Shown here: positions 1 to 37,686 of the stretch, piece after piece
Layout: the number at the start of each line of letters is the position of its first letter
Position numbering within the stretch: the first letter of the stretch is position 1
Origin: a virus
Reading direction: 5' to 3' (one strand)
IMG/VR virus record: IMGVR_UViG_3300034073_002693
Span: 1 to 37,686 of that record
DNA: 37,686 bases
Program-made: the position numbers and the translations under genes
Notes under the pieces: model-generated
What the model was told of the DNA's origin: nothing
The model's database searches: none
Seen by the model: only the letters and a program-made list of their open reading frames with translations

Positions 1-170
1 TACTGAAGTACTTTATCTTTCTTATTTGTTAGAAAGTTCTTCTGGTTTTACTATCGATAGGGTTACAATCACAATCTTCTGTTGTTACACAAACAAAATT
101 TTGACAGTGTAAACCTGTAGTATAACCAGAAGAACTTTCTAACAAATAAGAAAGATAAAGTACTTCAGTA
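1..170. repeat. 47-bp inverted repeat at the window edge (probable fold-back chimera)
   Basis: Bases 1-47 are the exact reverse complement of 124-170, and 49-50 also match 121-122 after one mismatch at 48. The arms are separated by about 75 bases, which include the palindrome CTATCGATAG at 51-60. The right arm encodes a plausible continuation of the minus-strand gene. The left arm is antisense to it and supplies that gene's last six residues and stop codon. Inverted copies at a contig edge typically come from amplification or assembly fold-back. A real stem-loop is possible but less likely. Confidence 0.9.
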
Positions 171-1561
171 CCGTCTAACACACCATCTACTAAACTCCCT
201 AGTTGTGTATTTAAAGTAGGTAAAGTCCAATTACGGTTAGATTTATAAGAAAGAGCCGCAACTAACTCTTGGTCGTCTATACTAAACATGTGTAATTCAG
301 GGAAAATTCTACCAACTTTACTACCAAAATTATCAACTAAGTTATAATAAGAAATATTTTTTTGATTGTTACTATTTGTTTGATAAATTGTCTGACCAGA
401 TAAAGTTACGTATTGTGTAAAACCAGAACCGCTGAATACTTGCCCAATAGTCGTGCCAGTTTGATTTCTGTGCCACATTAAAGTTGGCATTATTAATTTA
501 GGTGAACTTGGTATGGTTGTGTCTATATAAAATTTTTGACCATATTTTAATTCACTTTGATTGTCACAAGTTTCTTTGTTTGAGTAGTGAATGATACTGA
601 TAGAAGGTACTATATTACAAAAAGAATTTGCTGAAAGTGTTAGAGGTGTTGTAGTGTTTACAATGTTGTATTTTTCAGATGTATAACCAAAATATTCTTT
701 AGTACCTACATAACTTTCAGAACCATATAAATTAAAAGTTTCGTGTGTTGCCGGATTTACCCCAGCAATTGGGTATGTCCAAACATTATTCATGTTCCAC
801 ACACAACCACCACTAAAAAACCCATTATCACTAAACAAATAATCTTTAGAAGTACCTGTACCTAATGGGTAAAAAGTTGTCCAACAATAATTGGAACCAG
901 CGTATGTTGAAAAATTAGCGAAATTTCTATCTATCTCGACTTGAAGTGTGTTAGCAGATAAGCTACCACTCACACCTTGTACTTGATACCACAAATAGGG
1001 TACCGGCGTATTAAGTTCAACTACCGCCTGATTTTGTGTTGATGTTAACTCGTCGTTAGTCATTTTAACTAACATTAAATCCCCAACTTTTGGTTCATAA
1101 GTATTTGAGCCGTATGTTGGTGCTTGATAAACAGGAATTGTTGTACCGCCAGTAATACCAGAAATCGGTATTATTGTATCTGATTGTAACACATGACAAA
1201 TAGTGTCAGTATACGCTGTATATTCAATAGTTGTACCGGTGCCGTATTCAAAAAACCCTGTTTTTGGTGCCGTAGTTAACGTCTCTAAAATAACCGGATT
1301 AAGTGTCGGTATCGTTAAATAAGTATTTGTTGCGTTAGCTGTGGGTAATATTGGTGTTTTTAAATCGGGGTTATATGCTTTGGCTCTTATAATATTTTCT
1401 AACGTAATGTCATAAGATTGACCTAAAGTTGTATAATCAATTTCCGAATCACCCAACCTAAATGTATCAAAATTTAAAAGACCTAATGAAAGTAATTTTC
1501 TACCCTCATTTGTCATTCTCGCACTTATTACGATGTTACTATTTTTATCGATATAACTCAC
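29..1561 (-). CDS. Tail/baseplate-associated structural protein (3' end probably artificial)
   Basis: The reading frame gives 510 residues with a GTG start. I chose this start because no ATG lies closer to the conserved-looking N-terminus and because a promoter-like element sits 24 bases upstream. Residues 8-45 (ISARMTNEGRKLL then LGDSEIDY) resemble the short N-terminal segment of phage tail fibre and tail-collar proteins, where a 'new-row' helix precedes an LGD motif. The rest is Thr/Ser/Asn/Tyr-rich beta-type sequence, as expected for a tail appendage. The C-terminus turns cysteine-rich (CVTTEDCDCNP), like the neighbouring tail genes. The last six residues and the stop lie in the left arm of the terminal inverted repeat, so the natural protein probably continues beyond the window. 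Exact function is unknown. It is the most downstream gene seen in the tail block. Confidence 0.7.
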   Translation of the reverse strand: MSYIDKNSNIVISARMTNEGRKLLSLGLLNFDTFRLGDSEIDYTTLGQSYDITLENIIRAKAYNPDLKTPILPTANATNTYLTIPTLNPVILETLTTAPKTGFFEYGTGTTIEYTAYTDTICHVLQSDTIIPISGITGGTTIPVYQAPTYGSNTYEPKVGDLMLVKMTNDELTSTQNQAVVELNTPVPYLWYQVQGVSGSLSANTLQVEIDRNFANFSTYAGSNYCWTTFYPLGTGTSKDYLFSDNGFFSGGCVWNMNNVWTYPIAGVNPATHETFNLYGSESYVGTKEYFGYTSEKYNIVNTTTPLTLSANSFCNIVPSISIIHYSNKETCDNQSELKYGQKFYIDTTIPSSPKLIMPTLMWHRNQTGTTIGQVFSGSGFTQYVTLSGQTIYQTNSNNQKNISYYNLVDNFGSKVGRIFPELHMFSIDDQELVAALSYKSNRNWTLPTLNTQLGSLVDGVLDGTEVLYLSYLLESSSGYTTGLHCQNFVCVTTEDCDCNPIDSKTRRTF

Positions 1562-1572
1562 TTTTTACTTTA

Positions 1573-1585
1573 TTTTATAAATATC
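1573..1585 (-). promoter_or_regulatory. Putative phage late promoter element
   Basis: On the minus strand this reads GATATTTATAAAA, 24 bases upstream of the GTG start of the gene ending at 29. The same (G/A)ATATTTAT core precedes four other starts in this window. It includes a TATAAAATA stretch resembling the T4 late -10 box TATAAATA. Confidence 0.5.
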
Positions 1586-1595
1586 GTTATCTTTA

Positions 1596-4500
1596 TTATT
1601 TTTCAATGAAATAATCTTTTCTTAATTTGTTAATAGCTGTTTTACCAGGAACAACACCAAAATAATAGTAAGGTATGTTTGATCTACTATTCACGTTATT
1701 CCTTTGGCCTCTACTAATATATCTATCCCAACTGTCAGAGTCGGCATCTTCGGGACTAAGATTTGCGTTTAATTGGTTATTGTTGTTAAACCATCTGCCA
1801 ACTAAAGGATTTGTTGAGTTGTAACCTACGCATTCTGTACCACCACCAGTTTTACCACAAGGACTAAATCTATTGGCACTTGCCGCATCTACTATAAAAC
1901 CTCCATAAACAACAGGGTCGTTGGTAAAATCACCGTAAGGGTTATTAATACCTTGATACCCTGGACCACCGAATTCGTCTTCATTTGGTGGTACTTCTGA
2001 TAATTGTTGGTCCGTGTAGATTTTTGAAACTTCTTTCATAAAGAAAAAAGGATTGTCCTTTAATTCATATTCGTGACAAGGATACCCATCAAATAAACCA
2101 CTACCCCAAAATAACTGTTGTAAACTACATCTTGGGTTTGTGAAATTTTTTGCGCAATATAATATAACGTCTCTTGGATCTTCGTAGGAGGTTTCTTTTA
2201 AACTATTTACCCATATACTCGGATCCCAACCATTTTCAAAGAAAGTACCAGTGTAAAAAGTAGGTGATTGTGTATACTGTCTCAATCCTTGATTTGCTAA
2301 ACTCGCTGTCTCAATCTCTTCAATAGTTTCTTGACATAACTCAACTCTACCTAATGAAACTATTTTTGTTGAAAAAAGAGCATTACAATATATTATATCA
2401 TCTAAATCTGCCGCACCTGTTTTACCGTTCTGTATTGCGTAGTTGTGATTAACGTCATGGTAATCTCTAAATTGTCCGATACCAGTTTTTGTCTCACCAG
2501 GTCCTCTTAATAAACATCTATCACAAGTATTACCACCATCAGTATCTATACAACATTGATTAGTCACGTAATTATCTCCCCTACGTTGGTCTGCCCCAGG
2601 TCCACAAAATTTTTCTTTTTTAAGTTGTCCGGTGGATTTTTTAATTCTTCTTTTGTATTTAAATTGAAATAGATAAGCAGAACCAAATACCCAAGCGTCG
2701 TTAAAAACCCTTCTAATAACATTTCTATTTTCAGCAGCATTTAATTTAGTACAACACTTCCAATCTTCTATCAGGTTAATACAAGTATTTTGTATATTAT
2801 TAAAGTTAATAGTAATAGCTTGTAAACCAAATTTGAAAAAGTTTTGATTTACTATATTAAAATCAGAATTACTACAATTAACACCACAATAAAAACTACC
2901 GTTAGAACAACTTTGTGGGTTACAATAAAACCAATTACCGTTAGGTGGTACTTCATATTCATCATTTTGTGGTGCACCTTCACAAGGTAACTTAAATGAA
3001 CCTATAGCATTACCCAACCAACCAAATGGACACACTTGAAACCCTATATCTACCAAAGTAATATCAAAACCTATTGTAACTTTAACAATTGACCGCCACC
3101 ATGAAAACCTAACCCTTACACACAACCTAATACAAAAAGTTATTATTAATATTAATAATTTAATAAAAAAAGTTACAACATCTATAAAAAAAGATATTAT
3201 GTAGTATATAACATCAAACTTCCATATAGCATTATTAAATGGGAATAAATTTGTTTCACCACTAACATCTGTATTTTTAAGACCAATAAAACTAAATCTA
3301 TTAGCACCTTTTTTATATTTTTTAATAAAATGTGCTATAGTATATATTTGTTTCCATTCAAAAGTATGGAAATCTAAATCTATTCTAGCGTTAGGGTACA
3401 CGTTATTGTCATATGCAGCAATTTCATCTGTAAACCTTTGGTCTTGTGTACCATTTGCTTGTACGGGTGAACCAGTGTCAACCACACCCTGTGTACCACC
3501 GAAATCAACACCCAAACTAGGAAACAAAAGTGTTGCTGTCCTAAATTTAGGGTTTTCATTAGGTTCAGTAAATTTCATAGCAAAACGATACATACCTCTT
3601 GTAGGTAAACCTATTGAAGGATCGGGTGAAGGTACTATATCACCAAATTCATCAGTTATGACGTGTGCTAAATTTAAAGGTAAGGCTATAACAAAATTAC
3701 CGTCATCATCAATTAATTCACCCCCATCAATATCAAACTTTTCTAAATCCGTAGGTTTGATGTTATTGTTGTTGTACCATTCTACTTGGGAGTACTCTTT
3801 GACCCTAATCATCCTTATAGTCCCAGCACTGGTTTTTAAATTATCTTGTTCGCCTTGATCGTTTTTAGGGTTACAACCTTTATTTATGGCCATTTTACCT
3901 GTGTCAGTAAAAATAGAACCAAAAAATAAAGAAGAGGTTTTAATTTGAAAATTGGTGTCAAAATCTGCTCTTGTTATACCAATTTCACAACTTTCAGGGT
4001 CACCCCAAAATGGTATGACATCAACACTTATATTACCAGATTTAATTTGTGGTAGGGTATCTAAATTTGTTGATGTTTTAAATTGTGTTTTTGATTTGAA
4101 TAATTTTTCTGGATAACCATCCGCTATCATGTCATAAGGTCTGATACTAGCGGAACCGGCATCACTTAAGTCAACATCCATATGAACAGTATACTGACCT
4201 ACTGGTACACCAAATAACATAAAATCACCCGCAGCGTTAGTTTTTGTGGTATATTTATAATATTTATCAAAAATTTCTAAAATTAAATCACTATCTAGAA
4301 CTTCTTCTTTAGAAGGAAAAGTACCAACCGGTGTGTTTAGTAAACAAGTGGATTTGGACATTAATAAGTTATATCTAACACCGTCAGAATTTTTCTGATA
4401 TGGTGTTTTAAAAGGGTATAAATCTTTTATCAAAAGATTTTTTTCATCCTCACTTGTAATAGGTATAAAAATAGAAACTTTTGAATTAGGTACACCAAAA

Positions 4501-4682
4501 CCACCGTTTGCTATAACTCTACCTACTACTACACCGTAATTGGAACAAAAAGTTTGGTATAAATCTTCTTGACTAATTTTAAGACTTAGAATCTCTAAAA
4601 AATCAAAATCTTGTTCTAACTTAAACCTTACATTTTTTGGTGTTCCAGGTGTGGTTCTTATCCTAATTGACTCATTTGCCAT
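1596..4682 (-). CDS. Large tail/baseplate protein with carboxypeptidase-regulatory-like domain and hydrophobic segment
   Basis: A 1,028-residue structural protein. Residues about 46-170 look like a carboxypeptidase-regulatory-like (transthyretin-fold) domain: VVVGRVIANGGFGVPNSKV opens it, and TTKTNAAGDFMLFGVPVGQYTV follows the usual 'T-D-x-G-x-F-x-F-x-x-V-P-x-G-x-Y-x-V' pattern. Residues about 489-525 are strongly hydrophobic (IISFFIDVVTFFIKLLILII) and followed by Arg-rich sequence, as in a membrane helix, which is unusual in a tail protein. Residues 560-760 hold many paired cysteines (CSNGSFYCGVNC, CCIDTDGGNTCDRC), suggesting disulfides or metal sites. The start ATG overlaps the preceding gene's stop (TAATG), indicating translational coupling. 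Its place among tail genes supports a virion role. The exact role is not recognised. Confidence 0.7.
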   Translation of the reverse strand: MANESIRIRTTPGTPKNVRFKLEQDFDFLEILSLKISQEDLYQTFCSNYGVVVGRVIANGGFGVPNSKVSIFIPITSEDEKNLLIKDLYPFKTPYQKNSDGVRYNLLMSKSTCLLNTPVGTFPSKEEVLDSDLILEIFDKYYKYTTKTNAAGDFMLFGVPVGQYTVHMDVDLSDAGSASIRPYDMIADGYPEKLFKSKTQFKTSTNLDTLPQIKSGNISVDVIPFWGDPESCEIGITRADFDTNFQIKTSSLFFGSIFTDTGKMAINKGCNPKNDQGEQDNLKTSAGTIRMIRVKEYSQVEWYNNNNIKPTDLEKFDIDGGELIDDDGNFVIALPLNLAHVITDEFGDIVPSPDPSIGLPTRGMYRFAMKFTEPNENPKFRTATLLFPSLGVDFGGTQGVVDTGSPVQANGTQDQRFTDEIAAYDNNVYPNARIDLDFHTFEWKQIYTIAHFIKKYKKGANRFSFIGLKNTDVSGETNLFPFNNAIWKFDVIYYIISFFIDVVTFFIKLLILIITFCIRLCVRVRFSWWRSIVKVTIGFDITLVDIGFQVCPFGWLGNAIGSFKLPCEGAPQNDEYEVPPNGNWFYCNPQSCSNGSFYCGVNCSNSDFNIVNQNFFKFGLQAITINFNNIQNTCINLIEDWKCCTKLNAAENRNVIRRVFNDAWVFGSAYLFQFKYKRRIKKSTGQLKKEKFCGPGADQRRGDNYVTNQCCIDTDGGNTCDRCLLRGPGETKTGIGQFRDYHDVNHNYAIQNGKTGAADLDDIIYCNALFSTKIVSLGRVELCQETIEEIETASLANQGLRQYTQSPTFYTGTFFENGWDPSIWVNSLKETSYEDPRDVILYCAKNFTNPRCSLQQLFWGSGLFDGYPCHEYELKDNPFFFMKEVSKIYTDQQLSEVPPNEDEFGGPGYQGINNPYGDFTNDPVVYGGFIVDAASANRFSPCGKTGGGTECVGYNSTNPLVGRWFNNNNQLNANLSPEDADSDSWDRYISRGQRNNVNSRSNIPYYYFGVVPGKTAINKLRKDYFIEK

Positions 4683-7204
4683 TAATACGTATTTTTAATA
4701 TAACTATTTGCTGTATCAAAGTAACCCTCCGCATAAGAACAGGTTGTTACTTTGTTATTTAAATAACCGGTATATGTTACCTCAAAAGTCACTTTAAATT
4801 TGTAATAAACATTTAAAGATAAATTATTAAAATTAGCTTGATAATTGGTTTGTCCTGGTACAAAACCTACATAAAGTGTGTTTGTTAGAATACCAGAATT
4901 GTTATCAAAAGCTTCGATTATAAATCTACCAGTAACATTACTATTAGTAAACGTTGGTGGTACCGACCATTGTGGTGTAAATTGATTTGTTTTTAAACTA
5001 CCATAATTATTACCTTCTGAACCTGTAGAGCTTGCGTAACCAAAAACTGTTATGATGTCACCCACATTAAAAGACGTGTTATTTTTATCAAAAATTATTC
5101 GTCCATCAAATGACGTACTTTTAAAAAATTGAAAGTCTTCCGCTAATTTGACACCGTTTACTGTGACTATTAAAGCATAATTTGGATCTATAGGTAAGGT
5201 TGTAAAAAATTCATAATTTAAAGTTACTGGGTTAAAATTCAATGTATTGTCACCAGTAGTTCTGTAACTTGGTGATGTTGTAGATGTAAAACCATCTAAT
5301 TTTATTGTATCAATAAAATAAGAGCCTAAAATATTAGTAAACCAAGAACTATTAGTAGCTGCTTTTATGTATGTAGCTATCAACCAATCAGTTGACTTTA
5401 TACTTTCATAAATTTCCACGATTGGTGGTGTACCGTAACCCCCTTGTTGTATCAAAGTGTAATCTGAATCTTGTGTTAATTGTACACCATTTAAAATTAA
5501 TAATATTTGATTGTTAAGTGGTATGGAGGTTAATATAAAATAATTAAGTTCATTATTTATTGATTGTGGTCCTCTAGCCCCAACATAACCATCAATAAGT
5601 AGTTTATCATTAACTAAAGTGTAGTCAGGTACACCTTCTGTACCTGGTGGTGCTAAATTAGGTGTGGGTGGGTCAACTACAGTCATAAAGTAATAATCAC
5701 TACTACTTTGGAAACTGTTGTATTGTGTGGTACTAACCCAATTATCAAAAATAATACCTGGGTTACAATCTTTACTCACAAATGTATAGTAGGGTCTAAT
5801 TAAATATTCACCCCATGTTTTCGGTAAACTACCCTCTAAAAAATCTTGTTTAACATAATCCGATGTTATATAAGCGACTTTTTGACTGTTGTATTTTGTA
5901 CCATAAACCGTATTATTGATTGAATTGTAAAAAATGTATCTAACCTCATCATTAAAATTAAAATACTTTTCAATTTCATTGGTTGCACCATCCAATCTAT
6001 AAACAGCCGAATCTAAAAATGTTGAATAAAAAATATTATTATTTGTAGAATCAAAATCTATAGCGTATGGTTGTGATGTTTGTGTTGGTATAGTTGAGTA
6101 GGCCCCAGTTACACAGTCTAATATTAAAATCTCATCATTGTTATAATCTGTAGCGTATATAGTATTATTTATTGAGTTAAATGTTGCTCCATTAAAATCT
6201 GGTGAATTACCTAAAGTTATTGTTGAGGTAACGGTTCCAATTGAATTAACAACATCTATACTACCTGCTGTTGAGTCAGAAAAAACATAAAACTCATTGT
6301 TTATTGAGTTGTAAACTATTTGTTTTGTTGTGGAAAAAGACAAACTAGCAAATATTGCTGGGGTTAATGTATTAGCATCTATCTGTACAACCTTACCACT
6401 ACTAATATCAGTTAGGTAAAAAATGTTATTAGATTCCACATAAATTATATTATTATAGTTAGAAGGTCCGTAAGATATCGGTCCTGCGATTATGGTGTTT
6501 GTTACACAATCTAAAACCCATATATTGTTAGAAGCGTTTTCTATAATAAATAATCTATTATTTAAAGAATCATAAGCTGTAGCTGTAGGTGTAAAACCTA
6601 GGGTAGACGGTTCTATGGTAGTTATAACCTGATTGATGTTTGCATCTATGACGGATATATTTTTACTTGCTCCACCTATATTAGAAACATATAATAAGTT
6701 ATTTTGTGTATTATGGGAAATCCAATAAGGTAAAGACCCCACACTAATTTCGCCTTTTAAAAAATCTGGTTCTGAATTAGATATTGTGGTAAAATTAGTA
6801 CAAGAAGCAATAGTCTCACTACCATTTACTAAACCTCCGGTTGATATGACAGGGTTCCATTTATCTTTAGAAAAAACTTTTAAACAAAAATTACCGTCAT
6901 AGTTTTGATAATTTGTGTCTCCTGTTATTAAAAAATTTAAAAAAATATCCCCAGTATAATCTAAATTATATATACCAGTTGTACCAGTAGTACACCCAGT
7001 TAAATTACTTGTATAACCAGTAGTCAGTTTTATCGCACCGGTAACATAATACTCAGGACTAAGAAAAATTTCTTGGCAAAGATTAATTTCAGGGTTTAAA
7101 TTATTAACGTTATTTAAACCAATATCACGTAAAAATTTTTCTTCTTTTAACTCATTTAGATTTACATCTTTTTTAGTTTCTTTATTAGTGCATAAAAATC
7201 CCAT
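4682..7204 (-). CDS. Tail protein with inserted YVTN-type beta-propeller, possible receptor-binding protein
   Basis: An 840-residue protein. Residues about 152-450 hold six to seven blades of roughly 40 residues, each with a core such as NNLLYVSN...ISVIDANINQVITTI, NNRLFIIEN...WVLDCVTNTII or NNTIYATDYNNDEILILDC. This is the YVTN/NHL-type beta-propeller pattern. The propeller is flanked by near-duplicate segments (DFLKG at 147-151, DFLEG at 454-458, each near SLP and an aromatic residue), as if it had been inserted into an older tail protein. Residues 550-760 include two NG-V-x-L repeats (ILNGVQLTQDSDYTL and VNGVKLAEDFQFF) typical of phage tail beta domains. It is coupled by TAATG overlaps to the genes on both sides. 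Binding of a host glycan or protein is inferred from the propeller fold only. Confidence 0.72.
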   Translation of the reverse strand: MGFLCTNKETKKDVNLNELKEEKFLRDIGLNNVNNLNPEINLCQEIFLSPEYYVTGAIKLTTGYTSNLTGCTTGTTGIYNLDYTGDIFLNFLITGDTNYQNYDGNFCLKVFSKDKWNPVISTGGLVNGSETIASCTNFTTISNSEPDFLKGEISVGSLPYWISHNTQNNLLYVSNIGGASKNISVIDANINQVITTIEPSTLGFTPTATAYDSLNNRLFIIENASNNIWVLDCVTNTIIAGPISYGPSNYNNIIYVESNNIFYLTDISSGKVVQIDANTLTPAIFASLSFSTTKQIVYNSINNEFYVFSDSTAGSIDVVNSIGTVTSTITLGNSPDFNGATFNSINNTIYATDYNNDEILILDCVTGAYSTIPTQTSQPYAIDFDSTNNNIFYSTFLDSAVYRLDGATNEIEKYFNFNDEVRYIFYNSINNTVYGTKYNSQKVAYITSDYVKQDFLEGSLPKTWGEYLIRPYYTFVSKDCNPGIIFDNWVSTTQYNSFQSSSDYYFMTVVDPPTPNLAPPGTEGVPDYTLVNDKLLIDGYVGARGPQSINNELNYFILTSIPLNNQILLILNGVQLTQDSDYTLIQQGGYGTPPIVEIYESIKSTDWLIATYIKAATNSSWFTNILGSYFIDTIKLDGFTSTTSPSYRTTGDNTLNFNPVTLNYEFFTTLPIDPNYALIVTVNGVKLAEDFQFFKSTSFDGRIIFDKNNTSFNVGDIITVFGYASSTGSEGNNYGSLKTNQFTPQWSVPPTFTNSNVTGRFIIEAFDNNSGILTNTLYVGFVPGQTNYQANFNNLSLNVYYKFKVTFEVTYTGYLNNKVTTCSYAEGYFDTANSYIKNTY

Positions 7205-7689
7205 TATATTATTGTTGTTTCAGTTGTTAAAGAAGTAAACCTACTTCTATATGATGTAATGTCAATACTTGCTTCAGCGGTAGTTCTAAGTAATAAGGTT
7301 GATGTTGTACTACCTAAATCTTTTACCGGTGTAATTAATTGGGATGTTTTAGGATTTGATCCAGTTGGTGTACCTAAAGAACCGGTGATTGAGGTTCTTC
7401 CTGTTAAAACGAAAGTTGTGTAAGAAGTTCTACCAGTATTGAACAAGCCGTTAGGTACTTCTTGTATACTTATTTCAGCCTCAACTAATTCAAAGTCATA
7501 ATCACAAACATTTAGTATAGGACAAGGTTCATTACACCATCTTTCACCAGCAACCCAAATAGTTGTTGCCGGTATAAATTGTTCCATAAAAGGAAGCCAA
7601 AAACTTTGAAACTGTTTTTTATACTGTTCTAATTCGTAAAGACTTAAATAAGATACAGTGTTTACAGTTGTCGCTGATGTTATTAACAT
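7204..7689 (-). CDS. Small tail-block protein of unknown function
   Basis: 161 residues. The N-terminal third is predicted helical (YLSLYELEQYKKQFQSFWLPF) and leads to a Trp/Cys cluster (WVAGERWCNEPCPILNVCDYDFE), with a Thr/Ser-rich beta-type C-terminal half. The four cysteines within about 20 residues fit the disulfide-rich character of the neighbouring tail proteins. The ATG at 7689 follows a promoter-like element and an A-rich leader (TTAAAACAAAAC) with no Shine-Dalgarno sequence. The stop overlaps the next gene's start as TAATG. I do not recognise the family. Position suggests a minor baseplate or adaptor protein for the large fibres on either side. Confidence 0.65.
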   Translation of the reverse strand: MLITSATTVNTVSYLSLYELEQYKKQFQSFWLPFMEQFIPATTIWVAGERWCNEPCPILNVCDYDFELVEAEISIQEVPNGLFNTGRTSYTTFVLTGRTSITGSLGTPTGSNPKTSQLITPVKDLGSTTSTLLLRTTAEASIDITSYRSRFTSLTTETTII

Positions 7690-7698
7690 GTTTTGTTT

Positions 7699-7712
7699 TA
7701 ATAATAAATATT
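7699..7712 (-). promoter_or_regulatory. Putative phage late promoter element
   Basis: On the minus strand this reads AATATTTATTATTA, 23 bases upstream of the ATG at 7689. It shares the AATATTTAT core with the elements before the starts at 1561, 22159, 22882 and 30987, but is weaker downstream of the core. Confidence 0.4.
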
Positions 7713-7715
7713 ATT

Positions 7716-10028
7716 TTAGGTAATTCCTGAATAACAAATTTGTGTGTTTGCCGAAAGTAAGTAACCTTGTGGACAAACTAAAGTCGTACCACTAATAGGA
7801 CAATCGGCACACATGTCAAATGTTAACCAAAGTTCTTTAGAGTTTAAAACTAAATTACTGTGTTTTTCATAAACACTAGATTGATTCCAATAGTCCGTAT
7901 ATCTCCAAGGGATGTCAGCGTCTAAGCTAGGCGCAAAAGTCCTATTTATAGTACCCTCACCATTTAAAGTACCAAAACTACCATCAGCCCTTTCTATCTC
8001 ATCAAAATCAGAAATACCTACGTTAGGTAACCCTGGGTTATAAACCCAAGATTTTTTATTGTCTATTACACGATTTAAATTAAACCCTGGACATTCTATG
8101 TTATTATAAACTAAAGATGGTACTTGACTAACACAATTAACTTGAATGTCGTCGATAAAAAAATCGTAATCACAGCAACAATTTAACCCTTGGTATATTT
8201 CAAGATTTAAACCAAAATTCAATGTCAAACCAGAAGTTGGTACCGTAGCTTTAAGTTGTACCCATGTATTAAAGTAGTCTGCCACAGAATCATATTCTTT
8301 TATTTGTGTTAGAGATTGGTTCAAAGAAGTATTTGTTGTACTAATCCTAGCCTTTATAGGGTTATTAATATTATAACAACAAGTTTTAGGTGTTAACTCA
8401 ATAGGTGTGGCAGTTTCCGCCTTAACTGCCGCTTTTTTTAATGTACTAGCGATTTCAATATTAGCCTGATTTATGGTTGGTTGTAAAACACCCGTATTAG
8501 GTGTTAAAGTGATATCACAAAATTGCCCTTCAATAACTATGGTGTCATCTACAGGTGGATCAGGTACTGGTTGACAAGGGTTTTGTGGTTTAGCAAAATA
8601 CAACCAAATAGAAATTTCCAAATCACTACCACAAGGTGGAACCTCCATTAAATCATTATTCAAACTAAAAGTTGCTGGTAAACAATCATCTTTTGGTGAT
8701 GCCAAACAATAAGGTGATTGCCAACTCCAGCCCAAATTAGGGTTATCTTTAATTATTCTGTTACAACAAGATTCACCTAATGATGTATTACTATCTTTTA
8801 ACGTTACTATTTGTATTGTATTGTTAAAAAAATCAAAAGTATTTACAACTTGTACTTGTGATAAATCTATTTCACATTGATCCACAACTGGTTTACACAT
8901 GCAATTACCACCACTAATAGTATCAGCAACAGTTCTTTGTGTGGATAAATTTTGGTCGGTTAAGTTAACCTCAACTCCGACAAGAATAGGGTTACTAACT
9001 GTTACAGTATCCCAATAACCACCATATTCATCACAAACACCTTTTGTCATTAAAATCGGTGTGTTTGTTATAGTACCAAAATTAACATGAAAACCACCTG
9101 TTACATTTAACGCATTAGATAAAATTAATCTTGCCTCAGTTAAGTCTTGTATTCCGTTATTATTACTGTCCGATGTACTATTAATATTTAATTTAATAAA
9201 ATTAATTTGTGTGGTAGTTAAACCTAAAGAGGGTCCTATAGATGAAAAATTGTTTATAAAAAAACTATACCCAGTTGGTGTTGAAATTAGATTCAAAAAA
9301 TCGTTTAAATTTTCAATACATTTGGGTTCATAGGTTTCTTCTATTGTTCCTTCACAAAAACATATACCATTTTTAAAAAATGTTTTACAACACTCTTGTG
9401 TTATTAGCTCACCATTTAATGTATTTACTGAAATTGTCTGTCCACTATTTGTGATTAAATCAACTACTTGTTGCCAAAGTATGGGTGAGGTTGTTGATAA
9501 ACTTTGTCCATTATGATTTGTTATGTAGGTATCATTCCACCAATCAAAATTAGTACAATCTATACAGGTGACTGATTCGGGACATGCGGGTATTAATTTA
9601 CAGGTTTTTCCGTCCCAATAATATTCTGACCCAATAGGTGGGGGACCCAATTGTTGATTTGTTTTTGAACAGCACTCTGGACCTTCTACACCCAAAACCT
9701 CACCATCCATAGTTATACTGTAAGGTCCAACACAACCACCAATATCACCTTTAATACCGGCTATAGGTATTTCAGATGAAATTTTAGCAAAATTTAATTC
9801 GTTACTTATGGTAGTTTTTTCTATCGTATAAACACAACAATCAGGGCAAGAATTTGTAGCTAACGAATTATAGTTGGTTGCTAAAGGATCTGTACAACCA
9901 TCTATTTTTATCCCATAAACACAACAATCAGGACAAGGGTTTGTTGCTGTTGGATCATAATTTGTTGCCAAAGGATCCATACAACCTATTTTATTAAAAA
10001 TCTCTCCTTGTAATATTATTTCTGTCAT
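7716..10028 (-). CDS. Cysteine-rich modular tail protein with GCxDPxATNY repeats
   Basis: 770 residues and very rich in cysteine. Residues 15-38 and 44-67 are tandem copies of GC(M/T)DPLATNY...ATN.CPDCCVY, which matches the 'GCTDPxAxNYxxxAxxxxxxCxY' repeat common in secreted Bacteroidota proteins. CC modules with a downstream Trp and Cys recur at 119-120, 213-214 and 421-422, and resemble those in the next gene upstream. Residues 287-298 (DSNNNGIQDLTE) look like a calcium-binding DxNxNGxxD loop. Residues about 590-745 form a lectin- or jelly-roll-like beta region that includes a CCC at 617-619. The start is the ATG after an A-rich leader. It is probably an extracellular tail fibre or adhesin-like appendage. 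Ligand unknown. Confidence 0.7.
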   Translation of the reverse strand: MTEIILQGEIFNKIGCMDPLATNYDPTATNPCPDCCVYGIKIDGCTDPLATNYNSLATNSCPDCCVYTIEKTTISNELNFAKISSEIPIAGIKGDIGGCVGPYSITMDGEVLGVEGPECCSKTNQQLGPPPIGSEYYWDGKTCKLIPACPESVTCIDCTNFDWWNDTYITNHNGQSLSTTSPILWQQVVDLITNSGQTISVNTLNGELITQECCKTFFKNGICFCEGTIEETYEPKCIENLNDFLNLISTPTGYSFFINNFSSIGPSLGLTTTQINFIKLNINSTSDSNNNGIQDLTEARLILSNALNVTGGFHVNFGTITNTPILMTKGVCDEYGGYWDTVTVSNPILVGVEVNLTDQNLSTQRTVADTISGGNCMCKPVVDQCEIDLSQVQVVNTFDFFNNTIQIVTLKDSNTSLGESCCNRIIKDNPNLGWSWQSPYCLASPKDDCLPATFSLNNDLMEVPPCGSDLEISIWLYFAKPQNPCQPVPDPPVDDTIVIEGQFCDITLTPNTGVLQPTINQANIEIASTLKKAAVKAETATPIELTPKTCCYNINNPIKARISTTNTSLNQSLTQIKEYDSVADYFNTWVQLKATVPTSGLTLNFGLNLEIYQGLNCCCDYDFFIDDIQVNCVSQVPSLVYNNIECPGFNLNRVIDNKKSWVYNPGLPNVGISDFDEIERADGSFGTLNGEGTINRTFAPSLDADIPWRYTDYWNQSSVYEKHSNLVLNSKELWLTFDMCADCPISGTTLVCPQGYLLSANTQICYSGIT
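9828..9986 (-). repeat. Two tandem GCxDPLATNY cysteine repeats (within the 770-aa gene)
   Basis: Two units of about 29 codons encode residues 15-38 and 44-67 of the tail protein. Each opens with GCxDPLATNY and ends with CPDCCVY. The DNA copies are similar but not identical (caatcagggcaag versus caatcaggacaag), so the duplication is not very recent. Confidence 0.8.
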
Positions 10029-10069
10029 TAACTATAAGTATTTTTTAATTGATTTTTTATCATTTTAAT

Positions 10070-13000
10070 TTAACAATTAGAACCTAATGGTGAACACTCA
10101 GTAGTAGGTGTAGGATAAGGATGTAAGTTATCAAATATATAGTAAGACGATGCTAAACTATAAGATGGTACCGGATTATTACTAGTGAAATCTAATTTAT
10201 AAAGAGTGTTATTATATTCAAAATAAATAAAGTTTTCGTAGATTCCAGGACTTGAAAAATTATTACTTATTTGTATTAAATTTGTAGGGGTAAGTAACGT
10301 ATTTAAACTAGCATCTAAATATAGTGGTGAGTTTAATGGTGTTTGACCTGGTTGTACATATAAAGTGGTTACTACGCCTGCTAACAAATTAGAAGTACCA
10401 TAAACTGTATTATAGATACCTACAAGACACTGTTGGTTATTTATACATTTGGTGGTGTTACCTAATTTTAATTGAGCTGGTACACTTTGTGGGGTACCGA
10501 TATTGTTGTTATATATTAAACATTTATTGGTCTCTGAATCCCATACAGCCTCACCAAATTGATTGTGATATAGTGTACAGCATTGTTGTGACAATGAATT
10601 ACCTTCATAAGTTACCTCAATAGGTGAGGTAGTTCCAATTAATTGGTATCCATTATTAATAGTGGATTCTCCGGTTACACTGTCATATATCATAACACCA
10701 GGACAAGAATAACACTTATCACCTTCACCAAAAGCATTACCAAACCAACCACCTATTTGTTCACAACATTGTTGTGATAAATCTAAACCATTAACATTTA
10801 CTATTTGATACTCATTAAGTTCTGTACCGTAATTAACTACTGTTGGGCATTTTGTACATTTTTGTAAATTTAAATCCCAATTAAACCCATAATCTACACA
10901 ACATTCTTGTAATAAATCATTGTTATTTGAGTCCTTAATAATAATACTTGAATTTTCAACAACCTCAATAAGATTATTAGGACATGAAGAACAATAAGAG
11001 TTCGAACCCGCAAAAGTTGAACCTGGTAAATCTAAGAATGTTGTTGTACCGTTTTGTGAAACCAATGTTATATTATTATTGTTTGAATCTACAGGTGATA
11101 CCCAATATTGGCCGTTTTGGTTACAACAGGATTCTGGTAATAAAGTGTTGTCTGGTTTTACCCAAACATGTGTTTTAGGATATACTTGTGACCCCGCACA
11201 AGGGTTAGGATTTGGTTTTAAACAATAGTTAACCCCATTTATGTTAGTTAACGTACCACCCCTCAATTCACAACAACCTTTATCTTTAATCACATTGTCT
11301 TGGTTATCTAAAATTAAACACCCGTAATTGTTAAAAAATGGTTCGTAAATGTTTGAAATAAAGTATGTAGCTTCAGAACCTATATTAGGTGAAGCGCCTA
11401 AACTAACAGCTAATTGTATTATTTGTGTTTGTGTCAAAGTAGATAAGTAATCGTCAACACTACATATTGTTTGTAAATAGTTTTCTGGTGGGCACCAATA
11501 ACAAGTATAATTAGATTGTATCACAATACCACCTGTATATGAGTTAAATAAATCGTTTGTTGAGTATGTTCTTAGTGTTGATACATTTTCTGTACCAATC
11601 TCAATAGGTGTCCCTGTGTTGGTGCTTGTCACATATAAACAATTTCTACCATCCCATGTAACATTAAAACCTAAATACGCTTTTGTACAACACTGTTGTG
11701 AAACAGTTTCATTTGTGTTAGAATCTAACACAACGTTATCAAATGATATTGACACTGATTCAGGGTTGGGGCAAGTTTGTGGTATAACACAATTTCTACC
11801 ATCCCATGTAACATTAAAACCTAAATACGCTTTTGTACAACACTGTTGTGACACTGTTTGATTTGTATTGGTATCTAACACCAATCCGTCAACAGATATC
11901 ATTAATTCGTTAGGTTTTGGGCATACTGGTGTGTTTGTATATGTCGGTAACCAATAGTTTTTACAACATAAAGAATTTGTTAAAGGTGGGTTATTTAAAG
12001 GATCTCTAACCCCTGTATTAACATACACAATGCCGTCTGACCCAAAAATTAATTGTTCTGTACAAGTATTACAAACATTTTTATTACCCGCAGTGAAACT
12101 AATTTTCATTGAAAAGGTGTCTCCACTAGGTCTAGCATAGTTTGGTGCATTATTACCCCCAACATAAGTTAACCCCGCAGAATTAACCACAACATTATTT
12201 ACAGAACCGTTATTTAAAGCGGTTGCATAACCAGTACCGTAGTAAGGTACTGGTAAACCATTTTGGTCAAAAATGAAAGTACCTTCATTGTAGTTGTTAA
12301 AATAATTTTTAGTAACAGTAACGAGTGTTGAAGCTGTTAGTAACTGATTGAAGTTAGGTGTGAAGCATTCAAATTGTGAAAAATAACTTTTACCGAAATC
12401 ATAAGGTCCTATATGTGGGTTATTACCAATAGTGGATTCATTCCCACCGTTATACCAAAAACCACCCATCTGAAAATAGTTACTTGTGGTTTCTGGTAAT
12501 ACTTTTGGGAAACCAAAATTATCAATTGGGTAGTCACTTAAGTTTAAAGAACCCATACCTGTTTTATCAAATATTTCTTGTATTTGTGTATAAACTTTTT
12601 GTATATCCAATCTGTTTTCCGCTAAATAAACATATTCATTTAGTGATATAACACATTGTGGTATTTTAAATAAATTAAAGAAAAATTCTATAACTTTCCT
12701 AGTACCTTTAGATTTGAACAACCACCACGCATTTATAACCAATCTTCTCCACAATTCTATATCTAATTCTTTTGCCGATAATGACCTTGAGTATCCACTA
12801 AAAGGTGTATTAAGTGAAGGTTTTATTTGTTCTGTTAAGTTAAAATTATCTGAACCAACAGTTAATAAAACATCAAAACCTAAATTTTTGGCCATCATTT
12901 TTATTAACTCATCGGAAGTATTATCAAGTTTGTTGTAAGTAACAACATTAGCGAACGATATGCCATCAATATATTTTTTAACCTCATCAAATTCTCTACC

Positions 13001-14101
13001 GTAAATTCTTAAAAGTTTTGAAACTTTCATACCGTAAGCTTCTTCACCTTCCCCTCCTACAGTACCCCCATTCGTATCGAACTCGTGAATAGATTCTGAA
13101 ACAAACCTTCTAGAAACTAAATCTGTTTTATTACTATCAAAATTAATGGCCGCATTTAATAATTGTTTAACATAAAATGCATAATCTGTAGTGTTAATAT
13201 CTATATTGTACCCATCACTAACTGGCCATGTAAAATTTTCTGTAGTTACATATCTTACACCATCACTTTCTTTTGGTACATCAAAAGATGAGGTGTATAT
13301 AGGCGTTGTTAATCTATTTAAAAGTACCTTTTCAAAATCTAATAGGTTTTCAAAAAATAACTGTACCTCTAAACTATTAGGTTTTAAATGGTAAGTTATT
13401 TGGCCAAAAGTGGATGCACTAAGGGTTGGGAACGGGTTACCTATTGTTTTAACAAAAATATATGGGTATGTGTCAGTAGAACCAGTATAACCAATTAAAG
13501 GGTACTCTGTATCACCACCTGTCCATATAACGTATTTATCGTAATTTAATTGTAAATTATAAATTTCGGTATCTAAGAAGTTATTACTATCAATAATCAA
13601 CTCAAAATTATTAGATACGACACTTTTTGGTATTAAGAATGTAGATGTATTGTCTCCGCCGTTATAATTAAAAGATAAAACTGTATTTACAGCGGTATTT
13701 GTATTTAAAAATGGGTCTAAAAATAAAGAACCTTTCCATTTTTGAATAATCTGTTCTATGGTTACTCTAACAAATTCTTGAAAGCTGCCGAAATAAACAT
13801 ACCTACTAATATTATAGGGGTCAAAATTTAACCTAATAAGTATTTCATTGGATAATAAAATTTCTGAAGTACTTTGTGAAAGGTTTAAATTATCTAAACT
13901 ATAATAGTCAGACCACTGCCCACCTAAGACAAAATTTTTATTTAATTTTCTATCTAAATTTGTCGTTATTTGAAAGTTACCAAAAGTAAAAAGTGAGACC
14001 CCGTCGGTAAATTGAAGTCCGACTAAGTTAGGTGAAAAATCACCCTCTCTTCTTTTGTAAGCTTCCGTTAGGGAACGAGGTGTTACTTTAACTGTTGCCA
14101 T
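10070..14101 (-). CDS. Baseplate protein: gpI-like N-terminal half fused to eight CC-type cysteine modules
   Basis: 1,343 residues. Residues about 360-490 look like a phage tail protein I (P2 gpI-like) segment: LLRIYGREFDEVKKYIDG, then MAKNLGFDVLL, then RLVINAWWLFKSKGTRKVIE and FFNLFKIP. This family joins the baseplate to tail fibres. From about 700 to 1200 the protein becomes a chain of cysteine modules, each with a double cysteine (CC at 712, 754, 804, 943, 992, 1067, 1112 and 1174), usually a downstream Trp and often a C-x2-CP ending. Two adjacent modules (751-771 and 801-821) are identical over 21 residues. The first half is ordinary tail sequence, so the C-terminal half looks like an acquired disulfide-rich stalk or adhesive region. 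The start is two bases after the preceding stop. Confidence 0.75.
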   Translation of the reverse strand: MATVKVTPRSLTEAYKRREGDFSPNLVGLQFTDGVSLFTFGNFQITTNLDRKLNKNFVLGGQWSDYYSLDNLNLSQSTSEILLSNEILIRLNFDPYNISRYVYFGSFQEFVRVTIEQIIQKWKGSLFLDPFLNTNTAVNTVLSFNYNGGDNTSTFLIPKSVVSNNFELIIDSNNFLDTEIYNLQLNYDKYVIWTGGDTEYPLIGYTGSTDTYPYIFVKTIGNPFPTLSASTFGQITYHLKPNSLEVQLFFENLLDFEKVLLNRLTTPIYTSSFDVPKESDGVRYVTTENFTWPVSDGYNIDINTTDYAFYVKQLLNAAINFDSNKTDLVSRRFVSESIHEFDTNGGTVGGEGEEAYGMKVSKLLRIYGREFDEVKKYIDGISFANVVTYNKLDNTSDELIKMMAKNLGFDVLLTVGSDNFNLTEQIKPSLNTPFSGYSRSLSAKELDIELWRRLVINAWWLFKSKGTRKVIEFFFNLFKIPQCVISLNEYVYLAENRLDIQKVYTQIQEIFDKTGMGSLNLSDYPIDNFGFPKVLPETTSNYFQMGGFWYNGGNESTIGNNPHIGPYDFGKSYFSQFECFTPNFNQLLTASTLVTVTKNYFNNYNEGTFIFDQNGLPVPYYGTGYATALNNGSVNNVVVNSAGLTYVGGNNAPNYARPSGDTFSMKISFTAGNKNVCNTCTEQLIFGSDGIVYVNTGVRDPLNNPPLTNSLCCKNYWLPTYTNTPVCPKPNELMISVDGLVLDTNTNQTVSQQCCTKAYLGFNVTWDGRNCVIPQTCPNPESVSISFDNVVLDSNTNETVSQQCCTKAYLGFNVTWDGRNCLYVTSTNTGTPIEIGTENVSTLRTYSTNDLFNSYTGGIVIQSNYTCYWCPPENYLQTICSVDDYLSTLTQTQIIQLAVSLGASPNIGSEATYFISNIYEPFFNNYGCLILDNQDNVIKDKGCCELRGGTLTNINGVNYCLKPNPNPCAGSQVYPKTHVWVKPDNTLLPESCCNQNGQYWVSPVDSNNNNITLVSQNGTTTFLDLPGSTFAGSNSYCSSCPNNLIEVVENSSIIIKDSNNNDLLQECCVDYGFNWDLNLQKCTKCPTVVNYGTELNEYQIVNVNGLDLSQQCCEQIGGWFGNAFGEGDKCYSCPGVMIYDSVTGESTINNGYQLIGTTSPIEVTYEGNSLSQQCCTLYHNQFGEAVWDSETNKCLIYNNNIGTPQSVPAQLKLGNTTKCINNQQCLVGIYNTVYGTSNLLAGVVTTLYVQPGQTPLNSPLYLDASLNTLLTPTNLIQISNNFSSPGIYENFIYFEYNNTLYKLDFTSNNPVPSYSLASSYYIFDNLHPYPTPTTECSPLGSNC
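11640..11851. repeat. 62-bp perfect direct repeat, 150-bp period
   Basis: Bases 11640-11701 and 11790-11851 are identical, and flanking sequence remains similar. The 150-bp period equals 50 codons, so the frame is kept and one cysteine module of the 1,343-aa protein is duplicated. The near identity points to a recent duplication. Confidence 0.92.
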
Positions 14102-14103
14102 TA

Positions 14104-15000
14104 TTATAATGTAGGTATGTTAGTTATAGTGTTAAAATCTTTAGTAAAATCAATGTTGTTTACTAACTGACGTACCTCATGTAGTGGTTCTCCTGTAAAT
14201 TGATCTTGAATTTCGTATAAATTGTATTGTTTATATATGTTATTACCAAAATCGTAAATAGTATATTTACCATCAGTTATAGACTTAATTTGATTTCCGT
14301 AAATACCGTAAGCTAAGGTTTCGATATCGTATTCAACCATGTCTATTTCTAATAAAATAGGGTTAAAAAAAGTGTTTGTTATTGAAATTTCTTGTCCCGG
14401 TACTCCAATATCTGGAAATTGATTTGGTCTGACATTAGGTGCGGAACTTGGTGTCAGTGTACAAAAAATTAGATTAGATGTGTCATTGAATCTGTATCTA
14501 ATAGCTTTTTGTGTTGTATTAGATATATTCGCATTTACCACTTCTGTTCTATTAGCTGAAGTTATTATTCTAAAAAAATTAGGGATTCTTTGTCCTGCTT
14601 CATTGTAATATTCTATACGATAACCAACTAAACTACTAGCGTCTTGTATGCCCAATTTATTTATATCTAAAATAATGCCTTTAACATCCGGAAAGGCCGC
14701 TAAAACACCACAATCTGTTATTGTAGTTCTAATTTCTCTAGGTTTTATTATAACAGAATAAATACCTTTTGCTGAAAAATTTGTTAAAGGTAGTTGTAAG
14801 TTATATAAACCATCAAATAATGGTATACCATTAGCTGTTGGTATTGGGTGATTAAATCTGGATATCACCTGACTAGGTGACAATTGTTGTAATGGTATCG
14901 TAGGTTTTACATCCCTAGATGGGGCATAAGTGTAATAAATTTCTATATCATCAGTCGTAACTGTAGCTGGTCTAACTATACCGTAATTTCCTGTAGCCAT
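14104..15000 (-). CDS. Tail/baseplate protein of unknown function
   Basis: 298 residues, mainly beta-type sequence with no membrane segment and only two cysteines. The N-terminus (MATGNYGIVRPATVTTDDIEIYYTY) and the segment FDGLYNLQLPLTNFSAKGIYSV suggest a compact globular virion protein. No catalytic motif is visible. It is translated in a tight cluster: its stop is two bases before the gpI-like gene and its ATG overlaps or abuts the upstream 147-aa gene. Unlike its neighbours it has no repeat or Cys module, which suggests a core baseplate part and not a surface appendage. Function is inferred from position only. Confidence 0.65.
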   Translation of the reverse strand: MATGNYGIVRPATVTTDDIEIYYTYAPSRDVKPTIPLQQLSPSQVISRFNHPIPTANGIPLFDGLYNLQLPLTNFSAKGIYSVIIKPREIRTTITDCGVLAAFPDVKGIILDINKLGIQDASSLVGYRIEYYNEAGQRIPNFFRIITSANRTEVVNANISNTTQKAIRYRFNDTSNLIFCTLTPSSAPNVRPNQFPDIGVPGQEISITNTFFNPILLEIDMVEYDIETLAYGIYGNQIKSITDGKYTIYDFGNNIYKQYNLYEIQDQFTGEPLHEVRQLVNNIDFTKDFNTITNIPTL

Positions 15001-15001
15001 T

Positions 15002-15445
15002 TTATGTTATTTGTTTTATGTTATAATATCCGTTTCTATAATTAGTTAATGTACCTAAATTTTTAATTTCTGAAAGTCTAGAATACCTTTCAAAAACAGC
15101 CAAATTCATTCTTTCTATAAATAGCTCGTTACTTACTTTTGGTGGGAAAACTAACCCCATTTTAGCCTCTTCTTTTATATCAAAAGTGTTTTGTCTATTA
15201 GGAAACGTAATGTAGGGTTCAAAATCATATCCGGAATAGTATGTAAAAAATTTTGTAACTAAAGTGGGGAATTCAGTTATATAATTTATGTCACCTATAG
15301 TATAAGATACCGAAGTTATTGCTGTTAAATTTGCTGGGTTATAATTTATATTTGTAACACCATTAACACCTATTTGATAGGGGTTGGTGTTACTGTATGT
15401 AGTAATTAAATCTAATTTTTGTGATGTAAATCCTGATATTATCAT
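15002..15445 (-). CDS. Small baseplate-block protein of unknown function
   Basis: 147 residues with no cysteine. A beta-rich N-terminal half is followed by a helical region (DIKEEAKMGLVFPPKVSNELFIERMNLAVFERYSRLSEI) and a Tyr-rich tail. The ATG overlaps the stop of the SprB-like gene (ATGA), so translation is probably coupled. The helical 'E-R-x-N-L-A-V-F-E-x-x-x-R-L-x-E-I' stretch would suit a subunit contact in a baseplate. I do not recognise the family. Confidence 0.62.
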   Translation of the reverse strand: MIISGFTSQKLDLITTYSNTNPYQIGVNGVTNINYNPANLTAITSVSYTIGDINYITEFPTLVTKFFTYYSGYDFEPYITFPNRQNTFDIKEEAKMGLVFPPKVSNELFIERMNLAVFERYSRLSEIKNLGTLTNYRNGYYNIKQIT

Positions 15446-17322
15446 ATTGTTAATGTAATACTAATAGGTCCAAATGTACAATTATTACTATCTGTTACCG
15501 TTACAGATATTGTTTGTCCATTACATGATATGTCTGAAGTTATAGATGTGGTTGGTAATCCGGATTGTCCAGGTCCAGACCATGTTATTGTATAAGGTGA
15601 TACACCACCATTTATATCGATAACAGCCTGTCTACAACTATCAGGGTTTATTCCACAAGCACAAGATCCGTCTTCAACAGAAATAACACCGTAACTAACA
15701 AATAACGGTAGAGGTGGTTGTGTCAAAGTAAATGTTGTTGTACCAGAACAATTTGGTATCGTGGAGTCTACTACTGTTAAAGTGTGTGTACCTGCTGATA
15801 TATTATTTATATTAACGTTTGTTGTAGGTCCTAAAGCCGTTGTTTTAAGTACACCGTCTATGTAATATTTAAAGGTGTTAGAACCAGTAGGTATTGTAGT
15901 AGGGTTTGTTGTATAAGATGTATTGACAGTTATGTTTTTAGTTCCATTAAAACATGTTATATTGTAACCATTTGTTGTGCTTATAGGATTTATATTAACA
16001 TTTAATAAAGGTTTTTGTTTTAAAACTACTGTTTGTGTAGGTCCGTTACAACCGTTACTATCTTGTATTGTAAATTGATATGTGGCAGCATCTAGATTAA
16101 ATAAATTATAAGGATTACTTATACTTAATTGATCTATTATAAGGTTATCCCTTATGACTGATACAATATATGGTGACTGACCACCAGAAGGTGATATTGT
16201 TATATTACCACTATCTGATCCGAAACAACCTATGTTATATGTGTTGGATCCAATAGGTATATTAGTTGAGCTAACTGTTAGATTCACGTTACTTAGTGAA
16301 GTGATGTTAATAGAGCTTATTGTGGATGTATTAGCAAAGCTATCTGATATTTGTACACTATAACAAGGTATGTTAGAAGGACAAGCCAATAAATTATTAA
16401 ATGTCGCGTTTCCAGTGGTTGTAATGGTATTGTTTACAGGCCCTGTTAGGACGTATGTATAACCATTAATACCACCTACAGCAGAAATTGTCATAGAACC
16501 GTCGTTACCACCAAAACAAGTAACATTTGTTGTGGTAAGAACCGTACCTGTTATAGGTGTTGGTTCTGTTATATTAAAAAATTGTGAAACGGTAGTATTA
16601 CTTGCATCAGTGATTTGGGCACTATACTGCCCAGCACATAAAGACGTTAAGCCGGTAATTGTTGTAGAAGGTCCGGCTAAAACTGTTGCGACCGTACCTA
16701 CAATAGAATACCATGTGTATGTGTAAGGTGGTTGACCGCCTAGGGTGGTTACACTTGCCGTACCATTACATCCACCAGGTGAAGTAACATTTGTTTGTGA
16801 ATCATTAGTTTCTAACAAAATTGATAATGATTGTGGTTGTGTTAAAAAATAGTTAGCATAAGTTGTGTTACAATTCGCATCAACAACTTTAATAGTATAA
16901 TTACCATAAGCTAAATTATTTATAGTTAAGTTACTGCTAGTAAAATTATTAGGTCCGGACCAACTTATTGTTTGTGGTCCAGGACAACCAACAATTGTTG
17001 CTGATATAGAACCATTATTTGCACCGTAAAATGTAATTGGTGTTGAGTTAAAACTTACTGTACAATTGTTTAAGGTTAAACAAGGTGTTTGTCCCGCACC
17101 TGTATTAGATAGATTCCACACACCAGAAAAATCCACTATTTCATAAACAGGATTTTCCACATCCGTGTATACACCAATATCTTCTAAATTTTGATTTAAA
17201 AAAACTGGAAAATATAAAGTGGTTGCTGTTATTAGGTATGATGAGGCTGTAATAGGTAAATTATTATTTATAACCCTATAATTTAAATCTTCATAACCAA
17301 CTTTTCTTTTATATATTTCCAT
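15442..17322 (-). CDS. Tail protein with six SprB-like adhesin repeats
   Basis: 626 residues. Residues 1-85 form a short phage-specific anchor. The rest is six tandem Ig-like modules of about 80-100 residues (about 86-164, 165-256, 257-344, 345-438, 439-538 and 539-626). Diagnostic parts include TCFGGNDGSMTISAVGG, GCFGSDSGNITISPSGG with SPYIVSV, and GGVSPYTITWSG, most modules ending in G-x-Y/H-x-x-x-V-x-D-x-x-x-C. This is the pattern of the SprB repeat of Flavobacterium gliding adhesins ('C-F-G-G-x-D-G-x-A...GG-x-x-P-Y-x-Y-x-W'). It is probably a tail fibre or decoration that contacts the host surface. Its start overlaps the preceding stop as TAATG and its stop overlaps the next start as ATGA. 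The assignment is by motif reading, not by a profile search. Confidence 0.75.
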   Translation of the reverse strand: MEIYKRKVGYEDLNYRVINNNLPITASSYLITATTLYFPVFLNQNLEDIGVYTDVENPVYEIVDFSGVWNLSNTGAGQTPCLTLNNCTVSFNSTPITFYGANNGSISATIVGCPGPQTISWSGPNNFTSSNLTINNLAYGNYTIKVVDANCNTTYANYFLTQPQSLSILLETNDSQTNVTSPGGCNGTASVTTLGGQPPYTYTWYSIVGTVATVLAGPSTTITGLTSLCAGQYSAQITDASNTTVSQFFNITEPTPITGTVLTTTNVTCFGGNDGSMTISAVGGINGYTYVLTGPVNNTITTTGNATFNNLLACPSNIPCYSVQISDSFANTSTISSINITSLSNVNLTVSSTNIPIGSNTYNIGCFGSDSGNITISPSGGQSPYIVSVIRDNLIIDQLSISNPYNLFNLDAATYQFTIQDSNGCNGPTQTVVLKQKPLLNVNINPISTTNGYNITCFNGTKNITVNTSYTTNPTTIPTGSNTFKYYIDGVLKTTALGPTTNVNINNISAGTHTLTVVDSTIPNCSGTTTFTLTQPPLPLFVSYGVISVEDGSCACGINPDSCRQAVIDINGGVSPYTITWSGPGQSGLPTTSITSDISCNGQTISVTVTDSNNCTFGPISITLTI

Positions 17323-18116
17323 TATAACATGACAAATTCAGATAGGGTTATTACAGATGTTTGATTTGCACCAAAAGGTACTAAAGGTGTAAAATTATAT
17401 AAACCATTATTTATTTTTGGGTTTACTATTGTAATAGCACTTGTTCTCCAATCTCTGTTAACTGGATCACTGTATTGTAATATATTTAAAGGTCCATTAG
17501 GTGGGTTACCTGAAGGACTGGGGTTTATAAACCTAGTTATTTTACCGGTTTTTGCATTAAAAAAACTCGCATTCATATAAACAGTTTTATTGTTATTACT
17601 ACTTATAAAATCTTTATCATTTCTTAACCAATAAAGTCTATTAAATGGTAATATAGCAGTAGTGGTATCAAATACGTTTATGTCTTCAGTAAAAATTAAA
17701 TTGTTAGTATCCCCACTATTACTATCGTAAAAATAAAGTCTAAAAAAACTTTTTTTAAAAGGATTACGATTTTTTTTAATTTCAATATCAGTAAAATCAG
17801 CTGTGGTATAAGAAGTTGTATAAGTAGAAGAAGTTGTGTTCCAAAATCTAAACTGTATTAATAAACCATTACCGTTGTTAGCTGTGTTATTTAAATAAGT
17901 ATATTTTATAGTTTCAGCATCAAACTCACTGTTTATTGCTTTTTTTCTTTCCTCTAAAACAATATCTTGTAAATCATCACCATAATCTATAGGGTAGAAT
18001 TGGGTCTCTATCGGTATTGTAATTGATTTGTAAGAAGTAATAGTACCACCACTTACAGTTATTGTTTGTGCCGTATTTGTTAGAAACCTATTTGATATTT
18101 GGTACTTTATTAGCAT
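17322..18116 (-). CDS. Tail/baseplate protein of unknown function
   Basis: 264 residues. The sequence is beta-rich and Asn/Thr/Tyr-rich, with a short basic segment (IEIKKNRNPFKKSFFRLYFYD), no cysteine and no enzyme motif. The N-terminus (MLIKYQISNRFLTNTAQTI) lacks a signal peptide. Its ATG lies 7 bases inside the end of the upstream 613-aa gene and its stop overlaps the next gene as TAATG, so it belongs to one translationally coupled baseplate operon. A connector between the wedge genes and the SprB-like fibre is plausible from gene order only. Confidence 0.62.
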   Translation of the reverse strand: MLIKYQISNRFLTNTAQTITVSGGTITSYKSITIPIETQFYPIDYGDDLQDIVLEERKKAINSEFDAETIKYTYLNNTANNGNGLLIQFRFWNTTSSTYTTSYTTADFTDIEIKKNRNPFKKSFFRLYFYDSNSGDTNNLIFTEDINVFDTTTAILPFNRLYWLRNDKDFISSNNNKTVYMNASFFNAKTGKITRFINPSPSGNPPNGPLNILQYSDPVNRDWRTSAITIVNPKINNGLYNFTPLVPFGANQTSVITLSEFVML

Positions 18117-19951
18117 TCTTGTGGTATTGTGGTAGGTTCTATGTATTTATCACCCAATAGAGTTATCGGTGGTTTTTGTCTTCTAACATATAAATTATGG
18201 TTAAAATAAAAATAATGTGCACCGTTTAAAAAAGGGTAGTCTACACCGTTAACACCCTCTTCAAAATAACCTATAGTTAATAAATCACGCCAAGCTATAG
18301 AACCATCGGCGTAAGTAACATAATTTTCTGGTATGTCAATAATAATCTCATCGGGGTTAGCGTACTCTATTACATTTGAGTACTTTCTTATTTCTAACCG
18401 ATTAAACGGTTTATAGTAATACCCTTCATTATTAGGTGTTGGGGTGATTCCAAATCTATGGATAACATCTGAACATTTTCTTTCTAAAAGGTCTTTAGAA
18501 TTAAACTCCATAAAATCACCAATATATTTACTACCTGGTACTGCCACTATATCACCGTTACTATTAATAAAATTTGTTCTACCAGACAATTTTTCAACAC
18601 TACCAATTCCGTTTGGGTTATAAATAGATATAAACTCGATTCCGTTAGATGTGTCCGTAGTTCCATAATTAAAATCCCAATCAGCAGTCACAGTAGACCA
18701 ACCATATGGGTTTTTACCAGCTCTTTTAATAACAGTATAATAAAGTTCCGATATTGGTCCATTTCTATCACTACTTAACCCATCAATATTAACATCTTCA
18801 TTAAATTGAAATAACCAAGTGTCGTTAACAGAACCTATTGTTACATCAGAAACGTTTGGGTATATATTGCTACTAAATGAACATGGATAAACACTATAAT
18901 CGTTAGTGGTTATAACTTCAAATTGTCTAACGTAATATTCAGATGGCGTACCGTTAAAAAATCTATACTGTGGGTTAGGAGCGGGTATTACATTAGTCCC
19001 TTTAGGTACGTTTAAATTAACTCTAATTATAAACTCTGTAGAACCTGTAACACTACCTATAATGTTGTAAACTCTCCAAACACCGTTTAAAATATTTGCT
19101 GAACCCACTTTTATCTCTACAAAATCGTTAAGTAATAGATTGTGTGGTTGTGTAGTTTTTATTTTGGTGTACCTTATATCGTTCACCGTGTAATTACCTA
19201 ATGTGTTACCACTTATGTCTGTGGCCGTTGCAAAAACTATGGTGCCAGAGTTATAAAAATTAGTGTCAGCCTCTGAAGGTTCTACCACTCTAAAAAAATT
19301 ACCAAACCCAATAGGTAATGTCAAAGGATCGACTATAACATCTAAAGTTAAATTTTTTTGTAAATTTTCACCTTCAATACCTAAATTTTTAACCCTATAT
19401 ACACCTTGTAATTGATTAGTAGAAAGACTACTAGATATATAAATGTAATCCCCTTCTGATAAGTTATGGTTTTGTACACCTAAAACTGTTAAATAATTAT
19501 CAGTATTTATTACAGTGGTACCTAAAGCTTGGTATTGTAATCCACGGTAAGCTTCTGTAGAAATAGTGCCTAGAGATGTTCTAGCATTTATTGTATAATT
19601 AAAAATTTGATTTGATGGGTAAGTTATTTGCATAACCCAATTATTTGGAGCTAAAGGTGGGTTACCATAAAAGATGGGGCTCCAAGAAGAGTCGTCATAT
19701 TTACCGTTAACATAAGAAGTAGAACCTGTTGATAGTACATTTGATGTGTAGATATTGAACTTTCCGTTTATTCGATATTTTTTAGAATTGTTTCTTTCGT
19801 CTAAAAAAACTTGATACTGATTTACAATGTCTATGATATTGTATTCAGTTAAAGGTTTAGACTTTTGTTCTAAATCTAGTTGAATATTGGTGTCTTTATT
19901 TTGTGCAAGTTTATATCTAGCACTACCTATTAAATTTGAATATTTTGACAT
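18110..19951 (-). CDS. Baseplate wedge-associated protein with two internal 'HNL-GD' modules
   Basis: 613 residues, directly downstream of the gp6-like gene and coupled to it by TAATG. Two modules of about 55 residues (about 153-208 and 260-313) align as 'x-H-N-L-x-x-x-D-(Y/F)-(I/V)-x-I...L-(Q/N)-G-V-(Y/W)-R-V-x-N-(L/I)', a beta-type repeat seen in many phage tail and fibre proteins. The N-terminal 50 residues are helical (YKLAQNKDTNIQLDLEQKSK). A C-terminal beta region (430-613) ends in a single Cys. In T4 the gp7/gp8 wedge proteins follow gp6, so a wedge role is plausible, but no clear similarity to them is visible. Confidence 0.65.
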   Translation of the reverse strand: MSKYSNLIGSARYKLAQNKDTNIQLDLEQKSKPLTEYNIIDIVNQYQVFLDERNNSKKYRINGKFNIYTSNVLSTGSTSYVNGKYDDSSWSPIFYGNPPLAPNNWVMQITYPSNQIFNYTINARTSLGTISTEAYRGLQYQALGTTVINTDNYLTVLGVQNHNLSEGDYIYISSSLSTNQLQGVYRVKNLGIEGENLQKNLTLDVIVDPLTLPIGFGNFFRVVEPSEADTNFYNSGTIVFATATDISGNTLGNYTVNDIRYTKIKTTQPHNLLLNDFVEIKVGSANILNGVWRVYNIIGSVTGSTEFIIRVNLNVPKGTNVIPAPNPQYRFFNGTPSEYYVRQFEVITTNDYSVYPCSFSSNIYPNVSDVTIGSVNDTWLFQFNEDVNIDGLSSDRNGPISELYYTVIKRAGKNPYGWSTVTADWDFNYGTTDTSNGIEFISIYNPNGIGSVEKLSGRTNFINSNGDIVAVPGSKYIGDFMEFNSKDLLERKCSDVIHRFGITPTPNNEGYYYKPFNRLEIRKYSNVIEYANPDEIIIDIPENYVTYADGSIAWRDLLTIGYFEEGVNGVDYPFLNGAHYFYFNHNLYVRRQKPPITLLGDKYIEPTTIPQEC

Positions 19952-21768
19952 TAAAACTTAGTTCTTACTTTTATATCACTATTAGGTAATTTTATTTCAA
20001 ACATCGTATCATATTCAGCAAATAAAACGTAATCTGATGTTAAATCTATTTCCCCAGTTTCTTCATCTATAAATTCCTGTGAGGTGATATTAGGCGAGTA
20101 ATTACCACCGTATAGATTATAAATTTTAATATCTACCACATTAAGTACCCCGGCTACATTATTTATCGACTCCACTAATTGTGATATGTAAATATTTTGT
20201 CCCATTTGCCACTTTTTAATATCAAAATAATCTTTAATAACATTAATAGTATTGTTTATTATTTCACCCTGATTAAATGATTTATCTGTGTATAAGTCAA
20301 TATCAAAACTTAAATTTATAATTTTACCGTCTCTAATTAAAACATAATCATTTATCATCCTATATTCCGCCAACCAAGTGGCCATGTTTTCCTTTAGTGT
20401 ATTGGTTGAGCTGTTTGTTAATTTTCCGTTAGAATCTAAACCTAAAATAGCAAATTCTACTTTGTTTTCTTTTTCAGAAACTTGCATTCTAAAAGGTACA
20501 CCAAATTTACCTGGCATTTTAAATATTGTAGCGATATAATCCTTTATTGTGACAGCTCTATTTTGTGAAGAAAAATTGTATTTAGTCATGTACCTTATTT
20601 CTTCTATTGTAGGATCATTAGCTCCACCAAAAGCTGGAATAGGGTTATTTACTCGTAAAGAACTTCTGACAAACTGATTGTTTGCCGCCACGGGTCCATT
20701 AACAACCATTTCAAAAAACCCAACAGTGTTTATCGTGTTTAAACCTATATTAGCACCCGCACCACCACCTACTCTGTATTTAACGAATAAGGTACTGTTA
20801 GGTTTGGGTATTTCGCCTAAAGCTATACTATTAAAATAGTTTGATATTTGTAATATATAAGAATCTTTAGTGTAGTTTTGTAAATAATAATCATCAGAAT
20901 AACCTGACCCAAAAGTTAATTTACAAAAACCAGTGTCAGTATATTCTTTTAAAAATTTTCTGGTAACAGAAATCCATTTACCAGGTGTTATGCCAGAATT
21001 ATCCGTACTTCTTGTAGGATCATCAACAAAAATTTTGTCTTCGGCTAAAGAATCAACTTCATACCATTTTAAATTATCATCCGAAAACTCTGAAGTTGTT
21101 GGATTATTATTAAAAGTTGTACCGTCTTTTGTAATGACAGATTCTATCGATACTACATTATTGTCCGGTAATAAAACCTCTAAGAATGGTATTGAATCGG
21201 CTGTACCTAAAACTTTTTTAAAATATTTTGTCACACCATTACTAACTAACTCTCTTTTAACTAAAGTATAATTAGTAATTTGATTGTTAGAATTAATGTT
21301 TGGTATAATTAACCTATTTGGTATTCCGCCTAAAGAAAAAGGTGATGAAAAATCTATATCTTCTAAAGTCTCAAAAGTTTGTCCACCCCCCATAACTTGA
21401 GCACCGTATCTAATTACAGGTGCGTACCTAACATCAAAAGTATCACCAAAAACTGGTACTGTAACAGCAAAATCAACTAAAGTAACGGATGACCTTTTAC
21501 CGGGTATTTTTAAACCTAAAGTTCTCGCTATATTCATAACAGACCTTCTTTCTTGAGCGTAGTCTATTTGAGTTTCATTAAACATCCTATCTGTGTGGTA
21601 AGACAACATGTCTGATACAGCCGCATTAAGTTCAATTAACATCGTACCAATAGACGCATCATTAAAGTCTTGGTATAGTTCTGGGTAAAAATGTTTGACG
21701 TAATTAATTAATTCAGTTCTTACGTCTAAAAAATTTCTTGCGAAGTAATTTATTTTTTTTTCTGCCAT
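19951..21768 (-). CDS. 6: Baseplate wedge protein, gp6-like (Baseplate J family)
   Basis: 605 residues. The N-terminus (INYFARNFLDVRTELINYVK, then HFYPELYQDFNDASIGTMLIEL and AVSDMLSYHTDRMFNE) is the signature of T4 gp6 and its Baseplate_J relatives. The RTLGLKIPGKRSS segment follows as in that family. The centre (about 190-400) is the beta-rich J domain, and the C-terminal part (about 430-560) is alpha/beta with NNTINVIKDYFDIKKWQMGQ and ISQLVESINNVAGV. Gp6 forms the inner wedge ring around the tail hub. It follows the gp25-like gene by four bases, the usual 25-6 (P2 W-J) order. T4 gp6 is about 660 residues, so the length fits. Confidence 0.9.
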   Translation of the reverse strand: MAEKKINYFARNFLDVRTELINYVKHFYPELYQDFNDASIGTMLIELNAAVSDMLSYHTDRMFNETQIDYAQERRSVMNIARTLGLKIPGKRSSVTLVDFAVTVPVFGDTFDVRYAPVIRYGAQVMGGGQTFETLEDIDFSSPFSLGGIPNRLIIPNINSNNQITNYTLVKRELVSNGVTKYFKKVLGTADSIPFLEVLLPDNNVVSIESVITKDGTTFNNNPTTSEFSDDNLKWYEVDSLAEDKIFVDDPTRSTDNSGITPGKWISVTRKFLKEYTDTGFCKLTFGSGYSDDYYLQNYTKDSYILQISNYFNSIALGEIPKPNSTLFVKYRVGGGAGANIGLNTINTVGFFEMVVNGPVAANNQFVRSSLRVNNPIPAFGGANDPTIEEIRYMTKYNFSSQNRAVTIKDYIATIFKMPGKFGVPFRMQVSEKENKVEFAILGLDSNGKLTNSSTNTLKENMATWLAEYRMINDYVLIRDGKIINLSFDIDLYTDKSFNQGEIINNTINVIKDYFDIKKWQMGQNIYISQLVESINNVAGVLNVVDIKIYNLYGGNYSPNITSQEFIDEETGEIDLTSDYVLFAEYDTMFEIKLPNSDIKVRTKF

Positions 21769-21772
21769 AATT

Positions 21773-22159
21773 TTATAATTCTAATAATACAAAGTCAGCG
21801 GACTGTAATGCCGAAATAGTTACTATGTAATCTATTCTTACAACAACGGCGTGTATGTTATCTTCAGATTTTGTTACTGTTAATTCTGTAACATTTAAGT
21901 TTGGTATAAATTTTTTTACCGCCTCGTTTATTTCATTTTTAACCGCATTGGCACTAGCCTCATCATTAGGTTCAAATAAATACTGTCTTAAATTAGCGCC
22001 AAAATCTGGTAAATAAAGTCTTTCCCCCTTGTTTGTTAATAATAAATGAACCAAATCCGATTTTATAGCCTGTTTAGCTTCGGTATTCATTTTTAAAAAC
22101 TTACCTTCTGGATCGTCACTAAAAGGAAATTGTATGTTTATGTAATTTTTTTGTGCCAT
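21773..22159 (-). CDS. 25: Baseplate wedge protein, gp25-like
   Basis: 128 residues, close to T4 gp25 (132). The features of the gp25/GPW family are present: an N-terminal INIQFPFSDDPEGKFLKM strand, a helix with IKSDLVHLLLTNKGERLYLPDFGANL, the 'FEPND' variant of the conserved EPR motif near residue 63, and the C-terminal VRIDYIVT strand. It belongs to the inner baseplate next to gp6 and gp53 and resembles lysozyme-like gp25 proteins of contractile systems. It is the first gene of the long tail block and is preceded by a strong terminator and a late-promoter-like element. The ATG has the AT-rich leader TAAAAAGATTA and no Shine-Dalgarno sequence. Confidence 0.93.
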   Translation of the reverse strand: MAQKNYINIQFPFSDDPEGKFLKMNTEAKQAIKSDLVHLLLTNKGERLYLPDFGANLRQYLFEPNDEASANAVKNEINEAVKKFIPNLNVTELTVTKSEDNIHAVVVRIDYIVTISALQSADFVLLEL

Positions 22160-22164
22160 TAATC

Positions 22165-22178
22165 TTTTTATAAATATC
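22165..22178 (-). promoter_or_regulatory. Putative phage late promoter of the baseplate block
   Basis: On the minus strand this reads GATATTTATAAAAA, 19 bases upstream of the gp25-like ATG. It is located directly after the intrinsic terminator at 22236-22259, where a new promoter is expected. Confidence 0.55.
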
Positions 22179-22235
22179 TATTCATGAAATTTACCACCAA
22201 AAAATAAAATCTAAAGTGTAAAGTTTATTGCATTA

Positions 22236-22259
22236 AAAAACCCTCCGAAGAGGGTTTTT
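22236..22259 (-). terminator. Strong intrinsic terminator with UUCG loop
   Basis: The minus-strand transcript folds as AAAAACCCUC-UUCG-GAGGGUUUUU and continues into a U run. A GC-rich stem closed by the very stable cUUCGg tetraloop is a classic rho-independent terminator. The A and T tracts on both sides could make it bidirectional. It ends the HNH/mini-gene unit before the baseplate operon. Confidence 0.92.
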
Positions 22260-22260
22260 A

Positions 22261-22350
22261 TTATCCGTTTTTTTTACGTATTTCATATAAGGCTAACAAA
22301 ACTTGTTGTGTTAACGTTATATTAGGTCCCCATGTAATGTTATTTACCAT
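22261..22350 (-). CDS. 29-residue mini-protein of unknown function
   Basis: A short frame, starting MVNNITWGPNITLTQQVLL and ending YEIRKKNG, whose ATG overlaps the end of the HNH gene by 11 bases (ATGGTAAATAA). Its stop is immediately followed by the terminator at 22236-22259. It has a hydrophobic-aromatic N-terminal part, an amphipathic helix (TLTQQVLLALYEIRKK) and balanced codon use. Translation by coupling to the HNH stop is plausible. No family is recognised and it could be fortuitous, but the terminator sits exactly at its end. Confidence 0.45.
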   Translation of the reverse strand: MVNNITWGPNITLTQQVLLALYEIRKKNG

Positions 22351-22882
22351 AATTTTTAGTTATTAATTTACAAATATTTATAAAGTAGTCTTGATTATAA
22401 TCTTTTTTCATCATATTCACATCTTTATGAACCCATTGTACGTTATTCTTTACGTAACCTATATTAGAGTTAATTCTATCTAAAGAAAAGTCATTTTCTG
22501 TTAAATCTAAACCAGTTAAACTACATTTAAATTTTTGGTCTTTGTATAGTTTGTCTAAGTATTCTAAATTAAGATTAAATTCTATACCTCTTATATTAGC
22601 ATTTCTCTTAATTTGGGAGATAACTTTACCTGGTATTTTACCGTAACCTCGCCAAGCAGGATTTTTTTCTTTTTCCATAGAATTACCACAATCTAAACAT
22701 TGAGTGGATGTACCTTTTATTAATGTATAACAAGATACTTTACGAACAACCCCACAATCACATTGGCATTCCACTTTAGCTTCACGTTCTATAATAATGG
22801 ATGCATTAATAACGGTATATCTACCAAATTTTTGTCCTTTGATAAACATACCGTTATATTTAGATTTACCTTTTTTACCCAT
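22340..22882 (-). CDS. Free-standing HNH homing endonuclease with zinc ribbon
   Basis: 180 residues. The N-terminal part (about 39-65) is a cysteine cluster (CQCDCG, then C51, then CLDCG) of the zinc-ribbon type often found in phage HNH proteins. The C-terminal part is an HNH-like nuclease: CSLTG at 120-124, SLDRINSNIGYVKNNVQWVH at about 133-152, and NMMK at 156-159, i.e. the 'DR-x-(N/D)-S-x-x-GY-x-x-x-N-x-x-W-V' form. Its position between nrdJ and the baseplate operon, with its own promoter-like element and the nrdJ terminator upstream, fits a mobile endonuclease inserted between transcription units. nrd genes are common homing targets in T4-like phages. Whether it still cuts cannot be told. 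Confidence 0.88.
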   Translation of the reverse strand: MGKKGKSKYNGMFIKGQKFGRYTVINASIIIEREAKVECQCDCGVVRKVSCYTLIKGTSTQCLDCGNSMEKEKNPAWRGYGKIPGKVISQIKRNANIRGIEFNLNLEYLDKLYKDQKFKCSLTGLDLTENDFSLDRINSNIGYVKNNVQWVHKDVNMMKKDYNQDYFINICKLITKNYGK

Positions 22883-22890
22883 AATACTTT

Positions 22891-22904
22891 TATATATAAA
22901 TATT
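22891..22904 (-). promoter_or_regulatory. Putative phage late promoter of the HNH unit
   Basis: On the minus strand this reads AATATTTATATATA, 22 bases upstream of the HNH ATG and just after the hairpin that ends nrdJ. It shares the core with the elements at 1573, 7699, 22165 and 30999. Confidence 0.45.
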
Positions 22905-22919
22905 ATGTTTTTTCTAAAA

Positions 22920-22942
22920 GTGAGTTAATTTTATTAACCCAC
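22920..22942 (-). terminator. Terminator-like hairpin downstream of nrdJ
   Basis: The minus strand reads GTGGGTTAAT-AAA-ATTAACTCAC, a 10-bp stem with one G-U pair, followed by TTTT. It starts about 10 bases after the nrdJ stop. The U run is short, so termination may be partial. Confidence 0.65.
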
Positions 22943-22951
22943 CATTATAAT

Positions 22952-24826
22952 TTACTTAGGTAATACTATATCTATTTCACATTGTCCTCCGGCACAAGCG
23001 GCTTCACCAGATAAATTAGTATCATCATCTAATTCCACTATTTTACTTAAATCAATGTCTTTTAAAGTTTTCATTAAATTTTCGTAAACAGATTTATCAC
23101 AGTCTTCAAAAGGGGCTTGTTTGTATGTGTGATTAGAATAAGGTAATACTGACAAACCGTTATATGAATCTTTGTTTTCCCACATCCATTCACCAACTAA
23201 ATCCCATTCATTTTCTTTTACAGAGATTGTTGCTGATACATTGTGTGTGTTAGATCCTGTACGGTGACCTGCTTTAACCCATTCAGTAGAAACTTTTTTT
23301 ACACGTTCCAATAATTGAAACACTGACTCGGTTCTAACAATTGCACCTTCAGGTGATTTTTGTGGGATACTGATTACCGCAGTATCATGTGGTCTAAAGT
23401 ATTCGTCTTCAACCAATTCAGGGTGATAAAGTGATAAATAAGTGTAAATAGCCTCATTTTTACCAACACGAACTCTACGGACATAATAATCATTATGCCA
23501 AGCGTGAATACCTGATGAGGTTCCTAAAACTAATGAAGATGTACCAGAAGGTTTAACTGTCGAAGTTCTTGCTGCTTTATTAATACCTAACAAACCGGCA
23601 ACCCTTTCATTTTCTTCTTTTACTGCTTTAGCCGCCTTTTTCATGTCATAACCTAATACAACACCTGAACCAATACCAGTCATTCCAACACCGATTAAGG
23701 CATCTTTTTCGGTTGTACGTCTCCAAACATCACGAAGATAATGGAAATCAGTATAACCTGCCTGAAGAGTTCCAATAAATGCTGCCGCTTTAACCCTTTC
23801 TTCAAAATCTTCTTGTGATGTAATATCAGATGCATTTACTTCACAAAGATTACAGAATTGGTATGGTCTTAATCCAATCTCACAACAAGGGTTAGTTCCC
23901 CAATCTTTGTCGTTGGAAAGATAAATACCGGGTTCACCAGCTCCAGATAATTCAATACGTTTCCATAAATCCATAAAATATTCTTTTGTTACTTTATGTC
24001 TCATAAGAACTGCTGAATTATTTGCTCTACCTCTTTGTGGATTGTTTTCCCACCATGAACCAGATTTACAAGAAATCATCTCATCGTCGTCAGCACTAAA
24101 TAAACTAATGAGAGCTGCTCTACGAATACCGCCGGCAAGTACTGCATCTGCAATATAACATACAATATCGTGTACTTCAATAGGTTTAAGTTTATCTCCA
24201 TCTTCTTTTGCGTCTAAAACTTTTTTAATATTATGTAAACAATCCTTTAATGGTTGAGGTCCTGGTGCTTTTCCACCTGATGTTACAAGTCTAGCTCCTT
24301 TTGGACGAATGTCACTAAAGTCAAAAATAGGTGTTGACGCCTTTGTCCCGAAATAAGATTCCAATAACACTTTAATTGAGTCGGCCCAACCTTCAATAGA
24401 ATCACCTATTAAGTATCTTCTAGTTCTATTTGGGTTTGGTTTTTTGATTTCAGGTAATTTGTCTACATGGTGTTTTTGTACTGAATAACCAACACCCGTA
24501 CCACCTAATAAAAGAAACATTGCCTCAGAAAAAGAATCTACATGGTCAATCGGCATATAAGCGCAATTGTAAATTCTATTAGGAGAAATTTCAATTGGTT
24601 TTCCTCCGAATTGTAAACTTCTCATGGAAGGTAAAACTTTTTTATCGTATACAAGTTTGTAAACTTTTTCGATTTCTTCCTTTAATTGTGGGAATTTTTT
24701 TTGATGCATTTCTTTATTTCTTGTTACCAATTCTTCCCACGTTTCCCTACGATTTAATTCGGGTATGTACTTAGCGTACTTCATGTAGACAGTGATATCT
24801 GAAAGTATTTTACTACTTAGTTCCAT
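22952..24826 (-). CDS. nrdJ: Class II (B12-dependent) ribonucleotide reductase
   Basis: 624 residues. It makes deoxyribonucleotides using adenosylcobalamin, so it works with or without oxygen and needs no NrdB partner. The cysteine layout matches monomeric class II enzymes such as Lactobacillus RTPR: Cys88 (RIYNC), the radical Cys314 in N312-P-C-C-E316, its redox partner Cys325 eleven residues on, and the C-terminal shuttle pair Cys611/Cys616 (CAGGQC, five apart). The VKPSGTSS phosphate-binding loop is at 424-431. No ATP-cone is present at the N-terminus. The usual NPCGE is NPCCE, and an extra Cys328 occurs. It is the last gene of the DNA-metabolism operon, 21 bases after the helicase, and is followed by a hairpin. 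Confidence 0.93.
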   Translation of the reverse strand: MELSSKILSDITVYMKYAKYIPELNRRETWEELVTRNKEMHQKKFPQLKEEIEKVYKLVYDKKVLPSMRSLQFGGKPIEISPNRIYNCAYMPIDHVDSFSEAMFLLLGGTGVGYSVQKHHVDKLPEIKKPNPNRTRRYLIGDSIEGWADSIKVLLESYFGTKASTPIFDFSDIRPKGARLVTSGGKAPGPQPLKDCLHNIKKVLDAKEDGDKLKPIEVHDIVCYIADAVLAGGIRRAALISLFSADDDEMISCKSGSWWENNPQRGRANNSAVLMRHKVTKEYFMDLWKRIELSGAGEPGIYLSNDKDWGTNPCCEIGLRPYQFCNLCEVNASDITSQEDFEERVKAAAFIGTLQAGYTDFHYLRDVWRRTTEKDALIGVGMTGIGSGVVLGYDMKKAAKAVKEENERVAGLLGINKAARTSTVKPSGTSSLVLGTSSGIHAWHNDYYVRRVRVGKNEAIYTYLSLYHPELVEDEYFRPHDTAVISIPQKSPEGAIVRTESVFQLLERVKKVSTEWVKAGHRTGSNTHNVSATISVKENEWDLVGEWMWENKDSYNGLSVLPYSNHTYKQAPFEDCDKSVYENLMKTLKDIDLSKIVELDDDTNLSGEAACAGGQCEIDIVLPK

Positions 24827-24847
24827 GTTTTTTAATTTTTTTAATTA

Positions 24848-26260
24848 TTAATTATTATTTTGTTTTTGTAACTCTTTTGCTCTTTGGATTCTTTCACGGG
24901 TGTGAGATTCTTTTTTAACTTCTTGTGTTTTTTCATAACCTAAAAAAGTTTGAGACGTTTCAGTGTCTATATGAACTTTTCCGTTATCAAAAGTACAATC
25001 TTCAAATACAACCCCATCACGTCCAAAACGAGACTTTAAAACTGCTATTGTTGCTCTACCTGATTCTTTTTGTGGTAAGGTTCTCGCTACAGACATAATA
25101 AAATGCCCTATTTGAGCTTTCTTAATGGAACCCCCCATTTGGTCTCCTGTTACTACATCAGCACTAATTGAACTTCTATTACCTTGAACGGCAGTCCATC
25201 CAACTAATCCGAATTCACTTAACATTGATTCAAAACCTCTCATTACGTTACCCTCACCAGACCATTCATCACTATATTGTTTAGTGGATTCCACACAATC
25301 AATATAATCTAAAATAATCATATCAGGTTTAAACCCTGTTGAGATTTCATGTCTAACAAAAGATTTAATGGTTTGCATAGTTACACCCTCTGAAGAAAAC
25401 TTTCTGATTTTTAAATCATTTGTCCTGTTTTGAGTTACTTCTTTGTGTTTTGCTAAAACCTCTTCTTTTCTTTCCGCTAAATCATTTAAATCAATTCCTG
25501 ACCAACAAGCTAAATGTTTTCTTTTGATAACATCAGGCATATCTTCGAAAACAATTTGTAAAACATTATACCCTTCATTATAAGCTGAATTAGCTATTTT
25601 GGTTAAAATGGTTGTTTTACCAACACCATACGGTGCTAATACAACCCCAAGTTCACCACGAGATAGACCTCCATCGGTTAGTTGATCTATACCACTTATT
25701 CCTGTTGGAATTGGATGTCTAAAGTCTTTTTCTAATACAGCTTCTATGTTTTCTGTGATAGAAGTTCCATCGTCTTTTTCAGCACCAACTGAAAGAGCAT
25801 CTCGTAAAATTTCAGCACATTTTTCATAATTGTCAAACTCACCGTTATCAACAATCTTGTTGATTTTTTCATTTGCCTTTTTGAGCTCTTGTTGTCTACA
25901 AAAATTTAATGCCTTACTTTGTATGAATTCCCAATCTTTAACTGTTAAATCATTAATCTCTTTTAACATTTCAAAAACATAATCCTGAGTTACTTTATCC
26001 TTAACTTCCATTCTAAGGATTGTCTCAAGAGTATCGACTGTTGGGATTTTTTCATATTTCTCATAGTAGTCCTTTATTTGGGCTACTATGAGACGAAAAT
26101 ACTCATTGTCAAAGTACTTTGCGTGTACAATGTCTATGATTCTATCAGAAAATTTTTTATTGGCTGGGTGTAAAATTTGATTGATTAACTCTATTTGAAA
26201 CTTGTAACCTAAATAACCTAATGTAACACTTTTACCCATTTTTTTACCTTGTATATCCAT
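24848..26260 (-). CDS. 41: Replicative DNA helicase, gp41/DnaB-like
   Basis: 470 residues, matching T4 gp41 (475). The N-terminal 160 residues are helical, as in DnaB-type N domains. The RecA-like ATPase follows with GISGIDQLTDGGLSRGELGV, Walker A APYGVGKTT (209-217), Walker B IILDYID (315-321), and the QGNR segment (359-362) before the DNA-binding loop region. The C-terminus is basic and Gln/Lys-rich. The enzyme should form a hexamer and unwind the fork 5'-3'. The start used gives MDIQGKK. The later Met at residue 8 is an alternative. It lies 12 bases after the two-repeat gene and just before nrdJ. Confidence 0.92.
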   Translation of the reverse strand: MDIQGKKMGKSVTLGYLGYKFQIELINQILHPANKKFSDRIIDIVHAKYFDNEYFRLIVAQIKDYYEKYEKIPTVDTLETILRMEVKDKVTQDYVFEMLKEINDLTVKDWEFIQSKALNFCRQQELKKANEKINKIVDNGEFDNYEKCAEILRDALSVGAEKDDGTSITENIEAVLEKDFRHPIPTGISGIDQLTDGGLSRGELGVVLAPYGVGKTTILTKIANSAYNEGYNVLQIVFEDMPDVIKRKHLACWSGIDLNDLAERKEEVLAKHKEVTQNRTNDLKIRKFSSEGVTMQTIKSFVRHEISTGFKPDMIILDYIDCVESTKQYSDEWSGEGNVMRGFESMLSEFGLVGWTAVQGNRSSISADVVTGDQMGGSIKKAQIGHFIMSVARTLPQKESGRATIAVLKSRFGRDGVVFEDCTFDNGKVHIDTETSQTFLGYEKTQEVKKESHTRERIQRAKELQKQNNN

Positions 26261-26272
26261 AAATAGTTTTCA

Positions 26273-26707
26273 TTATTTTGTTGTCGTGTATTCCACATGT
26301 AAATTTTCTTTACCCAAAGTATATTGAATTTGGGAGATAATTTTAGGGATTAAATCACGAATATCAACACTATAACGAACTCTTTGTGGATAAACATTAC
26401 CAGTAAATCTTCTAGTACCAATAACTCTTTCATCGATTCTAATTTCAAAGTCGAAAATATCTTCTTTGTCGTAAATTGGTGTTTTGTTAATTTGTTCTTC
26501 TAATTGTTTCTCATACGGATTATATTGTCCCCAAAGATACTCTAAAGATTTTTTCTTTAGTTGACTATTAATCATGTCAACACAATCGTTAACACATTCC
26601 ATAACATCATAAGATTGGACTGCTTTTTGATTAAAGTTTTTAACTGCGAAATATCTTTGACAGATAATGTTTCCGTTAATACGGAGAATGAATTCGAACT
26701 TTTTCAT
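26273..26707 (-). CDS. Unknown protein built of two tandem repeats, upstream of the helicase
   Basis: 144 residues. The two halves align without gaps over 32 positions: FEFILRINGNIICQRYF... (about 4-35) and FDFEIRIDERVIGTRRF... (about 86-117), sharing F-x-F-x-x-R-I-x-x-x-x-I-x-x-R-x-F and a later Q...S-x-D. Each half looks like a small beta-beta-helix unit, and the linker is charged. The ATG overlaps the nuclease stop (ATGA), and the gene sits between nuclease and helicase inside the replication operon, so a replication accessory role is plausible. No known loader or primase motif is visible. Confidence 0.7.
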   Translation of the reverse strand: MKKFEFILRINGNIICQRYFAVKNFNQKAVQSYDVMECVNDCVDMINSQLKKKSLEYLWGQYNPYEKQLEEQINKTPIYDKEDIFDFEIRIDERVIGTRRFTGNVYPQRVRYSVDIRDLIPKIISQIQYTLGKENLHVEYTTTK

Positions 26708-27726
26708 ACTTCTTTTGAATTTTTGTAATTTGTTTTTTCCTTTTTACTTAATTTGATAAATGGGTCGAGGAAATTTACATACCCATTTTCACCACCAGGG
26801 ATAGCATACATTATACCATCCTCAAACATCATTTTTAAAACATTTTTATAATCTCGACCATCAGGGTTTAAAGGTAAGTTTATAAGGTTTAAAACTTCTT
26901 CTTTGGCTTCTTCTGTTAAGAGAGGTTGGTGTAAATCGATAATGATTTTATTAACCTCATAAACATTACCCCTATGACTACCCTTTGTTTTTCCTTCTAT
27001 TATTGAATCAAATATCTTTAAATCTTTTTCTTTTTTCAAGTCTTGAGATTTTAAAATAATTTCTTCTAAAGTAACTTTTCTGTCTTTAATTTCGGGAAAG
27101 TGTGTAAGAAGTGTATTTTCAGTAACACCATCTATACCTTTAATGTTGTCAGTTGAACATCCCTCAATAATTTTGACTAGACCAGCGTTTTTATAATAGT
27201 GCTGGAAGTACCAAGAATAGTTACCAACTCCCACTAAAACTTTTTTATCAGCCAAGTAAAGGGTAACATCTTCAGTAATTAATTGACATAAGTCTCGGTC
27301 ATTTGTGTAAATAATAATTTCTTCATTCTTTTTTTTATTCAAAGCGTAGAATGCTAACAAATCATCAGATTCACAATCTGGGTGTTCGTACTGTCTAAGG
27401 AATAAGTCTTCAGCGTATGCTTTAACTTTTAATTTTTGGAGTTCGTAACTCTCGTCAAAAAAACGAGGTCTATTGTTTTTATACTCAGGATAATAGTCAA
27501 GTCGTAAATACCCACCACGTTCACCATCCCACATAACAACAACTTTATCAACCGATAACTCAAGTATTAATTTTCTAAGTGTTGTGTAAAATTGGAATAT
27601 ACCTCCGATGTGGACTTCTTTATAGAAAACGTTCTTAGCTCCGTTGTAAGAGCGTTTCATCAGAACGTTTCCATCTATAAGAAGTGTTTTGGTTTTTTCT
27701 TTTTTTCTAGTTACCTTGAGGCCCAT
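26704..27726 (-). CDS. 5'-3' exonuclease / flap nuclease, T4 RNase H-like
   Basis: 340 residues from the ATG at 27726. An upstream Met at 27753 would overlap the preceding gene by 47 bases, whereas this one overlaps by 20. Motifs of the PIN/FEN nuclease fold are present: LLIDGN near the start, WDGERGGYLRLDYYPEYKNNR, the metal-binding CESDDLL, YTNDRDL, and STDNIKGIDGVTENTL, which is the helix-hairpin-helix/H3TH region. These match T4 RNase H (305 residues), which removes Okazaki primers and 5' flaps. Position between uvsX and the helicase supports lagging-strand processing. The C-terminal 100 residues are family-specific. Confidence 0.88.
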   Translation of the reverse strand: MGLKVTRKKEKTKTLLIDGNVLMKRSYNGAKNVFYKEVHIGGIFQFYTTLRKLILELSVDKVVVMWDGERGGYLRLDYYPEYKNNRPRFFDESYELQKLKVKAYAEDLFLRQYEHPDCESDDLLAFYALNKKKNEEIIIYTNDRDLCQLITEDVTLYLADKKVLVGVGNYSWYFQHYYKNAGLVKIIEGCSTDNIKGIDGVTENTLLTHFPEIKDRKVTLEEIILKSQDLKKEKDLKIFDSIIEGKTKGSHRGNVYEVNKIIIDLHQPLLTEEAKEEVLNLINLPLNPDGRDYKNVLKMMFEDGIMYAIPGGENGYVNFLDPFIKLSKKEKTNYKNSKEV

Positions 27727-27955
27727 TACCTGTAAAGTTAAAGGGTTCAACAATTTTTTTCTTTTCGTCTTGAGTTTCTTCTTCTAAGACACCTAATTGA
27801 AGTAAAAATTTTATATAGTCATTACTTAATGTATCACCGTTTAAAAATCTTTCTAACCCAGCTTGAATTAGGTAGAAACATGCTAATTGATTACCGTCTG
27901 TTCCTACTAAAGACCTTCTATTAATTTCTTCGACTATGTTATAATTTACTTTCAT
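27707..27955 (-). CDS. Small unknown protein between uvsX and the 5' nuclease
   Basis: 82 residues from the ATG at 27955, which is one base after the uvsX stop (TAATATG). A TTG three codons earlier is less likely. The sequence is mainly helical (IVEEINRRSL, then FYLIQAGLERFLNG and DYIKFLLQLGVLEEE) with a charged, then Gly/Pro-rich tail. No metal-binding or ATP-binding motif is seen. The tight packing between recombination and replication genes suggests a helper in DNA metabolism, for example a mediator of the UvsY type, but nothing in the sequence proves this. Confidence 0.68.
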   Translation of the reverse strand: MKVNYNIVEEINRRSLVGTDGNQLACFYLIQAGLERFLNGDTLSNDYIKFLLQLGVLEEETQDEKKKIVEPFNFTGNGPQGN

Positions 27956-27956
27956 A

Positions 27957-28991
27957 TTATTCAAGACCTTCTAAATCAATATCTGTTTGTGAACCTTCTA
28001 GGGCGAAGTCTTCACCTTCTTGAACATCTAAACCGTTTTTAATAAACATGTCAGTCCAAAATTCAGAATATTCTTTTTTGTATTTTTCTTCAGCTTCTTT
28101 TGTATCTTCGATAAAACCGTGTGGTGTTACAATTACTTTACCATCTTCGTAACCGATACCGTTTACGTGATTTTTAAGAATCGAGATTTTAGTACGAGTA
28201 GCAAATTTAATCTTTCTACCGTTCTTGGTTGCCATAATCTTATTTGTACCAGCTCCTTTTTGATTACCGTAAAGGAAAATTAAAGTACTGTTAAGATAGA
28301 TAGCCTCACCACCTTTCATCTTAATTTTTGGTTGACCCATTGGAGAGTCAGGTAATTCAACCCAAGGTTGGTTAACGAAGACAATAGTATTTGTATACTT
28401 ACTTGTTTCTTTTCTTGAGGATGTAATTCTACCGTTTAATCCCATACCAATTTTATCGGCTAATACAGATGCGTTGTGCATCTTACCACCCTTACCATCA
28501 AAGGTCATTTTACATGGAATGGAACCAACAGAATCCCAAAAGAATACAATGTCATAAGGGATATCACCTTTTGCTTGTGCATCCAATACTTCATTAATAT
28601 AGTCTGTGATTTGTTCGATATAATCAAAATCATCACGGAAAAGAAAGAATCCGTCCCACTCACCTGGATTAACTTCTTTAGCATCTAACCCCATTAACTG
28701 AGCGTGACCGAAACTCCATTTCTTTTCAGTAATAATAAAAATCGGTAGAATACCATTTTGTTGACACCAAATAGCAGATTTTAATAAACCTGTTGTTTTT
28801 CCAGTGTCAGAATGTCCCAAGAAAACATTTAAATGTCCAAGAGCGGGACCAGGAACACCTGTTGCTTTTTGGAAGGCCTCACCCAAGTCGATAAATTTAT
28901 CGGCTTTGTATTTAGTTTTTGTACTAAACTTATCCTTCAAACTATCAAGTGAGAATTCTTTTTTACCTATTGCTTTCTTTGTTGTAGACAT
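27957..28991 (-). CDS. uvsX: Recombinase, UvsX/RecA-like
   Basis: 344 residues. The RecA core is clear: FIDLGEAFQKATGVPGPALG before the Walker A motif GHSDTGKTT (59-67), IIT-E-K-K after strand 2, YDIVFFWDSVGSIP as Walker B/switch, and VFVNQPW followed by KGGEAIYLNST near the DNA-binding loops. The C-terminal 40 residues are acidic (ALEGSQTDIDLEGLE). UvsX forms filaments on single-stranded DNA for strand exchange, repair and recombination-primed replication. T4 UvsX is about 390 residues, so this is a slightly short form. It lies 10 bases after the gp32-like gene, which it works with. Confidence 0.92.
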   Translation of the reverse strand: MSTTKKAIGKKEFSLDSLKDKFSTKTKYKADKFIDLGEAFQKATGVPGPALGHLNVFLGHSDTGKTTGLLKSAIWCQQNGILPIFIITEKKWSFGHAQLMGLDAKEVNPGEWDGFFLFRDDFDYIEQITDYINEVLDAQAKGDIPYDIVFFWDSVGSIPCKMTFDGKGGKMHNASVLADKIGMGLNGRITSSRKETSKYTNTIVFVNQPWVELPDSPMGQPKIKMKGGEAIYLNSTLIFLYGNQKGAGTNKIMATKNGRKIKFATRTKISILKNHVNGIGYEDGKVIVTPHGFIEDTKEAEEKYKKEYSEFWTDMFIKNGLDVQEGEDFALEGSQTDIDLEGLE

Positions 28992-29001
28992 ATTCTTTTA
29001 A

Positions 29002-29835
29002 TTAAAATGGCATTTCATCATCATCTTCAGCTTCATCATCGATGACTGGGGATTTATATTTAGCACTCGTAGTACCAGTTTCTTTCTTCACTGTTTCTTC
29101 ACCTTTGGCAACAAACTTTTCAAGTTTTTTATCCCAAACAGGGTTTTCGCCATTAGCGATGATTTCAAGATACTCAACAGGGGAAGCTTTATAAATTTCT
29201 TTCCAAGACATAGTATCTTTTACCCAAACTTTTGCTTTTTCTTTGTCGTTTGTTAACATTGAAGGGTCTTCGGCCATAATAGAAGTAACTTTTGTGTTGT
29301 TTTTATCTCCACGACCTAACATGAGAATAAGATCACGACCTTCACGACCGTCAGAAAGATTCCCTTTTTTAGTGAAAAGTGGAATCATTTTATCTAATTC
29401 ACCTTCACCTTTGTAATTGTGACGGAAACGCCAAATTTTAACACCGTCTTCTTCTTTTGAGCGGTCAATTACACGAGTCAAGTAAAATTTAGAAGCTTTG
29501 TAGGTTTTGGCAATTTTTTTATCTTCTTCACTACCTGTAGCTTTTAAAGCTTTTTCAACCTCACACAATGGACATGTGTCACCATCGTTGTGTTCTCTAC
29601 AATAAAGTTTTCTCCATTGTCCGTTAACTTGCATTACGTGAAAATAACCTTCTTCAAATGGTGATGCACCATCTTTAGTTGGCATTAAACGAATGGTTAC
29701 TTCACCACTCTTTTCCCCATCTTCCAAACGTGGATTAAAGTACTTAGAGAAATCTTTTTCCTCAAAGGATTTTCCACCCCCAGAGTTTTTGTTTTTTTCA
29801 TACTGCGACATAATCGCATCTAACACATTACTCAT
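29002..29835 (-). CDS. 32: Single-strand DNA-binding protein, gp32-like, with SSB-like tail tip
   Basis: 277 residues. The zinc site of gp32 is visible as C79-x2-H82-x5-C88-P-L-C91 (LYCREHNDGDTCPLC). T4 uses H64/C77/C87/C90. The N-terminal basic arm (1-20) would drive cooperative binding, and the OB-like core spans about 45-220. The C-terminal 40 residues are a KE-rich linker and an acidic tip ending EAEDDDEMPF, which resembles the host SSB tip DDDIPF. The first gene of the DNA-metabolism operon, it is preceded by a terminator and an A-rich leader (TTTAAAAACAAAAACAA) suited to autogenous translational control as in T4. Confidence 0.93.
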   Translation of the reverse strand: MSNVLDAIMSQYEKNKNSGGGKSFEEKDFSKYFNPRLEDGEKSGEVTIRLMPTKDGASPFEEGYFHVMQVNGQWRKLYCREHNDGDTCPLCEVEKALKATGSEEDKKIAKTYKASKFYLTRVIDRSKEEDGVKIWRFRHNYKGEGELDKMIPLFTKKGNLSDGREGRDLILMLGRGDKNNTKVTSIMAEDPSMLTNDKEKAKVWVKDTMSWKEIYKASPVEYLEIIANGENPVWDKKLEKFVAKGEETVKKETGTTSAKYKSPVIDDEAEDDDEMPF

Positions 29836-29878
29836 TTGTTTTTGTTTTTAAATTGTTTAACATTTTATTCATACGCAG

Positions 29879-29891
29879 TACAATCATTGTA
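29879..29891. promoter_or_regulatory. Palindrome TACAATcATTGTA upstream of gene 32
   Basis: A 13-base perfect palindrome with one central base lies about 45 bases upstream of the gp32-like ATG in the only sizeable gap of the operon. It could be an operator or part of an RNA hairpin. No clear host-type -10/-35 pair was found around it. Confidence 0.35.
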
Positions 29892-29948
29892 TACGTTAGG
29901 TTAATAATAATATTAAAACCTGTATTTGTAAATAGGCTAAAAAAAGAA

Positions 29949-29968
29949 ACCCATCATTTCTGATGGGT
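29949..29968 (-). terminator. Intrinsic terminator with GAAA loop
   Basis: The minus-strand transcript forms ACCCAUCA-GAAA-UGAUGGGU, an 8-bp stem with a GNRA tetraloop, followed by UUCUUUUUUU. It ends the four-gene unit that begins at 31990 and separates it from gene 32. Confidence 0.9.
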
Positions 29969-29972
29969 CTGC

Positions 29973-29991
29973 CATAAAATACTATTTTATG
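29973..29991. repeat. Inverted repeat CATAAAAT-act-ATTTTATG
   Basis: A perfect 8-bp AT-rich inverted repeat with a 3-base loop lies between the stop at 29997 and the terminator. It would form a second weak hairpin in the same 3' leader of the transcript. Confidence 0.6.
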
Positions 29992-29996
29992 AGTGG

Positions 29997-30785
29997 TTAA
30001 ATTATTTTTTTCTTGTTTTTAGATTCAGGAACAAAAGATTTTTTAACATCTATTGAACTAAAATCTTTAGCTTCATTAGGGTCTAATTTCCAAACTTTAA
30101 CTTCACCATCTGGACTTTGTGCATCAGGTGTTCCACCATTAATTTCGTAATTAGATTTTAATTTTTCATCGTTCCAATAATCAGTAAGTTTAACATTAAA
30201 AGGGTATGAGTCTAAAGAACGTAATTCTAATTTTTCTTTTGGTTTTTGTGATTGAATGTCTTTCTTAATAATGTTTAATTCGTTAGCCACTGAATCTATT
30301 TTAGATAAAGTAGATTGTAATGCGTCAAATTTAGACATTAAATCGGTAATCATATTTTTACCTTCTTCAGCAGCTTTAACTGCTTTTTCAGAATAACCTT
30401 TAGCGTCATCAGCTTTTTTAATAATATCGGTGACATCGATTTCCTCAACATCATCACCTTCTTCTTCAATTTCATCTGCTGCACTAAATTCATCGGCTGT
30501 ACCAAATTCATCCTCTTCTTTACCTTCTTCAACTTCAGTATCGTCACCAGTTTCTTCTTTACCTTCCTCACCACCAAAATCGAAATCTGGGTTATCCTCA
30601 CCCTCTTCTGTTCCAGCATCTTCCTCATTTTCTTCATTACCTTCAGCATAATCTGTATCATCGGCTAAATAAGTATGTCTTCTAACCTCATTTAAAGAAG
30701 AAGTTCCCTTAATAGGATCATAACCAAGAAGTTCTTTATGTCTTTTTAAAGACTCCTGTAATTCTTTTGATAAATTTTTTTCCAT
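29997..30785 (-). CDS. Highly acidic coiled-coil protein of unknown function
   Basis: 262 residues from the ATG at 30785, one base after the preceding stop (TAACATG). A GTG at 30806 is the alternative. Residues about 45-120 are almost entirely Glu/Asp/Gly, in low-complexity GAA/GAT codons. Residues about 120-185 are a heptad-rich coiled coil (IIKKADDAKGYSEKAVKAAE, DLMSKFDALQSTLSKIDSVA). The C-terminal 80 residues are a distinct conserved-looking domain (LRSLDSYPFNVKLTDYWNDE) with a basic end (SKNKKKII). Acidic plus coiled-coil architecture is seen in phage scaffold and prohead-core proteins and in DNA mimics. Neither is shown here. Confidence 0.7.
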   Translation of the reverse strand: MEKNLSKELQESLKRHKELLGYDPIKGTSSLNEVRRHTYLADDTDYAEGNEENEEDAGTEEGEDNPDFDFGGEEGKEETGDDTEVEEGKEEDEFGTADEFSAADEIEEEGDDVEEIDVTDIIKKADDAKGYSEKAVKAAEEGKNMITDLMSKFDALQSTLSKIDSVANELNIIKKDIQSQKPKEKLELRSLDSYPFNVKLTDYWNDEKLKSNYEINGGTPDAQSPDGEVKVWKLDPNEAKDFSSIDVKKSFVPESKNKKKII

Positions 30786-30786
30786 G

Positions 30787-30987
30787 TTATCTTTGTGTAT
30801 ATTCACTTAATAGCTGACGACCATCATTTGTAATGATTTTCTTATTTTCTCTTTTAACAATTTCTTCAGGGTTGTTCATTAAACATTCTTCATCCTGACA
30901 ATTATTTTGTTTTTGATTAGTTAAAAAAGAATCTAGTTTTGACTTAAGTTCTTTTTCAGATTTTTGTTTATTTCTATCTGTAATCAT
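30787..30987 (-). CDS. Small charged protein of unknown function
   Basis: 66 residues, Lys/Glu/Gln-rich and probably helical, with two cysteines in NNCQDEECLMNNPEE. It begins with ATG at 30987 behind a promoter-like element and ends one base before the acidic coiled-coil gene, suggesting that the two are co-translated. No family recognised. Confidence 0.62.
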   Translation of the reverse strand: MITDRNKQKSEKELKSKLDSFLTNQKQNNCQDEECLMNNPEEIVKRENKKIITNDGRQLLSEYTQR

Positions 30988-30998
30988 AAGCTTTTTTA

Positions 30999-31010
30999 TT
31001 TATAAATATC
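30999..31010 (-). promoter_or_regulatory. Putative phage late promoter element
   Basis: On the minus strand this reads GATATTTATAAA and continues TAAAAAAG. It lies 23 bases upstream of the ATG at 30987 and overlaps the stop of the preceding gene. It contains an exact T4-type TATAAATA box. Confidence 0.55.
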
Positions 31011-31416
31011 AAGACTCCGATAAAAATATTCGTTCAATATTGTTTATCTCAAGATTATCACCCTTTAACATAATCACCTTATTTTTATAATTATCCCAAT
31101 TAATTTTATAATCTTTATGATTAACATTCCCGGCTAAACCGCTTTCTTTTTCAATTAATTTATTTAAAGCATTAATTGTGAAAATTGTATCACCTTTTTT
31201 ATGTATTTGAATTGTTTTTGGTAGTTCTTTTTTAATATTAATTCTATTTTCGATATCAATTTGAATCTTATATGTTAAAAGATAATCGCCCGTATCAACT
31301 TTAAAGAAAAAAACTTGTTCTTTTTTAACATTAAATTTTTTTCTAATTTTTTCTAGAAAGTTATCTAGATAATCAGCCTTCAGAAACGAGGCTAAGAGTA
31401 GTACTTTTTGTTGCAT
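31009..31416 (-). CDS. Conserved-looking hypothetical phage protein
   Basis: 135 residues with an alpha/beta pattern: a KVLLLASFLKADYLDNFLEK start, FFFKVDTGDYLLTYKIQID strands, and a helix in TINALNKLIEKESG. No cysteine. The ATG lies 44 bases inside the end of the upstream 205-aa gene in another frame, an unusually long overlap here. From memory, similar small protein pairs occur in marine T4-like phages, but I cannot confirm this. Function unknown. Confidence 0.65.
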   Translation of the reverse strand: MQQKVLLLASFLKADYLDNFLEKIRKKFNVKKEQVFFFKVDTGDYLLTYKIQIDIENRINIKKELPKTIQIHKKGDTIFTINALNKLIEKESGLAGNVNHKDYKINWDNYKNKVIMLKGDNLEINNIERIFLSES

Positions 31417-31990
31417 CTTTATATATTAAGTATGGCAAATATTTTATATCTAAATATTTGAGTTCATTCTTAAAATTTTTTAACTCCCCCTCCGAAAAGT
31501 TTGTTATTTCTTTTAATGTACTCAAAATTATTCCCCTATCAAAACCTATGAAATCAAGTTGTTCTAAGTCAATAGAGTAAATAACAAAGTCATGGTATAC
31601 ATACACAACTTTATTTAAATATAAATATGCAAAACCATTTGCAACATTTTTAATTTTAATAATTAATTCATCGATATTATTTATTTTATAGATGATTGGG
31701 TCTATATTAAAAAATTTTATTTTTTTGGTGTAGTCCTTATAGGATTTTTCTATAAATTTTTTTAAATCATTTTCAAAGATATTTCTTTTTTCTACTGAAG
31801 AAAAAGTCCAATAAACATTATCTTTTATTTTTTTTCTTAAAATTGATGCTTCAGGGTATAATGTTTTAGTTAATTCCCAACCAACTATTAAATTAGGTAT
31901 TTCGTTATTTTTTACCTCTTCTAAAATATTAAAATTGTTGGGTATTCCCGTAAAACTTTCTTTTGAAATTATATTGCCGACAACAATCAT
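31373..31990 (-). CDS. Conserved-looking hypothetical phage protein
   Basis: 205 residues. Notable segments are IPNLIVGWELTKTLYPEASI and VYWTFSSVEKRNIFENDLKKF, then two beta-type strands around FAYLYLNKVVYVYHDFVIYS. It is Lys/Ile/Asn-rich with no cysteine or known catalytic motif. The first gene of a four-gene minus-strand unit, its ATG lies 33 bases from the divergent plus-strand gene, so its promoter must overlap that gene's. It probably works with the overlapping 135-aa gene. Function unknown. Confidence 0.65.
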   Translation of the reverse strand: MIVVGNIISKESFTGIPNNFNILEEVKNNEIPNLIVGWELTKTLYPEASILRKKIKDNVYWTFSSVEKRNIFENDLKKFIEKSYKDYTKKIKFFNIDPIIYKINNIDELIIKIKNVANGFAYLYLNKVVYVYHDFVIYSIDLEQLDFIGFDRGIILSTLKEITNFSEGELKNFKNELKYLDIKYLPYLIYKDATKSTTLSLVSEG

Positions 31991-32002
31991 TTTTTATCTT
32001 TG
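31974..32002 (+). promoter_or_regulatory. Bacteroidota-type promoter for the plus-strand gene
   Basis: TTG at 31974-31976, an 18-base spacer and TATCTTTG at 31995-32002. This matches the Bacteroidota consensus TTG-N17-23-TAnnTTTG. It ends 21 bases before the ATG at 32024. It lies partly in the coding start of the divergent gene. Confidence 0.6.
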
Positions 32003-32023
32003 TCTTAAATATAACAGATTAAG

Positions 32024-32482
32024 ATGAAAAAAGAAACCGAATCAAACTTACTTACTTCTGAAACATTAAAAAGTTTTATTTTTGCTGGTACAGCTGTTTT
32101 TACTACTGTTAACGAAAAAACAGGTAATCGTTTTACATTTCGTGTTCGTAAAGCTGGTTGGGGTACCTTGAATGTAAAGTCGGATATCTTTTATGTTTCT
32201 GTTTTAACAGGTTCGGATAATGAATCTTGTTATACTTTTTTAGGTACTTTTTTTGGTGGTTCAAATCAATTATATCGTCACTCACCAAAAAGTAAAATTA
32301 GTTCTTCCGCTATTTCCAATAGGGTGATAGAATGGTTTTTTCAACATTATATTAAAAACCCCAATATTTACACAACGGTTAAAAATTACCATTCAGGTAA
32401 ATGTGGTAAATGTGGTAGAAAACTGACCACCCCTGATTCAATCAAAAGTGGTCTTGGTCCTCAGTGTGGAAATAGAGTTTAA
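32024..32482 (+). CDS. DUF6011-like zinc-binding protein, only plus-strand gene
   Basis: 152 residues. The C-terminus H123-x3-C127-G-K-C130-G-R-K-L-T-x4-S-I-x2-G-x-G-P-x-C148 matches the DUF6011 pattern, a small zinc-knuckle domain found in many phage and mobile-element proteins. Residues 20-75 are beta-rich (GTAVFTTVNEKTGNRFTFRV, then FYVSVLTG and YTFLGTFFGG). It is transcribed against all other genes here from its own host-like promoter, and its stop is shared base for base with the convergent hub gene (TTAA). This looks like an independently regulated early or 'moron' gene. Function of the family is not established. Confidence 0.82.
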   Translation: MKKETESNLLTSETLKSFIFAGTAVFTTVNEKTGNRFTFRVRKAGWGTLNVKSDIFYVSVLTGSDNESCYTFLGTFFGGSNQLYRHSPKSKISSSAISNRVIEWFFQHYIKNPNIYTTVKNYHSGKCGKCGRKLTTPDSIKSGLGPQCGNRV

Positions 32483-35400
32483 GTTATATTAAATAAATCA
32501 ATAATTTTAGTCTCAGGTGTTATAGTTACACCATTATAATTAAAAAATCCTGTAACAAAATTTAAATAATTATTATTTGATCTAGGACCAGTGGCGTAAG
32601 TAGCTAAATACTGATACAAATTTGGTTCATATAAAAATTTAACTCCTGGTACACATTTTTTTTGTTCTGAACTATAATCATTTGCTATAGTAATTTCTTT
32701 TCCAACAGAATTTCCGTAAAAAGCAGTTTTTCCTTTAGCATTTTTTACATCTTGAGGTGCTGAAGATAATTTATTTACAGAAGAATAGATGTATTTGGCT
32801 TGAGCCAAGGTACCATTTACTATATCACCTAGATTTGTGTTTTTACCACTATCAGTGTTACCAATATTACCTGGGTTTTTAGTGGTGTAAGCTCTGGCAG
32901 CTCGACTGTTGCCTTCTTTTGGGAAATAACCTTCTTGAATTGCCTGAGCAACCATCAATAACTTAATGCCTTTAGGTAATGATTTTATTGTACTGTTACT
33001 TTCAAATAATGGTGCGTATTCTTGCCAAAGATATTTTTGGTTTTTACGATCAATATCATTCCATTTTATACCACCTTTTATCCCAACACTTTTATCTTTT
33101 AAAACTGACGGTTTATATTGGTTAGGATCTGCAGGTCCTGAAGTTGGTGTACAACCCCCTCCTGTAACAGGTGAGTTATTCGAATTTCCCTGTCTAGCAC
33201 CACCAGGTATGTAATGTTCGTAAATTGGATCTCCAATTGGGACATTGGCCGGCTTACCGAATTCAGCGGTATTTAACAATGTATATGTAAATGATCTTAC
33301 AGGTACACTATCACCTTCTTTTAATGTAGAACCGTTTGGTATAAAATTTTTGAGTTGGCCTAAAACCACTTTGGTTGTTGATGATCCTACTTGTGGGTTT
33401 TTAGCCTTTGTTAAAACGATATCTAAAAACTCCATGTAGTCACCAGGTAATTTAAATACTTGACATCCGGCCGACCAATCATCAACTTCTTTTAAAGAAC
33501 TAGTTTTAGTACCACTTGCGTGAATATTCATATTAGGTGTATCTAAAGTTAAAGATTTTATTCTTTTTTCGGCCCAAATGTCTTTATCATTATCCCTATA
33601 GATTAACATGGGTCTTTGGTTACTTAGAGCCGAATATTTACTTAAATGTATACCTGTTATATGAGAGCCTACATACTGACCTTCAGCTATAAATCCGGCA
33701 CCTAACTTAGATTTAGCCTCAGTAGGGTCAGTATTGACAGTGTAAATTTGTCCACCCGTAACACCAGGGTCGGTAGTAATTTGCCAAACTTTAAATTGCC
33801 AATTATTTTTACAACTAGTGCAAGTAGGGTCTTTATAGAAAACAGCTAAATAATCATCAAAAGAGTTTGGTGTCTGAACAAAATTTCTTATACCAACTAT
33901 ATTAACAACATATGGGTCGGTATATATTATATAAGGTTTATTAGGATCATAAACACCGTCTTTAATCAAAATATTTCTAGCATCTTTTAAAAATCTAGTA
34001 CCACTTTCAGTATTAGGTCTTTTTTCAGAATAAAAAACTCCTTTATTTTTATTCATCACTGTTAATATCTCATCTAAGGTAGGTGGGGTTTTTACAGACT
34101 CTTCTTTAGTTATTATTTGTTCAAACTCTCCTGTTGAAAACACTTCTGTAGTAGTACCAACGCTAGTACCGTCACCGCCTTTAACCACTTCAGATAAAGG
34201 TCTTCCAGTAGTACTTGGTGTAACACCTTTAAAGGATATATTCATCGCAACAGCCGCATCGGTAACAATAGGTACTGTTGCTCTTGGTTGTCTAACACCT
34301 TTGAATGTAGTTGTTGCGTGATTAGGTTTAATATTGTGTCTAACTTCCGTTATAATAAAAGCACCACTAAACATAGGTACACCTTGTAAATCAAAATAAC
34401 TCATAGGTTGTATCATCATATTACCTAGAGATTCTATAGTACATGTATAAGAACGAGTTAGATACATAGCATTTAGATTTTGACCCTTACTAGATTTATC
34501 ATTACCACCTTGTTGTGTCAGTTTGTCAATAACTAATAAAGACTCAGCTGTCTCACTAAATTCTGATTGATCTAATTGTATATTTTTAAAGTGGTTTTGA
34601 TTTTCAGCCCCATATAAAACTCTAAAAGCAGTATAACCTTCACTTTGATATGAAGGATCATTTGGGTTCGCTATTTCATCAGGTTTGTTAGGGTCTTGGA
34701 AGCTAAATCCGTCGTCTTCTATATTATCTAGAATTTCTTGATCTATGGGACAATTAACATTTGTTTTCATTTTTAATTGTCTAGATGACCCACCAACAAA
34801 CATACATAAAAATAAAGGGCCACAACTAACGTCATCTAAACTAAGGACAGGTCTAAACATATTTAAAACATCTTCATCTTTTACACCCTTAACCCCAAAA
34901 TTAACATAGGTTGGTAGTGGAAAGAACATATACTCATTTTCTGTTAATAAATCAGAAATATACTGATATAAACTAATTTTTTTATTATCCTTAAGTTCGT
35001 TTAATTTTGTAATATCTATCACTGCGATATCACCAATATCACCCATAACTCTATTAACGTATTCAAAATGTGATGCTAATGTAGCCTTTGGTGTAGATCC
35101 TCTACCACCACAAGAACTTCCTGTTCCAGTTTCTCTAATATTAAAAAATAATTTCCCTGTACTTGATGCGGAAATCCATTTATCGGATAAAGATTTAAAG
35201 GTTCTATAAAGAGATAATTTAATATCATCATCATCTAATATTGTATCACCTAAACCAGAAATTTCTTCTTTACCTTGCTCTACTAAATCTTTTTTTCTAT
35301 CTTCAATGGAAGCTCTGTAATTAGTATAAAAAGAAGTTAAATAAGTAGTTAATTGTTTTTCACTGACAACAAAACCTTCATTACCGTTTAAATTAAAATT

Positions 35401-37686
35401 GTTATTATTATTAGTATCCCCTATACCATACCAAATTTTAGGTGTTGAATTTAAAATCCAATACTGGTCCGTCAAAAGTTTCATTAAGGTTTCGTTTTGA
35501 TTGGGGGCTAGTAACCAATTATCTACAAGTAGTCCGTTAAATAAATTGTAAGCCGGGGTTTTATCACCGTTAAAATAAGAATATTTACTAGGTGATATGG
35601 TTCTAACTGAGGCTGAAGTATCAAAATTTATCGGATCTATAATTTTTAACATATCATTCCATTCACTACTTATTGTCCAATCCTCAAATATTTTAACTAT
35701 GTAGTTTTTAACATTGTCAGGTAAATACTGTATGACCATACCTAAATTACCGTCTTCATATCTAGATCTAGTAGTATATTCACCATTTATATTGCCAGGT
35801 CCGTGTAAATACTGTGGGTTAGTAGTTGTTATTTCAGAAGTACCAACAGTACTTTCATCATAATTTTTACCGTCAATAGTGTTAGGCATCAAAGTAACAT
35901 AATCTTGAAGTCCTATCCATTGGTCGGTTATTAAAACAAAATTGGTACCGCCACCATCATCCCCATCATTAAAAACTTCTGGTGAAACATAAGGTATGTG
36001 GTGTGGTGCTATATAAATAAAAGGCCAAGAATAATCTTTAGTTATATCTAACCTATTAGATCCACCACTATTTAGATTTGCCGTAGCTTTACCTAGTTCA
36101 CCTAAACAGGTAGGACATTTTTCTTTTACAAAAGAAAAATATCTAAAACCTATAACATCATAATCACTGTCACCGCCAATATCATGTATAATTTGGCCGT
36201 ATTCTCTATTTTGATAGTTTGACCCAAAAACAGATTTGTTAATATTTTTATTATAATTGATGCGGTTTTGTCCACCATATACACCTTTTAAATAGGTATC
36301 CACATGGTTTCTGGTGTATACGGTTAAAACATCATTATTAGTATCTTTACTGTCGTTAGTAGGCCATTTCCATCTTTTTCTTACGTTTACACTTTCAAAA
36401 CTATTAAATCCTGGTTGTATTAAAGGATCATTACCTTCTGGTGTTTCACCATTACCACAATTATAACAATTTAAAGGTTTTTTCCATTTACTCCAACCAC
36501 CAGTACCATCAGTATTTTTAGTATTAGGGTTATTAACAAATTCACCCCATCGCCAAAGTTGGGATCCTAATGTTAATAACCATGCTTTAGGTACTTTTGA
36601 TACCCCTGCAATAGAATTAAAAGCTTTTAATGACCATATTAAGCTAGGATTACCGTCACTTTGGTTTTTAATACTGTAAAGACGGCCGTCATCGTCAATT
36701 ATCCTTTTAATAAAAGGTGTTGATTTTAAAGAGTGTAAAAATAAATAGGCTAGGTTTTTATTTTGGGTTTCTGGGTTTAGAAGGTCAGCATTAGGTCTAG
36801 CCAACTTTCTAAAATTATTAACATTATCTAACCATATAGGTGTTGTTATTAACCCTGAATATAAATCATTAAGTTCTATTTCTGGAGCTTTTGTACCTTC
36901 AAATGCCGTTTCGGGAATAAATTTTTCTAAAAATTGGGTGTCATTAGGTACTTTCTCTGAGGTGATAGCATTAAAGCCAGTTATTTCTTTAACAAAATCG
37001 TTTTTAAATAAAGCAACACCATTAACTTCTTCATTAGCTACAACCCCTAATTCTTTATTCCAATAAGTTATTAAACCCATATTTGATACCACTTCTCCAC
37101 CATAAGATTCTTTTGTTTGTTTAGTAAAATTACCATCAGAATCTTCCCACCAACTAGACCAATTTATACTATTACTGGTTGTCAAAAAGGACATGATAAA
37201 AGTTGAGAACATTTGATTTTTTCTAAACTCAACAATTTTTTGACCTTCAAAAACGGTTGTTAATTCTTTAGGGTATTTTTCATCATCTTGATTAAATGCT
37301 GAAGTTGCGAAATTAATATCGTTAATACTTTTCTTAAAAACTCTTGCCCAATTATCTAAAGATGCTTTTAATTTTTGGCCGGTGTTATTATTATCTGGAA
37401 AATTTATTTCTTGAAATCCTTGAACTGGTTGTCCATTAGGTGCCTCAATAATCATAATTAAATTACTAGGGTCCATTTTGTGTGGATCAGAATAAATTTT
37501 AATATCACCATTATCCCTATCATTTTTTAAAATAATAGAACCATCACCGTTTGGTTTGTATACATAAAAAGTGTCATCATCTTTAAAACCGTATGTATAG
37601 TTTATTTCAGTATTTGATTGGTCGTATGTTTTTGTTAATGTAACTTTTTTAAGTTGTGAACCTTTAAAAGTGGTTAAACTACCGTT
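32479..37686 (-). CDS. Giant baseplate hub protein with two cell-wall hydrolase-like domains (5' end outside the window)
   Basis: At least 1,735 residues. The frame stays open for 70 codons upstream of the first good Met (37476) to the window edge, so the true start lies outside. Numbering from that Met: a large N-terminal tail domain with paired CxxC (337/340 and 454/457); a gp27/gpD-like hub segment at about 1000-1065 (YTCTIESLGN, SYFDLQGVPMFSGAFIITEV, RHNI, TTTFKGVRQ); an L,D-transpeptidase/carboxypeptidase-like domain at about 1180-1370 with NIHASG (H1319) and WSAGCQVF (C1338); and a lysozyme/glucosaminidase-like domain at about 1470-1640 with AQAIQEGYFPKEG (E1515) and TKNPGNIGNTD. This corresponds to T4 gp27 plus gp5: hub and puncturing enzyme in one chain, acting in the periplasm. 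Enzyme calls are by motif only. Confidence 0.85.
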   Translation of the reverse strand, partial: NGSLTTFKGSQLKKVTLTKTYDQSNTEINYTYGFKDDDTFYVYKPNGDGSIILKNDRDNGDIKIYSDPHKMDPSNLIMIIEAPNGQPVQGFQEINFPDNNNTGQKLKASLDNWARVFKKSINDINFATSAFNQDDEKYPKELTTVFEGQKIVEFRKNQMFSTFIMSFLTTSNSINWSSWWEDSDGNFTKQTKESYGGEVVSNMGLITYWNKELGVVANEEVNGVALFKNDFVKEITGFNAITSEKVPNDTQFLEKFIPETAFEGTKAPEIELNDLYSGLITTPIWLDNVNNFRKLARPNADLLNPETQNKNLAYLFLHSLKSTPFIKRIIDDDGRLYSIKNQSDGNPSLIWSLKAFNSIAGVSKVPKAWLLTLGSQLWRWGEFVNNPNTKNTDGTGGWSKWKKPLNCYNCGNGETPEGNDPLIQPGFNSFESVNVRKRWKWPTNDSKDTNNDVLTVYTRNHVDTYLKGVYGGQNRINYNKNINKSVFGSNYQNREYGQIIHDIGGDSDYDVIGFRYFSFVKEKCPTCLGELGKATANLNSGGSNRLDITKDYSWPFIYIAPHHIPYVSPEVFNDGDDGGGTNFVLITDQWIGLQDYVTLMPNTIDGKNYDESTVGTSEITTTNPQYLHGPGNINGEYTTRSRYEDGNLGMVIQYLPDNVKNYIVKIFEDWTISSEWNDMLKIIDPINFDTSASVRTISPSKYSYFNGDKTPAYNLFNGLLVDNWLLAPNQNETLMKLLTDQYWILNSTPKIWYGIGDTNNNNNFNLNGNEGFVVSEKQLTTYLTSFYTNYRASIEDRKKDLVEQGKEEISGLGDTILDDDDIKLSLYRTFKSLSDKWISASSTGKLFFNIRETGTGSSCGGRGSTPKATLASHFEYVNRVMGDIGDIAVIDITKLNELKDNKKISLYQYISDLLTENEYMFFPLPTYVNFGVKGVKDEDVLNMFRPVLSLDDVSCGPLFLCMFVGGSSRQLKMKTNVNCPIDQEILDNIEDDGFSFQDPNKPDEIANPNDPSYQSEGYTAFRVLYGAENQNHFKNIQLDQSEFSETAESLLVIDKLTQQGGNDKSSKGQNLNAMYLTRSYTCTIESLGNMMIQPMSYFDLQGVPMFSGAFIITEVRHNIKPNHATTTFKGVRQPRATVPIVTDAAVAMNISFKGVTPSTTGRPLSEVVKGGDGTSVGTTTEVFSTGEFEQIITKEESVKTPPTLDEILTVMNKNKGVFYSEKRPNTESGTRFLKDARNILIKDGVYDPNKPYIIYTDPYVVNIVGIRNFVQTPNSFDDYLAVFYKDPTCTSCKNNWQFKVWQITTDPGVTGGQIYTVNTDPTEAKSKLGAGFIAEGQYVGSHITGIHLSKYSALSNQRPMLIYRDNDKDIWAEKRIKSLTLDTPNMNIHASGTKTSSLKEVDDWSAGCQVFKLPGDYMEFLDIVLTKAKNPQVGSSTTKVVLGQLKNFIPNGSTLKEGDSVPVRSFTYTLLNTAEFGKPANVPIGDPIYEHYIPGGARQGNSNNSPVTGGGCTPTSGPADPNQYKPSVLKDKSVGIKGGIKWNDIDRKNQKYLWQEYAPLFESNSTIKSLPKGIKLLMVAQAIQEGYFPKEGNSRAARAYTTKNPGNIGNTDSGKNTNLGDIVNGTLAQAKYIYSSVNKLSSAPQDVKNAKGKTAFYGNSVGKEITIANDYSSEQKKCVPGVKFLYEPNLYQYLATYATGPRSNNNYLNFVTGFFNYNGVTITPETKIIDLFNIT

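Follow-up and report, generated by a model that had tools for sequence, protein, structure and literature searches.

Disulfide bonds have been described in the contractile tail of Agrobacterium phage Milano, in which intra- and inter-chain disulfides occur in sheath, baseplate and receptor-binding proteins (PMC10811340). The cysteines of Milano are scattered through ordinary tail folds, and some of the bonds join subunits (PMC10811340). A second point of reference is provided by Microcystis phage Mel-JY01 and Flavobacterium phage immuto, which each encode, in a similar place after a gp6-like gene, a large protein (WWT39511 and immuto26A_162) comparable by position to T4 gp7 or P2 gpI. Here we analyzed a viral stretch of 37,686 nucleotides (IMG/VR record IMGVR_UViG_3300034073_002693; hereafter the window). 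It comes from an uncultured giant phage, two of whose tail proteins, encoded next to each other, contain numerous copies of a small four-cysteine domain matching no known family. As in Milano, the proteins concerned are cysteine-rich building blocks of a contractile tail, wedge and receptor-binding proteins among them (PMC10811340). Unlike in Milano, the cysteines form a discrete, repeated four-cysteine domain added to the protein.

The larger protein (1,343 aa; 10070..14101, minus strand) consists of a cysteine-poor part (aa 1-659) and a cysteine-rich part with eight modules (aa 660-1343), containing 2 and 39 cysteines, respectively. All 8 of its CC pairs lie after residue 700, the 684-aa cysteine-rich region has only 3 histidines, and the enrichment is limited to this C-terminal half and the neighbors of the protein. 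Chance clustering of cysteines was ruled out by shuffling and by reversed-ORF controls: the protein has 6 strict C-CC-C units, where 2,000 shuffles averaged 0.13 and never exceeded 2, and 8 CC pairs, where shuffles averaged 1.2, while reversed ORFs gave no match at E < 1e-3 with either module profile described below.

The N-terminal part places the protein in a baseplate context. A gp6-like protein is encoded at 19951-21768, upstream of the 1,343-aa gene with several genes between, and residues ~242-501 are homologous to the Mel-JY01 and immuto proteins (E 6e-11 with a three-phage profile for the large Mel-JY01 protein that follows the gp6-like baseplate wedge; weakly, E 3e-4, for the immuto protein). 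Unlike the 1,343-aa protein, these two relatives have no modules and no CC pairs, with 5 and 9 cysteines, respectively. We call the protein wedge-type because of its gene order and its homology to these unannotated neighbors. Like T4 gp7 and P2 gpI it lies downstream of a gp6/gpJ wedge gene, but it shows no profile similarity to them; hhalign of the N-terminal part against T4 gp7, P2 gpI and Mu gp48 gave probabilities below 1%, leaving a direct link to T4 gp7 or P2 gpI unsupported. Among genome contigs, the N-terminal profile matched one viral contig, within a Prochlorococcus single-cell assembly. SprB repeats, which are typical of Bacteroidota surface adhesins, are found among the neighbors of the gene.

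Two profiles were used to delimit the modules, one built from related phages only, with the window excluded, and a larger one of 439 sequences whose training set apparently still included the window. An earlier note on this DNA had counted eight modules in the 1,343-aa protein, and all eight were found by the larger profile; with the window-free profile five were strong (i-E between 4e-15 and 1.4e-6) and a further two matched weakly (0.07 and 1.7), so that the set comprises five strong and three divergent modules. The strong modules, all on the minus strand and scored here with the window-free profile, are m2 (aa 727-771; 11789..11923; i-E 3.9e-15), m3 (aa 777-821; 11639..11773; i-E 3e-13), m6 (aa 1040-1082; 10856..10984; i-E 5.5e-11), m7 (aa 1085-1130; 10712..10849; i-E 1.2e-6) and m8 (aa 1133-1194; 10520..10705; i-E 1.4e-6). 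The divergent modules, also on the minus strand, are m1 (aa 680-727; 11921..12064; i-E 3e-4 with the larger profile), m4 (aa 928-960; 11222..11320; larger-profile i-E 0.008), a variant kept in relatives in which the first cysteine lies nearer the CC, and m5 (aa 968-1037; 10991..11200), a variant with an insertion of predicted beta strands between the CC and the last cysteine. The third module is a tandem duplicate of the second, with 81% identity over 135 nt and a repeat period of 150 nt. Both appear to be inserted ahead of the last cysteine of m1, which may be the CYWC cysteine at aa 867, as it is in relatives that have no m2-m3. Module order is preserved between orthologues, and the close relatives L005, L006 and L063 differ visibly in m2 and m3.

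The neighboring gene (7716..10028, minus strand) encodes a 770-aa protein with 42 cysteines and 7 CC pairs, containing three modules and two other cysteine repeats. Since its count of cysteine units was equalled in 69 of 2,000 shuffles and is thus not beyond chance, the modules here rest on the profile and not on cysteine counting. The larger profile found three, in agreement with the minimum of three claimed earlier: aa 99-143 (9600..9734; i-E 2.3e-6), a short variant ending in CFC at aa 197-225 (9354..9440; i-E 0.0018) and aa 385-441 (8706..8876; i-E 1.8e-7), all on the minus strand. The other repeats, two C-x-DPLATNY units each ending in C-x2-CC at the N-terminus (9834..9983, minus strand), are distinct from the module. 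Every module of the window therefore lies in this protein or in the C-terminal half of its larger neighbor, and the modules span 8706-12064, correcting the 8750-12004 given earlier.

The module is a domain of ~45 residues with the pattern C(P)-x20-30-CC-x11-22-C. Of its four core cysteines, the first sits at the N-terminal edge, the next two form the CC within a helix and the fourth belongs to the final strand. AlphaFold2 modeled a lone 46-residue module (m6) with a pLDDT of 94.9 and a pTM of 0.70, using an alignment of 77 diverse copies; the predicted fold is ββ-α-ββ, in which a beta-hairpin is followed by the CC-bearing helix and two short strands. By this model, the module is a self-contained domain with a confident common fold. 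Across the 77 modules, drawn from both carrier families described here, the four cysteines are the only invariant columns; as these copies were selected for having C-CC-C, the second carrier below is the stronger test of that invariance. The modules also align beyond the cysteines, sharing a hydrophobic I/V...V strand pair, a G and an aromatic W/Y, so the worry that only the cysteines would align did not materialize. The motif first proposed, CC...W...C-x2-CP, needs revision: its CC core holds, the tryptophan is usual but not universal, and C-x2-CP is the link from the last cysteine of one module to the first of the next, outside the module itself. Of 69 such links in relatives, 33 have a spacing of 2, and the others range over 5-29.

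The module is indeed common to the two adjacent tail proteins but not peculiar to them, since a DNA-pattern search of viral contigs brought up a second carrier. This carrier is a siphophage tail protein of ~1,000 aa, unrelated to the 1,343-aa protein, with exactly one module, and its gene sits between tail-fiber and tape-measure-type genes. It occurs in very many other aquatic phages. When 80 relatives were gathered with a profile of the core region preceding the module, without using the module itself, a single module was present in 80/80, as judged from the profile and the sequences. It takes the form C-x27-31-CC-x11-16-C in one copy (120 unique modules; all 150 ORFs >900 aa), and its four cysteines are invariant in proteins with a mean of 5 other cysteines. 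Profile-profile comparison shows that the module families of the two carriers are homologous (E 5e-12), with reciprocal profile matches and none at E < 1e-3 in reversed or other ORFs; m6 was also detected by the profile of the second family (i-E 1.7e-6). Constant in position and number, the module joins the core domain to a variable C-terminal part, and its last cysteine is followed by a linker, with no C-x2-C. A cultured phage, Nonlabens phage P12024L, encodes in its tail region a distant relative of the N-terminal region of this carrier (AFM54766), which has no module, a BACON domain instead, and 2 cysteines in the whole protein.

In agreement with the note, which recognized no named family, searches of Pfam, NCBIfam, PHROGs and both the sequences and the folds of the PDB gave no credible match to the module. 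Even with the E limit relaxed to 1, no Pfam or PHROGs family matched more than 2 of the 77 modules, NCBIfam gave no match to whole carrier proteins of the phage lineage, and whole-protein family searches returned nothing in the module regions. Against PDB sequences (hmmsearch) the best E was 0.064, for a 31-residue stretch of eIF3d, and against PDB folds (Foldseek) it was 1.7 for the lone module and 0.47 for the tandem region. EGF, VWC, fibronectin type I and prolamin-like domains are likewise small and cysteine-stabilized but show no significant sequence or fold match to it. The best viral structural match in BFVD was A0A6J5NYC0, an uncharacterized 947-aa protein of an uncultured Caudovirales phage (prob 0.85, TM 0.56, 25% identity over 44 columns; E 0.3, below significance alone), which is probably another module carrier. 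On these searches together, we rejected a known domain.

We favor, somewhat above even odds, an accessory disulfide-stabilized spacer domain that occurs in tandem on a wedge-like protein of huge Bacteroidota myophages and singly in a siphophage tail protein. Direct computation gave the domain, its predicted fold, both of its carriers and the finding that its cysteines are invariant; from these we infer the disulfide state, bonding after assembly or lysis, and spacer function. Each autonomous unit has an even, invariant set of cysteines, four in both carriers, as expected of a disulfide domain. Because vicinal cysteines rarely bond each other, each helix cysteine would most likely pair with a terminal one, as C1-C2 with C3-C4 or C1-C3 with C2-C4. 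The two disulfides would staple both chain ends to the helix, giving a rigid, protease-resistant bead. In the huge myophages such beads would be strung as a C-terminal extension of the wedge-type protein and in the next gene, forming, at the rim of the baseplate, a spacer or arm by which adhesins are held or presented; in the second carrier one bead would join the core domain to the C-terminal part. One family thus has a C-terminal extension of several modules and the other a junction made by a single copy, and the 'stalk' suggested earlier is an unproven label. Cysteine parity is imperfect: between successive CCs the count is 2 in 69/118 cases, even in 90/118 and odd in 28/118, and the cysteine-rich part of the larger protein has an odd total. 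Co-loss yielded no informative case for the pairing, the four cysteines never being lost in the second carrier, and a test for co-gain of extra cysteines was marginal (Fisher p = 0.03, related sequences counted separately). The objection that disulfides would be unusual in proteins folding in a reducing cytoplasm is weaker than had been stated, given the precedent of tail disulfides in Milano (PMC10811340). No dedicated thiol oxidase or DsbA was found in related phage contigs, matches to the DsbA profile coinciding with the thioredoxin genes, and thioredoxin or glutaredoxin is often present instead; a sulfhydryl oxidase profile found no match in these contigs, and its control was likewise silent.

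Metal binding, also raised in the earlier note, is possible but less favored than disulfides; we consider it unlikely that the four cysteines are ligands of a metal, probably zinc, in a new domain folding in the reducing cytoplasm. A unit with four invariant cysteines would fit Zn(Cys)4, the cytoplasm is where virion proteins fold, thioredoxin or glutaredoxin occurs on related contigs, and the C-x2-CP link found between many tandem modules has a spacing that is frequent in zinc knuckles. However, that spacing is found only between modules, varies there and is missing from the single-copy carrier, so the knuckle was dropped as a defining feature, and the unit itself has none of the fixed short CxxC or CxC knuckles of a Zn Cys4 site. 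The central cysteines are adjacent, which is unusual for one metal site, although an adjacent pair might still serve as ligands, and zinc-family matches were not consistent (zf-FLZ matched 1/77 modules, E 0.008). It is similarly doubtful that the modules are receptor- or glycan-binding units whose copy number and sequence vary under host-range selection. Their place in variable C-terminal regions, the m2/m3 duplication, the divergence of L005, L006 and L063 at that point and the SprB repeats nearby would fit, but module order is conserved between orthologues, the second-carrier module is constant in position and number, and the variable part that follows it would be the better receptor binder. 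Least probable is a network of inter-chain disulfides between neighboring subunits, as join baseplate wedge and receptor-binding proteins in Milano (PMC10811340): with 39 cysteines in the region at least one must be unpaired or inter-chain, but each unit has exactly four even when single in a cysteine-poor protein, and a lone module is predicted to fold by itself.

Returning to the disulfide-stabilized spacer, the analysis describes a compact domain whose fold is predicted with confidence, present in many uncultured aquatic phages (for one carrier family, in at least 500 contigs and more) and missing from the family and structure libraries searched. It provides a handle for annotating unknown tail proteins, and it opens to direct test the question of if, and at what stage, phage tails built in a reducing cytoplasm acquire disulfides; a lone module of ~45 residues should be easy to express and characterize. 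More speculatively, the phage-specific domain might be a bead that folds in reduced or metal-bound form inside the cell and becomes disulfide-locked after lysis in oxygenated water. If so, redox maturation of the tail would be common to two unrelated lineages of aquatic Bacteroidota phages, and their virions would be rigid or robust only outside the host.

Within the 37.7-kb, AT-rich window, a virus record from IMG/VR with T4-like genes for DnaB, UvsX, single-strand binding protein, endonuclease VII, ribonucleotide reductase and a gp6-like wedge protein, cysteine is concentrated in a few tail genes. In the module-bearing 1,343-aa tail protein (10070-14101, minus strand), residues 1-659 contain 2 cysteines and residues 660-1343 contain 39, eight CC pairs among them; the next gene encodes a 770-aa protein (7716-10028, minus strand) with 42 cysteines and seven CC pairs. 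Most remaining tail genes of the window are cysteine-poor, the exceptions encoding a 626-aa and a 1,028-aa protein. The latter (1596-4682, minus strand), which is kept in relatives, has 27 cysteines and two CC pairs, was not matched by the module profile and gave nothing significant in Pfam or PHROG.

The earlier note had counted eight copies of a cysteine module in the 1,343-aa protein and at least three in the 770-aa protein, and this count was borne out: a broader module profile recovered all eight, together with three from the 770-aa protein, and five of the eight were also found independently of the window. Specifically, a profile trained solely on the lineage's other phages matched copies m2, m3, m6, m7 and m8 (i-E 4e-15 to 1.4e-6) and, weakly, m4 and m5. 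Copies m1, m4 and m5 are divergent, and since the training set of the broader profile apparently still included the window, its figures for these three and for the 770-aa modules are less independent. Strict C-CC-C units numbered six in the 1,343-aa protein, compared to a mean of 0.13 and a maximum of 2 in 2,000 shuffles; in the 770-aa protein, cysteine counting by itself was not significant against shuffles. In reversed ORFs from all loci, the broader profile found nothing under E 0.69. The 770-aa protein, which had no match in Pfam or NCBIfam, also carries a distinct cysteine repeat ahead of its modules, C-x-DP-x-A-x-NY-x-P-x-A (9834-9983, minus strand), seen too in its relatives at loci L012, L063 and L070. 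A further sub-motif of the 770-aa protein family, EYGGYWD...NCMC or WDGSNCKC (8895-9035; in relatives, e.g. 13297-14622 of locus L015), ends in C-x-C with a single cysteine replacing CC and is possibly a related yet distinct cysteine unit.

When viral contigs were searched for the 1,343-aa protein, 76 loci were found, on contigs as long as 318 kb. One of them, L002, is identical to the window across the entire protein and could come from the same virus. The relatives keep the gene order, and cysteine enrichment recurs at fixed places: the C-terminal half of the 1,343-aa homologue, the next one or two genes and, in many cases, a large protein encoded upstream. An iterated profile gave 271 module matches, 134 of them mutually <80% identical, and in some relatives (L014, L018) the module array is an ORF of its own. 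Copy m3 is a tandem duplicate of m2 (135 nt, 81% identity), and the m2-m3 block is absent from several relatives, showing that copy number shifts by whole modules. One relative of the N-terminal part, L078 (QCKH01000004.1), comes from an 83.8-kb contig deposited as part of a Prochlorococcus single-cell genome; because IMG/VR includes a contig of equal length with agreeing coordinates (L062), it is probably a virus either co-sorted with or infecting that cell.

The N-terminal part of the 1,343-aa protein is similar to the large protein encoded downstream of the gp6-like wedge gene in Microcystis phage Mel-JY01 (profile E 6e-11), with a weak match (3e-4) to its counterpart in Flavobacterium phage immuto; unlike the window protein, both are cysteine-poor and lack the module. 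Direct profile comparison of this part with T4 gp7, P2 gpI and Mu gp48 was negative, so it is only from gene order that we infer a wedge-like protein comparable to T4 gp7 or P2 gpI. The 626-aa tail-region protein (15442-17322, minus strand) has five matches to SprB repeats (Pfam PF13573, E 1.7e-16), known from a Flavobacterium gliding adhesin. These repeats are encoded in 9 of 12 related records, and thus a baseplate-region protein of these phages has host-adhesin-like repeats. Three large relatives among the 12 (G001, the record of locus L021; G005; G006) encode ribosomal protein S21. Both features are consistent with a link between the window lineage and huge Bacteroidota-infecting myoviruses, the bS21 huge phages of freshwater Bacteroidetes (PMC9723584).

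The module is not confined to this lineage. A DNA pattern restricted to the module motif CC..WDG..C mostly returned the window lineage, plus one 1,011-aa protein with a single module, and a second pattern gave 105 module-bearing loci, nearly all relatives of that protein. A profile of the core region preceding the module found at least 500 relatives of this second carrier, and the module was present in 80/80 of those kept and in all 150 second-carrier ORFs above 900 aa. It always directly follows the conserved core domain, with tight spacing, C-x27-31-CC-x11-16-C (120 unique modules), and the gene is flanked by tail-fibre and tape-measure-type genes. Nonlabens phage P12024L, a distant cultured relative, instead has a BACON domain and no module. 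At least one carrier (locus L281, 2415-5585) has a C1q domain upstream of the module (PF00386, E 1.5e-7), a fold known in receptor binding. The profiles of the two families match reciprocally (80/80 in one direction; window m6 at 1.7e-6 in the other) and align with each other (hhalign E 5e-12), and the second-family profile found nothing at E < 1e-3 in reversed ORFs. With an unrelated second carrier, the module is a domain in its own right rather than a feature of one gene.

A model of the tandem region (17 sequences) averaged pLDDT 71, and the bulk of its module stretches scored ~75-91; a lone module with 77 aligned copies reached pLDDT 94.9 and pTM 0.70. The predicted elements are strands 6-11 and 14-19, a helix (27-32) holding CC, and strands 36-38 and 43-45, with the last cysteine in the final strand. 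The view that this is not a named family held: no Pfam or PHROG family matched more than 2/77 copies, and a PDB fold search gave nothing significant (best E 1.7). The sole PDB sequence match, an eIF3d stretch, was spurious. In a viral structure library, a 947-aa uncultured Caudovirales protein scored prob 0.85 and TM 0.56, but E 0.3. A limited literature search, outside which most subscription papers fell, returned no prior description.

The existence, spread and predicted fold of the domain are strongly supported; its chemistry and job we offer as hypotheses. The autonomous unit has four invariant cysteines, CC in the helix and one close to each end. This arrangement would suit two intra-domain disulfides; direct bonding between neighbouring cysteines is uncommon, so two ways of pairing remain. 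The main rival is that the four hold zinc. The C-x2-CP that hinted at it, formerly read as the end of the module, instead joins successive modules and is variable in length, with a spacing of 2 in 33/69 cases, but CC together with two further cysteines might still coordinate a metal. The disulfides of the module are inferred; that such bonds can occur in a phage tail has been demonstrated for phage Milano (PMC10811340). Thioredoxin or glutaredoxin genes occur in several of the related phages, but DsbA was not seen in them (a sulfhydryl oxidase search there had a silent control), so it seems likelier that the bonds form once the phage has left the cell than that the phage encodes its own oxidation pathway. 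Two such bonds would turn each module into a rigid bead that could serve as a spacer. In single-copy carriers the module connects the tail core domain to the variable C-terminal part, and in the window lineage many copies lengthen a wedge-type protein.
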